NCBI GenBank assembly: GCA_025356275.1
Contig: JANXUK010000132.1
Span: 33,733-97,732 of the forward strand
Direction: 5' to 3'
DNA from: Sphingomonadales bacterium
Lineage (GTDB): Bacteria; Pseudomonadota; Alphaproteobacteria; Sphingomonadales; Sphingomonadaceae
Length of the DNA stretch: 64,000 nucleotides
The notes under the pieces were generated by a model. That model was not told the DNA's origin. It saw nothing but the letters and a program-made list of their open reading frames with translations, and made no database searches. The position numbers and the translations under genes are program-made. Shown here piece by piece: positions 1 through 64,000 of this stretch; position 1 is the stretch's first letter; every line of letters starts with the position of its first letter.

Positions 1-737
1 ATCCCCGCCACGCGCATGTCGTCCATCACCTGATGCACCTCCAGCCGCTGCTCACCCAGCCCCAGCATCACGCCAGACTTGGTAAAGATCAACGGATTGT
101 GCCGCTTCACCTCCTCCAGCAGACGTAGCGATGCGTAATAGCGCGCGCCGGGGCGGATGGTGGGATAAAGGCGCGGCACCGTCTCCAGATTGTGGTTATA
201 GACATCGGGCCCGGCGGCCACGATGGCCTCTACCGCCGCCAGCATCCGACCGCGAAAATCGGGGGTCAGGATCTCTATGGTGGTGCCCGGCGTGGTGCGG
301 CGCAAAGCCTGGATCACTTTGACGAATTGCCCCGCGCCGCCATCCGGCAGATCGTCACGGTCGACCGAGGTGATGACGATATGTTCAAGGCCAAGCTTGG
401 CGGCGGCCTGCGCCACATGCTCGGGCTCATCCCGGTCGACCGCGCGCGGCATGCCGGTCTTGACGTTGCAGAAGGCGCAGGCGCGCGTGCAGACATCGCC
501 CAGGATCATCACCGTGGCGTGCTTTTTGCTCCAGCATTCGCCGATATTGGGGCACGCCGCCTCCTCGCACACGGTGTTCAGCCCCAGTCCGCGCATCAGA
601 TCGCGGGTGGCGCCGAATTCCTTGCTGGTCGGCGCCTTGACGCGGATCCACTCGGGCTTGCGCTGGCGGGCGGGCTGATCGGGCGTGGCAATGGGGGAGA
701 GGTCGTTCATCGCCGCCAGATAGGATTTTTTGCGCAT
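1..737 (-). CDS. lipA: Lipoyl synthase, partial (3' end outside window)
   Basis: Reverse-strand translation from 737 gives [15 protein letters not shown]...[11 protein letters not shown]...[41 protein letters not shown], the LipA CxxxxxC and radical-SAM CxxxCxxC motifs; the frame is absent from the ORF track because it runs off the edge. Alternative start at 710. Confidence 0.95.
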
Positions 738-794
738 CGCTGCCAGAGGCAATGTCGCTTGCGCTTCGCGGGCCGGGGCGGCAAGAAGCGTCGC

Positions 795-1442
795 ATGACC
801 GACATTGCCCCCCTTGACCAGCTTATCGCCGGATACCGCCGCTTTCGCGCGACCGGATGGACGCCGCGCCGCGAAGCCTGGGCCGCCTTGCGCGAAGGTC
901 AGCAACCGCAGGTGATGGTGATCGCCTGTTCGGACAGCCGGGTCGATCCCGCGCAGATCTTCGACGTCGATCCGGGCGAGATTTTCGTGGTCCGCAATGT
1001 TGCGGCCTTGGTCCCGCCGTTCGAGACGACGCCGGGCTACCATGGCGTCTCCGCTGCGCTGGAATTCGCGGTGCAGGTGCTGAAAGTGCGCGAGATTATC
1101 GTGCTGGGCCACGGCATGTGCGGCGGCTGCAAGGCGGCGCTGAGCCGGGAAATGCATGGCGCCATCCCCGGCGAGGGCGGCTTTATCGCCAACTGGATCG
1201 GGCTGCTCGATCCCGCGAGAGGCCCGGTGGTCGCAGCGCATGGCACCACCGGGCGGGTGGCGGAACGCGCGATGGAGCTGGCCGGGGTCTGCGTCAGCCT
1301 GGAAAATCTGCGCAGCTTTCCCTGTATCCGCCAAGGCGAGCGCGAAGGCGAACTGACATTGCGCGGCGCATTTTTCGCGATTTCGGACGGCGTGCTGCAC
1401 CTGCTTGACGAGGCGAGCGGGGTGTTCAACCCCGTCGATTGA
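795..1442 (+). CDS. Beta-class carbonic anhydrase
   Basis: [15 protein letters not shown]...[13 protein letters not shown]...[13 protein letters not shown]...[14 protein letters not shown]; the 192-start in the ORF track extends artificially upstream. Confidence 0.93.
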
Positions 1443-1447
1443 TGCAG

Positions 1448-1481
1448 ACGGCGGGGCAGTGGTTTCCCGCCGCCCCGCCGT
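1448..1481. terminator. GC-rich hairpin between convergent genes
   Basis: Perfect 10-bp arms ACGGCGGGGC/GCCCCGCCGT between the carbonic anhydrase stop and the TPR-like gene stop; no strong T-tract. Confidence 0.5.
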
Positions 1482-1499
1482 ATCCTAGTTGGCTGGCGA

Positions 1500-2843
1500 T
1501 TACTTGGCCGGCGCGGATGCGGGCGCCGGTGCCGCCTTCTGGGCCGTATAGATCGACCACAGCCGGGCCAGCGGTGCGCGCGCGCCAGTCACCTTGGCAA
1601 AGCTCGCCTGAGCGCCGGCATAATCGCCCATGTCCGACTGGGCGATGCCGAGGCGGGTGTAGATCAGCGGCTGGTTTGCGCCTGCTTTGGGCAGCGCTAA
1701 TCCGTATAGCGCGATGGCCTTTGCACTCTCGCCATAGCTGAGGAAGGCATCGGCGGCGCCGGTGGTGATGATCGCGCTGGCGCTGGACAGGCTGGCGTCA
1801 CGCTCCAGCGACGGCAACGAGGCGCGATCCGACGGCAGGCGCTTGATGGCGGTGGCATTGGCCTCGCCGATATAGGTGTTGCTCAGGCTGAGTTTGCCCG
1901 AGGCGACCCCGGCATCGATCACGCCCTTGACCTCGGCAGGGAACCGGCGGGCATCGGCGATTTCGATATATTCAGCGTAATCGCGCTCCTCGGTGTAGGA
2001 ATTGGTGCGCGCCATCAGCCGCATCAGATCAAGCTCCTCGGAAAGCGGATAATGCGCAATCAGGCGCAAAGTATCGATCGCGCCGGCCCAATTCTTGGAG
2101 CTGGGATAGTATTGCACCAGTTGCGCGGCATAGCTGGCGGCCAGATCGGGCAGCTTGGCCTTGTAAGCCACACCCAGCCCGCGCCCGTACCAACCTTCGG
2201 GAACGACGACCCCGCCGGCTCTGCGCGCATCGATCGCGGCCTGGAGCGCGGCGAGGCCATCAGCACTGTGGCCGTCCAAGAAATCGACCTCGGCCAGCGT
2301 CGCATTGGGATCATTCTCGTGATAGCCGCCGGCGATCGACGTCTGGAGCGACGTGCGCGCCGCAGCGTATTCATTCGCTTGAAACTGAAACTGGCCCAGG
2401 AAGAAATACAGCCGCGCGGTATTTTCGGGGCCGGCCTTGCCCGAATCGATCATCGCCTGCACGCCCCGGCGTTGCAGCGCGACATCCTTGGTCATGCCGC
2501 CCAATTGCACCGCAAACTGGCCCGACAGCATGTGATCATCGGGCGTCGTCGCCGCGGCAAACACCGCGTCGACCTGCGCCTGCAATGCGGCGGTGGCGGG
2601 GGCATCCAGCGTCTTGCCCTTGGCAGCGGCCAAAGCGGTTTGCAACGGTCCGGCAGCGGCGATGAACGGCTTGGAATAATTGGGCTTTACCGGCGCGGGG
2701 ATAGGCGCGGCCATGGCCGGGCTGTCGAACATCGCCGCCCCGCCCAGCCCCATGCCGGCAATTGCCAGAGCTGCGGCCAAGGCGGCGGCAGGGCGGCGGT
2801 GCGAAGTGTGCAGCGCGCGAACGCGCAGGCTGGTGCGGATCAT
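1500..2843 (-). CDS. TPR-like secreted/periplasmic hypothetical protein
   Basis: Signal-like N-terminus (MIRTSLRVRALHTSHRRPAAALAAALAIAGMGLGG) and TPR-like helical Ala-rich repeats. Confidence 0.6.
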   Translation of the reverse strand: MIRTSLRVRALHTSHRRPAAALAAALAIAGMGLGGAAMFDSPAMAAPIPAPVKPNYSKPFIAAAGPLQTALAAAKGKTLDAPATAALQAQVDAVFAAATTPDDHMLSGQFAVQLGGMTKDVALQRRGVQAMIDSGKAGPENTARLYFFLGQFQFQANEYAAARTSLQTSIAGGYHENDPNATLAEVDFLDGHSADGLAALQAAIDARRAGGVVVPEGWYGRGLGVAYKAKLPDLAASYAAQLVQYYPSSKNWAGAIDTLRLIAHYPLSEELDLMRLMARTNSYTEERDYAEYIEIADARRFPAEVKGVIDAGVASGKLSLSNTYIGEANATAIKRLPSDRASLPSLERDASLSSASAIITTGAADAFLSYGESAKAIALYGLALPKAGANQPLIYTRLGIAQSDMGDYAGAQASFAKVTGARAPLARLWSIYTAQKAAPAPASAPAK

Positions 2844-3119
2844 CAAGTCAACTCCTCTGCATGGGCACTGCTGGCCCAAGTGCCGCGCGCCCAAAATTCC
2901 CAAAATCCCAATTTCTCAATTTTACCGCTCTGCTAGTGCCGATGTGACAGCGGTTTGGCAATGCGGTTTTGCCGATGCGGGCCGGCCGGTGAACGGCGTT
3001 TGAACGGCGTGTTCCGCGCGCAAGCGTCATCGCGCGCATCCTTGTGGACGACCCCCTGCCGCGCCCACGCCGCGGGTGGGTAGCGGGGGCTTTGGGCTGG
3101 CCTTTGCAGCACGCATGCC

Positions 3120-3288
3120 CTAGTGGTCCGATTCTGACATTCGATACCGCTTGAGGCCAAGTTGCGCTCGAATGTCAGAATCTTTTCGGACCACTAGAAG
3201 ATTTTGATTCTAGTAGATTTTACGATTTTGACATTTGCAGACCCATCCCAACCGCAAGGGGATGCAAATGTCAAAATCAATCCACTAG
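3120..3288. repeat. Double-hairpin CTAG-bounded dispersed repeat, copy A
   Basis: Hairpin 3120-3197: CTAGTGGTCCG ATTCTGACATTCGA...TCGAATGTCAGAAT(ctttt)CGGACCACTAG. Hairpin 3210-3288: CTAGTAGATT(ttac)GATTTTGACATTTGCA...TGCAAATGTCAAAATCAATCCACTAG. Confidence 0.92.
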
Positions 3289-3334
3289 GGTGGAACCGCA
3301 CCCCTTCCCCCGGCAAAAGATAAGAAAACAGCGC

Positions 3335-6084
<2,750 letters not shown>

Positions 6085-6088
<4 letters not shown>

Positions 6089-6474
6089 GCGCCGCATACT
6101 TGCGGAGCGCGGCAGGGGCATTCCCCCGCATCGCGTGGAAAGTACTGACGGAGCCGCAAATGGCGGAGTTTTTGGACACCGGGCATTTCGCTGGCGCTCC
6201 AGTCGATCTCGCCGATGGCTACATCCACCTGTCCGCCGCCGAGCAACTAGCAGGCACGCTGGACAGGCATTTTGCCGGGCAGGAGGCGCTGCATCTGGTC
6301 GCAGTCGATCTGGCGGCGCTGGGCGATGCGGTGCGGTGGGAGGTTTCGCGCGGCAGCGATATGTTCCCGCACCTCTATGCCGCGCTGCCACGGCACGCGG
6401 TGCGCGGCCATGGGCCGGTGTCGCGCGAGGCGGATGGGGCGTTGGTCCTGCCGGCCATCGCCGCGCTCGCCTGA
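6085..6474 (+). CDS. DUF952 family protein
   Basis: Translationally coupled (ATGA) to gyrA; WKVLT...[10 protein letters not shown]...[11 protein letters not shown] pattern. Confidence 0.75.
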
Positions 6475-6497
6475 GACCCCCGCATGTGAGATCGGGC

Positions 6498-7847
6498 ATG
6501 GCGCATGACATCCATATCATCGGCGGCGGCCTGGCCGGATGCGAGGCCGCGTGGCAACTGGCGCGGCGCGGCATCAGCGTCCGCCTGTCCGAGATGCGCG
6601 GCGGCACCCCCGGCGAACGCAGCGCCGCGCATCAGGGCGACGGGCTGGCCGAAATGGTCTGCTCCAACAGCCTGCGTTCCGACGATGACACCGCCAATGC
6701 GGTCGGCCTGCTACACCATGAGATGCGGGAGCTGGATTCGCTGGTGATGGCGGCGGCGGATAGCGCGCGGGTCCCGGCGGGATCGGCGCTGGCAGTGGAC
6801 CGCGATGTGTTCTCGCACCTGATCGAGAGCCGTTTGACCAGCCTGCCCTCGCTGACCGTGGTGCGCGAGCGGATCGATACTCTTCCCACCGCCGGCCTGA
6901 CCATCATCGCCACCGGGCCGCTGACCGCAGAGGCCCTGACCAGCAGCATCGGCGCGGCGACCGGCGCCGATGCCCTCGCGTTTTTCGATGCCATCGCACC
7001 CATCGTCCACCATGACAGCGTCGATATGGACATCTGCTGGATGGCCTCGCGATGGGACAAGGGCGAGACCAGGGATTACATCAATTGCCCGATGGACAAG
7101 GCGCAATATCTCGCCTTCCATCAGGGGCTGCTCGACGGCGAAAAGACCGCTTTCCGCGAATGGGAGAGCAGCACACCCTATTTCGACGGTTGCATGCCAA
7201 TCGAGGTGATGGCCGAACGCGGCCTCGACACCTTGCGGTTTGGCCCGATGAAACCTGTAGGCCTCGACGATCCGCGCACGGGGCGCTGGCCACATGCGGT
7301 GGTGCAGCTGCGTCAGGATAACAAGCTGGGCACGCTATGGAACATGGTCGGGTTTCAGACCAAGCTCAAGCATGCCGATCAGGTGCGATTGTTCCGCACG
7401 ATACCGGGGCTGGCGGGGGCCGAATTTGCGCGGCTCGGCGGGCTGCATCGCAATACGTTCCTCAATTCGCCGACCTTGCTGGACCGGCAATTGCGTCTGA
7501 AATCTGCGCCGCATATCCGCTTTGCCGGGCAGATCACCGGCTGCGAGGGCTATGTCGAAAGCGCGGCCGTGGGGCTTATGGCCGGGCTGATGGCGGCGGG
7601 CGAGTTGGGTGGGCGGGCTTGGCAGGCGCCGCCGCGCACCACGGCGCTGGGCGCGTTGCTGGCGCATATCACCGGCGATGCCGAGGCCGAGACCTATCAG
7701 CCGATGAACGTCAATTTCGGCCTGTTCCCCCCGGTCGGCCCGTTCACGGAAAGCGGGCGCAAGATGAAGAAGCCCGACCGCAAGCTGGCCTACACAACCC
7801 GCGCCAAGGCTGACCTAGGTGCCTGGCTCCCCCTCGTCGCCGTCTGA
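6498..7847 (+). CDS. trmFO: Methylenetetrahydrofolate--tRNA-(uracil-5-)-methyltransferase
   Basis: [83 protein letters not shown]. Confidence 0.97.
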
Positions 7848-8366
7848 GGCCAGGGCGCCCTTGGCGCGATGATCGATTGCGGCATGGTCCGGCCCGCAGC
7901 CCGGTTTGCGCGGTTTCTTGGGGTGTGCGGCCTGATAAGCATCGAATTCGTCGCGGGTGATGATGCCATCGCCGTTGCGGTCCATTTCGCCGAAGCGGTC
8001 CGAGGTCTTGACCGCCCATTCCTCAAAACTCAGCAGATTGTCGTGGTTGGTGTCCAACTTCTGGAAAGCCTTGACCCGCGTGGACAGCATCTCGTTGCGG
8101 CTGATCCGGCCATCGCGGTTCTTGTCATAACGGTTGAAGCGTTTTTGCTCGTCGCTCTGGACCGATTTGGCGGCCCCGGGCAGCGTAGCACCGCGCCCAT
8201 GCGCATCGGCGGTGGGCAGGGTGATCGGCGCGTCATTGGCCGGGCCGGTCGCGGAGATATCGGGCGGCGGCACTCCGCGCGCCAGCTCGGCCCGGCCCTG
8301 CCACCAGAAAATCCCCGCCGAAACCAGCAACAGCGCCGCCAGCGCCCCGACCATGATCCGATTCAT
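7815..8366 (-). CDS. EF-hand domain protein with N-terminal TM/signal
   Basis: EF-hand loops [36 protein letters not shown]. Confidence 0.85.
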
Positions 8367-8415
8367 CGCGCCATTCCCTCCGTCTTGCGGGGAATGTAGC
8401 GCCTCGTAACTTTGC

Positions 8416-9018
8416 TTAGAAGCCGGTAATCCCCAGCCGCATCGCGGTGGCCAGCGCGGCGATGCCGTGGCGCGTGGGGTGCTGCGCGAGGCCGTGCAGG
8501 ACGGTCAGCGGCCGCATGACGCCCGGCTGCCTTATGGTGCGCGCCAGCTCGGGGGCTTGACCAAAATCGGCAAGGCTCCAGTATTCGCCCATCTGCCGCG
8601 CCGAATCCGCCGCGCAGGCCGCGCCCAGATGGAGCGCCAGTGCCGCAAACGCATCCCCCCGCGCCGCCGCCAAAGCAGCCGCATCCTCGTTCATCAACAA
8701 CGCTTCCCAGCCATCGACCAACGCGCCGAGCGCCTGATGCGCGCCCCGCCAAGCGGCCAATTGCGCCAGCAGCGGCTCACCCTTTGGCCACCGCGCCGCA
8801 TCCTCCCCCAGACGGTCGCGCCACCATGCCAGCTTGATCTGCGCCAACAGCGGCTCATGCGCCGTCCGCACCACACCCCCAAGCCGCGTATCCAGCGCCA
8901 GCAGCGCCAGCCACGCCGCCCGCGCCCGCGCTGGCGCATAGGCCAGCGCCAGCCGCTGCACCGGGGGCAGCGCATCGACCAACATCGGATCGTAAGGCGT
9001 CACGCCTTGCGGGGACAC
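8416..9018 (-). CDS. Squalene/phytoene synthase-family protein
   Basis: [44 protein letters not shown] pattern; immediately downstream of pdhB. Confidence 0.7.
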
Positions 9019-10364
9019 ACCTTGCGCACCGTCTCGGCAATCCGGGCGGCGTCGATCAACGCGATTTTCTCCAGATTGGCGGCATAGGGCAGCGGCACAT
9101 CCTCGTTGCAGACGCGCAGCACCGGGGCATCGAGGTCATCGAACCCCTGCTCCATGCACAAAGCCACGATCTCTGACGCGATCGAGCAGGTCGGCCAGCC
9201 TTCCTCGGCCACGACCATACGGTTGGTCTTGGCCAGGCTGGTCAGCACCGCCGCGCGGTCCAGCGGGCGCAACGTGCGCAAATCGATAACCTCGGCCTCT
9301 ATGCCTTCCTCGGCCAGCACCTTCGCCGCCTCCAGCGCCATGCCGACGCCGATCGAATAGGTGACGATGGTGACATCGCTGCCCTCGCGCATGATCCGCG
9401 CCTTGCCGATCGGGATGATGTGATCGTCCATCTCGGGCAGTTCGAAGCTGCGACCATAGACCAGCTCGTTTTCGAGGAATACCACCGGATCCTCCGAACG
9501 AATCGCCGATTTGAGCAGGCCTTTGGCATCCGACGCATCATAGGGCGCAATCACCACCAGCCCCGGCACGGACGCATACCACGGCGCATAATTCTGGCTG
9601 TGCTGCGCGCCCACCCGCGTGGCGGCGCCGTTGGGGCCGCGAAACACCACAGGACAGCGCATCTGGCCGCCCGACATGTAATTGGTCTTGGCGGCGGAAT
9701 TGATGATGTGATCAATCGCCTGCATCGCAAAGTTGAAGGTCATGAATTCAACGATGGGCCTGAGCCCGCCCATCGCCGCGCCAGTGCCGATGCCGGCAAA
9801 GCCATATTCGGTGATCGGCGTATCGATGACACGTTTGGGGCCGAATTCCTCTAGCAAGCCCTGCGTGACCTTATAGGCGCCCTGATATTCGGCCACCTCC
9901 TCACCCATGACGAAGACGCGCGAATCGCGGCGCATTTCCTCGGCCATGGCGTCGCGCAAAGCCTCACGGACAGTGACGGTTTTCATGTTAGAGCCGGGGG
10001 CGGGTTTGGAGGCAGGAGCCGGCTTGGCTTCGGGCTTGACCTCAGTGGCGGGCGCTTTCCGGGGCGCGGGCGCAGATGCGGGCTTTGCCGGTCCCGACGC
10101 GGGGGCCGGCACCGAAACGCCCTCATCCCCGGTCAGCGTGGCGATCACGGTGCCCACCTTGACCCCCTCGGAGCCCTCGGCGATCAGGATCTTGCCAATA
10201 GTCCCTTCGTCCACCGCCTCGAATTCCATCGTCGCCTTATCTGTCTCGATCTCGGCCAGGATGTCGCCCGATTTGACCGCATCGCCCTCCTTGACGAGCC
10301 AGCGCGCCAGGGTGCCCTCCTCCATCGTGGGTGAGAGCGCGGGCATCTTTAGTTCCAGCGCCAT
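9000..10364 (-). CDS. pdhB: Pyruvate dehydrogenase E1 beta subunit with N-terminal lipoyl domain
   Basis: Lipoyl motif [12 protein letters not shown] plus E1beta [18 protein letters not shown]...[24 protein letters not shown]. Confidence 0.96.
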
Positions 10365-11437
10365 CAGTAGCTCTCCACCAGCACGTCGGTATACAATTCC
10401 GGCGGCGCCGGTTCGGGCGAGTTCTCGGCGAAATCGGCGGCGGCGGAGACGGTTGCGCGGATGCGCTTGTCGATGTCTTTCAACGCATCCTCGCTCATCC
10501 CGCGCTTCATCAGCTCGTCGCGCGCATGGTCGATGGGGTCATGCTTGTCGCGCATTTCCTGAACCTCCTCGCGGCTGCGGTACTTCGCCGGGTCGGACAT
10601 CGAATGCCCGCGATAGCGATAAGTGTTGAGCTCCAGCAGCACCGGGCCATTGCCGGCGCGCACATATTCCACCGCGACATTGGCGGCGGCGCGCACTTCC
10701 AGCACGTCCATGCCGTTGACCGGCATCCCCGGTATGCGAAACGCCGCGCCGCGCCGATAGAAATGCGTCTCCGCCGAGGAGCGCTTGACCGCAGTGCCCA
10801 TCGCATAACCATTGTTCTCGATCACGAAGATGATCGGCAGCTTCCACAGCGCGGCCATGTTGAAGCTTTCATACACCTGACCCTGATTGGCGGCGCCATC
10901 GCCGAAATAGGCCATGCACAGGCCGCCATCCTCGCGATAGCGATGCGCAAAGGCCAGCCCCGCGCCCAGCGAAACCTGCGCGCCGACAATGCCGTGCCCG
11001 CCGTAGAATTTGTGCTCGATGCTGAACATATGCATCGAGCCGCCCTTGCCCTGGCTGATCCCGGCGGCGCGGCCCGTAAGCTCGGCCATGATGACCTTGG
11101 GATCGATGCCATAGGCCAGCATATGGCCGTGATCGCGATAGCCCGTGATTACGCTGTCGCGCGCGCCATCCAGCGCCGATTGCAGGCCGACCGCCACCGC
11201 CTCCTGCCCGATATACAGGTGGCAAAACCCACCGATCAGGCCGAGCCCGTACAATTGCCCGGCACGTTCCTCGAAGCGACGGATCAGCAGCATCTGCTCA
11301 TAGAATTTCAGCAATTCCTCATCGCTGGCGGCATAGCGCGGCTGGGCTGAGTGGGCGATTTGCAGCGCGTCCATCGGGGGGTCATCCGCGACGGGCGTCT
11401 GGATGACGGAGGTGGTGGATTTGCCGGAATTGGCCAA
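10364..11437 (-). CDS. pdhA: Pyruvate dehydrogenase E1 alpha subunit
   Basis: [16 protein letters not shown]...[15 protein letters not shown]...[24 protein letters not shown]...ENNGYAMGT. Confidence 0.96.
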
Positions 11438-11606
11438 GCGGAATTCCCCGTAAAGAGCGGCGATGAACCCTCGCTATAGGGCGATGTTCGCGCGGCGGAA
11501 ACAGGGGAATACGAATCTTGGGGCGGTATGGTGCTATTTATAGCGGGCGCCGCTTACGATCATCTCCGAACGGGGGGTAAGCACCCTCAAACACCCCATA
11601 AACGGC

Positions 11607-11776
11607 CTAGTGGTTCGTTTCCGACATTTGCATCCCTTTCGGCAAGGGCAGAGGCAAATGTCGGAAAACATAAGAACCACTAGATACTATATTGTTTCTA
11701 GTGGATTTTATGATTTTGACATTCGAAAGCATCCTTTGCCGCAAGCGGGACTCGAATGTCAAAATCAATCCACTAG
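11607..11776. repeat. Double-hairpin CTAG-bounded dispersed repeat, copy B
   Basis: Hairpins 11607-11683 and 11698-11776, both CTAGTGG...CCACTAG; near-identical to copy C in inverted orientation. Confidence 0.93.
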
Positions 11777-12090
11777 TGCTGCGGCAGCATCAGCACCATT
11801 TCATCGGACCGCACGACGTTGAGATTGCTGCGGAGCAATTGCCCGGTAAGGTCGGCATCGGCGTGGCGCGGATCGAGCAGGCTGACCTGATTGCGCAGCC
11901 GGTCGCGCTGCGCGGTGAGGGTCTGAATCTCCAGCTGACGCTGGGCCAGCCGATGGTGATTCTCCTGCCAGGCGAGCAACCCGCTGGGCCCCGCGACCGC
12001 CACGGCGGCCATCACCATCAGGCAACAGAGCGCGGCGCCTTGCACAAAACCCTCGCGCGCCATTTTGGGAATATGTCTGCTGTTGCGCAT
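11773..12090 (-). CDS. FtsB/DivIC-family septum formation initiator-like protein
   Basis: N-terminal TM then coiled coil HHRLAQRQLEIQTLTAQRDRLRNQVSLLDPRHADADLTGQLLRSNLNVVRSDEMVLML. Stop TAG (11773-11775) lies in repeat copy B. Confidence 0.78.
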   Translation of the reverse strand: MRNSRHIPKMAREGFVQGAALCCLMVMAAVAVAGPSGLLAWQENHHRLAQRQLEIQTLTAQRDRLRNQVSLLDPRHADADLTGQLLRSNLNVVRSDEMVLMLPQH

Positions 12091-12168
12091 GGTGCACAGG
12101 AATCACAAAAACCGTGGCGCTTCAAGCAAATAATCGCGGCTTTGCGTTGAGCCGATGGTTTTGTGCCG

Positions 12169-12540
12169 CTATTGCTGGGCCTGCGCCTGTTGCAGCCGCG
12201 CGATCAGCGGCGCCCCGCCCGTTGCGCATCCGCAACACAAAGGCATGGCGATGGGCATAGGCGGTGCCGTCGACAAGCGTCCTTGCACACACGCCCTGGC
12301 AAAGATGCGAGCATTTCGCGCCGCCACCCGATCAACGGTGAAGCCCAGCGGCCCGGCGACAATCGCTGCCCGCGACCGGACGAAGCCCTGATACGCGCGC
12401 TTGTCGATCACGCCGTGGGTGGTGGTCCAGGCGGTCATATCCGGCGTCAGCAGCCGGTCGGGCAGATCGCCGGCGGCGAATGCGGCGAAGAAATCGTGGA
12501 CGACACGGCAGGCATCGTGGGCCTGGTCATCATCTGTCAT
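12169..12540 (-). pseudogene. NTF2/SnoaL-like protein, probably frameshifted at the C-terminus
   Basis: ORF MTDDDQAHDACRVVHDFFAAFAAGDLPDRLLTPDMTAWTTTHGVI...; the expected strand pattern GTAYAHRHAFVLRMRNGR is encoded in a different frame around 12230-12290. Confidence 0.45.
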
Positions 12541-12702
12541 TGCGCGGTCCACCCCCGACCTCACCACGATTTTTCGGCAACCGCCGCGCTGGGAAGCGCG
12601 CATTCGCGGTTTTGGCGCGTTTAGCGGATGGCAGCGCTAACGCGACGGCAACCTCTATAGCGTAGCGGTACTTATCATCCACCCGAACCAGCAGGGAATC
12701 TT

Positions 12703-13029
12703 TTGCCTCAGCCCGCCGCCCTGACTCGCGATGCCGAACCGGCCCGCCGAGCCGCACGCCGCATCGATGTCGCGATGTATTGCGAAGTGCGCCAGGGCAT
12801 GCGGCCATGGGCGCGGCTGCGGGTCGATGACCTATCGGCGCAGGGCTTCCGGCTGCACCGTCTGGCCGAGCCGGTGCCGTATCAGCCGGTGCGGATCCGT
12901 ATTCCGGGGCTGCACATCTTGTCGGCGTGCATTTGCTGGCAACGCGGCAAGATCAGCGGCTGTGCGTTCACCGCGCCGCTGCATGAGGCGGTGCTGGCGC
13001 ATATCGTGGCCGCCTTGAACGGGGTTTAA
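12703..13029 (+). CDS. PilZ domain protein
   Basis: Small single-domain ORF, RRIDVAMYCEVRQG...ARLRVDDLSAQGFRL...VRIRIPGLHILSACICWQRGKISGCAF. Confidence 0.75.
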   Translation: MPQPAALTRDAEPARRAARRIDVAMYCEVRQGMRPWARLRVDDLSAQGFRLHRLAEPVPYQPVRIRIPGLHILSACICWQRGKISGCAFTAPLHEAVLAHIVAALNGV

Positions 13030-13056
13030 ACCCTGCCTGTGCCGCAAGGCGATCAA

Positions 13057-14472
13057 TCACATGTGAATCGCGCGCCCGTATGCCGAGAGTACCGATTCAT
13101 GCATCATCTCGGACAGCGTTGGATGCGCGAACACCGTTTGCATCAACTCGGCCTCGGTGGTTTCCAGCGTGCGGCCCACGACATAGCCCTGGATCAGCTC
13201 GGTCACCTCGGCGCCGATCATATGCGCGCCCAGCAATTCCCCGGTGGCAGCATCGAACACCGTCTTGATAAAGCCCTCCGCCTCGCCCAGCGCGATGGCC
13301 TTGCCATTGCCGATAAACGGGAAGTTGCCGACCTTGAGCGTGTAACCCGCCTCCTTGGCCTTGGCCTCGGTCATGCCGACGCTGGCGATCTGGGGGTGGC
13401 AATAGGTGCAGCCGGGGATGTTGGACCGGTCGAGGGCATGCGGGTGGACATCTTTGTTGCCCAGTTCCTGCGCGATAGCTTCTGATGCGGTGACGCCCTC
13501 ATGGCTGGCCTTATGCGCCAACCACGGCCCGTCGATGCAATCGCCGATCGCCCAGATGCCGGGGATATTGGTACGGCCATAAGGGTCGGCCGCGATATGG
13601 CCGCGCTTGTCGGGCGCGATGCCCAGCGTCTCCAGCCCGATGCTCTCGACATTTGGCACGATGCCGATGGCGACGATGGCATGGGTGAACTCTGTGTCGG
13701 TGGTCTGGCCGTCCTTGGCCTTGAGCGTGGCCCTGACGCCATCTGCGCCCGGCGTGATCTCGACACTGGTTGAGGTATGAATCTTAATTCCTTGCTTTTT
13801 CAGCGCCTTTTCCAGAAACGCAGAAACTTCGGCATCCTCGACCGGGACGATGCGGTCCAGCATCTCGACCACGGTAACATCGGCACCCATGTCGTTGTAG
13901 AAGCTGGCAAACTCGATCCCGATCGCGCCCGAGCCGATGACCAACAGCTTGCCCGGCATCTCGCTCGGGGTCATTGCGTGGCGATAGGTCCACACGCGCT
14001 TGCCGTCAGACTGCACGTTCGGCAATTCGCGGGCGCGGGCGCCGGTGGCGATGATGATGTGCTTGGCCGAGAGTTCCGTAACCTTGCCATCCGCCGCCGT
14101 GACGCTGAGCTTGCCGGGCGCGGTCAACGCGCCGTTGCCCATATGCACCGCGATCTTGTTCTTTTTCATCAGATGCGTGACGCCCTGATTGAGCTGTTTT
14201 GCCACCCCGCGCGACCGTTTGACCACCGCGCCCAGGTCGGCGCGCACATTGTCCGCCGCCAGCCCGTAGGCCGCCGCATTGCGCATCTGGTGCAGCACCT
14301 CGGCTGAGCGGAGCAGCGCCTTGGTCGGGATGCAGCCCCAGTTGAGGCAGATGCCGCCCAGATTCTCGCGCTCGACGATTCCGACCTTCAGGCCCAGCTG
14401 CGCCGCTCGGATCGCCGCGACATAGCCGCCGGGGCCGGAACCGAGTACGATGACGTCATATTGGTCGGCCAC
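13057..14472 (-). CDS. lpdA: Dihydrolipoyl dehydrogenase
   Basis: DVIVLGSGPGGYVAAIRAAQLG...GGICLNWGCIPTKALL...IGSGAIGIEFASFY...AIGDCIDGPWLAHKASHEG. Confidence 0.97.
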   Translation of the reverse strand: MADQYDVIVLGSGPGGYVAAIRAAQLGLKVGIVERENLGGICLNWGCIPTKALLRSAEVLHQMRNAAAYGLAADNVRADLGAVVKRSRGVAKQLNQGVTHLMKKNKIAVHMGNGALTAPGKLSVTAADGKVTELSAKHIIIATGARARELPNVQSDGKRVWTYRHAMTPSEMPGKLLVIGSGAIGIEFASFYNDMGADVTVVEMLDRIVPVEDAEVSAFLEKALKKQGIKIHTSTSVEITPGADGVRATLKAKDGQTTDTEFTHAIVAIGIVPNVESIGLETLGIAPDKRGHIAADPYGRTNIPGIWAIGDCIDGPWLAHKASHEGVTASEAIAQELGNKDVHPHALDRSNIPGCTYCHPQIASVGMTEAKAKEAGYTLKVGNFPFIGNGKAIALGEAEGFIKTVFDAATGELLGAHMIGAEVTELIQGYVVGRTLETTEAELMQTVFAHPTLSEMMHESVLSAYGRAIHM

Positions 14473-14856
14473 TTAATTCTCCTCGCCCAGCGCGCGCGGG
14501 CGCCCGGTATCATCAATGGCGACAAAGGTGAACACGGCGGCGGTCACCTTCACTGCCTCATCCTCGAAACGGTCGCGGCGCCATGCCTCGATCGCGATGG
14601 TCATCGAAGTGCGGCCGGTCTTGGTCAGCCTGCCATAGACCGATACCTCATCGCCGATTTCGACCGGGCGCAGGAATTGCATCCCGTCCATCGCCACCGT
14701 CGCCACCCGCCCCCGCGCACGCTGTGCGGCAACGAGGCCAGCGCCCATGTCCATCAAGCTCATCAACCAGCCGCCGAAGATATCGCCATTGGCATTGGCG
14801 TCGGCGGGCATAGCGGTGACGCGGATGACGGGTTCGGAGGCGGGGCGCAGGCTCAT
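14473..14856 (-). CDS. Acyl-CoA thioesterase (hotdog fold)
   Basis: MPADANANGDIFGGWLMSLMDMGAGLVAAQRARGRVATVAMDGMQFLRPVEIGDEVSVYG. Confidence 0.9.
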   Translation of the reverse strand: MSLRPASEPVIRVTAMPADANANGDIFGGWLMSLMDMGAGLVAAQRARGRVATVAMDGMQFLRPVEIGDEVSVYGRLTKTGRTSMTIAIEAWRRDRFEDEAVKVTAAVFTFVAIDDTGRPRALGEEN

Positions 14857-14867
14857 GCCCACACTGC

Positions 14868-16169
14868 TCAGGCCACCAGCCCCAGCGGCATCTCCACCAG
14901 CTCCCGGAATGCCGCCATCAGCCGGGCACCATCGGCGCCGTCGATCGCGCGGTGGTCGAAACTGCCCGTCACGCACATCGCGGTGGCCACGCCCAGCGCG
15001 CCGTCGCCCATCACCCAGGGCCGCTTTTCACCCGCACCGATGGCCATGATCATGCCCTGAGGCGGGTTGATCACCGCCTCGAACTGCTTGATCCCCATCA
15101 TCCCCATGTTGCTGAGGCTGGCGGTGCCGCCCTGATATTCGCTGGGCAGGAGCTTGCCTTCCTTGGCGCGGCCCGCGAGGCCTGCCATATCCTTGGCGAT
15201 CTGCGCCACACCCTTGGCCGACGCGTCGGTGATGATCGGGGTGATCAGCCCGCCCGGAATGCTGACCGCGACCGAGATATCAGCCCGCGCATATTGCCGC
15301 ATCGTGTCGCCCGCGAACGCCACATTGCACGCCGGCACCTGCATCAACGCAGCGCCCAGCGCCTTGATCAGCATGTCATTGACCGACACCTTGACGCCCC
15401 GGCTGGCCAGCGCCGCGTTCAACTCGCCGCGCAGGGCCAGCAACGCGTCGAGCCGCACGTCGACGGTGAGGTAGATATGCGGCACCGTCTGCTTCGATTC
15501 GGTCAGGCGCCGCGCGATGGTCTTACGCATGCTGGAGAGCTTGACGTCCTCGAACGGGATGCCGAAATCGGGGATCGCGGCGGCGGGGGCCGGCGCGGCG
15601 GGTTTCGCTGGCGTAGGCGCAGCGGCAGCAGGCGCCGGCTTGGCCTCGGCCTGCGGTGCGGGTGTGGCGGCGGCGGTTGCAGGCTCGAACCCCTCGACAT
15701 CGGCGCGCACGATCCGCCCGCCCGGCCCGGAGCCGGTGATGGTCGCCAGGTCGATGCCCCGTTCCGCCGCGATGCGCTTGGCCAGCGGCGATGCGATCAC
15801 TCGGTCGCCCGCGTCAGGTGCAGAGGCAGGCACGGTGGACACCGGCGCGGCCGGAGCAACCTCAGCCTTCGGAGCAGCCGCAACCTTCGGCGCAGCCTCA
15901 ACCTGCGCAGCCGGCGCGGGCGCTTCGTCCTCACCCGCCAGCGTCGCGATCACCGTGCCCACCTTCACATCGTCCGAACCCTCGGCAATGTCGATGGAGG
16001 CGATCACGCCCTCATCCACCGCCTCGAATTCCATGGTCGCCTTGTCGGTCTCGATCTCGGCCATGATATCGCCCGAGGACACCTTATCGCCCACCTTGAC
16101 CAACCATTTGGCAAGCTTGCCCTGCTCCATGGTGGGCGACAGGGCGGGCATCTTGATAGCGATCGGCAT
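14868..16169 (-). CDS. pdhC: Dihydrolipoamide acetyltransferase (E2 of pyruvate dehydrogenase)
   Basis: [49 protein letters not shown], Pro/Ala linkers, E3-binding [27 protein letters not shown], catalytic [15 protein letters not shown]. Confidence 0.96.
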
Positions 16170-16297
16170 GGGCGGTGTCTTTTCCTGGGTCCGGTTACGG
16201 GATGCTGCCCGATTTGGCGAAAATGCGACGCCGGGGCAAGGCACCTTGCGCGAAATACCTTTGTGGCGCTAGCATCGATCGAGGGGGAGACGCTACG

Positions 16298-16753
16298 ATG
16301 CGGGTCTATCTGGTGATCATGGACGAAACCGAGGAGGCCGGGGTGGCGCTGCGCTTTGCCAGCCGCCGTGCCGCCAAGACGCAGGGCAGCGTGCACCTGC
16401 TGGCATTGGTACCGCGTCAGCCGTTCATCGCGTTCGGCGGCGTACAGGCCACGATCGAGGCGGAGGCCCATACCCGCGCCGAAACAATGATCGCCAGCGC
16501 GGCGGGCAATCTTATGTCCGAGGGCGGCGCGATGCCGCAAATCTCGGTGCGCCAGGGCGAAGGCGTGGCGGTGGTGCGGCAGTACCTGACTGAACATCCC
16601 GAGATTGCCGCGCTGGTGCTGGGTGCGGCGCGCGATGGCGGACCGGGGCCGCTGGTGACGCATTTCGCCGGCGCCGGCGCGGGGCAATTGCCGTGCCCGC
16701 TGTTCGTGGTGCCGGGTTCGCTCAGCGATGATGATCTGGAGCGGCTGAGCTAG
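16298..16753 (+). CDS. Universal stress protein family
   Basis: MRVYLVIMDETEEAGVALRFASRRAAKTQGSVHLLALV...EIAALVLGAARDGGPGPLVTHFAGAGAGQLPCPLFVVPG. Confidence 0.8.
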   Translation: MRVYLVIMDETEEAGVALRFASRRAAKTQGSVHLLALVPRQPFIAFGGVQATIEAEAHTRAETMIASAAGNLMSEGGAMPQISVRQGEGVAVVRQYLTEHPEIAALVLGAARDGGPGPLVTHFAGAGAGQLPCPLFVVPGSLSDDDLERLS

Positions 16754-16792
16754 GGTATATTGCGGTCGCTGCGTATCGCAATACACCCCGGC

Positions 16793-19075
16793 TCATTTCC
16801 GCCCCTGATGCCGCACATTGGCCGGGCGCCCGCGCCTTCCCACCAGATGGCCGCCTTTGCGCCGAGCCTCACCCTCACGCCGGGGGCCGCGCGGCTCGAT
16901 GCCGCTGCCGCCGCCATCCTCAGGCTCGAATTTCAAGGCGCCGGTCAGCGCATTGGCCTCGGCCAGCCGCAGTCGCAATATATCGCCAATGGCAAAGCGC
17001 GTGCCGCTCTGCTCCCCGACCAGTTGCTGCGCCTTTTCCTCATAGCCGAACCGCTCCCCGCCCAGCACCGATACCGGCACCAGCCCGTCACCGCCGAGGC
17101 CAATGATCGTGGCGAACAGGCCGAATCGCTGCACGCCCGTCACGCGGCAGGCGAACACCTCACCCACCCGCGTCGCCAGCCACGCGGCGACATAGCGGTC
17201 CACCGTGTCACGCTCGGCCGCCATGGCGCGGCGCTCTGCGGCCGAGATCGCCTCGCAGATGCGGGTCAGGTCGGCCCGGTCGCGCGGGGCGAGGCCGCTG
17301 GCTGCCGGCAGCTTGCCCTTGGGCGCGGGCTGCTCCAGTCCATAGCCATCGACCAGCGCGCGGTGCACCAACAGATCGGAATACCGCCGGATCGGTGACG
17401 TAAAATGCGCGTAAGACCCCAGAGCCAGCCCGAAATGCCCGGCATTGCGCGGGCCATAATAGGCCTGGGTCTGGCTGCGCAGCACCGCCTCCATCACCAG
17501 CGGCTTCTCGGTCTCATCGCCGACCCCCGCCAGCATCCGGTTGAACAGGCCCGGCGTGATCACCTGCCCCAGTGACAGTTTCATATCGAAAGTCGCAAGG
17601 TAATCCTTGAGCGCGATCAGCTTCTCGCGGCTCGGCGGTTCGTGGATGCGATAGACCACCGGCTGGACCTTGGCCTCCAGCGCCTTGGCGGCGGCGACAT
17701 TGGCGGCGATCATAAAATCCTCGACCACCCGGTGCGCATCAAGGCGTTCGCGCAGCGCAATGCCGGCAATCACCCCATCGGCGCCCAGCATCACCCGCCG
17801 TTCGGGCAGGTCGAGGTTCAGCGGATCGCGGTCGGCCCGTGCCTTAGCCAGCGCGGTCCAGCAGGCCCACAAATTGCCCAGATATGCTTCGGCACGGTCC
17901 TCGTCGATGCGGGCCTGCGCTTCCTCATAGGCGATGACCTCGGCGATGCGGACGATGGCGCGGGTGAAGCGCCATGCCGTCACCCGGCCCCGGCTGTCGA
18001 TCACCATGTGGCAGGCCATCGCGGCGCGCGGCGCCCCGGCCTTCAGCGAGCAGACATCGGCCGACAATACCTCGGGCAGCATCGGCACCACACGGTCGGG
18101 GAAATAGGCCGAATTGCCGCGTTTGCGCGCCTCCTTGTCCACCTCGCCGCCGGGGCGGACATAGAACGACACATCGGCGATAGCGACCAGCGCGCGCCAC
18201 CCGCCTTCGCCGTCAGGCTCGGCCCAGATCGCGTCATCATGGTCGCGCGCATCGCTGGGGTCGATGGCGACGATCGGCAAATGCGTCAGATCCTCGCGCG
18301 TTTCGGCAGTCAGCGGCTGTTTGGCGGACAGCTCGGCCTCGGCCAGCGCATCCTCGCTGAACACCGTCGGGATGCCATGCTTGTGGATCGCGATCAGGCT
18401 GAACGCGCGCGGCGCCAGCGGATCGCCCAGCACCACGGTCACGCGCACTCCCGCACGAAGGCTCCGCCCCGCCGGCTCGGCCAGCACCAGATTGCCGGCC
18501 ACCGCCTGGCCAAGGTCCGAAATCGGCGACGAATGCCGTTCCCGCTTGTCCACCGGGGCGAGCCAGCCCTTGCCCGCGCCATCGATCTCGACCACGCCGA
18601 GCAGCTGATCGGCCATCGCCGGCAGCTTCTTCATCGGATGCGCCAGCCAGCCGGTCGGCGCTTCCTCGGTGCGCGCCAGCACCCGGTCGCCCAGCCGGAG
18701 CGCCCCAATCGGTGCCGCGCGCGCGCCCATTTTGGAACGCCCACCGCCCCGCTCGATTATCCGCAGACGCGGCGGCGAAGCGGCGCTGTCGGGCTCCCAG
18801 CTGTCGGGCACCGCGATCGCTTCGCCATCCTCGATCGCCACCACCCGCAGCACTGTCACGCGCGGCACCCCGCCCATCGCGTGGAACGCGGTGCGCTTGC
18901 CGTCGATCAGGCCCTCATCGGCCATGTCCTTGAGCAGCGCCTTGAGCGCGATCTTCTCCGCCCCATGCAGGGCGAATTCGCGCGCGATCTCACGCTTGCC
19001 GGCGGGGGTGTCCGACGCGGCGATAAAGTCGAGGATCTGCTGGCGCGAGGGCAGGCCTGCTTGCGGTTTGGACAT
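16793..19075 (-). CDS. rnr: Ribonuclease R (RNase II/RNB family)
   Basis: VAIDPSDARDHDDAIWAEPD, VADVSFYVRPGGEVDKEARKRGNSAYFPDRVVPMLPEVLS, HFTSPIRRYSDLLVHRAL. Confidence 0.96.
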   Translation of the reverse strand: MSKPQAGLPSRQQILDFIAASDTPAGKREIAREFALHGAEKIALKALLKDMADEGLIDGKRTAFHAMGGVPRVTVLRVVAIEDGEAIAVPDSWEPDSAASPPRLRIIERGGGRSKMGARAAPIGALRLGDRVLARTEEAPTGWLAHPMKKLPAMADQLLGVVEIDGAGKGWLAPVDKRERHSSPISDLGQAVAGNLVLAEPAGRSLRAGVRVTVVLGDPLAPRAFSLIAIHKHGIPTVFSEDALAEAELSAKQPLTAETREDLTHLPIVAIDPSDARDHDDAIWAEPDGEGGWRALVAIADVSFYVRPGGEVDKEARKRGNSAYFPDRVVPMLPEVLSADVCSLKAGAPRAAMACHMVIDSRGRVTAWRFTRAIVRIAEVIAYEEAQARIDEDRAEAYLGNLWACWTALAKARADRDPLNLDLPERRVMLGADGVIAGIALRERLDAHRVVEDFMIAANVAAAKALEAKVQPVVYRIHEPPSREKLIALKDYLATFDMKLSLGQVITPGLFNRMLAGVGDETEKPLVMEAVLRSQTQAYYGPRNAGHFGLALGSYAHFTSPIRRYSDLLVHRALVDGYGLEQPAPKGKLPAASGLAPRDRADLTRICEAISAAERRAMAAERDTVDRYVAAWLATRVGEVFACRVTGVQRFGLFATIIGLGGDGLVPVSVLGGERFGYEEKAQQLVGEQSGTRFAIGDILRLRLAEANALTGALKFEPEDGGGSGIEPRGPRREGEARRKGGHLVGRRGRPANVRHQGRK

Positions 19076-19122
19076 CAGTAGCGCAGACCTGTGATCATCG
19101 CCCAATCCTCATCGCCCCATCC

Positions 19123-19725
19123 TCATCGCAAGGAAACCTGCGCGTCGCCATAATCATTGGCGCCGACGGTCGATTTGCGGGTGCCGATCAGCACCACGAT
19201 CAGGATCACCAACCACCCCAGCAGCCCGGCAACGCCATTGACCCCCGCGCCGGCCGCCGCGGTGGACGGCATGCCGTTCTGCGTCTGCTGCATCATTGCC
19301 CTGGTCGTCGCCAATTGTGCGGGCATATGGGCCAGCACCGCGCCCTGCAGAGCCACCGGGATCAGCGCCAGCCAACCGGGCAGATTGCTGTCATGCAGCC
19401 GCCGCACTAGTGCCGCCGCGAGCAACAGGACATGCAGCACCGCCACCAACGCGCTGACCAGCACGATCTGCGACAGAACCGCCGACATTTTGGTCGCCAC
19501 CACATTATTCATCGCCGCCTGCACTGCCTTCGGGTCGTGCCCTGCTGCGCGCACCGCATCGAACGCCCCGCTGACAATGCCGGCCATGAGCGGCAGCGCC
19601 ACCACCGCCGAAATCGCCATCCCCAGCAGATAGACGAACAGCACGAACAACCAGAAAGTCTGCCGCGCGTCCCGCCCCTGAAAATTGACCAGATTGCGCA
19701 GGCCGTGATTGATTTCTCGCAGCAT
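19123..19725 (-). CDS. DUF805 family membrane protein
   Basis: NLVNFQGRDARQTFWLFVLFVYLLG...VRRLHDSNLPGWLALI pattern. Confidence 0.8.
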   Translation of the reverse strand: MLREINHGLRNLVNFQGRDARQTFWLFVLFVYLLGMAISAVVALPLMAGIVSGAFDAVRAAGHDPKAVQAAMNNVVATKMSAVLSQIVLVSALVAVLHVLLLAAALVRRLHDSNLPGWLALIPVALQGAVLAHMPAQLATTRAMMQQTQNGMPSTAAAGAGVNGVAGLLGWLVILIVVLIGTRKSTVGANDYGDAQVSLR

Positions 19726-19833
19726 GTAATGCCCTCCCCGGCAGCGTTCAGCAGGCGCGGGCGATGGACATCATCGCGCGCGCGGGCCGGCCAGCCTTCA
19801 GCCGCCTACTATGCCTTGGCGGCGATGGCCAGT

Positions 19834-20250
19834 TCACCGAAGCTTTTCCAGCCGGATAGTGCGGCGGATGGTTTCATCGATCTGGCAGATGGCATATTCG
19901 AGATAGGCGATGGTGCCGTTGCTGCCGTTGGGCGCGTAACGCTGGCAGACCTGATCACGGTGCCTGATCCAGGCTCGCTCGTGCAGCCGCAAATCGGCCC
20001 GGGCGGCAGGCGATAGCCGTGCCATCGCGGCGCCATAGGCCTGGTTGAGCCGCGCATCCTGCCGCGCCAGCTCGTCGGCATTGCATTGCTGCATGGCGGG
20101 ATCGACACCCCGCGCCGCATCGCCGGTGTTCAGGCAGCGATCATAGGCCTTGGTGTACCGCGCCGCCAAAGGATCGGGCCGCACCGCATGCGCGTGTTCC
20201 GCCGCGCCGAACGCCAGCGCGATCACGGCGAGCCCCAGCGCCCGGCGCAT
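19834..20250 (-). CDS. LprI-like (DUF1311) lysozyme-inhibitor family protein
   Basis: YDRCLNTGDAARGVDPAMQQCNADELARQDARLNQAYGAAMARL...AWIRHRDQVC; ATGA overlap with proS. Confidence 0.75.
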   Translation of the reverse strand: MRRALGLAVIALAFGAAEHAHAVRPDPLAARYTKAYDRCLNTGDAARGVDPAMQQCNADELARQDARLNQAYGAAMARLSPAARADLRLHERAWIRHRDQVCQRYAPNGSNGTIAYLEYAICQIDETIRRTIRLEKLR

Positions 20251-21800
20251 CAGTAGGACCGCGCCAGATAGATGCGTTCCACCGCCGGGGCGCCGGTAAA
20301 GATGCAGGCGCCGCTCACCGCCGCCCCATCGAGCGGCGTGTTGCGGATGGTGAGTTTGAGGGCCTTGAGCTTCTCCACCACCGCATCGAGCGCCGCGCCT
20401 TCTGGGCGCGACCATGCGACCGAGGCCCAGCCCTTCACCGCATCCTCGCTGCCGGTGAAATAGGCCGCCACCGCCGCCCAATCGTCCATCGGCACAATCG
20501 CGGCATCGCGGCGCGCCATGGCCTCGGCATGCAGCGCGCGCTGGATATTTTCGATCTCGGCGCTTGCGACGCCTAGAAATTCATCGCGCGATTGCGCTGC
20601 GAATGCCACCTTGCCGTCATCCCGCCACAGCCGGTCCCGCCGTAGCACGCTGACCTGCCCGCCCGCCGCATCGCGCCCGCCGATCTCCAGCACCAGTGGC
20701 ACGCCCTTTTTAACCCAGGCCCAACGCTTTTGCGTCGCCTTGCCGGGCCGTTTGTCGAGCAGCACCCGCACTGGCTCGCCCAAAGCGTGCTGCGCCGCCA
20801 GCGCCCGGCGCAAGTCCTCGCAATAGGCCAGCAGCGCCGCGTCGCCGTCATCCTCGCGCAGCATCGGCAGGATCACCACCTGCTGCGGTGCGATGGCGGG
20901 GGGCACGCGCAACCCGTCATCATCGCCGTGGACCATGATGACCCCGCCGATCAGCCGGGTGGACACGCCCCAGCTGGTGGTATGCGCGAATTCCTGCACG
21001 CCCTCGCGGCTCTGGTACTGGATGCCGGACGCCTCTGCGAAACCGGTGCCGAGGTAATGCGAGGTGCCGGCCTGAAGCGCCTTGCCGTCCTGCATCATCG
21101 CCTCGATACTATAGGTCGCCTGCGCGCCGGGAAACCGTTCATTCTCGGGCTTTTCGCCGGCGATCACCGGCATGGCCAGCACCTCCTCGGCAAAGCCGCG
21201 ATACATTTCCAGCGCGCGCAAAGTCTCCGCCATGGCGTCGTCACGGTCGGCATGCGCGGTATGCCCCTCCTGCCACAGGAATTCGCTGGTGCGGAGGAAC
21301 ATCCGCGTCCGCATCTCCCACCGCACGACATTAGCCCATTGGTTGGTCAGCATCGGCAGATCGCGCCAGCTCTGCACCCAGCGCGCCATCGCCGCGCCGA
21401 TCACGGTTTCGGAGGTGGGGCGCACGATCAGCGGCTCCTCCAGCTTGGCCTCGGGATCAGGCACCAGCCCGCCCTTGCCATCCGCGATCAGCCGGTGATG
21501 GGTGACGACCGCCATTTCCTTTGCAAATCCATCGACATGCGCAGCCTCCTTCGCAAAATAGCTGAGAGGAATGAACAGCGGAAAATAGCAATTCTCGACC
21601 CCGGCGGCCTTGATGCGCGCATCCATCAGCGTCTGGATCCGCTCCCAGATGCCATAGCCCCACGGGCGGATGACCATGCAGCCACGCACCCCCGATTCCT
21701 CGGCCATCTGCGCTTCAGAGATCACCTCCTGATACCAGGCGGCGAAATCCCCGGCGCGGGTGGTGGACAGGGCATGACGGATCGTGGGTTTCTGGGACAT
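20250..21800 (-). CDS. proS: Prolyl-tRNA synthetase, archaeal/eukaryal-type
   Basis: GVRGCMVIRPWGYGIWERIQ, VENCYFPLFIP, LIVRPTSETVI, WANVVRWEMRTRMFLRTSEFLWQEGHTAH, QAGTSHYLGTGFAEASGIQYQ. Confidence 0.95.
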   Translation of the reverse strand: MSQKPTIRHALSTTRAGDFAAWYQEVISEAQMAEESGVRGCMVIRPWGYGIWERIQTLMDARIKAAGVENCYFPLFIPLSYFAKEAAHVDGFAKEMAVVTHHRLIADGKGGLVPDPEAKLEEPLIVRPTSETVIGAAMARWVQSWRDLPMLTNQWANVVRWEMRTRMFLRTSEFLWQEGHTAHADRDDAMAETLRALEMYRGFAEEVLAMPVIAGEKPENERFPGAQATYSIEAMMQDGKALQAGTSHYLGTGFAEASGIQYQSREGVQEFAHTTSWGVSTRLIGGVIMVHGDDDGLRVPPAIAPQQVVILPMLREDDGDAALLAYCEDLRRALAAQHALGEPVRVLLDKRPGKATQKRWAWVKKGVPLVLEIGGRDAAGGQVSVLRRDRLWRDDGKVAFAAQSRDEFLGVASAEIENIQRALHAEAMARRDAAIVPMDDWAAVAAYFTGSEDAVKGWASVAWSRPEGAALDAVVEKLKALKLTIRNTPLDGAAVSGACIFTGAPAVERIYLARSY

Positions 21801-21810
21801 GTCGGAGCGC

Positions 21811-21922
21811 TTAGAGCGATTTCGAGGGAAATGGAACATTTCCCGGCTCGAAAATCGCGGTAACACAACAGCCGCTTCATGCGGGCAGGATCAAACCCGC
21901 CCGCTGTTCAAAATCGCTTTAA
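21811..21922. repeat. Palindromic intergenic element between proS and phaR
   Basis: TTAGAGCGATTT...AAATCGCTTTAA ends; hairpin GCGATTT-CGAG-GGAAATG-gaa-CATTTCC-cgg-CTCG-AAAATCGC and inner CGGGC/GCCCG stem. Confidence 0.75.
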
Positions 21923-22488
21923 TGCCCCAGCGTATCGAGTTTCTTCTGCATCTCAGCCATTTGCGCGCGGAGGCTGGCCAGATCATCTTCTGCGGTCGCG
22001 GCGGGCTTGGGCGCCGGGTCGGCCCCTGCGCCACCCTCACCGTTGGGGACGAAGGCGGCGGCGGCAGCCTTGAAGATCGCCATGTTCTGCTGCGCCAGCT
22101 TGGCCAGCGGATTGCCCTCGATCGATTCCTCGAATGCCTTGCGCAGTTTCAGCTGATTGTCGCGGAAATGGTCCATCGACGCCTCAAGGTAATGCGGGAT
22201 CAGCGATTGCATCGAATTACCATACATTCCAATCAGTTGGCGCAGGAAGTTCACCGGCAGCATCTGCTCGCCGCTGGCCTCCTCCTCCATGATGATCTGG
22301 GTGAGGATCTGATGGGTAATGTCGGCGCCCGATTTGGCATCGATCACACGGAATTCCACGCCCTCACGCGTCATCTTAGCCAGATGGTCGAGCGTGATAT
22401 AGCTCGACGACTGGGTGTTATACAGCCGCCGGTTGGCGTATTTCTTGATGACGACGGTGGCGGCGTCGGCGCCGGTTTTCTGCGACAT
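21919..22488 (-). CDS. phaR: Polyhydroxyalkanoate synthesis repressor PhaR
   Basis: VVIKKYANRRLYNTQSSSYITLDHLAKMTREGVEFRVIDAKSGADITHQILTQIIMEEE. Confidence 0.95.
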   Translation of the reverse strand: MSQKTGADAATVVIKKYANRRLYNTQSSSYITLDHLAKMTREGVEFRVIDAKSGADITHQILTQIIMEEEASGEQMLPVNFLRQLIGMYGNSMQSLIPHYLEASMDHFRDNQLKLRKAFEESIEGNPLAKLAQQNMAIFKAAAAAFVPNGEGGAGADPAPKPAATAEDDLASLRAQMAEMQKKLDTLGH

Positions 22489-22586
22489 TTTCGTTCCCAC
22501 CTTGCATGCTCGCCCTAGAATACCACCAAGCACGAGCGCAGCGCAACAAAATGCTGCTGGAGCGAAAAAAGCGCGGCTGTGCCGCT

Positions 22587-23627
22587 TCAGCGCGAAAAAC
22601 GCCGCCCCAAAAGCGTCAGCAACTCATATTGCGACAGACCGCTGGCCGCCGCGGCCTGAGGCAGGCTGTACTCGGCCTCAACCCAATCGCCCTCGGCAAG
22701 ATCGGGCGCCTCAGCCAGATCGACAACGCTCATATCCATCGACACAAGGCCCAGCACCGGCAGCACCGCCTCGCCCGCGCGCATCAGCCCCTTACCGGAC
22801 CAGCAGCGCAAATAGCCATCGGCATAGCCCAGCGCCACCACGCCCACCCGCATCGGCGCCGGCGCGGTAAACGTTGCATTGTATCCGACACGCTCCCCCG
22901 CCGCCAGCATCCGCACCTGCATCAGCGCCGCCTGGGGATACGCCACCTGCCGGATCACCCCGGCCAGTTCGGCGCGCGGCACTCCGCCATACAGCGCCAA
23001 TCCGGGCCGGGTCAGCGCCCCGTGATATGCCGGCCCCAGCGCGATCCCCGCACTGTTCGCCAGACTGGCGCGGCGATGCGGAATTTGCGCGCATGCCCCC
23101 TGCCAGCGGGCCAGTTGCGCGGCATTCTGCGGCGTGTCCTCGTCGGCAGAGGCGAGATGCGACAGCAGCACGTCCACCGCCAACCCCCCAATCGCCGGAT
23201 CGCCGAGATCCGTCAGCGGCAGACCAAGCCGGTTGATCCCGGTGTCGACCATCAGATCGCATGGGCCCCCACCAGACGCCAGCCACAGCGCCGCCTGCCG
23301 CACCGAATTGATCACCGGGCGCATGCCGGTCGCCTGCGCCCACGCCGCATCGACCGCAGTCAGAGGCCCGTGCAGCACCGACAGCCGCGCCGGCGCCACC
23401 ACATCCAGCAGCTCGGCGGCCTCGCCCCAATGCGCCACGAAGAAATCGCGCGCGCCGGCGTCCTGCAACACCTGCGCCGTCAGACGCGCGCCAATGCCAT
23501 AGCCATCGGCCTTGACTGCCGCCCCCGCCGCGGCTGCGCCCGACATCAGATCCAGCGCGCGCCAATTACCGGCCAGCGCGGCGCGGTCCACCGCCAAGCG
23601 CAGCGCGGCGGGCGGCGCGTCAGGCAT
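22587..23627 (-). CDS. alr: Alanine racemase
   Basis: AAAGAAVKADGYGIGA (PLP Lys), NSAGIALGPAYHGALTRPGLALYGGVP, ERVGYNATF, GYADGY, LVSMDMSVVDL. Confidence 0.95.
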   Translation of the reverse strand: MPDAPPAALRLAVDRAALAGNWRALDLMSGAAAAGAAVKADGYGIGARLTAQVLQDAGARDFFVAHWGEAAELLDVVAPARLSVLHGPLTAVDAAWAQATGMRPVINSVRQAALWLASGGGPCDLMVDTGINRLGLPLTDLGDPAIGGLAVDVLLSHLASADEDTPQNAAQLARWQGACAQIPHRRASLANSAGIALGPAYHGALTRPGLALYGGVPRAELAGVIRQVAYPQAALMQVRMLAAGERVGYNATFTAPAPMRVGVVALGYADGYLRCWSGKGLMRAGEAVLPVLGLVSMDMSVVDLAEAPDLAEGDWVEAEYSLPQAAAASGLSQYELLTLLGRRFSR

Positions 23628-25281
23628 CATCGCGCGGCGGCCCGCCCGGTAGGCCAAACCACGCCACCACCAGCGCCGCTGCCACCACCACCCACGTGTA
23701 CCACAGGCCAGCATAGGGATCGCCGGTCCGCGCCGCGATATAGCTGGCGATCAGCGGCAGGAATCCCCCGAAATAGCCGGTGCCGACATGATAGGGGATG
23801 CTCATCGAGGAATAGCGGATGCGGGCCGGAAACATCTCGGTCAGCAGCGCCGCCAGCGGGCCATAGGTGACGGCGAACAGCCCGAGCAGTATCAGCATCC
23901 CCGCCAAAATCACCATGCTCTGTGCCAGCGACGGCGTCACTTTGGCAAGATCATACCCTGCGGTGCTCAGCCATCCTTGCAATTGTTTCGCGCGCGCAGG
24001 CTTGTCGGCCCATTTATACGCCGCGATCGCTTGCGGCTTGCCACCGATGCTGAGCGCGACATCCGATCCGGCCGCAATATGGTAAGCCGCCCCCGCCGCA
24101 GTCAGGTCGCCCAGCAATTTGCCGCAAGGCGTCGCCTGCTCGCTGGCGAACGGGCTGTAGCGGCAGTCGGGCCCGCTGACCACGATGGGCGCGCGCGCCG
24201 ATGCCGCCGCAAGCCCCGGATTGGCCGCATCGCCGATCATCCAGAATACCGGAAACAACACGATCAGCGTCAGGATATAGCCGATGATGATCGGCTTTTT
24301 GCGCCCGATCCGGTCCGACAGCGCGGCGAACCATACGAACGGCCCCACCCCCAGCACCGCCGCGATGGCCGCGATGATCTCGGCGCGCGCATCCTGCAAC
24401 CGCATTGCCAGCTTGAGGAAAGACAGCGCCGAGAACATCGACGTATAGGAAATCACCGTCATCCCCGCCGCCAACCCGAAGAGCGCGACGAAAATCCGCC
24501 GCCGGTTGCCGGGATAGGTGAAGCTTTCCTTGAACGGATTGGCGGACAGTCCGCCCGCCGCCTTCATTGCCTTGAACACCGGGCTTTCCGCCAGTTTCAG
24601 CCGCATCCACAGCGATATGGCCAAGAGGCCCAGGCTAAGGACAAAAGGCACCCGCCAGCCCCAGGTCGCCCATACCGCCTCGCCCAGCAACGCCTTGCAT
24701 CCCAGTACCGACACCAGGCTGAGCCCGAACCCGCTCAGCACGCTGGCCTGGATATAGCCGGTGTAATAGCCGCGCCGCCCGGCCGGGGCATGCTCCGCCA
24801 CATAGATCGCCGCGCCGCCATATTCGCCGCCGAGCGCCAGCCCCTGAATGATCCTGAGCCCAATGATCAGCACCGGCGCCGCCATGCCGATACGCGCGGC
24901 GGACGGGGTGAGGCCGACCCCGGCGGTGGCCATGCCCATCAGCATCACCGTGACCAGAAACGTGTATTTGCGCCCCAGCCGGTCGCCCAGAAACCCGAAC
25001 AGCACTGCCCCCAAAGGCCGGAACCCGAACCCCACCGCGAACCCGGCCCAGACCAGCAGCACCTGCAAGGTCGGGCTGCCGCTGGGGAAGAAGCTTTTGC
25101 CGATACTGGCCGCCAGCGTGCCGTAGATGAAGAAATCGTACCATTCGAACACCGTGCCCGCCGCGCTGGCCACGATGATCAGCCGCATGTCGGCGGCGGT
25201 GGGCTGATGGTCTTGTGTCCCGATTGCTTCCGCGCTTGCTGCCCCGTTCATTCTCGCCCCCCCGTTCATTCTCGCCCCCAT
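23620..25281 (-). CDS. MFS transporter, metabolite:H+ symporter-like
   Basis: GTVFEWYDFFIYGTLAASIGKSFFP...GAVLFGFLGDRLGRK...IQGLALGGEYGGAAIYVAEHAP. Alternative starts at 25269 and 25251. Confidence 0.93.
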   Translation of the reverse strand: MGARMNGGARMNGAASAEAIGTQDHQPTAADMRLIIVASAAGTVFEWYDFFIYGTLAASIGKSFFPSGSPTLQVLLVWAGFAVGFGFRPLGAVLFGFLGDRLGRKYTFLVTVMLMGMATAGVGLTPSAARIGMAAPVLIIGLRIIQGLALGGEYGGAAIYVAEHAPAGRRGYYTGYIQASVLSGFGLSLVSVLGCKALLGEAVWATWGWRVPFVLSLGLLAISLWMRLKLAESPVFKAMKAAGGLSANPFKESFTYPGNRRRIFVALFGLAAGMTVISYTSMFSALSFLKLAMRLQDARAEIIAAIAAVLGVGPFVWFAALSDRIGRKKPIIIGYILTLIVLFPVFWMIGDAANPGLAAASARAPIVVSGPDCRYSPFASEQATPCGKLLGDLTAAGAAYHIAAGSDVALSIGGKPQAIAAYKWADKPARAKQLQGWLSTAGYDLAKVTPSLAQSMVILAGMLILLGLFAVTYGPLAALLTEMFPARIRYSSMSIPYHVGTGYFGGFLPLIASYIAARTGDPYAGLWYTWVVVAAALVVAWFGLPGGPPRDDA

Positions 25282-25316
25282 TATGATCGTGGTGTTTTCG
25301 CGCCCTAGCTGCCGCC

Positions 25317-25778
25317 CTAACCGCTGACCGCGCGGTTGGAAAGCGCCGCCTGTGCCGCCCGCCACGCCAGCAGGATCGCGCCATGCCGGCCGGGATAGGC
25401 AGCGGCGGCGGATAGCGTGTCCAACCCCGGCCATAAGGGGATCGGCGCAGTTCCGGCCAGCCACGCGGCAATGGCGCGTTCGGCATTGGCGATATCGGCG
25501 GCATTGCACCCGGCAGCCCCCGCCAGAAAGATCGCCGCCGCCGCCTGCCCAACCGCGCAGGCCTGCGCCGCCACCCCCGCACCGGTAATCGCGCGCGTCG
25601 CATCGACCGCCAAACCCAGCGTCAACGAACTGCCGCAACTGGCCGAGCGCGCCTGCCCCCGCAGTGGCTGATCCTCACGCAGCGGAAACTCCGCCAGCCG
25701 CACCGCCAGCGCGAGCACCTCGGGCGTGTAGAGCAGCGCGGCGGACACCGCGCTATTTGTCGGTGCCGGGCGTGTCAT
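25317..25778 (-). CDS. NifU/IscU-like iron-sulfur cluster scaffold family protein
   Basis: RSASCGSSLTLGLAVD...AQACAVGQAAAAIFLAGAAGCNAADI conserved Cys pattern. Confidence 0.75.
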   Translation of the reverse strand: MTRPAPTNSAVSAALLYTPEVLALAVRLAEFPLREDQPLRGQARSASCGSSLTLGLAVDATRAITGAGVAAQACAVGQAAAAIFLAGAAGCNAADIANAERAIAAWLAGTAPIPLWPGLDTLSAAAAYPGRHGAILLAWRAAQAALSNRAVSG

Positions 25779-26298
25779 TGGCGTGGGCCGCAGCGGCAGC
25801 GGCCGCCTCGCTGCGCCGCTCCCCTATCATCTTGACCAATGCGTCGCTGCTGGCGTTGATGAACGGATAGGTGCGCGATTGGGTGATCCAGTCGGGCCGG
25901 CCATTGACCCCCCAGATCGTGTCATACCCCAGCACCAGCACCGAAAAGCCCAGCACCACGATGATCGTGCCCTTCACCGCGCCAAAGCCAAAGCCCAGCA
26001 CGCGGTCAAACGGCCCCAGCACCGAATTGCGGCTGGCATCGCCCAGCCACCGCGCCAACAGCTTGGTCAGCGCATAGGGCACCAACAGCAGGATAGCGAA
26101 ACCCAGCACCGCCGCGCCCGAACTGGTATGCAGGTAATTGAGCAGGAACGCGCTCATCTGATCATGCAGATTGTGGATCGCGAACAGCGCGAATACCCAC
26201 GCCAAAAGCGCCACAAATTCCTGCACAAAGCCCCGCATAAAGCCGAGCACCGCGCCGAGCCCAACCAGAATGAACACCGAGACATCAAAGCCAGTCAT
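25753..26298 (-). CDS. CvpA family membrane protein
   Basis: VLVGLGAVLGFMRGFVQEFVALLAWVFALFAIHNL...LLARWLGDASRNSVLGPFDRVLGFGFGAVKG. Confidence 0.88.
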   Translation of the reverse strand: MTGFDVSVFILVGLGAVLGFMRGFVQEFVALLAWVFALFAIHNLHDQMSAFLLNYLHTSSGAAVLGFAILLLVPYALTKLLARWLGDASRNSVLGPFDRVLGFGFGAVKGTIIVVLGFSVLVLGYDTIWGVNGRPDWITQSRTYPFINASSDALVKMIGERRSEAAAAAAAHANDTPGTDK

Positions 26299-26309
26299 CG
26301 CACCAAGCC

Positions 26310-27689
26310 CTATGCCGCCCCCATGATCCGGTCAACGAGATTTGGCAGGCGGGCCATCGCGGTAAAACGCAAATCGGGCACGTTCGATCCCGCCTTGGCC
26401 GCGCCCTCAGGTGGGCCGAAGGCAGCGGGGAAGCCGAGCTTCACCCCCTCCCGCAGGCGCAGCCCGGCATGCGCGACCCCGCGCACCTCGCCCGCCAACG
26501 AAACCTCGCCAAACCACAAGGATCGTGCCGGCAGAGGCTTGTCCGCCAGCGCAGAGACCAGCGCCGCCGCCACCGCCAGATCGGCCGCCGGATCGACCAG
26601 CCGATAGCCGCCGGCAATATTCAGATACACCTCCGCCGACGAGAAATTGAGCCCACACCGCGCCTCCAGCACCGCCAGCAGCATCGCCAGCCGCCCGCTG
26701 TCCCACCCCACCACTGCCCGGCGCGGGGTCGCGCCGCTGGCCAGCCGCACGATCAGCGCCTGAATCTCTACCAGCACCGGCCGCGTCCCCTCAATCGCCG
26801 GGAACACCGCGCTGCCGGGCACTGCATCGCTCGCGCCCGACAGGAACAGCATTGAGGGATTGCCCACCTCGCTCAGCCCATGCCCCTCCATCGCGAACAC
26901 CCCGATCTCGTCGACCGGGCCAAAGCGGTTCTTGAGGCAGCGCAGGATGCGATATTGATGGCTGCGTTCACCCTCGAACGCCATAACCACATCGACCATA
27001 TGCTCCAGCACGCGCGGGCCGGCGATGCTGCCATCCTTGGTGACATGCCCGACCAGCACCAGCGCGACGCCATTCTCCTTGGCATAGCGGATCAGTTCAA
27101 AGGCCGACGACCGCACCTGACTGACCGTGCCCGGCGCGCCCTCGATCAGGTCGGAATGCATCGTCTGTATCGAATCGATCACCAGCAGCGCCGGCGGCTC
27201 CATTTCGCTCAGCGTGGTCAGGATGTCGCGCACCGATGTCGCCGCCGCCAGCCGGATCGGCGCGCCCGCCAGCCCCAGCCGTTCCGCGCGCAGCCGCACC
27301 TGCCCCGTCGCCTCCTCGCCGCTGATATACACCGCCTCCGCGCCGGTCAGCGCCACCGCCGCCGCCGCCTGGAGCAGCAGCGTCGATTTGCCAATCCCCG
27401 GATCGCCGCCCATCAGGATCGCGCTGCCCGGAACAAGGCCGCCGCCCAGCGCCCGGTCGAACTCGGCAATCCCGCTGGGCCGCCGGCGCAAAGGCTTGCT
27501 GACCGCGTCCAGACGCTCAAACCCGATCGCCCGCCCGCCCGACGACAGATCATGCCGCGCCGAGAACACCGTGGCCGGCACTTCCTCGACCAGCGTGTTC
27601 CACTCACTGCAATCGGCGCATTGCCCCTGCCAGCGGTGAGTCACGCTGCCACAGGCGGCACAGGCGTAGCGCTTCTTTGGTTTAGCCAT
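26310..27689 (-). CDS. radA: DNA repair protein RadA/Sms
   Basis: YACAACGSVTHRWQGQCADCSEWNTLVEE zinc finger, GGDPGIGKSTLLLQAA Walker A, VLVGHVTKDGSIAGPRVLEHMVD, KNRFG. Confidence 0.97.
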   Translation of the reverse strand: MAKPKKRYACAACGSVTHRWQGQCADCSEWNTLVEEVPATVFSARHDLSSGGRAIGFERLDAVSKPLRRRPSGIAEFDRALGGGLVPGSAILMGGDPGIGKSTLLLQAAAAVALTGAEAVYISGEEATGQVRLRAERLGLAGAPIRLAAATSVRDILTTLSEMEPPALLVIDSIQTMHSDLIEGAPGTVSQVRSSAFELIRYAKENGVALVLVGHVTKDGSIAGPRVLEHMVDVVMAFEGERSHQYRILRCLKNRFGPVDEIGVFAMEGHGLSEVGNPSMLFLSGASDAVPGSAVFPAIEGTRPVLVEIQALIVRLASGATPRRAVVGWDSGRLAMLLAVLEARCGLNFSSAEVYLNIAGGYRLVDPAADLAVAAALVSALADKPLPARSLWFGEVSLAGEVRGVAHAGLRLREGVKLGFPAAFGPPEGAAKAGSNVPDLRFTAMARLPNLVDRIMGAA

Positions 27690-27753
27690 CCGCAGGACAT
27701 AATCGGAACGGATAGAGAACGCAATTGCCAGCCGCGAATTTTGCGTTCATCGG

Positions 27754-30087
27754 ATGACTATGCGCCAGAAAGAACTCCGCATCGCGCTTGTCTGCTACGG
27801 CGGGATCAGCCTCGCGGTCTACATGCATGGCGTCACCAAGGAACTGTGGAAGCTCGCCCGCGCCAGCCGCGCCTTCCATGCCGAGGGACAAGATGCGGGG
27901 GTCGGCGCGCTGTCGGCCAGCGAGGCGGTGTACCGCGACCTGCTGCGCCACATCGCCTGCACAAGCAATGTCCGGCTGCGGGTGCTGCTCGATATCGTCG
28001 CGGGGGCCAGCGCCGGGGGGATCAACGGCGTATTTCTGGCGCAGGCGATCCATTCGGGGCAATCGCTCGAACCGCTGACGCATCTGTGGCTCAGCCGCGC
28101 CGATGTCGATGTGCTGCTCGATCCCGATGCGCGGGCGTGGTCGCGGTGGCTCAAGTACTGGGCGGTGCCGGTGGTGCGCTTTATGCTGAGTCGACCGGGC
28201 AACATGGTGTCGCAAAGCGTCGCGCCGGAAGCCCGCGCCGAGGTGCGCGGCAAGCTGTCGCGCCTGATCCGCTCGCGCTGGTTCGAGCCTCCGTTTGGCG
28301 GGATCGGCTTCTCGCGGCTGCTGGCCGAGGCGCTGGATGCGATGGCGGGGGCAGCCCTCCCGGCAGGTGCGCCGCTGCTGCCCGCCGGCCATCCGCTGGA
28401 CCTGTTCGTCACCGCCACCGATTTCGCCGGCCACCTCGCCAGCCTGCGCCTGCACAGCCCGCCCCGCGTCGAGGAGAGCGAGCACCGGCTGAGCATCGGC
28501 TTTGCCGCGCCTGCCCCGGCACAAGGGGGCGAAGCGCTGGCCCCGCTGCTCGAACTGGTGCTGGCCGCGCGCGCCACAGCCAGTTTTCCGGGCGCGTTCC
28601 CACCGCTGCATCTGGGCGAGATCGACCGGCTCGCGGCGGAGCGCGGCGATGGCTGGCCCAGCCGGGAGCGCTTTGTGGCCCGCATCATGCCGCGCCGCGC
28701 CGCCAGCGGCACTGCCGACCATGCCTCGCTGATCGACGGATCGGTGCTGGTCAACGCACCCTTTGCCGAGGCGATGCGCGTGCTAGGATCGCGGCCGGCC
28801 CAGCGCGAGGTCGACCGCCGCTTCATCTATATCGACCCCTGCCCGCAAATGGGCGACCCGGACCAGAACGCCCCGCCCGAGCCGAGCTTTTTCTCGGTGG
28901 TGTTCGGATCGCTGTCATCGATCCCGCGCGAACAGCCGGTGCGCGACAATCTGGAGGAGCTGGCGCGGCACTCGCGCGAAACTGCCGGCCTACGCGCCAT
29001 CGTCTCCGCAATGCGGCCCGAGGTAGAGGCGGCGGTGGTGCAGGTGTTCGGCTATACGCTGTTCCTCGATCGCCCGACCGAGCGCCGGATGGCCAATTGG
29101 CGCGCCAAGGCGGAGCGCGCGGCGACCGACAGCGCCGGATTTGCCTATCAGGGCTATGCCCGCATCCGCGTCGCCGGGGTGCTGACCGCGCTGGCGCTGC
29201 GGATCGCCAGCGCCGCGCCGCAATTCGATGCCGAGGCAGTGGAGGACCGGCTGCGCGCGCATCTGGCGGGTGGCGCGCTGGCGCAGGTGATCGGCGCCAA
29301 GGGCGGGCTGGCCCCGGCGGCGGCCGAGTTTCTGCGCGATCACGATCTGGCCGACCGCATCCGGCGGTTGCGGCTGTTGGTGCGCCGACTGTCGCAGCAA
29401 CGCGGGCCTTTGGGTGAGGTATCCGATGCGGAGCGCCAGCAGGCGCGCGATGCGGTGTTTCGCGCGCTGGCGCTGTATTTCGACCGCGACGGCGGCGCCG
29501 TCACCGGGCCTGGCTTTCCGGCGCTGGCGGCGCGGGTGATGTTGGACCCGGCGGCGGTGCTGGCCGGCATTGCGGTGCGCCGCGATCTGGCCGCGACCGA
29601 CCGCCGGATTGATCAACTGCTGTCCGCCGCGATGGCCGATATGCGGCGCCCGCTGCGGCGGCTGGTGCTGCTGACCTATCTCGGGCATCCGTTCTATGAC
29701 GTCGCCACGCTGCCCCTGCTACGCGGTCGCGACGTGGCGGAGTTCGATGCGATCAAGGTCGACCGCATCTCGCCCGAGGATGCCCGCTCGATCCGCCCCG
29801 GCGGCGCGGCGGCATGCCTGCGCGGGGTGGAATTCTTCAATTTCGGCGCCTTCTTCAGCCGCGCCTACCGCGAGAACGATTACCTGTGGGGCCGGTTGCA
29901 CGGAGCAGAACGCATGATCGACATCGTCGCCTCGGGGGTCGAGGACATCGGGAGCATCGCGCCCGGCGACCTCGCCCGCTTCAAACGCGCGGCGTTCCTG
30001 GCGATACTGGATGAGGAGGAGCCGAGGCTGTTGGCGGACCCGGCGTTGGTGCCGGGGATCAGGGCGGAGGTTTTGCGCCAGAAGTGA
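27754..30087 (+). CDS. Patatin-like phospholipase domain protein (large patatin-related family)
   Basis: LALVCYGGISLAVYMHGVTKELWKL, GASAGGINGVFLAQAI (GxSxG), LIDGSVLVNAPF (DG dyad). Confidence 0.88.
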   Translation: MTMRQKELRIALVCYGGISLAVYMHGVTKELWKLARASRAFHAEGQDAGVGALSASEAVYRDLLRHIACTSNVRLRVLLDIVAGASAGGINGVFLAQAIHSGQSLEPLTHLWLSRADVDVLLDPDARAWSRWLKYWAVPVVRFMLSRPGNMVSQSVAPEARAEVRGKLSRLIRSRWFEPPFGGIGFSRLLAEALDAMAGAALPAGAPLLPAGHPLDLFVTATDFAGHLASLRLHSPPRVEESEHRLSIGFAAPAPAQGGEALAPLLELVLAARATASFPGAFPPLHLGEIDRLAAERGDGWPSRERFVARIMPRRAASGTADHASLIDGSVLVNAPFAEAMRVLGSRPAQREVDRRFIYIDPCPQMGDPDQNAPPEPSFFSVVFGSLSSIPREQPVRDNLEELARHSRETAGLRAIVSAMRPEVEAAVVQVFGYTLFLDRPTERRMANWRAKAERAATDSAGFAYQGYARIRVAGVLTALALRIASAAPQFDAEAVEDRLRAHLAGGALAQVIGAKGGLAPAAAEFLRDHDLADRIRRLRLLVRRLSQQRGPLGEVSDAERQQARDAVFRALALYFDRDGGAVTGPGFPALAARVMLDPAAVLAGIAVRRDLAATDRRIDQLLSAAMADMRRPLRRLVLLTYLGHPFYDVATLPLLRGRDVAEFDAIKVDRISPEDARSIRPGGAAACLRGVEFFNFGAFFSRAYRENDYLWGRLHGAERMIDIVASGVEDIGSIAPGDLARFKRAAFLAILDEEEPRLLADPALVPGIRAEVLRQK

Positions 30088-30115
30088 TCACCGTCACATC
30101 GGCTGGCAGACGCGC

Positions 30116-31234
30116 CTACTCCCCCTGCCCGGCCCACGCGCCCTTGATCCGCTCAAAAAACCCCTTCACCTCAGGGCATTCATCGCCCGTCTCAGTCGCC
30201 TGCAATTCGCGCAGCAATTCCTTTTGCCGCGCGGTCAGTTTGGAGGGCGTTTCCACCGTCACCTCGATCACCAGATCGCCGGTCCCGCGCCCGTTCAGCA
30301 CCGGCATCCCCGCGCCGCGCTGACGCAGTTGTTTGCCCGACTGAATGCCGGCGGGGATGGCGATCACATGGCGCTTGCCGTCCATGCCGGGGATCTCAAC
30401 CTCGCCGCCCAGCGCCGCCTTGGTGAAGGCGATCGGCACGCGGGTGAGCAGGGTAGTGCCCTCACGCTCGAACATGGCGTGCCGGCGGATATGGATGAAG
30501 ACATAGAGGTCGCCCGGCGGCGCGCCCTGCGGCCCGGCCTCGCCCTTGCCGGTCAGGCGGATGCGCGTGCCCTGATCGACGCCCCGTGGGACCGCGAAGT
30601 CGAGCTTTTGACGCTGATCGACGCGGCCTTCGCCGTGGCAGGCGCGGCATGGCTTTTCGATCACCTCGCCCCGGCCGTGACAGGTCGGGCAAGTGCGCTC
30701 GACCATGAAGAAGCCCTGCTGCGCCCGCACCTTGCCATGGCCGCCGCACAGGTTGCAGCGCCGCTTGCCGCTGCCCGGTTCGGCGCCGGCGCCGTGGCAC
30801 GGCTCGCAAGGCATCGAGACGTCGATCTCGACAGTGACATCCTTGCCGTGGAACGCATCCTCCAGCCCGATTTCAAGGTCATAGCGCAGATCGGCACCGC
30901 GCGCCGCCTGTCCCCGCCCGCCGCCGCCGAACGAATTGCCGAAGATCGATTCGAAGATATCGCCAATGTCGGAGAAGCCCTGCCGCCCCGCGGCCGCGCC
31001 GCCATTCTCGAACGCGGCATGGCCGAACCGGTCGTAAGCAGCACGTTTCTGCGGGTCTTTCAGGCAATCATAGGCCGCGCTGATCGATTTGAACCGCGCC
31101 TCGCTGTCGGCACAGCCGGGGTTCTTGTCGGGGTGATAGCGCATGGCGAGGCGGCGATACGACGATTTGATCGTCCCATCGTCGGCCTCACGCGAAATTT
31201 CGAGCAATTCGTAGAAATCAACTTCGGCGGACAT
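30116..31234 (-). CDS. dnaJ: Chaperone DnaJ
   Basis: J domain YYRRLAMRYHPDKNPG-like, four CxxCxGxG-type zinc motifs (CEPCHGAGAEPG, CNLCGGHGKV, CPTCHGRGEV, CRACHGEGRV). Confidence 0.97.
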   Translation of the reverse strand: MSAEVDFYELLEISREADDGTIKSSYRRLAMRYHPDKNPGCADSEARFKSISAAYDCLKDPQKRAAYDRFGHAAFENGGAAAGRQGFSDIGDIFESIFGNSFGGGGRGQAARGADLRYDLEIGLEDAFHGKDVTVEIDVSMPCEPCHGAGAEPGSGKRRCNLCGGHGKVRAQQGFFMVERTCPTCHGRGEVIEKPCRACHGEGRVDQRQKLDFAVPRGVDQGTRIRLTGKGEAGPQGAPPGDLYVFIHIRRHAMFEREGTTLLTRVPIAFTKAALGGEVEIPGMDGKRHVIAIPAGIQSGKQLRQRGAGMPVLNGRGTGDLVIEVTVETPSKLTARQKELLRELQATETGDECPEVKGFFERIKGAWAGQGE

Positions 31235-31298
31235 GCCTTACCCCCAGCTGCCGGAGCCAGCCCGGGCCGTCATTGCGACAGCCCGGGCATAGGCCCAA

Positions 31299-33230
31299 TC
31301 AGCCCTTATGGCCCTCATCGACTTCCGAGAATTCGGCATCGACCACATCCTCGCCGGCGTGCGGCGCCGAAGCCCCGGCGCCCGGCGAAGCGGCGCCAGC
31401 AGCACTTTGGGCCTGCTCCTTCTCATAGATCGACTGGCCCAGCTTCATCGCCTTTTCGGTCAGCGCCTGGGTCTTGGCAGTCATCTCCGCCACATCGCCG
31501 CCCTCGATCGCGGCCTTGGCCTCGGCCACCGCCGCCTCGATCTCGGATTTCAGCGAAGCGTCCACCTTGTCGCCATGCTCTTCCAGCTGACGCTCGGTGG
31601 CGTGGACCAGACTGTCGGCATTGTTTTTCGCTTCGGCGGTTTCGCGGCGCTTCTTGTCATCCTCGGCGAATTTCTCGGCGTCGCGGACCATCTGGTCGAT
31701 ATCCGAATCATTGAGCCCGCCCGAGGCTTGGATCTTGATCTGCTGTTCCTTGCCGGTGCCCTTGTCCTTGGCACTGACGTTGACGATGCCGTTCGCGTCA
31801 ATATCGAACGCCACCTCGATCTGGGGCACACCGCGCCGCGCGGCGGGGATGCCGATCAGGTCGAACTGCCCCAGCACCTTGTTGTCCGCCGCCATCTCGC
31901 GCTCGCCCTGGAACACGCGGATGGTCACCGCCTGCTGATTGTCCTCGGCGGTGCTGAAAACCTGCGCTTTCTTGGTCGGGATCGTGGTGTTGCGGTCGAT
32001 CATACGGGTGAACACGCCGCCCAGCGTCTCGATACCAAGGCTCAGCGGGGTCACGTCGAGCAGCAGCACGTCCTTGACGTCACCCTGCAACACGCCGGCC
32101 TGGATCGCCGCGCCCATCGCCACCACTTCGTCGGGATTGACGCCGGTGTGCGGCTCTTTGCCAAAAAACTCTTTCACAGCGTCGCGCACCTTGGGCATGC
32201 GGGTCATGCCGCCCACCAGCACCACTTCGCCAATGTCCGACGGCTTGAGGCCCGCATCGGCCAGCGCCTTCTTGCACGGTCCCAGCGTGCGCTGGATCAG
32301 GTCACCAACCAGCCGCTCCAGATCGGCGCGGGTGATGTTCTCCACCAGATGCAGCGGGGTGGTGGCGCCGCCTTCCATCCGCGCGGTGATGAAGGGCAGA
32401 TTGATCTCGGTGGTCTGGGCGCTGGACAGCTCGATCTTGGCCTTTTCCGAGGCTTCCTTCAGCCGCTGCAACGCCAACCGGTCCGTCTTGAGGTCGAGGC
32501 CTTCCTTGGCCTTGAACTTTTCGGCCAGATATTCGACCAGCTTGCTGTCGAAATCCTCACCACCAAGGAACGTGTCGCCGTTGGTGGACTTGACCTCGAA
32601 CACACCGTCGCCAATCTCGAGGATCGAGATGTCGAACGTGCCGCCGCCAAGGTCGTAAACTGCAATGGTCTTGCCGTCGGTTTTATCGAGGCCATAAGCC
32701 AGCGCAGCCGCCGTCGGCTCATTGATGATGCGCAGCACTTCAAGTCCCGCGATCTGCCCGGCGTCCTTGGTCGCCTGACGCTGGGCATCGTTGAAATAGG
32801 CGGGAACAGTGATCACCGCCTGAGTCACGGTCTCACCGAGATACGATTCGGCGGTTTCCTTCATCTTCTGGAGCGTGAAGGCCGAAACCTGCGACGGGCT
32901 GTAATCGGTGCCGCCCGCTTTCACCCAGGCGTCGCCATTCTTGCCCTTGGAGATGGCATAGGGGACCAGGCTCATGTCTTTCTGGGTCATCGGATCGTCG
33001 AAACGGCGCCCGATCAGACGTTTCACCGCATAGATCGTGTTGTCGGGGTTGGTAACCGCCTGCCGCTTGGCTGGCTGACCGATCAGGCGCTCGCCATCCT
33101 TGGTGAAGGCCACGATCGAGGGGGTGGTGCGCGCGCCTTCCGAATTCTCGATCACTTTCGGTTTGCCGCCGTCCATCACCGCGACGCAGCTGTTGGTGGT
33201 GCCCAGATCGATACCGATAACTTTAGCCAT
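31299..33230 (-). CDS. dnaK: Chaperone DnaK (Hsp70)
   Basis: [61 protein letters not shown]. Confidence 0.99.
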
Positions 33231-33409
33231 GAATTGCGTTCCCTAACCGTCAGTTGACGCCGCCCTTGCACCCCCCGGACATTGCGGCAGGGCGGTTCGG
33301 CAGCTCGTGTAACCGGGGGCGATATAGGTGCGGTTTCGCTTGGCACAAGGGCATTGCCCGATTAGCCGGGGCGCAGATAGGCCATCGGGTGCCATCAGGG
33401 GCAAAAATC

Positions 33410-33895
33410 ATGCAATTTATAGGTAAGCCGCGCGTTTTGGGCTTGGCGCTGGCGATGGCGGGTTTGGCCGGATGCCACCATGCATTCGCGCCGGTGCCCG
33501 AGAGCAATGTCGCCGCGCATGATGGCCGGCTGGTGCTGCCGGCGGTTCCCGGCAATCCTGGGGCGGCCTATTTCGATATTGCCAACCCCACCGCCACGCC
33601 GATCACCATCACCAGTGTGGCGATCAGCAGCTCCGCCTCGGCCAGCATGCACCAGACGGCGGGTGGCACGATGCTGCCGCTAGCTTCGGTGGTTGTGCCG
33701 GCCAAGGAGACCATCACCTTCGCGCCGGGCGGGCGGCATGTGATGGTGTTCGGCCTCTCACCCAGCCTCAAGCCGGGCGACCGGGCCGACATCGCGATCA
33801 CCTGCAAGGGCGTGAATGGCACCGTGCAGCTTGACACCACGCTCAAGGTTGAACCTGCCGGCGGTGACCCTATGGCCGAAATGAAAATGAACTGA
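33410..33895 (+). CDS. PCu(A)C-type periplasmic copper chaperone (DUF461)
   Basis: Lipoprotein-like leader (LAGC), AAYFDIANPTATPITITSVAISSSASASMHQ...PGGRHVMVFGLSPSLKPGDRADI; H..M and M-rich end. Confidence 0.85.
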   Translation: MQFIGKPRVLGLALAMAGLAGCHHAFAPVPESNVAAHDGRLVLPAVPGNPGAAYFDIANPTATPITITSVAISSSASASMHQTAGGTMLPLASVVVPAKETITFAPGGRHVMVFGLSPSLKPGDRADIAITCKGVNGTVQLDTTLKVEPAGGDPMAEMKMN

Positions 33896-33901
33896 GGTGC
33901 C

Positions 33902-34873
33902 TCAGCGCCCCAACATCTCCTTCGCCGCCGCGATTATCGCCGCCATATCGCCCTGCGCCGAGGGGATCGCGCTGCGGTAGCTGGCAAAGCCGTGGATGGT
34001 GCCGGCCATCTCGCGGTAGGTGACATCGCAGCCCGCTTCGATCGCTTTGGCGGCAAAGGCGCGCCCTTCATCGCGCAAGGGATCGAGCCCGGCGGTAACC
34101 AGCAACATCGGCGGCAATCCAGCCAGATCGGCGCGCAGCGGCGATGCGCGCCAGTCTGCGGCATCGGCGGCATAGACCTTGTCGAAATAGGCCATTTCCT
34201 GCGCGCCGAGACCGTATCCCTCGGCAAATTCTGCTCGCGACGGCGCTTTGTAAGAAGATGGGGCGGAACCCTGCTCGGTCACCGGATAGATCGGCCATAG
34301 TATCTCCACCGGCACCGCCGCCGGCTGGTCACGCAAGGCCAACGCCGTCACGATGGCCAGATTGCCCCCTGCACTGTCGCCGCACAGCACCAGCCCGGTC
34401 GCCTCCACGCCCAGCTCAGCCGGCCCGCCTGCCACCCAGCGCGCCGCCGCGATGCAATCCTCGGGCGCGGCGGGCCAGGCGTGTTCAGGCGCAAGGCGGT
34501 ATTCCACCGACACCACCGGCAGGTCCAACCCGCGCGCAATCTCCGCCGCCATCGCTGCATGCGTATCGATCGAGCCGACCACAAAACCGCCGCCATGGTA
34601 GAACACCACCACCGGGCCGGCGCCGCGATCCCGGCGCGGATCATATAGCCGTAGCGCGATCTCCCCCGCCGGCCCCGGCATCACAGTATCGCGCGCCACC
34701 GCAATCTCGCCCACCGGCAGATCGGGCGAAGGCATCGCGCCCGGCGGCATCTGGCGGATCATCGCGATCAGCGCGTCACTGAACGGCGGACGCGGCTGAG
34801 CCGCCATGGCGTCGAGATAGGCGCGGACATCGGCGCGGATAGCCGGGGGGATTGGGGGCGTGGGCATGGGCAT
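33902..34873 (-). CDS. Alpha/beta hydrolase, HSL-type acetyl esterase
   Basis: VVFYHGGGFVVGSIDTH oxyanion HGGG, LCGDSAGGNLA nucleophile. Confidence 0.92.
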   Translation of the reverse strand: MPMPTPPIPPAIRADVRAYLDAMAAQPRPPFSDALIAMIRQMPPGAMPSPDLPVGEIAVARDTVMPGPAGEIALRLYDPRRDRGAGPVVVFYHGGGFVVGSIDTHAAMAAEIARGLDLPVVSVEYRLAPEHAWPAAPEDCIAAARWVAGGPAELGVEATGLVLCGDSAGGNLAIVTALALRDQPAAVPVEILWPIYPVTEQGSAPSSYKAPSRAEFAEGYGLGAQEMAYFDKVYAADAADWRASPLRADLAGLPPMLLVTAGLDPLRDEGRAFAAKAIEAGCDVTYREMAGTIHGFASYRSAIPSAQGDMAAIIAAAKEMLGR

Positions 34874-34877
34874 ATCC

Positions 34878-35144
34878 TCAGGGTTGCTGCGGCGCCGCGT
34901 TTCCGGCGACGTTACCCGCAGTGTGACCAGCGAGGGGGCCCAGCGCAAGCGCCCGCCGCACCGCCGGCCGCACTGCGATGCGCGGACGCCATGCCGCCAG
35001 TGCCGGATACGCATCGATCCCGCCGGCATGCGTGGTGCCGATCAACCGACGGCCAGCAGGCGACATCGGCAATCGAACAGGCGCCGTGGCGGTTGGTGGA
35101 CCATCCGCCCGGCGGCAACTCGACCCGGCTGAGCCCGAACTGAC
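34878..35144 (-). pseudogene. Glutathione S-transferase C-terminal remnant, truncated and frameshifted
   Basis: Frame 1: FGLSRVELPPGGWSTNRHGACSIADVACWP; next frame: IGTTHAGGIDAYPALAAWRPRIAVRPAVRRAL, the GST helix-6 N-cap and C-terminal pattern; a frameshift near 35035-35045 joins them and the 5' part ends at repeat copy C. Confidence 0.65.
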
Positions 35145-35316
35145 CTAGTGGATTGATTTTGACATTCGAGTCCCGCTTGCGGCAAAGGGTGCTGCCGAAT
35201 GTCAAAATCATAAAATCCACTAGAAACAATATAATATCTACTGGTTCTTATGTTTTTGCGACATTTGCCTCTGCCCTTTGCCGAAAGGGATGCAAATGTC
35301 GGAAACGAACCACTAG
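35145..35316. repeat. Double-hairpin CTAG-bounded dispersed repeat, copy C (inverted relative to copy B)
   Basis: Hairpins 35145-35223 and 35238-35316; reverse complement matches copy B with only a few differences. Confidence 0.93.
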
Positions 35317-35428
35317 GCCCCATTGCGAAGTCAGCGCCCAGCTGCGCCGCCCGGTCAGCAACGCGTCATGTGGCCCAAGCTGGTGCCGATCCGCGCCTTG
35401 TCGCCGCCGATATCACCCTTTGGCGGCA

Positions 35429-36361
35429 TTACGTGACGCTCTCATGCGGCACCACCTCGTGGAAGCGCAGGTAATCGATCGTGCGCCAGCCATCGGGCTG
35501 GCTGGTGACGATATCGTCGAAGCGCATGCCCCAGCGGATGTCGCCCGCGCCATAGGCCCAGCGCCCGTGGATCATCTGGCCGCTGACCTCATCAATCCCC
35601 GACAGCAACACCATGATCTCCTGACCCGTCCCGCCGCAGCGATCGCCGAGCCACGGGTACAGCGGGCTGCTTTCGTCGATGCGGTGCATGATCGTCCAGG
35701 TTAGTGCGAACACCGGGTTGCTGCTGCGCTCCAGCCTGAGGTCGACAAACCGCCGCATCGCGAGCCCGCCCACGATGTCATCGATCAGCAAGGACAGCCG
35801 CGCCTCCGCCGAATAGATCACATTGTGCCGCTGATTGGCGGCGCGCAGCATCACCGTGGGCACCCCGTCAACATCATGCACCACCATCACCGCGCTGAAC
35901 AACATCCGCGCGGTTGGGCGCGAAAAGCGCGCGAACGCGATTCCGGTGGCCAGCGCGAAGATCATAATGCCGAGCGTCACCTCGATCACCACCACCACAT
36001 TGGCCCACAGCGACAGCGGGTAGATATTGCCATAGCCGATGGTCGCCACCGTATGGACGCTGAAAAAGAAATCGCGCAGGAACAGCGGCATATCCGCGCC
36101 GCCATGCGCGATGGCGAGGCCACTCGGATCGCAGCGGTAAATCGCCGCGAACCCCAGGTTGAACACCAGAAACAGCCCGGCGAACAGGAGGAACAGCATC
36201 GGCCAGGTCAGGCCCATCAGCTGATGGTAGATATCGGCGGCCGACCACAGCGGCAGCCCGCGCGCGCGGACCTTCAGCTTGCCATCACGCCGCGCCGAGG
36301 CGGTCAGCGAGCGCGGCCGCTGAGGGCGAAAGCGCGGGGGTGGTGGATTTTGCTCGCCCAT
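35429..36361 (-). CDS. Inward-rectifier-type potassium channel (KirBac-like)
   Basis: Two TM helices flanking selectivity filter FFFSVHTVATIGYGNIYP, C-terminal Kir cytoplasmic domain. Confidence 0.92.
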   Translation of the reverse strand: MGEQNPPPPRFRPQRPRSLTASARRDGKLKVRARGLPLWSAADIYHQLMGLTWPMLFLLFAGLFLVFNLGFAAIYRCDPSGLAIAHGGADMPLFLRDFFFSVHTVATIGYGNIYPLSLWANVVVVIEVTLGIMIFALATGIAFARFSRPTARMLFSAVMVVHDVDGVPTVMLRAANQRHNVIYSAEARLSLLIDDIVGGLAMRRFVDLRLERSSNPVFALTWTIMHRIDESSPLYPWLGDRCGGTGQEIMVLLSGIDEVSGQMIHGRWAYGAGDIRWGMRFDDIVTSQPDGWRTIDYLRFHEVVPHESVT

Positions 36362-36400
36362 GCCCCATGGCTAGCTGGCGCGTCCGCCCGGCACAAGCCG

Positions 36401-37450
36401 TCAGGCAGCGGCAAGTTGCGGATTGGTGGCAGTGCGCCCGGCACTGCGGCGCCGCAGCAGCGCATCGACGCGCTTCTCGACCAGATAATGCAGCGCGATC
36501 CCCCCGCCGACACACCAAACGAGGCTGGTCACCAGCAACAGCGGCTGACCCCCGGCTTTGGGGAGCATCGGCAACAGCATCCGCGCAAACACCACCAGCC
36601 ACGCGACATGCGACACATAAATCGCATAGGACCACTCACCCAGCGCCAGCAGCACCGGATGGCGGCGCGGGCTCACACACAGCGCGCCGGAAAACACCGC
36701 CAGCATCGGTACCCCGCAGTAGAGCAACCGCACCGCATCTCCCTCGATATTAGCATAATGCCCGCCGATAAACCCGAGCGCCGCCACCGCCGGCCCGATC
36801 AGCGCCATCGCCCGGGCCAGCGCCCGCATCCCCCCCCGCTGACGGATCACCGCGACGAGCATGCCTGCGCCAAACTCCAGACATAGCGGCCGCAGCCAGC
36901 CCAGCGCAACCGCACCCGCCAGCACCGCTATCGCCACCGCGACATAACGCCGCGGGCTGGCAAAGATCGCGCCGGCCAGAATGGCATAGAACAGCATCTC
37001 GTATTCCAGGCTCCACCCCGGCACCAGCACCGGGTAATTGTAGCCGAAGCTGTGCGACGCAAACAGCATCGACAGCGCGCCGAAATGCTTGATGCTGTTG
37101 AATTCGGCCAGCATATCCGCCGGGGCCCCGCTGGCCACCACCAGAAACGCTATATAACCGACCGTCGCCAGCCAATAGAGCGGCACAATCCGGGCGATCC
37201 GCTGTCCGGCGAAACCGGCGGCGCTGCGCCGGGCGGCGCTTTGGGTGTAGACCATGATAAAGCCCGACAGCATGAAGAAGATGTCGACCGCCGCATCGGC
37301 GCCGACCTGCAAACTCTGGATCAGCCACGGCGATGCCGCCACGCCCAGCGCCGGGTTCTTGCAAATGTGGAACACCACCACCACCAGCGCGGCGATGGCG
37401 CGGATATATTGCAGGGCAAAGAGCTTCTCACGCTGTGGCTCGGCTGGCAT
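36401..37450 (-). CDS. Acyltransferase 3 family membrane protein
   Basis: LQYIRAIAALVVVVFHICKNP...DIFFMLSGFIMVYT multi-TM pattern. Confidence 0.9.
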   Translation of the reverse strand: MPAEPQREKLFALQYIRAIAALVVVVFHICKNPALGVAASPWLIQSLQVGADAAVDIFFMLSGFIMVYTQSAARRSAAGFAGQRIARIVPLYWLATVGYIAFLVVASGAPADMLAEFNSIKHFGALSMLFASHSFGYNYPVLVPGWSLEYEMLFYAILAGAIFASPRRYVAVAIAVLAGAVALGWLRPLCLEFGAGMLVAVIRQRGGMRALARAMALIGPAVAALGFIGGHYANIEGDAVRLLYCGVPMLAVFSGALCVSPRRHPVLLALGEWSYAIYVSHVAWLVVFARMLLPMLPKAGGQPLLLVTSLVWCVGGGIALHYLVEKRVDALLRRRSAGRTATNPQLAAA

Positions 37451-37723
37451 AGGACGTTCCCGGAATTAAGCATAATCGGGCAAATTCAATATGTACTGGC
37501 CCGGATTTGGCTTATCCCGCCGCGTTGCTGACTAACAGTTTGTTTACCAAACCGGCCCGTCCAGAAACGGGACGCCAAGGCTTTTGCCCAAAGCGCGTGC
37601 AAACATGCGCGAAACTCACGGCCCCATCAAAGGCTCCCTCTTGCCCCTTGCGGCCAAACCGCTAGAGGTGGAGCGGTATCGGCGGCGGGCGGGCCGCCCC
37701 AATTGCAAGCGGATTAAGCGCAT

Positions 37724-38506
37724 ATGGCCCTTCTGACCCTTCCCAAAGACAGCCGCATCACCGGCAAGAGCCGCGAGCACAAGGCGCCGGGGGCCAAGCG
37801 GGTCAAGAAATTCACCGTCTACCGCTATGATCCCAACAGCGGGGAGAACCCGCGTTACGACCGGTTCGAGATCGATCTGGACAGCTGCGGCCCGATGGTG
37901 CTCGACGCGCTGATCAAGATGAAGTCCGAGGCCGACCCGACGCTAACTTTCCGCCGCTCCTGCCGCGAAGGCATCTGCGGGTCCTGCGCGATGAACATCA
38001 ACGGGCGCAATGGGCTGGCCTGCACCACCGCCATCTCGGACCTCTCCGGCGATATCCGTATCACCCCGCTGCCGCATATGGAGGTGATCAAGGATCTGGT
38101 CCCCGATTTCACCCATTTCTATGCGCAATATGCGTCGATCCGGCCTTGGCTGCAAACCGTCACTCCCACGCCCTCGGGCAAGGAGCGGCTGCAATCGCCG
38201 GAGCAGCGCGAGAAGCTGGATGGGTTGTACGAATGCATCCTGTGCGCCTGCTGCTCGACCTCATGCCCCAGCTATTGGTGGAATTCGGACAAGTTCCTCG
38301 GCCCGGCGATCCTGCTTCAGGCTTACCGCTGGCTGGCGGACAGCCGCGATGAGATGACCGGCGAGCGGCTGGATGAGCTGGAAGACCCGTTCCGCCTCTA
38401 TCGCTGCCACACGATCATGAACTGCGCCAATGTCTGTCCCAAGGGGCTGAGCCCGGCGCGCGCCATCGCCGAGATCAAGAAGATGCAGGTCGAGCGGCAA
38501 CTCTGA
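37724..38506 (+). CDS. sdhB: Succinate dehydrogenase iron-sulfur subunit
   Basis: [53 protein letters not shown]. Confidence 0.98.
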
Positions 38507-38519
38507 ACCGGACTTTCGC

Positions 38520-38972
38520 ATGGCGGAGCCCTATTTCGACCTTCAGCCCGTGCCCGCGCATCCGGGCTGGTACAGCTGGAACCTGACCGATCCGACCTGC
38601 TTCAACGGCGCGGTTATGGGCGCGATGATGGTCAGGGCGGAGGGGGCAGTGTCGGCGCGGCTGCGGATGATGCCGGCCCAGCATCACGCCAATATGCATG
38701 CGGCGGTGCATGGCGGGGTGACCTTGGCACTGGCCGACGTATCTTTGTTCGCCGCCGCGCGAATGGTGGGCGGCGCGGGGGTCGACGGGGCGGTCACGCT
38801 CGACCTTGCCGCACATTTCATCAGCCCCGGACGGATCGGGGAGCCGCTGGACGCCGTGGCCGAGGTATTGCGTGAGACTGGGCGGATGGTGTTCCTACGC
38901 GGGCTGATCGAGCAGGACGGCACGCTGGTGGCGTCGTTCTCGGGCGCCTTGCGCAAACCTTCCCGGCGGTGA
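38520..38972 (+). CDS. PaaI-like thioesterase (hotdog fold)
   Basis: NMHAAVHGGVTLALADVSLFAAAR...AVTLDLAAHFISPGRIGEPLDAVAEVLRETGRMVFLRGLIEQDG. Confidence 0.85.
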   Translation: MAEPYFDLQPVPAHPGWYSWNLTDPTCFNGAVMGAMMVRAEGAVSARLRMMPAQHHANMHAAVHGGVTLALADVSLFAAARMVGGAGVDGAVTLDLAAHFISPGRIGEPLDAVAEVLRETGRMVFLRGLIEQDGTLVASFSGALRKPSRR

Positions 38973-40096
38973 GCGGGCTGCTCACCCGCTATCAGGCGCT
39001 GATCGCGGCGGGCGAATTGCATCCCGATGCCGAGCAGGCGGCGGCGGGGGCGCGGCTCGCGCATTTGCAGGAGCAGTTGGAAAACCCGCCCACACCGGGC
39101 CTGTTCGCGCGCCTGCGCGGCCAGCACCCCCCGCCGCCGCACGGGGTCTATCTGTGGGGCGGGGTCGGGCGCGGCAAGTCGATGCTGATGGACCTGTTCC
39201 ACGACACGCTGGCCATCGCGGAAAAGCGCCGCGCGCATTTTCACGCCTTCATGCTCGACGTTCACGCCCGGCTGCGCGAGGCCCGCAAGTCCGAGGCCGG
39301 CGATCCGATTCCCCCCGTCGCCGCCGGCATCGCCAAGGACCTGCGCGTGCTGGCCTTTGACGAGATGGTGGTCAACAATTCGGCCGACGCGATGATTATG
39401 AGCCGGCTGTTTACCGCGCTGATCCGCGATCATGGCATCGCGGTGGTCACCACCAGCAACCGCGCGCCCGATCAGCTGTACAAGGACGGGCTCAACCGTG
39501 AGCATTTCCTGCCGTTCATCGCGTTGATCGAAGCGGATTTCGAGGTTCTGGCGCTCAACGGCCCGCAGGATTACCGGCTGGAACGGCTGGGCGGGATCGC
39601 GGCGTGGCACACGCCCCTGGGCGAGGCGGCGACGGCGCAAGTGCGCGAGGCATTCTTTCGCCTGACCGATTATCGCCCCGAGGATGCTGCCAATGTCCCC
39701 TCGGCCGAGCTGGACCTTGGCGGCGGCCGCATGCTGCATGTGCCCAAAAGCCTGAAGGGCGTCGCGGTGTTCAGTTTCAAGCGGCTATGCGGTGAGGCAC
39801 GGGGCGCGGCGGATTACCTCGCCATCGCGCATGCTTATCATACGGTGATCGTGGTCGGTGTGCCGCTGCTGGGCGCCGAGATGCGCAATGAGACGGCGCG
39901 GTTTGTCACGCTGATCGACACGCTGTACGAGCACAAGGTCAAGCTGTTCGCCACCGCCGCCGCCGCGCCGCAGGATCTCTATCCAGCGGGCGGAGGCGGC
40001 AACGGAAGCGGCCGTTTTGAATTTGAGCGGAGCATCAGCCGACTGATCGAAATGCAAAGCGCCGACTATCTCGCACTCGGCCACGGGCAGGGCTGA
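38969..40096 (+). CDS. zapE: Cell division protein ZapE (AFG1-like ATPase)
   Basis: GVYLWGGVGRGKSMLMDLFHD, HFHAFMLDVHARL, LAFDEMVVNNSADAMIMSRLFTAL, TTSNRAPDQLYKDGLNREHFLPFI. Confidence 0.95.
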   Translation: MSGLLTRYQALIAAGELHPDAEQAAAGARLAHLQEQLENPPTPGLFARLRGQHPPPPHGVYLWGGVGRGKSMLMDLFHDTLAIAEKRRAHFHAFMLDVHARLREARKSEAGDPIPPVAAGIAKDLRVLAFDEMVVNNSADAMIMSRLFTALIRDHGIAVVTTSNRAPDQLYKDGLNREHFLPFIALIEADFEVLALNGPQDYRLERLGGIAAWHTPLGEAATAQVREAFFRLTDYRPEDAANVPSAELDLGGGRMLHVPKSLKGVAVFSFKRLCGEARGAADYLAIAHAYHTVIVVGVPLLGAEMRNETARFVTLIDTLYEHKVKLFATAAAAPQDLYPAGGGGNGSGRFEFERSISRLIEMQSADYLALGHGQG

Positions 40097-40117
40097 GCGC
40101 CAACAGGAGGAACATCC

Positions 40118-40438
40118 ATGATCGTCACCACCACCGAAAATCTCGCCGGGCGAGCCGTAACCGAATGCCTGGGCCAGGTGTTCGGCGTCGTCGTGCGCAG
40201 CCGGGGGCTTAGCGGCAATATCATCGCGGGTCTGCGCACGATCATCGGCGGCGAGATCAAGGAATATACCGCGCTAGTCGAGGATACACGCCGCCACGCG
40301 CTCGATCGGCTGGTTACCAATGCCAGCGCGATGGGCGCCGACGCGGTGGTGATGATGCGTTTCGATTCCGGCCAGATCGGCCAAATGATGAACGAGGTCG
40401 TCGCCTATGGCACCGCCGTTCGGCTGGCCCCGCTTTGA
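40118..40438 (+). CDS. YbjQ-family heavy-metal-binding domain protein
   Basis: MIVTTTENLAGRAVTECLGQVFGVVVRSRGLSGNIIAGLRTIIGGEIKEYTALVEDTRRHALDRLVTNASAMGADAVVMMRFDSGQI. Confidence 0.93.
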   Translation: MIVTTTENLAGRAVTECLGQVFGVVVRSRGLSGNIIAGLRTIIGGEIKEYTALVEDTRRHALDRLVTNASAMGADAVVMMRFDSGQIGQMMNEVVAYGTAVRLAPL

Positions 40439-40716
40439 CGGGAAGAGCGCGGGGCGCCGCGCTGACTTTGGGCACGTTGCTGCTGGCCGGCGGATTGTTG
40501 ATCCGGCCGTTCGGAGGCGGCTTTGCGCTAATCCTGTTCGGCGCGCTTATCCTGCTGACCGTGATGCTGGAGCGGCGCTATCGCAGGGCCGACGCCGCGC
40601 CGCCCGGACCCGAATGGCAACGCACCGGCGAGGTGTTCCGCGACGAGGAAGCCGGGCGCTGGGTGACGGTATGGTTCAACCCGGCCACTGGCGAGCGGAA
40701 ATACGTGGCGGATTAG
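40435..40716 (+). CDS. Small membrane protein, hypothetical
   Basis: TM segments TLGTLLLAGGLLIRPFGGGFALILFGALILLTVML; C-terminal WVTVWFNPATGERKYVAD; overlaps the YbjQ-like gene by 4 nt. Confidence 0.6.
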   Translation: MTGRARGAALTLGTLLLAGGLLIRPFGGGFALILFGALILLTVMLERRYRRADAAPPGPEWQRTGEVFRDEEAGRWVTVWFNPATGERKYVAD

Positions 40717-40797
40717 AATGTTTTTCGAACGGAGTGGAACACGCAGTGACTCGGGAACGTCAGTCACCGAAGGTAAAAAATGCGGCAAACCAGGAAT

Positions 40798-41760
40798 CTA
40801 GGCCGCCGCGCGATGTCGCCGCGCCTGCACCGCCGCCAGACGCGACATCAGCTTGAGATCGGCCTCGCTGAGTTGCAGCGCGGTTTCCGCCCAGGCATCA
40901 ACAATGGCCTCCATCTCGGCCAGCGGCACCGGCGAGGCCAGCCGCATCGCCCGCCGCGCCCCGACCAGCCCGGCATGGCCCCGCGCCGACCGCGCGATGA
41001 ACTGATGCGTTGCCGCGACGCCCTCGCCCGGCTCGGCCAGATACGCGACGAGCCCGAGGTCGTACATTTGCTGCGCGGTATAGGTTTGATTGCCCATGAT
41101 CATTCGTTCGGCCATCGCGGTGCCCAGCTTGCGCGAGAGCAGCGCATGCGCGCCCATGCCGGGGAACAGGCCGAACATCACCTCGGGCAGGCCGAAGGTC
41201 GCGCCGCGCTCGGCAATCAGCACATCGAAGGACAGCAGCGCCTCGAACCCGCCACCCAGCGCCTGCCCCTGCACCAGGCCGACAGTTAGCATCGGCAGAT
41301 CGAGCGCGTTGATATTGCGGTGCAAAATCCGCACGCAGCGGTGCCCATAGGCGGAGAGCCCGGCACGATCCCCCTCGCGGATCAGCCGCTGAAACAGCTC
41401 CAGATCGCCGCCGAAACAGAATACGCCGGGCTCCCGGCTGCCCAGCACCAGAAAATCCAGCGGAACAAGCCCCGGGCCGAAATGCCGCGCGATCAGCTGT
41501 TGCCAAACCTCGAAATCGCCGAGCAACGCGGGGGTGAAGCTGGCGCGGCCGGTGGGACGCATGAAGCTCCATAGCGCACGCGTCCGCTCATCATACAGGG
41601 ATTCCAGCTCGGGCAGGTGGTACAGCCGCTCAGGCACGGCGCGGCGCAGTTCCGAACTGTCGTGCAAATCATCGTCGCTCATCACTGCGGGAATAATGCC
41701 CGCAATATCCCGGTCCTGCGCACCAAACGCACCGTCGTAATCGGCCGTCAATCGGTCCAT
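40798..41760 (-). CDS. Crotonase-family protein resembling DSF synthase RpfF
   Basis: VFCFGGDLELFQRLIREGDRAGLSAYGHRCVRILHRN...LVQGQALGGGFEALLSFDVLIAERGATFGLPEVMFGLFPGMGAHALLSRKLG. Confidence 0.8.
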   Translation of the reverse strand: MDRLTADYDGAFGAQDRDIAGIIPAVMSDDDLHDSSELRRAVPERLYHLPELESLYDERTRALWSFMRPTGRASFTPALLGDFEVWQQLIARHFGPGLVPLDFLVLGSREPGVFCFGGDLELFQRLIREGDRAGLSAYGHRCVRILHRNINALDLPMLTVGLVQGQALGGGFEALLSFDVLIAERGATFGLPEVMFGLFPGMGAHALLSRKLGTAMAERMIMGNQTYTAQQMYDLGLVAYLAEPGEGVAATHQFIARSARGHAGLVGARRAMRLASPVPLAEMEAIVDAWAETALQLSEADLKLMSRLAAVQARRHRAAA

Positions 41761-41796
41761 AGACCCCCCTTGCATCGCGAGACCGGGACGACCGAT

Positions 41797-41868
41797 ATGT
41801 CCCGAGCTCCGCGAATTTCCAAGTTTCTAAACTGGTTACGAGACGTTTTGCAACGGCTATTTAATTAG
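41797..41868 (+). CDS. Candidate small ORF (23 aa, amphipathic)
   Basis: ATG...TAG encoding MSRAPRISKFLNWLRDVLQRLFN in the intergenic region between two minus-strand genes; no strong Shine-Dalgarno. Confidence 0.2.
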   Translation: MSRAPRISKFLNWLRDVLQRLFN

Positions 41869-41897
41869 CAACAAAAACCAATGCTGCGCAGCGCCAA

Positions 41898-43796
41898 TCA
41901 GCCGGCCAGCCCGAGATGGGTCAGCGACCGGTCGAGCATCAACAATTGCCAAAGCAGCCGCGAATGGTCCGCAACCCCGGCAATATGCGCCTCCGCGATT
42001 GCGGTGATGCGTTTCGCGTCGAACCAGCCGGTGCGAGCCAGCGCGGTACTTTGCGCAACTCCCCGCGCCGCGCCGGCCAAAGGCCCCCGCAACCATTGCG
42101 CGATCGGCGTGACGAATCCCTGTTTGGGACGGAACAGAATATCGTCGGGCAAATAACGGCGCATTGTCTGCTTGAGCAGCCACTTGCCCTGCCCCCGGTG
42201 CACGCGCATCGCTTCGGGCAGGCTGGCGGCAAATTCGATGAGGCGGTGATCGAGCAGCGGTTCGCGCGCCTCCAGCCCCACCGACATGCTGGCCCGGTCC
42301 ACCTTGGTGAGGATGTCTCCCGGCAGCCAGAATTTGAGATCGGCATATTGCGCCCGGTCCAACCCCGAGCGCGCCGGGGCATCGCGCATCACCTTGGTGA
42401 AGGCGTCCTCCGCCCGGTAATCGCCGCGCAATCTTTTGTATTCGGGCGAGTACAGCGCATCGCGCAAAGCCGGCCCGGTGACCGAAACCGCGCCGGCATA
42501 GGCATCCTCGCTGCTCCCCGCGAGGCTCAGCAGTGTAGTCTTGGCGCGCAAGGGCCGTGGCGCCCAGTCGGCCTTGGGGTACATCCGGCCCAGCGTGCCG
42601 AACACACCGCTGCGCAGGCCGGCGGGCAGCGATCCGCGGAAGCGCTCTTCACCGTGGTGGAACACGTGGCGGCGGTATCCGGCAAAGGCCTCATCGGCGC
42701 CGTCACCCGACAGCGCCACTGTCACCGTCTCGCGCGCCAGCTGGCACACTCGCCAGGTCGGCAGCGCGGAGGCATCGGCAAACGGTTCATCGAACATCGC
42801 CGCCAAGGCCTCGGCGCCCTCGAAATCATCGGGCGAGACGTTGCGCGCGCGGTGATCGGTCTTGAACTGTTCAGCGACCTGGCGAGCATAGCTGCTCTCA
42901 TCCAAAGCCGCGACATCGAAGCCGATCGAGCAGGTCTTGACCGGGTTCGACGACGCCTCGGCCATCAACGCGACCACCGCCGAAGAATCCACCCCGCCAG
43001 ACAGGAACGCGCCCAGCGGTACGTCGGCCACCATCCGCGAGGTCACCGCATCGCGCAGCAAATGCACCAGTTCGGCCTCAAGATCGGCGGGCTTGCCGCG
43101 CCGCCGCTCTGCAAACGAAACGTCCCACCACTGCACCGACGGGGCGGGCGGCGCATCGTGGCGCAGCAGGCGGTAATGCCCGGCGGCCAGCTTCTCCACC
43201 CCCCGCAATATCGAGCGGTGATCGGGCACATAGCCCCATGTCAGGTAATCCTCGATCGCCAGCGGATCGATATCCCGCCGCAACAGCGGATGCGCGGTCA
43301 GCGCCTTCAGCTCGGAACCGAAGATCACGCTGCCATCGGATAGCGTGGCGGTGAACAGCGGCTTCACCCCCAACCGGTCGCGCGCTAGCAACAAACTGCG
43401 CTTCTCCAGATCGTAGATCGCAAAGGTGAACATGCCGGCCAGACGCGGCAGGCAATCGACGCCCCAGCGCTGGTACGCGGCGAGGATAACCTCGCTGTCG
43501 CCATCGGTGTGGAAACGCGCACCGCCGACGGCCAGTTCGGCGCGCAACTCGCGGTAATTGTAGATCTCGCCGTTAAAAACCAGCATCGCGCGGCCATCGG
43601 AGGAGGCCATCGGCTGGGGCGAGCCGGCAATGTCGATGATCGAGAGGCGGCGATGCCCGAGGCCAACGCCGGGCGCGGTCCACACTCCGAAGCCGTCCGG
43701 GCCCCGGTGTGCGATGGCGTCGCACATCCGCTCCACCCGGGCCGGGTCGACCGGCTTGGGCGTCGCGCAATGGAAGATACCGGCAAATCCGCACAT
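41898..43796 (-). CDS. Asparagine synthase-like amidotransferase, XrtA-locus associated
   Basis: MCGFAGIFHC N-terminal Cys, RGPDGFGVW, LAFLSGGVDSSAVVALM-type ATP pyrophosphatase, adjacent to exosortase. Confidence 0.93.
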   Translation of the reverse strand: MCGFAGIFHCATPKPVDPARVERMCDAIAHRGPDGFGVWTAPGVGLGHRRLSIIDIAGSPQPMASSDGRAMLVFNGEIYNYRELRAELAVGGARFHTDGDSEVILAAYQRWGVDCLPRLAGMFTFAIYDLEKRSLLLARDRLGVKPLFTATLSDGSVIFGSELKALTAHPLLRRDIDPLAIEDYLTWGYVPDHRSILRGVEKLAAGHYRLLRHDAPPAPSVQWWDVSFAERRRGKPADLEAELVHLLRDAVTSRMVADVPLGAFLSGGVDSSAVVALMAEASSNPVKTCSIGFDVAALDESSYARQVAEQFKTDHRARNVSPDDFEGAEALAAMFDEPFADASALPTWRVCQLARETVTVALSGDGADEAFAGYRRHVFHHGEERFRGSLPAGLRSGVFGTLGRMYPKADWAPRPLRAKTTLLSLAGSSEDAYAGAVSVTGPALRDALYSPEYKRLRGDYRAEDAFTKVMRDAPARSGLDRAQYADLKFWLPGDILTKVDRASMSVGLEAREPLLDHRLIEFAASLPEAMRVHRGQGKWLLKQTMRRYLPDDILFRPKQGFVTPIAQWLRGPLAGAARGVAQSTALARTGWFDAKRITAIAEAHIAGVADHSRLLWQLLMLDRSLTHLGLAG

Positions 43797-43852
43797 ATCG
43801 CTGCCTCCGGGCGCATTAATACCCCGTTTGAGTGATGCTTACCGGGGAAAAA

Positions 43853-45403
43853 CTAAGAATTTCGCGCGATCTGGTCCAGCCAGCGGTCTAACGGCGCGAT
43901 CGCAGCGCGAAAAGCCCCGATAGCAGCGGCGGCGGGGTGGCCGGGTGCTTCCTCGGCGCTGATGATCAGCATCGCCGTGGGCTGGGCGCGGAGCAGCAGG
44001 CGGCTTTGCATCGTGTGCAACCGCAACGCCAGATTGCCGCCGGTGGTCAGTGATCCGCTGTGAAAGGTAGTCTGCGCCAGCCGCTGATGGCCCCCTGCGG
44101 CCAGCAGCCGATCGATGCGCGCTTGCGGGGGGGAAGGTGCCGGCCCTTGCCAAGCCCAATCGCCATCCTCGGGCACGGCCCCCTCGCCCGGCGCGCCAGC
44201 GTTGCGCCCTGAACCTTGCGCGGCATACAGCGCATAGAACACATCGACCCGGTGGCCGGCGCCATCGGCATAGGCGCCCAGCAGCCGATGTGCGGCGCCG
44301 GCAGCTCGCGGGCTCCACGCTGGATTCACGGCAACATCCACCCGGTGCCAGCCAACCACCTCGGGCAGGGCGATTTGCGCCGGCATCGCGGCCTCCAGCC
44401 GGTCCGCCGCCATCACCCATCCCGCCGCGCCCAGCGCCACCGCGATGCCCAGCACGGCCGCCAATGGCATTGCCCGGCCCTGCACCCTTGCCAGCAGCAG
44501 CGACGCGTTGATCGCGTCCGCATCCACAATCGCCGCGCCCGCCGGCCGGTCGAACCAGCGCCACGCGCCGCCGATGATCGCCGCGATCACCACCGCAAAG
44601 AACACCCAGCCATAGATGATATGATCGACCCCGCCGGCATAGGCCGCGCCCATGCTCTGCGCGACATAGACGGTGCCCCACGCCCGCACGCCATTGGCCA
44701 GGATCGGCACCACCACGCAGGCCAACAGAAACACCGCGCGCCGCCGCCAGCCGACGAAGCACAAATTGGCCGCCAAAGCGCCAAACGCCAGCATTGCGAC
44801 AAGAAACTTCACCCCCGAACACGCCTCGGCAATGACGAACAGGCCGGCGGGCGTGGTGATGAACACCCCGTCGCTCACCGCGCGCACATGCGTCAGGTGG
44901 AGCAGCGCGATGGTCAGCGCGGCGGTGATCGCCTGCAACGCGGGAACCAGCTCATCCCCCGCCGGCACCAGAAACACCATATAGGCCAGCGGAAACACCA
45001 GCCCGGCCCCAACCCGCACCCCCAGCACCGCCAGCACCCCGCCGATCAGCATCAGCACCGCGCCCAGCTCGCTCGCCTCGGCCAGACCCGCGAACCGCCC
45101 CAGCACCCACAGCAGAGCTGCTAGCGCCAAAGCCGCCAACCCCGGCCACCAGCCCTGCGGCTTAATCGCGGCCAGTTGCGTCCGCCGCTGCCACACCAGC
45201 CACGCCAGGATCGCCGGCACCAGCACCACATGCTCATACGTCGAACTGTTTAGCCATTGCGCGACCATGGCCCGCCAATCGGCCAGCGCCACCGCGATCA
45301 GCACCGCCCACAGCGCGCCCAGCCGCACCAGCGCCGCGCGCCAATCCGCCCCGGCTGGCGCCGAGTCAGGCGGCATTTCGCGAGACGTCCGGCTGCCCGG
45401 CAT
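43853..45403 (-). CDS. xrtA: Exosortase A fused to an EpsI domain
   Basis: Exosortase catalytic Cys EACSGVKFLVAM, Arg NGVRAWGTVYVAQ, His DHIIYGWVFF; C-terminal EpsI-like periplasmic domain. Confidence 0.93.
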   Translation of the reverse strand: MPGSRTSREMPPDSAPAGADWRAALVRLGALWAVLIAVALADWRAMVAQWLNSSTYEHVVLVPAILAWLVWQRRTQLAAIKPQGWWPGLAALALAALLWVLGRFAGLAEASELGAVLMLIGGVLAVLGVRVGAGLVFPLAYMVFLVPAGDELVPALQAITAALTIALLHLTHVRAVSDGVFITTPAGLFVIAEACSGVKFLVAMLAFGALAANLCFVGWRRRAVFLLACVVVPILANGVRAWGTVYVAQSMGAAYAGGVDHIIYGWVFFAVVIAAIIGGAWRWFDRPAGAAIVDADAINASLLLARVQGRAMPLAAVLGIAVALGAAGWVMAADRLEAAMPAQIALPEVVGWHRVDVAVNPAWSPRAAGAAHRLLGAYADGAGHRVDVFYALYAAQGSGRNAGAPGEGAVPEDGDWAWQGPAPSPPQARIDRLLAAGGHQRLAQTTFHSGSLTTGGNLALRLHTMQSRLLLRAQPTAMLIISAEEAPGHPAAAAIGAFRAAIAPLDRWLDQIARNS

Positions 45404-46616
45404 AGGCGTTGATGCCCATCATCGCCGCCAGCGGCGCCAGCGCGCTGGGCCAGCTTTGATGCTCCACGACGAAACACCGCGCCGCTGCGGCGATCTGCGC
45501 CGCGCGGGCCGGATCCTGCGCCAGAGCGATGATCGCCCCGGCCAGTTCCGCATCGCTGGTCGCGGTGACGAAATGCTGCCCGGTCACCGCAGCGATCCCG
45601 GTGGCGGCGGCATCGGTCAGCACCACCGGCAGGGCCATTGCCATCGCCTCCAGCACCTTATTCTGCACGCCGCGCGCAATCTCCAGCGGGGCCAGCGCCA
45701 TGTCGCAGCCCTTCAGCCACGGCCGCACATCGGGAACCGCGCCCCACACATGCGTGCCCGGACACGCGCCCAGCGCCAGCACCGCCGATGTCGGCGCGCG
45801 CCCGACGATATGGAAGCTCGCTCCCGGCAATGCCGCGCGCACCAGCGGCATGATCCGCCGCGCCGCGCGCTCCACCGCCGCCACATTGGGGGCATAATCC
45901 ATCTGCCCGGTGAAGATCAGCCGGGGCGCTGGCAGCGCCGCCAGCCGAGGCTCGGGCACCACCGGCGCAGGATCGAAGAAGTCGCAATCGATGCCATTGC
46001 CCAGCACGCGAATATCGGCGCCTCGCGCCATCGGCCCCAGCCGGCCCTCGAACAATTCGGCCTCCTTGGCCGAGATCAGCAGGCTGACATCGGCGCGCTT
46101 CGCCAGCACCGCCTCCATCCGCCCCAGCAGCACGCCCTCGCGCGCGTAGATCCACGAACGAGGCCCCCGGCCGGCGGCGGCATAGGCCTCAAACTTGGCC
46201 GAATCGACATCGCAGAAATCCATGATCACATGCCCCGCAAAGCCGCGCGGCACATATTGCCCCATCTGGCCCGAGAATACATAGATCGCCCCGATCCGCC
46301 CCTCGGCGACCAGCCGGTTGACATAAGCGCGAAGCCCCGCATCGCGGAACGCGGTGACGCTGACCGGCTCGCCATGGACCAGCGCCTCCAACCCGGCCAG
46401 CGCCAGCGATTTGCCGCGCCGCACCAGCCGATAGCTGGCCGCCATTGCCGCCAGCTCCGCCTCCTCGGCCATATCGGCGTCATCATCGGCAAAGCACGCG
46501 ACATGCACCGGCGCCAGCCGCGCCAGGTGGCGCAGGATGTGGTGCGAGCGGATCTTGTCGCCCCGGTTGGGCGGAAACGGCATGCGGTGAGCGATGAACA
46601 GGATCTCAGCGCTCAT
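45366..46616 (-). CDS. Glycosyltransferase, PEP-CTERM/XrtA-associated type (TIGR03087-like)
   Basis: EILFIAHRMPFPPNRGDKIRSHHILRHLA...VLGNGIDCDFFDP...LIFTGQMDYAPNVAAVE...APLEIARGVQNKVLEAMAM. Confidence 0.9.
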   Translation of the reverse strand: MSAEILFIAHRMPFPPNRGDKIRSHHILRHLARLAPVHVACFADDDADMAEEAELAAMAASYRLVRRGKSLALAGLEALVHGEPVSVTAFRDAGLRAYVNRLVAEGRIGAIYVFSGQMGQYVPRGFAGHVIMDFCDVDSAKFEAYAAAGRGPRSWIYAREGVLLGRMEAVLAKRADVSLLISAKEAELFEGRLGPMARGADIRVLGNGIDCDFFDPAPVVPEPRLAALPAPRLIFTGQMDYAPNVAAVERAARRIMPLVRAALPGASFHIVGRAPTSAVLALGACPGTHVWGAVPDVRPWLKGCDMALAPLEIARGVQNKVLEAMAMALPVVLTDAAATGIAAVTGQHFVTATSDAELAGAIIALAQDPARAAQIAAAARCFVVEHQSWPSALAPLAAMMGINAYAGQPDVSRNAA

Positions 46617-47692
46617 CCCAGCCCTCTTGCGATCCACGGGCCGATGAGGTTTGCGATGGGATGCGGCAGGCGCTTCCACAGGTCGATCTGGCGGCTGTGC
46701 GCGGCGCTGGTCGGGTCGGCGTCGCGGGGCGGCTGACCGGGGGCGGTCCATACGCCATAGCTCAGCGGCTCGGGCTCGAAACCCCAGTTTTTCTTGAAAT
46801 CATAGGCGCCGCTGTGGGTTTTGGAGCGGCCGAAATCGAAGTGGCTGCATCCGCGCGCGCGGGCGTGCAGCAGCAGCTCATAATACATCCGGTCATTGGC
46901 GCGCAACCGCCGCGCCGCATGGGTGCCGCCGCCCCAATAAGGCATGACCGCGCCCTTATGATAGACCGAGAGCACACTGGCCACCGCCGCGCCGTTATGC
47001 CGCACGGTGAGGATGTCGGCATCGTCGCCAAACCCGTCCATAACTGCCTCGAACAAGGCGCGGGGAAATACCGGCGTGCCGAGATTGTGGACGCTATGCG
47101 CGTAGACTTGGTAATGCGCGGCGCGATCCGCCGGCCCCCGGCCCACACTGACTTCGAGCGTATTGGCCAGCCCCTTGCGCACCTCGGCGCGCTGCTTGCG
47201 CGGGATGGCGAGCAATTCGGCCTCATCATCGGCAGCGAGCGGGCGGATAAAGCCGCAATGCGACTGGTCGCGGATGTGCCAGCCAGTGCGGCCCGCCGGT
47301 AGCAGGCCGCCCCGCAACTCCGCCGCCGGGCAAGAGCGGCGCAGCGCCAGTTCCTCCAGTGCGGCGAACATCGGCAGGATGACGACGCCATCATCGGCCA
47401 GCAGACCGCCGCCCACCGCAAAGCCCGAAGACGCCATCAACCGGCCAAAGATCGGCGAATGAATCTCGTTCAGCGGCAGGTAGGCGGCAACCTCCCCGCC
47501 CCACTCCCCCACCAGCGCCAGCGCGGCATTACCGGTCGCCTCCGCCACCGCCAGCAGCCACGCCGGGCGGTGGAACGGCGAGCCCTCCGGATGCGCGGCG
47601 ACATAGGCCTCCAGCCGCATCGCTTCGCCCGGATCGGCAAGGTCGGCCAGGCGCACGGCCAGCGCCGGATCGAGGCGAAACGGCGCGTTCAT
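46613..47692 (-). CDS. FemAB/GNAT protein, XrtA-associated (TIGR03019-like)
   Basis: SPFHRPAWLLAVAEATG...VSVLSVYHKGAVMPYWGGGTHAARRLRANDRMYYELLLHARARGCSHFDFGRSKTHSGAYDFKKNWGFEPEPL. Confidence 0.9.
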   Translation of the reverse strand: MNAPFRLDPALAVRLADLADPGEAMRLEAYVAAHPEGSPFHRPAWLLAVAEATGNAALALVGEWGGEVAAYLPLNEIHSPIFGRLMASSGFAVGGGLLADDGVVILPMFAALEELALRRSCPAAELRGGLLPAGRTGWHIRDQSHCGFIRPLAADDEAELLAIPRKQRAEVRKGLANTLEVSVGRGPADRAAHYQVYAHSVHNLGTPVFPRALFEAVMDGFGDDADILTVRHNGAAVASVLSVYHKGAVMPYWGGGTHAARRLRANDRMYYELLLHARARGCSHFDFGRSKTHSGAYDFKKNWGFEPEPLSYGVWTAPGQPPRDADPTSAAHSRQIDLWKRLPHPIANLIGPWIARGLG

Positions 47693-48570
47693 GCCGCGAT
47701 ATCCTGCGCGGGCAGCCACAGCGGGGCGTTCGCCGCCTCCGCCCGGACCAGCTCGTCCATCCGCCCCCACGGGAACGCGCGGACCAGCCGGCGCAGCTTG
47801 CCCTCCATCGCGCCCAGCCGCGTGTAATGCCTGAGCCTTGAGCGTAGCGGGGCATGGTTTATGCGCGGTTGACCGGGATCGACCTCCCACGGGTGGAAAT
47901 AGAAATGGGCTGCGCGGCCTTCCTCGCCATTGATGCGGCGGATCGCCCAGGTGCTGAGATCATAGGGCAGCAGCCGGAAGAACCCCCCGCCCCCCGCCGC
48001 CTGGCGGATAGTGCCCAGCTCCACCGTGGTGACCGGCAGCTCGATCAGCGGGCTGTCGGGCAGCGGGCGATAGGCAAAGCGCGGCGCGGCGCGCCAGCCG
48101 TAATGATCATGGCGGATCGGCGCGACACTGGACGAATAGGCATAGCCTTGGTCGGCCAGCACCTCATGCGCCCAGGGGGTACGCTGATCGATCGAGAAGC
48201 TGGGCGCGCGATAGCCGGTGATCGCCACCCCGGCGGCATCCTCCAGCACCGCTTTGGCGCGGGCGATGTCGGCCGCAAAGCCCTTGGCGTCGAAAGTGAA
48301 CACCCGCGCGTGATCCCAGCCGTGGCTGGCCAGCTCATGCCCACCATCGACGATGCGCCGCATCAGCGCAGGATGACGCTGCGCCACCCAGCCCAGCGTG
48401 AAGAAGGTGGCTTTGACCCCGGCTTCGGCAAACAGATCGAGGATCACCGCGCAATTGCGCTCCACCCGGTCGTCCAGACTGTCCCAGCTGGCGCGCGCGA
48501 TCACGTTCTCGAACGCACCGACCTGGAACCAGTCCTCCACATCGACCGAAAGGCCGTTAATCGGGCTCAA
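47689..48570 (-). CDS. Polysaccharide deacetylase, XrtA-associated (TIGR03006-like)
   Basis: GLSVDVEDWFQVGAFE, ATFFTLGWVAQRHPALMRRIVDGGHELASHGWDHARVF, ITGYRAPSFSI. Confidence 0.93.
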   Translation of the reverse strand: MSPINGLSVDVEDWFQVGAFENVIARASWDSLDDRVERNCAVILDLFAEAGVKATFFTLGWVAQRHPALMRRIVDGGHELASHGWDHARVFTFDAKGFAADIARAKAVLEDAAGVAITGYRAPSFSIDQRTPWAHEVLADQGYAYSSSVAPIRHDHYGWRAAPRFAYRPLPDSPLIELPVTTVELGTIRQAAGGGGFFRLLPYDLSTWAIRRINGEEGRAAHFYFHPWEVDPGQPRINHAPLRSRLRHYTRLGAMEGKLRRLVRAFPWGRMDELVRAEAANAPLWLPAQDIAA

Positions 48571-48668
48571 GACAGCGATACTCCTGCGAATATATTCGCG
48601 CGAACCTAGCGCATACGCAAAACCAAACGATTAACGCTCAAGCCGCAAGCAGACGGTTTGGTCCCGGC

Positions 48669-49847
48669 TCAGGCGGCCACTGCGCGGGTTTCGTCGCGTT
48701 CGATCCATTCGATCAGCATGGTCAGCGTGTGGCGCAAGGTGCGGTCCTGTTCGATCACCCGCCCCTCCAGCGAGGCGATGCGTTCGTGGAGTTCGCCAAC
48801 ATTGTCATGCACGGGGTCATGCACCGGGATCGGCGGTGGCGCATCGTGCGAATTGGCCAGTTCGAGCACCGCGTGCTGCAACTCGGCAATCTGCGCATCG
48901 CGCAGCGCCAGTTCCGCCGCGATCCCGCTGGCGGCCGCAGCCGCAGCCTTGGCATGATGGCCCAATGCAGTGGACGGTGCGATCGATGACGCGGATTGCT
49001 CGCCCGGCTCCACAGGGGGACCCAGTTGCAGCGCGCCATCGGCGTTCAGTTCGGACAGAACCTGCGCCAGCATCACGCCATCGACCCGCTTGCGCTGCTC
49101 CACCGCGCCCAGCAGCAGCAGCCGGTTGACCACCAGATTGACCCGGCGCGGCACCCCGGCGGTAACCGTGAACAGCTCGGCAAACACCCGCTGATCGAAA
49201 GTGGGGTTGTTGGCCCACCCGGCCACCTTCAGGCGGTGCATGATATAGGGCTCGATCTCGCCGGGCTCCATCGGGTCGAGATGCTGCGCCGCGATCACCC
49301 GCTGGCGCAATTGCTCCAAACGGGGGTGGCCTTGCAGGCAGTCTCGAAATTCGGGCTGGCCCAGCAGCAAGACCTGGAGCAAAGGTTGCGCGCCAAGCTG
49401 AAAATTGGAGAGCATGCGCAGCTCTTCGAGCGCCTCGATCGACAGGTTCTGCGATTCATCGACCACCAGCAGGCACCGCCGACCGGCGCGCGCCTCGTCA
49501 TGCAGGAACGCCTCGATCATGCCGAGTACCGCCGGCTTGTCATGCCCGCCAGCCGCCAGACCGAACGCCTGCCCGACCAGCTGAACCATCTCCACCCCGT
49601 CGAGGCGGCTGGTGACAACTTGCGCCGCGGTCAGCCGCGCACGGTCGATCGTGGCCATCAGATGCGCGACCAGCGTCGATTTGCCCGCACCCACCTCGCC
49701 GGTGATGACGATAAAGCCCTCACCCTGCGCCAGCCCATAGCCGAGATAGGACAGCGCCTTGCGGTGCGTCGTGCTCTCGAAATAAAAGGCCGGGTCCGGG
49801 GTCAGTTGAAACGGACGATGCCGAAATCCGTAAAAATCATCGTACAT
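48669..49847 (-). CDS. ExeA/GspA-like AAA ATPase, XrtA-associated (TIGR03015-like)
   Basis: MYDDFYGFRHRPFQLTPDPAFYFESTTHRKALSYLGYGLAQGEGFIVITGEVGAGKSTLV; LLVVDESQNL Walker B. Confidence 0.93.
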   Translation of the reverse strand: MYDDFYGFRHRPFQLTPDPAFYFESTTHRKALSYLGYGLAQGEGFIVITGEVGAGKSTLVAHLMATIDRARLTAAQVVTSRLDGVEMVQLVGQAFGLAAGGHDKPAVLGMIEAFLHDEARAGRRCLLVVDESQNLSIEALEELRMLSNFQLGAQPLLQVLLLGQPEFRDCLQGHPRLEQLRQRVIAAQHLDPMEPGEIEPYIMHRLKVAGWANNPTFDQRVFAELFTVTAGVPRRVNLVVNRLLLLGAVEQRKRVDGVMLAQVLSELNADGALQLGPPVEPGEQSASSIAPSTALGHHAKAAAAAASGIAAELALRDAQIAELQHAVLELANSHDAPPPIPVHDPVHDNVGELHERIASLEGRVIEQDRTLRHTLTMLIEWIERDETRAVAA

Positions 49848-49895
49848 TATCAGCCCACCTTACCCGTCAGAAATACCATCGTCCGGACTTGTCTG

Positions 49896-51923
49896 TCAGA
49901 AGATATACCGCATGCTCACCGCGCCCGACATGCTCCATGCATCGTCGAGATTGTCCCGCGAGATGCCGTCCAGCGCCAGCGACGCATGCGCCTCCAGATG
50001 CTGCGACAGATGCCGCTGGTACAATGCGACTGCCCGAATTGCGGTCAGATCGCCAGTCGAAGTCAATCCGCTTTGGAAGCGGTACGCATCGATGGTCGCC
50101 TCGAAGCGCGAGTTCTCATCGATCTCGCGGGTCACGTAACCGGCCGCCCAGACATAGCGATCGACCTTGCCATCGACGCTGGCCAGCACCGTATTCGGCG
50201 AACCGATGTAGCGGCGGCGGTTATAGCCAAACGCCACGCCGGTCTGAAAACGTCCCAATTGCACGCCATATGTCGCGGTAAGGCCCTGCGAACGGTAGAT
50301 AGCCGAATTGGTCTGGCCCAGCACACCGGCCAGGCAAGTGCCCGAAGACAGCGACGAAACACAGCTCGACAGATTGCCAGTGATCGCATCGCGCACCGTC
50401 TGGAACTGGGTCGGCAGGTTGAACAGCGAGTTGGTCAGGTCGCCACCAAAACCGGCGAGGTTGTCGTAAAATACGATATTCACCGCGCTGCGCGAATCCG
50501 GCTGATAGGTCAGCGTGCCATAGGCCGAGAAGCCGCCGTAACGCCGGCCGACATGCACCTCTAGGTTGGTGCGGCGGCTGGGGCGCCAGATGACGCCGGC
50601 GTCATAGATCAGGCCCCTCGTGTCAAAGGCAACATAACGCGGGCCGGCGAAATCGGTGACGTAATGCCCGGAGGCATCGACCACCGGCAAGCCATTGGCA
50701 TCATGCACCGCATCATGGCTGGTAACCACCACATCTTCAAAACCGACGCCGCCGACTGCGGCGAGGTCGCCGCTGAGCGGGACCGTCACTTCGCCGCGTA
50801 CATGCTTGTCGATGATCTGCTGCGCCAGGTTGGAGGCGTTTTCCTTGTAGAAGCCGGCGTCCGCGCCAAGCCCCACCGGCGCAAGCTCACCCGGCCGCGT
50901 GCCAAGCGAAAGCCGCGCGTCCTGTACCGTCGAATGGTCGAAAATATCACCTGCGGCCAACACCGGCGCGCCGGGCGTGGTCACGGTCAGCGGGGTATTG
51001 CCGATCTTGGTGTAGCCCAGCCGATAATGCCCGTCGACCGCGACATCACCCAGATGGGTGGTCAGCGCCGGACCGGCATAGACCGAATAGACCTGGGTCA
51101 GCGCATCGCCCGAGACCGGAACCGTGCCAATCGTTGCCCCGCCGGGGGTGACATAGGTCTGGTTGGCATAACCGCCGTAATCGACGCGCAGCGTGTTGGG
51201 AATGATCGCGCTGGACAGCCGGGCGAGGCCGCTGAACGCGTTGCCGCTGCCCTGCCCGCTTTCGCCGAAATTGCGCTCGAACCGCAACGACACCACGCCC
51301 TGATTGTTGCGTCCGTTGATATAGGCCTCAAGCCCGGCCGCCGCCTCTGAATAGGTAAGCACCTGATGCTTGGGCGAAAGATAGGCGTCGGCGACCTGGC
51401 CGACCTCGATATAGGGCTTGATCACCAGCTCGCGCTGATCGACGTGATTCTGATCAAACACGCCGAGCCGCTTGGGGTGCAGCACGGTCTTGCCGCGATC
51501 GGCGGTGTAATCTGCGTCGGAAACATTGTCCGAAGACAGCTCCTCCGAATTGCGCGAGGTGCCGTAATAGCGCGCGGTGCGTTCGACCAGATCCTGATCG
51601 CGCACCTGACTGCGCGCCTGTGACACCGATGCGGGATCGGCGCCGGCCCAGCCGTCGTTGCCGCTGGCGGCATAGGGATTGACCCCGGCGGCGGAGCGCT
51701 GCTGTCCGGTGACCTCCTCGGTCGATCCGTCATCGCGCGGCACGCCAAGCTCGCCCTGCCCGACCGAGATATTGGGAGAAGTTACCCCGTCGGCGACACC
51801 GTTCACGCCAGTGTCGGTGTAGCCGCGCGCCTGCTGAGCCTGGCCCTGACCGGGCACGAGCACCGTGCCCGCGCATGCCAGGATCAGAGAGAGCGCCGTC
51901 GCCTGACGGGGTTTCCATAGCAT
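49896..51923 (-). CDS. Outer-membrane beta-barrel protein, PEP-CTERM/EPS-locus type (TIGR03016-like)
   Basis: Signal peptide, alternating beta-strand pattern and terminal AVSMRYIF (C-terminal aromatic). Confidence 0.8.
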   Translation of the reverse strand: MLWKPRQATALSLILACAGTVLVPGQGQAQQARGYTDTGVNGVADGVTSPNISVGQGELGVPRDDGSTEEVTGQQRSAAGVNPYAASGNDGWAGADPASVSQARSQVRDQDLVERTARYYGTSRNSEELSSDNVSDADYTADRGKTVLHPKRLGVFDQNHVDQRELVIKPYIEVGQVADAYLSPKHQVLTYSEAAAGLEAYINGRNNQGVVSLRFERNFGESGQGSGNAFSGLARLSSAIIPNTLRVDYGGYANQTYVTPGGATIGTVPVSGDALTQVYSVYAGPALTTHLGDVAVDGHYRLGYTKIGNTPLTVTTPGAPVLAAGDIFDHSTVQDARLSLGTRPGELAPVGLGADAGFYKENASNLAQQIIDKHVRGEVTVPLSGDLAAVGGVGFEDVVVTSHDAVHDANGLPVVDASGHYVTDFAGPRYVAFDTRGLIYDAGVIWRPSRRTNLEVHVGRRYGGFSAYGTLTYQPDSRSAVNIVFYDNLAGFGGDLTNSLFNLPTQFQTVRDAITGNLSSCVSSLSSGTCLAGVLGQTNSAIYRSQGLTATYGVQLGRFQTGVAFGYNRRRYIGSPNTVLASVDGKVDRYVWAAGYVTREIDENSRFEATIDAYRFQSGLTSTGDLTAIRAVALYQRHLSQHLEAHASLALDGISRDNLDDAWSMSGAVSMRYIF

Positions 51924-51928
51924 CGTAT

Positions 51929-53029
51929 TTACCCGCGATAACCGTAATACGAACCAAAGCGGCGGCCGCTCGGGCTGAACGCAACGGCGTTGAGCAACAG
52001 TTGCACATTGTGACAGCCCGACAGCAACGAGGCGGCATCGGTGATCGCGCCCTTGGGCGTGGTATCGGCCATCGCCACCAGCACGGTCTGACCCACCAGC
52101 TTGGCCAGTTCGACCGGCAGCGAAGCGGCAAGCGCCGGCGGCGTGTCGAACAGGACGATCCGGCGCGGCGAACCTTCGGTCAACCGGTCGAGCACTTCGG
52201 AAGCCCGCGCCGAGGCAAGGTATTCCGAATCCGAGTTGGTCGGACGACCGCCCGGCAGCACCGAGAGCCCCGGAATGTCGGTCGCCATGATGCAGTCCCG
52301 CACGTCGAGATGGGCATCGGCAAAGGCGTCCATCAGACCCGGACCTTGCGGCAGGCCGAGCGTCTGGATGATCGACGAGCGGGCAATGTCAAAGTCGCAG
52401 AGCAGGACCTCAGTGTCCTTTTCGGCGGCAATCGACAGCGCCAGATTGAGCGCGCAGAAGGTTTTGCCTTCGCCGGCATAGGGCGAACACACCATGATCC
52501 GCTGGGCCTCGCCGCCGCCACCACGCTTGCGCAGGTCCTCGACCTGTTCGAGCAGCTGGCGCTTGACGATACGGAACTCCTCGAGCTGGGCGGTGAAGCC
52601 ACCCTCGGGGCGAACCATGCCCGCATCGGCAACCCGCTGACGGTTGATCCGGTGGATCACCTTCTCATTATGCGCCGACTGATAGGCCGGGGCATAAGCG
52701 GGCTGCGGAGCGTAAGCAGGTTGCGGAGCATACGCTTGCGGCTGGGGCGCATAGGCCGGAGCTTGGCTGTAGCCGTAGGGCGGGGTCTGCCAGGTCGCCT
52801 GGGGAGGCTGCTGATAGGCTGCCGGCGGTGCCACAGGCTGTGCCATATAGGCGGGCGGAGCCTGATGCGCCTGCGGCGCCTGTTGCGTCGGGTGGAGCGA
52901 GGCGGGGATCATGTCGCCGGGCATTACCGGGGGCACCATCTGGCCGCGATCGAACGCCTTGACCGCACGCTCGATCAACGAGCTGGTGGGTTCTTCAGCA
53001 GCGGCAGGGTTTTTCATCGGTTCAGTCAT
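51929..53029 (-). CDS. XrtA-associated tyrosine autokinase, CpsD/Wzc-C-like (TIGR03018-like)
   Basis: IMVCSPYAGEGKTFCALNLALSIAAEKDTEVLLCDFD Walker motifs; C-terminal FGSYYGYRG Tyr cluster; Pro/Gln/Tyr/Ala-rich N-terminal region. Confidence 0.9.
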   Translation of the reverse strand: MTEPMKNPAAAEEPTSSLIERAVKAFDRGQMVPPVMPGDMIPASLHPTQQAPQAHQAPPAYMAQPVAPPAAYQQPPQATWQTPPYGYSQAPAYAPQPQAYAPQPAYAPQPAYAPAYQSAHNEKVIHRINRQRVADAGMVRPEGGFTAQLEEFRIVKRQLLEQVEDLRKRGGGGEAQRIMVCSPYAGEGKTFCALNLALSIAAEKDTEVLLCDFDIARSSIIQTLGLPQGPGLMDAFADAHLDVRDCIMATDIPGLSVLPGGRPTNSDSEYLASARASEVLDRLTEGSPRRIVLFDTPPALAASLPVELAKLVGQTVLVAMADTTPKGAITDAASLLSGCHNVQLLLNAVAFSPSGRRFGSYYGYRG

Positions 53030-53039
53030 GTCAACCTCC

Positions 53040-54569
53040 TCAAGCCACCATGCTGCGGCTGACGAATTCCATCGCCAGCAACATCACGAACACTCCGCCG
53101 AGAGCCCCGGCTGTGGCATAGAAAACCATAGTCTTGCGAGTACGAGCGGCTTGCCCTGCGGCAGACAGCGACTGTGAGATCGCCCCCAGTACCGGCATGC
53201 CCGTAACGCGGCCCAGTTTCGCCGTGGTCCCGAAGGTCGAGCGCAATTCGCCCGCCGCAAAGGCCACGCCGGCTCCGGCACCGATGCCGATGACCAACAC
53301 CATGAACAACAGCATCGGGCGGTTGGGCGCGATGGGGGTACGCGGTGTCGTCGGCGGATCGATAACCTGAAACTTGATCGAATTGTGCGTGTTCTCGACC
53401 GCACCCTTCAGACGCAGCTCCTCACGGCCCTGCAGCAGCTTGTCGTAGTTCTGCTTGAGGACGTCATAGTCGCGGCTGATGTTCTGGGCCTGAGCGACCA
53501 GATCGGGGTTGGTGGTCTGCTGCGCCGTTGCCGTGGCAATGTCGCTTTCAACCGACGCTTTACGAGCCATGAGGGCCTGGATCGAGGCCTGCCGATCGGC
53601 ACGCTGCGATTGCAGCGCGAGATAGGCCGGATTGGGAACGCCGCCGACGAAAGTGCCTGCACCCTCGGCCGAAGCCTGGCTGCGCAGCGCCACGATCTGG
53701 TTGCGCATCGCGATCACGTCGGGGTGGTTCTCGGTCAGACCGCGGGCCCGCATCATGGCCAGATCAGACTGAGCCTGAGCCAGCGCGCCGCGCGCGCCGC
53801 CGGTAACACCGACGCCGGCGACCGACTGGGGCGTACCCGCCATCTGGCCGCTGACCGCAGCCAGCCCGCTTTGTGCAGCGGCGAGATCGCCGTCGATGTT
53901 GCGCGTTTCGCTACGATCCGATTCCAGACGCTGGATCATCGAAACACCGCCCTGAGCAAGCTCGGGATGCAGCGATTCAAAGGCCAGGCGACGCTGTTCG
54001 GCAGCTTCGAGTTCCTTCTGGCGCGAGGCCAGCTGGGTATCGAGGAAGGACATCGAATCCTTCATCTCGCCGGCGTTGTTGGCAAGGTTCTCGTCATGGA
54101 AGATGTCGATCATCTTCTGGACGATTTGCTTGGCCAGCTTGGAATTGTCCGCATCGCGCAGACCCAGCGAGCCCGAGGTGGCCGAGATCGCGAACAGATT
54201 GTCCTGATCGCTGGTCACCTTGATGTTCTTGCCGAGCGTGGCAACCGCGGAGTCCATGTCCTTGCGCGAGCTGATATTGTCACCCAGCGCGGTGGCGCGG
54301 ATAACCTGCTCGAGATGCTTGGTGCTGGTCAGCGTGTTGCGGACGCGATCGATGTCGTGCTGGCGCTCGTTGTCGCCAATGCCGAACTGGGTGGCCAACG
54401 CATCGTTGAGCTGCACATAAATGCGCGCGTGCGATTCGTAGGAACTGGGGATCATTGCCACAACCAGCCAACCGATGATGCAGATGCTCCAGGCAATGCC
54501 CAGAGCCAGCCACCGGCGGTGCCAGATGGAGTGGAATGTCGCGCGAAAATCGTCGTAGAGCGTATCCAT
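53040..54569 (-). CDS. Wzz/chain-length determinant family protein, XrtA-associated (TIGR03007-like)
   Basis: N-terminal TM, ESHARIYVQLNDAL, coiled coil, NYDKLLQGREELRLKGAVENTHNSIKFQVIDPPTTPRTPIAPNRP, C-terminal TM. Confidence 0.92.
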   Translation of the reverse strand: MDTLYDDFRATFHSIWHRRWLALGIAWSICIIGWLVVAMIPSSYESHARIYVQLNDALATQFGIGDNERQHDIDRVRNTLTSTKHLEQVIRATALGDNISSRKDMDSAVATLGKNIKVTSDQDNLFAISATSGSLGLRDADNSKLAKQIVQKMIDIFHDENLANNAGEMKDSMSFLDTQLASRQKELEAAEQRRLAFESLHPELAQGGVSMIQRLESDRSETRNIDGDLAAAQSGLAAVSGQMAGTPQSVAGVGVTGGARGALAQAQSDLAMMRARGLTENHPDVIAMRNQIVALRSQASAEGAGTFVGGVPNPAYLALQSQRADRQASIQALMARKASVESDIATATAQQTTNPDLVAQAQNISRDYDVLKQNYDKLLQGREELRLKGAVENTHNSIKFQVIDPPTTPRTPIAPNRPMLLFMVLVIGIGAGAGVAFAAGELRSTFGTTAKLGRVTGMPVLGAISQSLSAAGQAARTRKTMVFYATAGALGGVFVMLLAMEFVSRSMVA

Positions 54570-54594
54570 CGCTTTTATACTCCTCGTGTCTTGC

Positions 54595-55239
54595 TCAGAA
54601 CACGCTCTCAGGGATGATGATGACGTCGCCGGGCATCAACATGACGTTGGCCTGGCTATCGCCTTTCTTGAACAGGTCGCCCAAACGCAGTGCGAATTCG
54701 CGCTGTTTGCCGCTGGCCTTGTCATAGCGGACGAGCTTGGCGCGGTTGCCCGAGGCGAACTCGTTCATCCCGCCGACCGCGATCATCGCATCGAGCAAGG
54801 TCATGTTGGCGCGATAGGGGATCGACGAGGGCTTGCCGGTCGCGCCGACAATCCGGACCTGCTGGCTGAACGTGCCGGCAAAGCGGTTGACGATGATCGA
54901 GACCAACGGGTCCTGCACATATTGCGACAATTGCAGCTGGATATCCTGTGCCAGCATCGACGGGGTCTTGCCCACCGCCGGCATGTCGGTGATCAGCGGC
55001 GTGGTGACGCGGCCGTCGGGGCGGACCTGAACGCGCGCGCCCAGCTCCGGGTTGCGCCACACAAAGATGGTCAGCTCGTCAAGCGGTCCGATGACGTAAT
55101 CTTCGCCCGGCCCTTCCTGCATCGCGACGAAATTGGCGGGGGGCAGGTGTTGGCCACCTGAGCTGCCGGCGCATCCGCCCAGCGTCAGGCTGACCAAAGC
55201 GCTTCCCGCAAGCAGACGTACCCAATTTTTGCTCGGCAT
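54595..55239 (-). CDS. Wza-like polysaccharide export lipoprotein, XrtA-associated (TIGR03027-like)
   Basis: Lipobox LTLGGCAG, DYVIGPLDELTIFVWRNPELGARVQVRPDGRVTTPLI, SLBB-like region, MPGDVIIIPES. Confidence 0.93.
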   Translation of the reverse strand: MPSKNWVRLLAGSALVSLTLGGCAGSSGGQHLPPANFVAMQEGPGEDYVIGPLDELTIFVWRNPELGARVQVRPDGRVTTPLITDMPAVGKTPSMLAQDIQLQLSQYVQDPLVSIIVNRFAGTFSQQVRIVGATGKPSSIPYRANMTLLDAMIAVGGMNEFASGNRAKLVRYDKASGKQREFALRLGDLFKKGDSQANVMLMPGDVIIIPESVF

Positions 55240-55426
55240 GGTGTTGTTCCTCGACGACGCCGCTTGCCAAATCAGGACACAATTCCCGAACCGGTACACG
55301 GCTGATCACCACCTGCTATCGAGCAAAAGGGTAAACATACCGTTAGCCATTGGCGGGGAAGTGGGGGGCGAAAGCGCATATTTCGGCGGTTCGTCGCTTG
55401 GCAGCGCCAAAATCGAGAAAATTTAC

Positions 55427-55597
55427 GTCTGTTTGCTGAAAAGCGCGAAAGGGCGCTTTTCGCAGAAGCCTGTGCCATCCCGCGCCCCCCTCCCGACCTC
55501 CCACAGCGTATATCCTGAATGGGAAGTCGGGAGGGCGCGCGGGATGAAACAGGCTTCCTTCGCAAAAGCGCAATTTCGCGCTTTTCGCCAAACAAAC
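55427..55597. repeat. Long imperfect inverted repeat in the XrtA locus
   Basis: Arms of about 75 bp: GTcTGTTTGctGAAAAGCGCGAAAggGCGCTTTT..GAAGCCTGTgcCATCCCGCGCcCCCCTCCCGACcTCCC versus the reverse complement of 55520-55597. Confidence 0.88.
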
Positions 55598-55601
55598 CGC
55601 G

Positions 55602-56843
55602 TTAAATCAGCATCTCCGCCGCCGGCCCATGGCCTAGAAACGCCGCCGGGCTGGCGCTGGCGCCATAGGCTCCGGCGCAGAATACCGCGACCAGATCGCC
55701 CGCTTCTGCATGCGGAAAGCCGCCTCGCTCGGCCAACCGGTCCAGCGGCGTGCACAGGCAGCCGGCAATATTGGCTTCCTCCACCGCCTCGGCACCATAA
55801 TGCGTCGCGATCGCGACGGGGTAATTGCGCCGCATCACGCTGCCGAAATTGCCGGTCGCCGCCAGCTGATGGTGCAGGCCGCCGTCGGTGATCAGGAACA
55901 CCGCGCCATGGCTGATCTTGCGCTCGATAATCCGGGTCAGATATATGCCCGCCTCGCCTACCAGATAGCGGCCCAGCTCTACGCAAAAGCGCGTATCGGC
56001 ACATTCGGCGGAGAGCGCGTCCAACGCCTCGCCCAGCGCCGCGCCAATGCGCGCAATATCCAGCGGTTCATCGCCCGCGAAATAGGGAATGCCAAAGCCG
56101 CCGCCCAGATTGCAATGCGGCAAAGCCACCCCCGCCTCGCCTGCCAGGCTCACCGCCAGCGCGACGCTCTGCGCCTGCGCCGCGATGATCGCTTGCGTAT
56201 CGAGCGACTGGCTGCCGGCATAGATGTGAAAGCCCCGCCACTCCGCCCCCGCTGCGACGATCCGCCGCGCCAGCGACGGCACGCGCTCGGCATCGAGGCC
56301 GAACGGCTTGGCCCCGCCGCCCATCTTCATGCCCGAGCCCTTGAGGTCGAAACCGGGGTTTACGCGTATGGCGAGGCGCGGCACGATGCCCAGAGCATCC
56401 CCGATGGCCAGCGCGCGGGCGACCTCGGCCTCGGATTCGCAGTTAAGCGTGATGCCGGCGGTGATCGCGGCGCTCAGCTCACGGTCGCGCTTGCCTGGCC
56501 CGGCAAAGCTGATCCTTGTGGGTGCCATGCCCGCAGCCTGCGCCATCGCCAGTTCGCCCGCCGAGGCAATGTCGAACCCATCGACCAACTCGGCCATCGC
56601 GGCCAATAGCGGCGCAAAGGGGTTGGCCTTGATCGCATAATGCACTGCCAGCCGCGCCGGCATCGCGGCCCGCAACTCCGCCACCCGCGCGCGCAGCATC
56701 CCGCCGCTATAGACGAACAGCGGGGTATCGCCGGCGCGCTCGACCAGATCGGTGGCCTTATGCCCGGCGATCATCAGCACGCCATTTGCCGCGCCAAAGC
56801 CCTTCGGGATCGGCCCCAATTTCTTGCCCGCAGCCAGCGTCAC
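55602..56843 (-). CDS. PLP-dependent decarboxylase, exosortase A-associated (TIGR03099-like)
   Basis: VHYAIKANPFAPLLAAM PLP Lys, GFHIYAGSQSLD, NLGGGFGIPYF, GRYLVGEAGIYLTRI, CTPLDRLAE; GTG start coupled (GTGA) to the ligase stop. Confidence 0.9.
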   Translation of the reverse strand: MTLAAGKKLGPIPKGFGAANGVLMIAGHKATDLVERAGDTPLFVYSGGMLRARVAELRAAMPARLAVHYAIKANPFAPLLAAMAELVDGFDIASAGELAMAQAAGMAPTRISFAGPGKRDRELSAAITAGITLNCESEAEVARALAIGDALGIVPRLAIRVNPGFDLKGSGMKMGGGAKPFGLDAERVPSLARRIVAAGAEWRGFHIYAGSQSLDTQAIIAAQAQSVALAVSLAGEAGVALPHCNLGGGFGIPYFAGDEPLDIARIGAALGEALDALSAECADTRFCVELGRYLVGEAGIYLTRIIERKISHGAVFLITDGGLHHQLAATGNFGSVMRRNYPVAIATHYGAEAVEEANIAGCLCTPLDRLAERGGFPHAEAGDLVAVFCAGAYGASASPAAFLGHGPAAEMLI

Positions 56844-58378
56844 GCCGCCAACCCCGTCTGAATCTGCGCGGCCAGCCCGGCGCGATCGATCTTGCCATTG
56901 GCGCCCAGCGGCATCGCCGCGACCCAGTGGATTACGGTAGGCTGCATGAAACTGGGCAGCTCGGCCTTCAACCGCCCGGCCAGATCCTCCCACGCCGGCC
57001 CTGCACCGCGCGCCGCGCGCGCAACCAGATGCACCGCCTGCCCCAGCCGCGCATCGGGCACGCCCAGCGCCACCGCCTCGGCCACCAGCCCGGTCGCCAG
57101 CGCCGCCTCCTCGACCTCCGAGGGGCTGATCCGGTTGCCTGCGCTTTTGATCATCGCGTCGCGGCGCCCGGCGAAATAGAGCAGGCCGTCCACACGCCGG
57201 ACCCGGTCCCCCGACCACACCGCCATGCCGCCATAGGCCGAGGCGGTGGGCGCTGGGCGGAACCGCTCGGCGGTGCGGGTGGCGTCGCGCCAATACCCCT
57301 GCGCCACCAGCGGGCCACAGTGAACCAGCTCGCCCTCCTCGCCTTCATCCGCCACGCTACCATCCGGGCGCAGCACCAGCACTTCGGCATGCGGAATCGC
57401 TTTGCCCATCGAGGCGGGATGCGTCGCAATCAGCGCCGGATCGAGGAAGGTCGAGCGAAACGCCTCGGTCAGCCCGTACATCGCAAAAATCCGCGCCGCT
57501 GGGAATATCCGCCCCAGCGCGCGCGACAATTCCGGGGTCAGCGCCCCGCCGCTATTTGTCAGGCGGCGCAGATGCGCGGCGGTCTCGGCCGGCCAGTCGG
57601 TCTCGGCCAGTTGCACCCACAGCGGCGGCACGGCGGCCAGCGTGGTGATCCCGTAGCGCGCCACCGCCTTCACCACATCGCGCGGGGTCAGGTAATCGAG
57701 CGGCGCGACCGATCCCCCCGCGTACCAGGTCGACAGCAGCTGGTTCTGGCCATAATCGAACGCCAGCGGCAACACCGCCAGTACACGATCCGCCGGGGTC
57801 AGCGCCAGATAATGCGCAACACTCTGCGCCCCAAGCCACAGATTGGCATGGCTGAGCATTACCCCCTTGGGCCGCCCGGTCGAGCCGCTGGTATAAAGGA
57901 TAGCGGCGAGCGCACCGGGATCGGCCGACGAGGGAGGCAGCGGCGGGGCTGTTTCGGCCCCCGCCAGGACATCGGCCTCGGCCACCAACGCGCAACCCTC
58001 GGGCACATCGCCCGGCAGCAAAGTATCGCTGCGCGCCGGCGTCGCAATCAACAGCATCGCGCCGCTATCGGCCAGAATATGCGCCACCTGCGCGCGGCGC
58101 AGCAGCGGGTTGACCGGCACATGCACCAACCCCGCCCGCGCCGCCGCCAGCGGCATCAAACAGGCCAGCTCGCCCTTCGCGGTCCAGCTGGCAATGCGCG
58201 CGCCCGGCTCAGGCGCGAGCCCCGCCAGCCAGCCGGCAAGCCTTGCCACCCCCGCCTCCAGCGCGGCATAATCCAGCACGCGCCCGCGCAGCAGCAACGC
58301 CGGCGCCCCGCCCTGTCCCATCATGGGCAGGCGGTCAATCGGGCGGGGACTTGCGCCAAGGGCCAAAAGCGGGGACAT
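56840..58378 (-). CDS. AMP-forming acyl/aminoacyl-CoA ligase, exosortase A-associated (TIGR03098-like)
   Basis: ILYTSGSTGRPKGVMLSHANL, MYGLTEAFRSTFL, YFAGRRDAMIKSAGNRISPSEVEEA. Confidence 0.93.
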   Translation of the reverse strand: MSPLLALGASPRPIDRLPMMGQGGAPALLLRGRVLDYAALEAGVARLAGWLAGLAPEPGARIASWTAKGELACLMPLAAARAGLVHVPVNPLLRRAQVAHILADSGAMLLIATPARSDTLLPGDVPEGCALVAEADVLAGAETAPPLPPSSADPGALAAILYTSGSTGRPKGVMLSHANLWLGAQSVAHYLALTPADRVLAVLPLAFDYGQNQLLSTWYAGGSVAPLDYLTPRDVVKAVARYGITTLAAVPPLWVQLAETDWPAETAAHLRRLTNSGGALTPELSRALGRIFPAARIFAMYGLTEAFRSTFLDPALIATHPASMGKAIPHAEVLVLRPDGSVADEGEEGELVHCGPLVAQGYWRDATRTAERFRPAPTASAYGGMAVWSGDRVRRVDGLLYFAGRRDAMIKSAGNRISPSEVEEAALATGLVAEAVALGVPDARLGQAVHLVARAARGAGPAWEDLAGRLKAELPSFMQPTVIHWVAAMPLGANGKIDRAGLAAQIQTGLAA

Positions 58379-58416
58379 GAAGCTCCGAAATAATATCGCG
58401 TAAGGGGCGGTTTCGC

Positions 58417-59415
58417 GTGATTTCTATCCTGTATCACGCCGATCTTAACCAAGTGCAAGGACCGCTGGCGGGTTTGCTGTCGGCGCAGGACGCGCCGTTC
58501 GACCGGCTGGCGTGGTGGCAGGGGCTGGCCGGGGATTGCGGGATGGCGCCGCTGCTGGCGGTGGCGAGCGATGATGCGACGGGCGCGATGGCGGTGCTGG
58601 CGCTGGCCCGCGCACCGCGCCTGCTGGTGGCGCTGGCCAATTGGTACAGCTTTCGCTGGCGGCCGATTGTGACACCGGGGGCGGATGGCCTGGCTTTGCT
58701 GACCGCGCTGGCCCGCGATCTGGCGCATCGAAGCGCGCGGATCACCCTCGCCCCGCTGCCCGATGAGAATGGAGAGGCGGCGCTGCTCGCCGCTGCCTTT
58801 GCCGCCGCCGGGTGGCGGGTAATCCGTGAAAACTGCGACACCAATCATGTTCTGGAGGTCGGCGGGCGCAGCTACGCGCAATTCCTCGAAGCACGCCCCG
58901 GCCCGCTGCGTACCACTCTAACGCGCAAGGCACGGCGCCTTGACGTCACCATCCTCACCAGCTTCGATGCCGGCGCCTGGGACATCTACGAGGCGATTTA
59001 CCGCGCCAGCTGGAAACCCGCCGAAGGCTCGCCAGCCTTCCTGCGCCGCTTTGCCGCGGCCGAGGGCGCGGCTGGGCGCCTGCGGCTGGGCCTCGCCATG
59101 GCCGATGGCGCGCCAGTGGCAGCCCAAATGTGGACCGTCGAGAGCGGCATCGGCTTCATCCACAAGCTCGCCCATCGCCGCGATGCCGACGCGCTCTCCC
59201 CCGGCACCGTGCTCAGTGCCGCGCTGTTCCGGCATGTCATCGATCAGGACAAGGTGACGCTGATCGACTTCGGTACTGGCGGCGATGCCTATAAGGCAGA
59301 TTGGATGGAGGGGCAGCGCCCGCGCTACCGGCTCGACCTCCTGCGCCCCGCGCGCCCCGCCAACTGGTCGATTTTGTTGCGCGCCGCGCTTGCCCGGCGC
59401 GGCCGGCGTGGCTAG
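58417..59415 (+). CDS. GNAT/FemAB-like acetyltransferase in XrtA locus
   Basis: RKARRLDVTILTSFDAGAWDIYEAIYRASWKPAEGSPAFLRRFAAAEGAAGRLRLGLAMADGAPVAAQMWTVESGIGFIHKLAH. Confidence 0.85.
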   Translation: MISILYHADLNQVQGPLAGLLSAQDAPFDRLAWWQGLAGDCGMAPLLAVASDDATGAMAVLALARAPRLLVALANWYSFRWRPIVTPGADGLALLTALARDLAHRSARITLAPLPDENGEAALLAAAFAAAGWRVIRENCDTNHVLEVGGRSYAQFLEARPGPLRTTLTRKARRLDVTILTSFDAGAWDIYEAIYRASWKPAEGSPAFLRRFAAAEGAAGRLRLGLAMADGAPVAAQMWTVESGIGFIHKLAHRRDADALSPGTVLSAALFRHVIDQDKVTLIDFGTGGDAYKADWMEGQRPRYRLDLLRPARPANWSILLRAALARRGRRG

Positions 59416-59439
59416 AGCCGGGGCAACAGGCGGGGACCC

Positions 59440-59700
59440 ATGGCACAGACCACCGATCACATGCTGCGCGGCATCCTTGCCGATGTGCTCGCGCTGAAGC
59501 CCGGGCAGGCCGATGCGTTGACGCGCGCCAGCGGACTCTTCGGCCATCTGCCCGAGCTGGATTCAATGGCGGTGGCGGGCTTGCTGACCGAGATCGAGGA
59601 CCGGCTGGACATCACCATCGACGATGATGAGTTCGATGGCGAACTGCTGGAAACCTATGGCACGCTGCTCGGCTTTGTCGAAGCCAAGCGTGCGCCCTGA
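59440..59700 (+). CDS. Acyl carrier protein-like
   Basis: 86 aa; GHLPELDSMAVAGLLTEIEDRLDITIDDDE, Ser in the DSM phosphopantetheine context. Confidence 0.88.
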   Translation: MAQTTDHMLRGILADVLALKPGQADALTRASGLFGHLPELDSMAVAGLLTEIEDRLDITIDDDEFDGELLETYGTLLGFVEAKRAP

Positions 59701-59707
59701 CCCGGTG

Positions 59708-60409
59708 ATGGCCAGCAGCACCCCGGTATTGGCCTGGAGCGAATGGCCGTGCCCGCTGCCCGGCGGCGGCACCAGGGGTGAGAGCGCGCTGGTTTGCGAC
59801 CATTCGCGCCGCAAACGCCTGCTGATCATCCCCGCGCTGTTCGAGGAAGGCAACCGGATGCGCCGGATCACCGCCGAGGTGATGCGGCGGCTGGGCGGGG
59901 CCGGGATCGACAGCTTTCTGCCGGAACTGCCTGGGCTTGGCGAAAGCACCGTGGCTTTGCGCGCGCAGACCCCGGGCGACTGGCAACTGGCGATGCAGGG
60001 CGCCGCCGGGCATTTCGGGGCGACGCATGCGCTGGCGATCCGGGGCGGCGCTTTGGTGGCGCCGCGCGGGCTGCCCGGCTGGCGTTACGGCATGGTCAGC
60101 GGGGCCAGCCTGCTCAAGATGCTGATGCGCGCGCGGATCGTGGCCATGCGCGAGGGCGGGATCGAGGAGACCCAGCCCGCGCTGCTGGCCACCGGCCGCG
60201 AGAAGGGGCTGGCGCTGGCCGGATATCAGTTGAGCGCTGATTTCATCGATGAATTCGTGACGCTGGTGCCCGATCCGGCATCGCCTCTGGCCGATATTGC
60301 GCAGGATATGGTCGGCGGCGGCGCGCTGTGGCTGCGCGCCGAGCCGGGCGAGGACGAGGGGCAGGCCGATGCGCTGGCCGCGATCATCGCCATGGGCCTT
60401 GCGACGTGA
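59708..60409 (+). CDS. Hydrolase 2, exosortase A-associated (TIGR03101-like)
   Basis: RKRLLIIPALFEEGNRMRRITAEVMRRLGGAGIDSFLPELPGLGES...; follows the ACP. Confidence 0.85.
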   Translation: MASSTPVLAWSEWPCPLPGGGTRGESALVCDHSRRKRLLIIPALFEEGNRMRRITAEVMRRLGGAGIDSFLPELPGLGESTVALRAQTPGDWQLAMQGAAGHFGATHALAIRGGALVAPRGLPGWRYGMVSGASLLKMLMRARIVAMREGGIEETQPALLATGREKGLALAGYQLSADFIDEFVTLVPDPASPLADIAQDMVGGGALWLRAEPGEDEGQADALAAIIAMGLAT

Positions 60410-61197
60410 GCCGCAGCCATTTCGGCTTCGTGTGCGAGGGGGCGGCGCTGGCCGCCAGCCTTGACGTGCCCGAGGGGGCACAAGCGCGCACCGGCCTGTT
60501 GATCGTGTCGGGCGGCAATGAGATCCGCGCCGGCGCCGCCGCATCGCAAGCATTGCTGGCGACGCGGATCGCCGGCGCCGGCCATGCCGTGCTGCGGTTC
60601 GACCGGCGCGGCATCGGCGACAGCGAAGGCAACAATGCGGGCTTTCGCGGCTCGGCGCCCGACATCGCCGCCGCACTCGCCGAATTTCGCCGGCGCCAGC
60701 CGGGCCTCGGCCGCATCGTCGCCTATGGCAATTGCGACGCGGCCAGCGCGCTAATGCTGGCGGGCGGCGGATTGTCGGAAACGGGGCGGGTCGACGCGCT
60801 GGTGCTGGCCAATCCCTGGACCTTCGAGGAGGACAATGCCGGGCCATCGGTGCGCGCCCTGCGGGTGCATTACCGCAAGCGCCTGACCAACCTCGCCGCG
60901 CTGGAGCGGCTGGTGACCGGCAAGGTCTCGCTGGTCAAGATGATCCGCAGCCTGGTGCGCCTCACCCGCCCGGCCCCGCCGCCCAGCACACTGACCATGG
61001 CGATGCGCGCCGGTCTGGAGGGTTTTGCGGGCGGCGTGCGAATACTGGTCGCGGGCCATGATTACACCGCGCAGGCCTTTGTCGAGGCATGGGGCAAGGA
61101 CGCCCGCATCGTCACCTGCGCCGAGGCTGATCACAATTTCAGCGGGGATGCGGCTGGCGACTGGCTGGCCATGCGCCTGCTGGCGATGCTGGGCTAG
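60406..61197 (+). CDS. Hydrolase 1, exosortase A-associated (TIGR03100-like alpha/beta hydrolase)
   Basis: GLLIVSGGNEIRAGAAASQALLATRIAGAGHAVLRFDRRGIGDSEG...AYGNCDAASALML; GTG start overlapping hydrolase 2; stop TAG inside palindrome 61194-61235. Confidence 0.88.
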   Translation: MSRSHFGFVCEGAALAASLDVPEGAQARTGLLIVSGGNEIRAGAAASQALLATRIAGAGHAVLRFDRRGIGDSEGNNAGFRGSAPDIAAALAEFRRRQPGLGRIVAYGNCDAASALMLAGGGLSETGRVDALVLANPWTFEEDNAGPSVRALRVHYRKRLTNLAALERLVTGKVSLVKMIRSLVRLTRPAPPPSTLTMAMRAGLEGFAGGVRILVAGHDYTAQAFVEAWGKDARIVTCAEADHNFSGDAAGDWLAMRLLAMLG

Positions 61198-61299
61198 AGC
61201 AAGATGCGATAAAACAGAATCGCATCTTGCTCTAGAGTCTTTGTTTTCGCATCGTTTATTGCCAAAAACCGGTACCCACCTTTTGGCACGATGCTCTAA
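61194..61299. repeat. CTAGAGC palindrome plus linked tail, intergenic element
   Basis: Perfect 17-bp arms CTAGAGCAAGATGCGAT/ATCGCATCTTGCTCTAG with 8-nt loop, followed by TTTTCGCATCGTTTATTGCCAAAAACCGGTACCCACCTTTTGGCACGATGCTCTA. Confidence 0.8.
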
Positions 61300-62279
61300 A
61301 CCGTCACTTTCAGCGCACTGTTGCGGGCAAAATCCTGCGCCGCAACAAACCGCTCGGCATCCAGCGCCGCCATACAGCCGGTCCCCGCCGCCGTCACCGC
61401 CTGCCGATAGATGTGGTCCATCACATCGCCGCAGGCGAACACCCCCGGCACCCCGGTCTGCGTCGTGCCCGGCTCGACCTGAATATAGCCATTGGTATCG
61501 AGCGTCAGACTGTCCCTGAACAGCTCGGTCGCGGGCGCATGGCCGATCGCCACGAAGGCGCCCTGCGTCGGCAGCACCGATTTCGCGCCGGTCACGGTAT
61601 CGGTCAAAGCCACGCCGGTCAGACCGCTGGCATCGCCCTCAAAACTGTCGACCGCCTTGTTCCACACCACGCTGATACCAGGATGCAGGAACAGCCGGTC
61701 TTGCAGGATCTTCTCGGCACGCAAACTGTCGCGGCGATGGATCAGCGTAACGTCGGGCGAGTAGTTGGTGAGGTACAGCGCCTCCTCCACCGCAGTATTG
61801 CCGCCGCCGATCACCACCACCTTCTTGCCGCGATAAAAGAACCCGTCGCAGGTGGCGCAGGCCGAGACGCCTTTGCCCGAAAACTCCAGCTCGCCCGGAA
61901 TGCCCAACCACTTGGCCTGCGCGCCCGTGGCGATGACCAAAGTCTCGCCCTCATAGATATCCCCGCTGTCGCCAATGGCGCGGAACGTCCCCCCCCGCTC
62001 TTTGGCTCTGCTCAGGTCCACCGAGGTGATCGTGTCCCACAGGATCCTTGTGCCGACATGCTCGGCCTGCGCTTGCATCTCCTCGACCAGCCATGGCCCC
62101 TGGATGACATCGCGAAAGCCTGGGTAATTCTCCACATCGGTGGTTATGGTCAACTGCCCGCCCGGCTGGAGCCCCTGCACCACAATCGGCTGCATCCCGG
62201 CGCGCGCGCCATAGATCGCGGCGGTGAGCCCGGCGGGGCCGGAGCCGATGATAAGCATACGGGTGGTGTGCGTGGTCAT
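61296..62279 (-). CDS. trxB: Thioredoxin-disulfide reductase
   Basis: MLIIGSGPAGLTAAIYGARAGM, GVSACATCDGFFYRGKKVVVIGGGNTAVEEALYL, GVFACGDVMDHIYRQAVTAAGTGCMAALDAE. Confidence 0.97.
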   Translation of the reverse strand: MTTHTTRMLIIGSGPAGLTAAIYGARAGMQPIVVQGLQPGGQLTITTDVENYPGFRDVIQGPWLVEEMQAQAEHVGTRILWDTITSVDLSRAKERGGTFRAIGDSGDIYEGETLVIATGAQAKWLGIPGELEFSGKGVSACATCDGFFYRGKKVVVIGGGNTAVEEALYLTNYSPDVTLIHRRDSLRAEKILQDRLFLHPGISVVWNKAVDSFEGDASGLTGVALTDTVTGAKSVLPTQGAFVAIGHAPATELFRDSLTLDTNGYIQVEPGTTQTGVPGVFACGDVMDHIYRQAVTAAGTGCMAALDAERFVAAQDFARNSALKVTV

Positions 62280-62402
62280 GGGATGCCCCCTGTGGTTCGG
62301 CCCGGCGAGTCGGCTGCGACATAGTGAGAGTAAACGCCGATTGCCAGTGGCGGGTTTGTCAGCACCCTTGACCCCCCGCGCGCCGGGCGCCATCTGCGGG
62401 GC

Positions 62403-63275
62403 ATGGATTCCTTCCCCGGCCCCACCTCGCACAGCTTCATCTCGCAGCGGCTGAAGCTGCATTATGCCGATTGGGGCAATCCCGATGCCCCGACGCTGAT
62501 CCTTCAGCATGGCGGGCGCGATCATTGCCGTAGCTGGGACTGGGTGGCGGAGCGGCTGCGGCATGACTGGCACGTCATCGCCCCCGACCTGCGCGGGCAT
62601 GGAGACAGCGCGTGGTCGCCCGACGGGGATTACACCACATTTGCCTGCGTCTATGATTTCGCGCAGCTGGTGCACACGCTGGGGGGTGCGCCGGTGACCA
62701 TCATCGCGCATTCGCTGGGCGGCTATATCGCGACCTGCTTTACCGGGCTGTACCCCGACAAGGTGCGGCGGCTGGTCAATATCGAGGGTCTGGGGCTCAG
62801 CCCCCAACTGATTGCGGCGCGCGAGGCGGTGCCCTATGCCGAGCGGCTGCGCGAATGGATCGCCGGCAAGCGCAAGGCGGCGGGGCGCGTGCCGCGCCGT
62901 TATCCCTCGATCGAGGCCGCGTTTGCGCGGATGAAGGATGAGAATTCATTCCTGAGCGACGCGCAGGCCCGCCATCTCACCGCGCATGGCATCAGCCGCA
63001 ACGAGGATGGCAGCTGGAGCTGGAAATTCGACAATTACCTCAACGTCTGGCCCGTCGCCGAGATTCCTGTGCATGAGAAAGAGGCACTGTGGCATGCGAT
63101 CACCTGCCCGCTGCTGCTGCTCTATGGCAGCGAAAGCTTCGCTTCCAACCCCGAGGGTGACGGGCGGGTGACGCATTTCAAAGACGTGCGGCTGATCGAA
63201 TATGCCAAGGCCGGCCATTGGCTGCATCACGATCAGCTCGACCGGTTTATCGCGGATGTAACCGGATTCCTGTGA
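62403..63275 (+). CDS. Alpha/beta hydrolase
   Basis: PTLILQHGGRDHCRSWDWVAERL, LRGHGDSAWSPDGDY, IIAHSLGGYIATCF. Confidence 0.9.
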   Translation: MDSFPGPTSHSFISQRLKLHYADWGNPDAPTLILQHGGRDHCRSWDWVAERLRHDWHVIAPDLRGHGDSAWSPDGDYTTFACVYDFAQLVHTLGGAPVTIIAHSLGGYIATCFTGLYPDKVRRLVNIEGLGLSPQLIAAREAVPYAERLREWIAGKRKAAGRVPRRYPSIEAAFARMKDENSFLSDAQARHLTAHGISRNEDGSWSWKFDNYLNVWPVAEIPVHEKEALWHAITCPLLLLYGSESFASNPEGDGRVTHFKDVRLIEYAKAGHWLHHDQLDRFIADVTGFL

Positions 63276-63362
63276 GCCGGTTGCGCATGCCCGTTTGATA
63301 CTTGCTATGCTTACTATATCGGTGCACAGGATTCACCCTGTCGCATTTCACGGGAGATTCCC

Positions 63363-64000
63363 TTGGCCGATCCGGTCCCTGTTGTCCCGGTCCCTGTTGT
63401 CGTTGACGCGCCCGCGCAATCGCGGCTGCGCCGGCCGCTGTTGATGGCGGCGCCGCTGCTTCTCATCATCGGCGCGCTATATTTCTATCTGTCGGGTGGG
63501 CGTTACGAATCGACCGATAATGCCGCGCTTCAGACCGGGCTGGTGGGCATAGCCGCCGATGTCAGCGGCAAGGTTGTCGAGGTCGACGTTTCGGAAAATC
63601 AATTGGTCCGCGCCGGGCAGGTGTTGTTCCGTATCGATGCCGCCGGGGCACAGGCCGCAGTCGACGCTGCCGCCGCGCAGCTTGCCGCCGCCCGCGCCGG
63701 CATCGCCGCTAAACGCGCCGATTACCGCCAGAGCGCCTCGGACGTTGCCTCCGCGCAGGCCCGCCTCACCTATGCCATGGGTGAGGCCGAGCGGCAGAAG
63801 CAATTGCTGGCGCAGGGCATCTCGTCGCGCGCGCAATATGATATGGCCGCCACCAACGTACAGACCGCGCGTGACGCGGTTGCTGCGATGCGCGCCACGG
63901 GGGACAGTCGGCTCGCCGATCTGGCGGGGCAGGCTTCGGGCGGGACCGACGCGATGCCGGCGGTACGCAGCGCCGCCGCCGCGCTCGACACCGCGCGCAT
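63363..64000 (+). CDS. HlyD/EmrA-like membrane fusion protein, partial (3' end outside window)
   Basis: LLMAAPLLLIIGALYFYLSGGRYESTDNAALQTGLVGIAADVSGKVVEVDVSENQLVRAGQVLFRIDAA; start TTG 63363 or ATG 63444 uncertain. Confidence 0.87.
   Translation, partial: MADPVPVVPVPVVVDAPAQSRLRRPLLMAAPLLLIIGALYFYLSGGRYESTDNAALQTGLVGIAADVSGKVVEVDVSENQLVRAGQVLFRIDAAGAQAAVDAAAAQLAAARAGIAAKRADYRQSASDVASAQARLTYAMGEAERQKQLLAQGISSRAQYDMAATNVQTARDAVAAMRATGDSRLADLAGQASGGTDAMPAVRSAAAALDTAR

Follow-up and report, generated by a model that had tools for sequence, protein, structure and literature searches.

The long inverted repeat between two genes of the XrtA locus is probably (we put the chance at about three in four) a copy of an undescribed, high-copy, non-autonomous palindromic MITE-like family of the Sphingomonadales, probably mobilised by IS5-type transposases. 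The repeat lies at 55427-55597 of the window, the whole 64,000-nucleotide stretch of Sphingomonadales DNA that was analysed. Copy number, terminal inverted repeats, a filled/empty site with a TAA duplication, six copies flanked by identical TNA triplets, and IS5 elements with the same ends in relatives all favor the MITE, which the sequence-only reading had named last among several possible roles. The element at the XrtA locus is ordinary; the family and its placement at stop codons are the interesting part.

The inverted repeat in the window

A repeat search of the window resolved the region into three nested blocks spanning 55427-55597, with a 16-nt centre between 55503 and 55520 separating the arms; self-alignment gave 80.7% over 176 columns. 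Folded as RNA, the repeat reached -116 kcal/mol compared with -58.4 ± 4.2 kcal/mol in shuffled sequences (z = -13.6), and none of 200 shuffles equalled it, showing that the inverted repeat first described from the letters alone is real. The arms had been said to face each other across about 15 nt, which agrees with the measured centre, and each to contain its own small palindrome, which was found at 55438-55461 and 55562-55588. The distance to the decarboxylase stop had been given as 5 nt and was measured as 4 nt, from the repeat end at 55597 to the stop at 55602-55604. Profile scores supported the naming of both flanking genes, a TIGR03099 decarboxylase and a TIGR03027 export protein starting at 55239. 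The features are as follows (strand given where one applies).

54595-55239, minus strand: neighboring host gene, XrtA/PEP-CTERM exopolysaccharide export protein (TIGR03027; 219.6 bits, cut-off 180)
55423-55425: putative left target-site duplication TTA, identical to 55602-55604 and in keeping with the TNA duplications of relatives
55426-55435: left end CGTCTGTTTG, a degenerate GAGTCTGTTTG, from comparison with the ends of other copies and of IS5 elements
55438-55461: left mini-hairpin GAAAAGCGC-GAAAGG-GCGCTTTTC, from the repeat search; several unrelated hairpins occupy this place in other copies
55468-55554: core palindrome GCCTGTGCCATCCCGCGC...GGGATGAAACAGGC, from the in-register alignment of 38 own-genome copies and cross-species covariation
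55504-55519: asymmetric central loop of the CAGCGTATATCCTGAA type, whose TATCCTG motif was found again in other species
55562-55588: right mini-hairpin GCAAAAGCGC-AATTTC-GCGCTTTTCGC, from the repeat search and copy comparison
55589-55601: right end CAAACAAACCGCG, a degenerate CAAACAGACTC, from comparison with the ends of other copies
55602-55604, minus strand: TTA that is both the TAA stop of the decarboxylase (580 open codons upstream) and the putative right copy of the target-site duplication
55602-56822, minus strand: neighboring host gene, exosortase-A-associated pyridoxal-dependent decarboxylase (TIGR03099; 574.5 bits, cut-off 478)

A dispersed family with a common plan

The window's own genome (3.18 Mb in 143 contigs) contains roughly a hundred copies, the window hairpin among them. 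Repeats in both orientations were found at about 40 places among the first 40 of 142 candidates scored, and at least 44 near-complete palindromic copies were catalogued. With at most three mismatches allowed, a 22-nt pattern of the half-site matched 95 times forward and 93 times in reverse (188 in total), while the reversed-pattern control matched 0 and 0 times. The search for other genomic copies, suggested by the sequence-only reading as a check, therefore uncovered a dispersed high-copy repeat.

A complete element measured about 153-176 bp and carried no transposase gene. Its parts ran from a terminal repeat GAGYCTGTTTG through a small hairpin, the 86-bp core palindrome and a second small hairpin to the other terminal repeat, and its ends were close to GAGTCTGTTTG...CAAACAGACTC. 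The terminal inverted repeats GAGYCTGTTTG...CAAACAGRCTC expected of a MITE were present in relatives and in many own-genome copies. Mean column identity across 38 aligned own-genome cores was 82%; most cores were 86 nt long, compared with 87 nt in the window copy, to which the core model matched with an E value of 3.8e-15 (G000:C52:89198-89288). Outward from the core on either side came a short joint (TTCC or similar), a small hairpin and then CAAACAGACTC or a variant of it. The mini-hairpins of the own-genome copies were interchangeable, being of the type AAAAGCGC..GCGCTTTT, ATCGCCGCAAGGCGAT, GCGACC..GGTCGC or CCGCCGGCAGGCGG, or missing altogether. The whole 171 nt of the window copy looks like a single palindrome because the first of these types stands on both sides. 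Beyond the end of many own-genome copies lay a second unit made of another half-site and another hairpin.

Several further features of the copies were observed. The innermost core loop of the own-genome copies occurred in two orientations relative to the rest of the core (CGTATATCC and GGATACACA types), as if flipped. A canonical G-quadruplex motif was present in 98 of 112 cores, on both strands in 83 of them (in the window copy, for example, at 55479-55545), and G runs were among the most invariant core columns. At L018 11860-11950 and L035 near 2330-2455 a different dispersed repeat, GAGCATCGTGCCAAAAAGTGGGTACCGG...CAAAGACTCTAGAGCAAGATGCGATT, which also carries a CAAAGACTC end, abutted two copies. 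A copy lay no more than about 200 bases from many contig ends of the draft assembly (C14, C15, C18, C57, C58, C88, C115, C118 and C121); one and the same copy terminated both C57 and C58, and the flank of C29 was mirrored. Short-read assemblies seem to break at the palindromes.

Mosaic half-unit arrays beside many own-genome copies, paired palindromes and high copy number would also be seen if the family were of the REP/REPIN (BIME-like) kind and owed its movement to a REP-associated tyrosine transposase. We consider such an origin very improbable: the REP-associated transposase (NF047646) had no match in the own genome and matched in only 32 of the 196 congeners compared with 156 for the element, and the TNA duplications in relatives described below are unlike REPINs, which leave no duplication. 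Five own-genome Y1 transposase matches proved to be IS200-type fragments, and the presence of the REP-associated transposase did not track the repeat, so that this origin was rejected. A broken, frame-shifted IS200/IS605-type transposase gene (L031 1958-2384) lay about 50 bases from one copy, adjacent by position only; other fragments of this type ended contigs C24, C78 and C83.

Distribution and arm covariation in relatives

A DNA search found diverged relatives of the element in congeners, with the same plan and different arm sequences and mini-hairpins. The core covariance model (E ≤ 1e-6) matched in 156 of 196 congeneric species, and in an order-wide sample it matched in 43 of 151 genomes and 17 of 56 genera. 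The sequences that were read had more in common than a long hairpin, namely the core GGCACCGGCCCGCTCCCCCACCCGACCTCCCA-loop-complement or close variants of it. The arms co-varied, with 13 pairs changed on both sides and 124 double-changed cells compared with 46.5 in shuffles; in the combined alignment of own-genome copies and relatives, 95.8% of cells were paired, against 44-51% when the partner strand was slid. Named carriers were Hephaestia caeni and plasmids of Novosphingobium resinovorum, Sphingomonas sanguinis and Sphingopyxis sp. FD7. These three sphingomonad plasmids matched a congener's variant; no plasmid match was observed with the variant of the own species, and no phage match was found. 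Exact 18-mer matches in other taxa (61 loci) were attributed to chance, the partner palindrome arm being at the right place in none. In Rfam no family scored above its gathering threshold, and there were only sub-threshold hairpin matches.

Insertion footprint

The element was absent between the decarboxylase and the export gene in eight syntenic relatives (L181, L183, L191, L192, L198, L200, L203 and L207). A dedicated transcript barrier at the XrtA locus, which the sequence-only reading had offered as one role, finds no support in this result or in the presence of the element beside many other genes. Its position between the two genes would suit a locus-specific regulatory element of the XrtA operon, but the dispersal of copies elsewhere and their absence here in syntenic relatives make such an element hardly credible; it is refuted as an ancestral feature, and what is left to it is co-option within this lineage. 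Upstream of the export gene, a block TATCG..AAAAGGGTGAATATTGCGTTAGCC (window 55318-55353) was conserved in L183, L192, L198, L200, L203 and L207. Since this block, judged by eye, lies beyond the element, the export gene has probably retained a promoter of its own. Near the block most relatives had a GTCCC-N4/5-GGGAC palindrome, possibly an operator; neither the window nor L181 had this palindrome.

The sister species G005 and G133, which are about 99% identical over the compared stretches, differed at three of the positions tested. The first gave one clean filled/empty pair: the filled site G005:C1:2775269 read CTC-TAA-GAGGCCGTTTG...CAAACGGCCTC-TAA-GGC, and the empty site of G133 read CTC-TAA-GGC, with a single TAA and otherwise matching flanks. 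At the second, 65 bp inside the core were retained by G133 and missing from G005; at the third, the G005 sequence was too divergent to read. A 65-bp core deletion that distinguishes one sister species from the other (L240 3170-3400 compared with L241) is what replication slippage in a long hairpin would be expected to leave.

When both ends of a copy could be recognised, identical flanking triplets were present in 6 of 16 relative copies and all were TNA; shuffling gave a mean of 0.7, and 6 was reached in none of 5000 shuffles. The own-genome copies with recognisable ends had no TNA duplication (0 of 13). Target-site duplications, another of the checks proposed at the outset, were thus found in relatives, at one filled/empty site and in six copies, and not in the own-genome set. 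In the window copy a TTA stands at either side (55423-55425 and 55602-55604). Because its ends are degenerate, this pair is only suggestive of a target-site duplication.

IS5-family elements as the likely mover

Two autonomous elements of 905 bp in G133 had the ends GAGTCTGTTTGGAAAATC or GAGACTGTTTGGAAAATC, were flanked by TTA or TAA duplications and encoded a 274-aa IS5-family transposase (NF033580, 239.9 bits; PF13340 and PF01609). Similar ends with TCA and TTA duplications were observed in G023 and elsewhere in G133, and one palindromic copy had an end, TCA-GAGCCTGTTTGGAAAAT, that closely matched that of the IS. An autonomous partner with the same ends, as looked for with a MITE, therefore exists in relatives, namely the IS5 elements of the congener G133. 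The similarity between IS and palindrome was limited to the ends, and the core was not a remnant of any IS seen. Going by these common ends, IS5-family DDE transposases that act on such ends and duplicate a 3-bp TNA target would most likely have mobilised the copies in trans. Among the DUF4096 and DDE_Tnp_1 matches of the own genome there was no IS5 element with matching ends. Given this result and the lack of TNA duplications in the own-genome copies as a set, the family may be an old one in this genome, or the partner that moved it there may since have been lost.

The sequence-only reading held that multiple genomic copies with transposon ends would make the repeat a known MITE. Such copies were largely found, but a published family was not: in the open-access literature we found no description of a sphingomonad palindromic repeat or MITE or of the core sequence, which is weak evidence of absence.

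Placement at stop codons and transcript ends

Seven relative copies with a duplication were examined, and in 6 of these 7 the triplet terminated an open frame of 90 codons or longer, typically of 300 codons or above; the background among comparable TNA triplets was 22% (P about 7e-4). The window copy was left out of this statistic because it was the starting case. It has the same pattern, its right TTA being the decarboxylase stop, and the TAA stop of this XrtA-associated gene seems to be where it inserted in this lineage. The stop-to-core distance in relatives peaked at 30-44 nt, which is one arm length. TAA and TGA are stops as they stand, and TTA and TCA are stops when read on the other strand. 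Since every TNA triplet can be a stop, insertion at a gene's own stop restores that codon and places the element just 3' of the gene. In the own genome, 13 of 48 stops neighboring copies were TAG, not TNA. The placement of the palindromes at stop codons may reflect either targeting or selection.

An effect of the window copy on transcript ends is plausible from its predicted fold. The transcript of the copy would form a very stable hairpin that would probably act as a passive 3'-end or RNase barrier and not as a locus-specific switch. Placed straight after the stop, such a hairpin can be expected to shield the decarboxylase transcript at its 3' end or to set that end, and RNase III could cut the hairpin. 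A search for intrinsic terminators (a GC-rich stem followed by a T run) gave 0 at 55200-55700, where shuffles gave a mean of 0.8.

Copies could also have been retained as a host-domesticated 3'-end cassette, if their hairpins at stop codons served to terminate or shield the transcripts arriving from either side, whether as a bidirectional terminator, as a barrier to RNases or as an RNase III site. None of the catalogued own-genome copies lay inside a predicted gene, and the median core distance was 49 nt to neighboring 3' ends and 175 nt to 5' ends. Convergent gene pairs flanked 10 of 38 copies compared with 8 of 91 in the background, both from a rough home-made gene caller that missed the decarboxylase itself, so that the orientation counts are rough. 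Copies abutted stop codons in relatives, the autonomous IS5 copies with the same ends were at stops in none of 4 cases, and A-tract/T-tract flanks accompanied many mini-hairpins, all of which would suit a cassette. However, purifying selection against genic insertions explains much of this pattern without any function, a canonical intrinsic terminator was missing at the window copy, and the copy at the XrtA locus was not conserved among relatives. We regard domestication as possible, if rather unlikely. A wider scheme can be drawn, in which palindromes spread across the order at TNA stops that they restore and were co-opted as portable 3'-end modules, the core being kept by arm-to-arm correction or hairpin selection and the mini-hairpins being freely exchanged; in this full form it is doubtful.

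If the reading as a MITE-like family holds, an apparently unnamed repeat family in many sphingomonad genomes sets the 3' boundary of many genes and breaks draft assemblies. It would also show a harmless strategy of insertion at work in nature, the target triplet being itself a stop codon. Copies should be counted before striking hairpins are given locus-specific roles.

Comparison with known systems

The closest autonomous elements belong to the IS5 family (candidate IS427/IS1031-like groups), since those of the congeners have the same GAGTCTGTTTGGAAAATC ends and a 3-bp TNA duplication; the palindromic element differs in having no transposase gene and nothing recognisable in common beyond the ends. 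A three-nucleotide insertion site was described for an IS5 element with IS1031-like features (PMC2516522), and in Paracoccus a 2-bp duplication is usual for IS427 elements (PMC3281130).

Bacterial MITEs are reviewed in PMC10969869, among them QMITE2 of Coxiella, which lies mainly in 3' untranslated regions. Our family resembles bacterial MITEs in being short and non-autonomous, with terminal inverted repeats, duplications in younger copies, an intergenic or 3' location and strong stem-loops. It is unlike them in its GC-rich, near-wholly palindromic core retained across an order, its concerted arms, its copy-specific hairpins and its insertion at TNA stops. High-copy extragenic palindromes in mosaic arrangements are also typical of REP, BIME and REPIN sequences; here the own genome is without the transposase RAYT, the arms are far longer and relatives have TNA duplications. 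CIR repeats, the CcrM-associated intergenic repeats, are alphaproteobacterial intergenic inverted repeats, and by description our elements are similar to them, with GANTC enriched about 5-fold in the arms. They differ in that GANTC derives here from GAGTC/GACTC ends and occurs in about a quarter of arms only. The CIR repeats of Caulobacter are named in PMC10969869, as are SPRITE, RUP and BOX of pneumococcus, interspersed repeats that are clustered and nested and some of which are terminator-like. Compared by description, and across unrelated taxa, the sphingomonad elements are likewise interspersed, clustered and nested.
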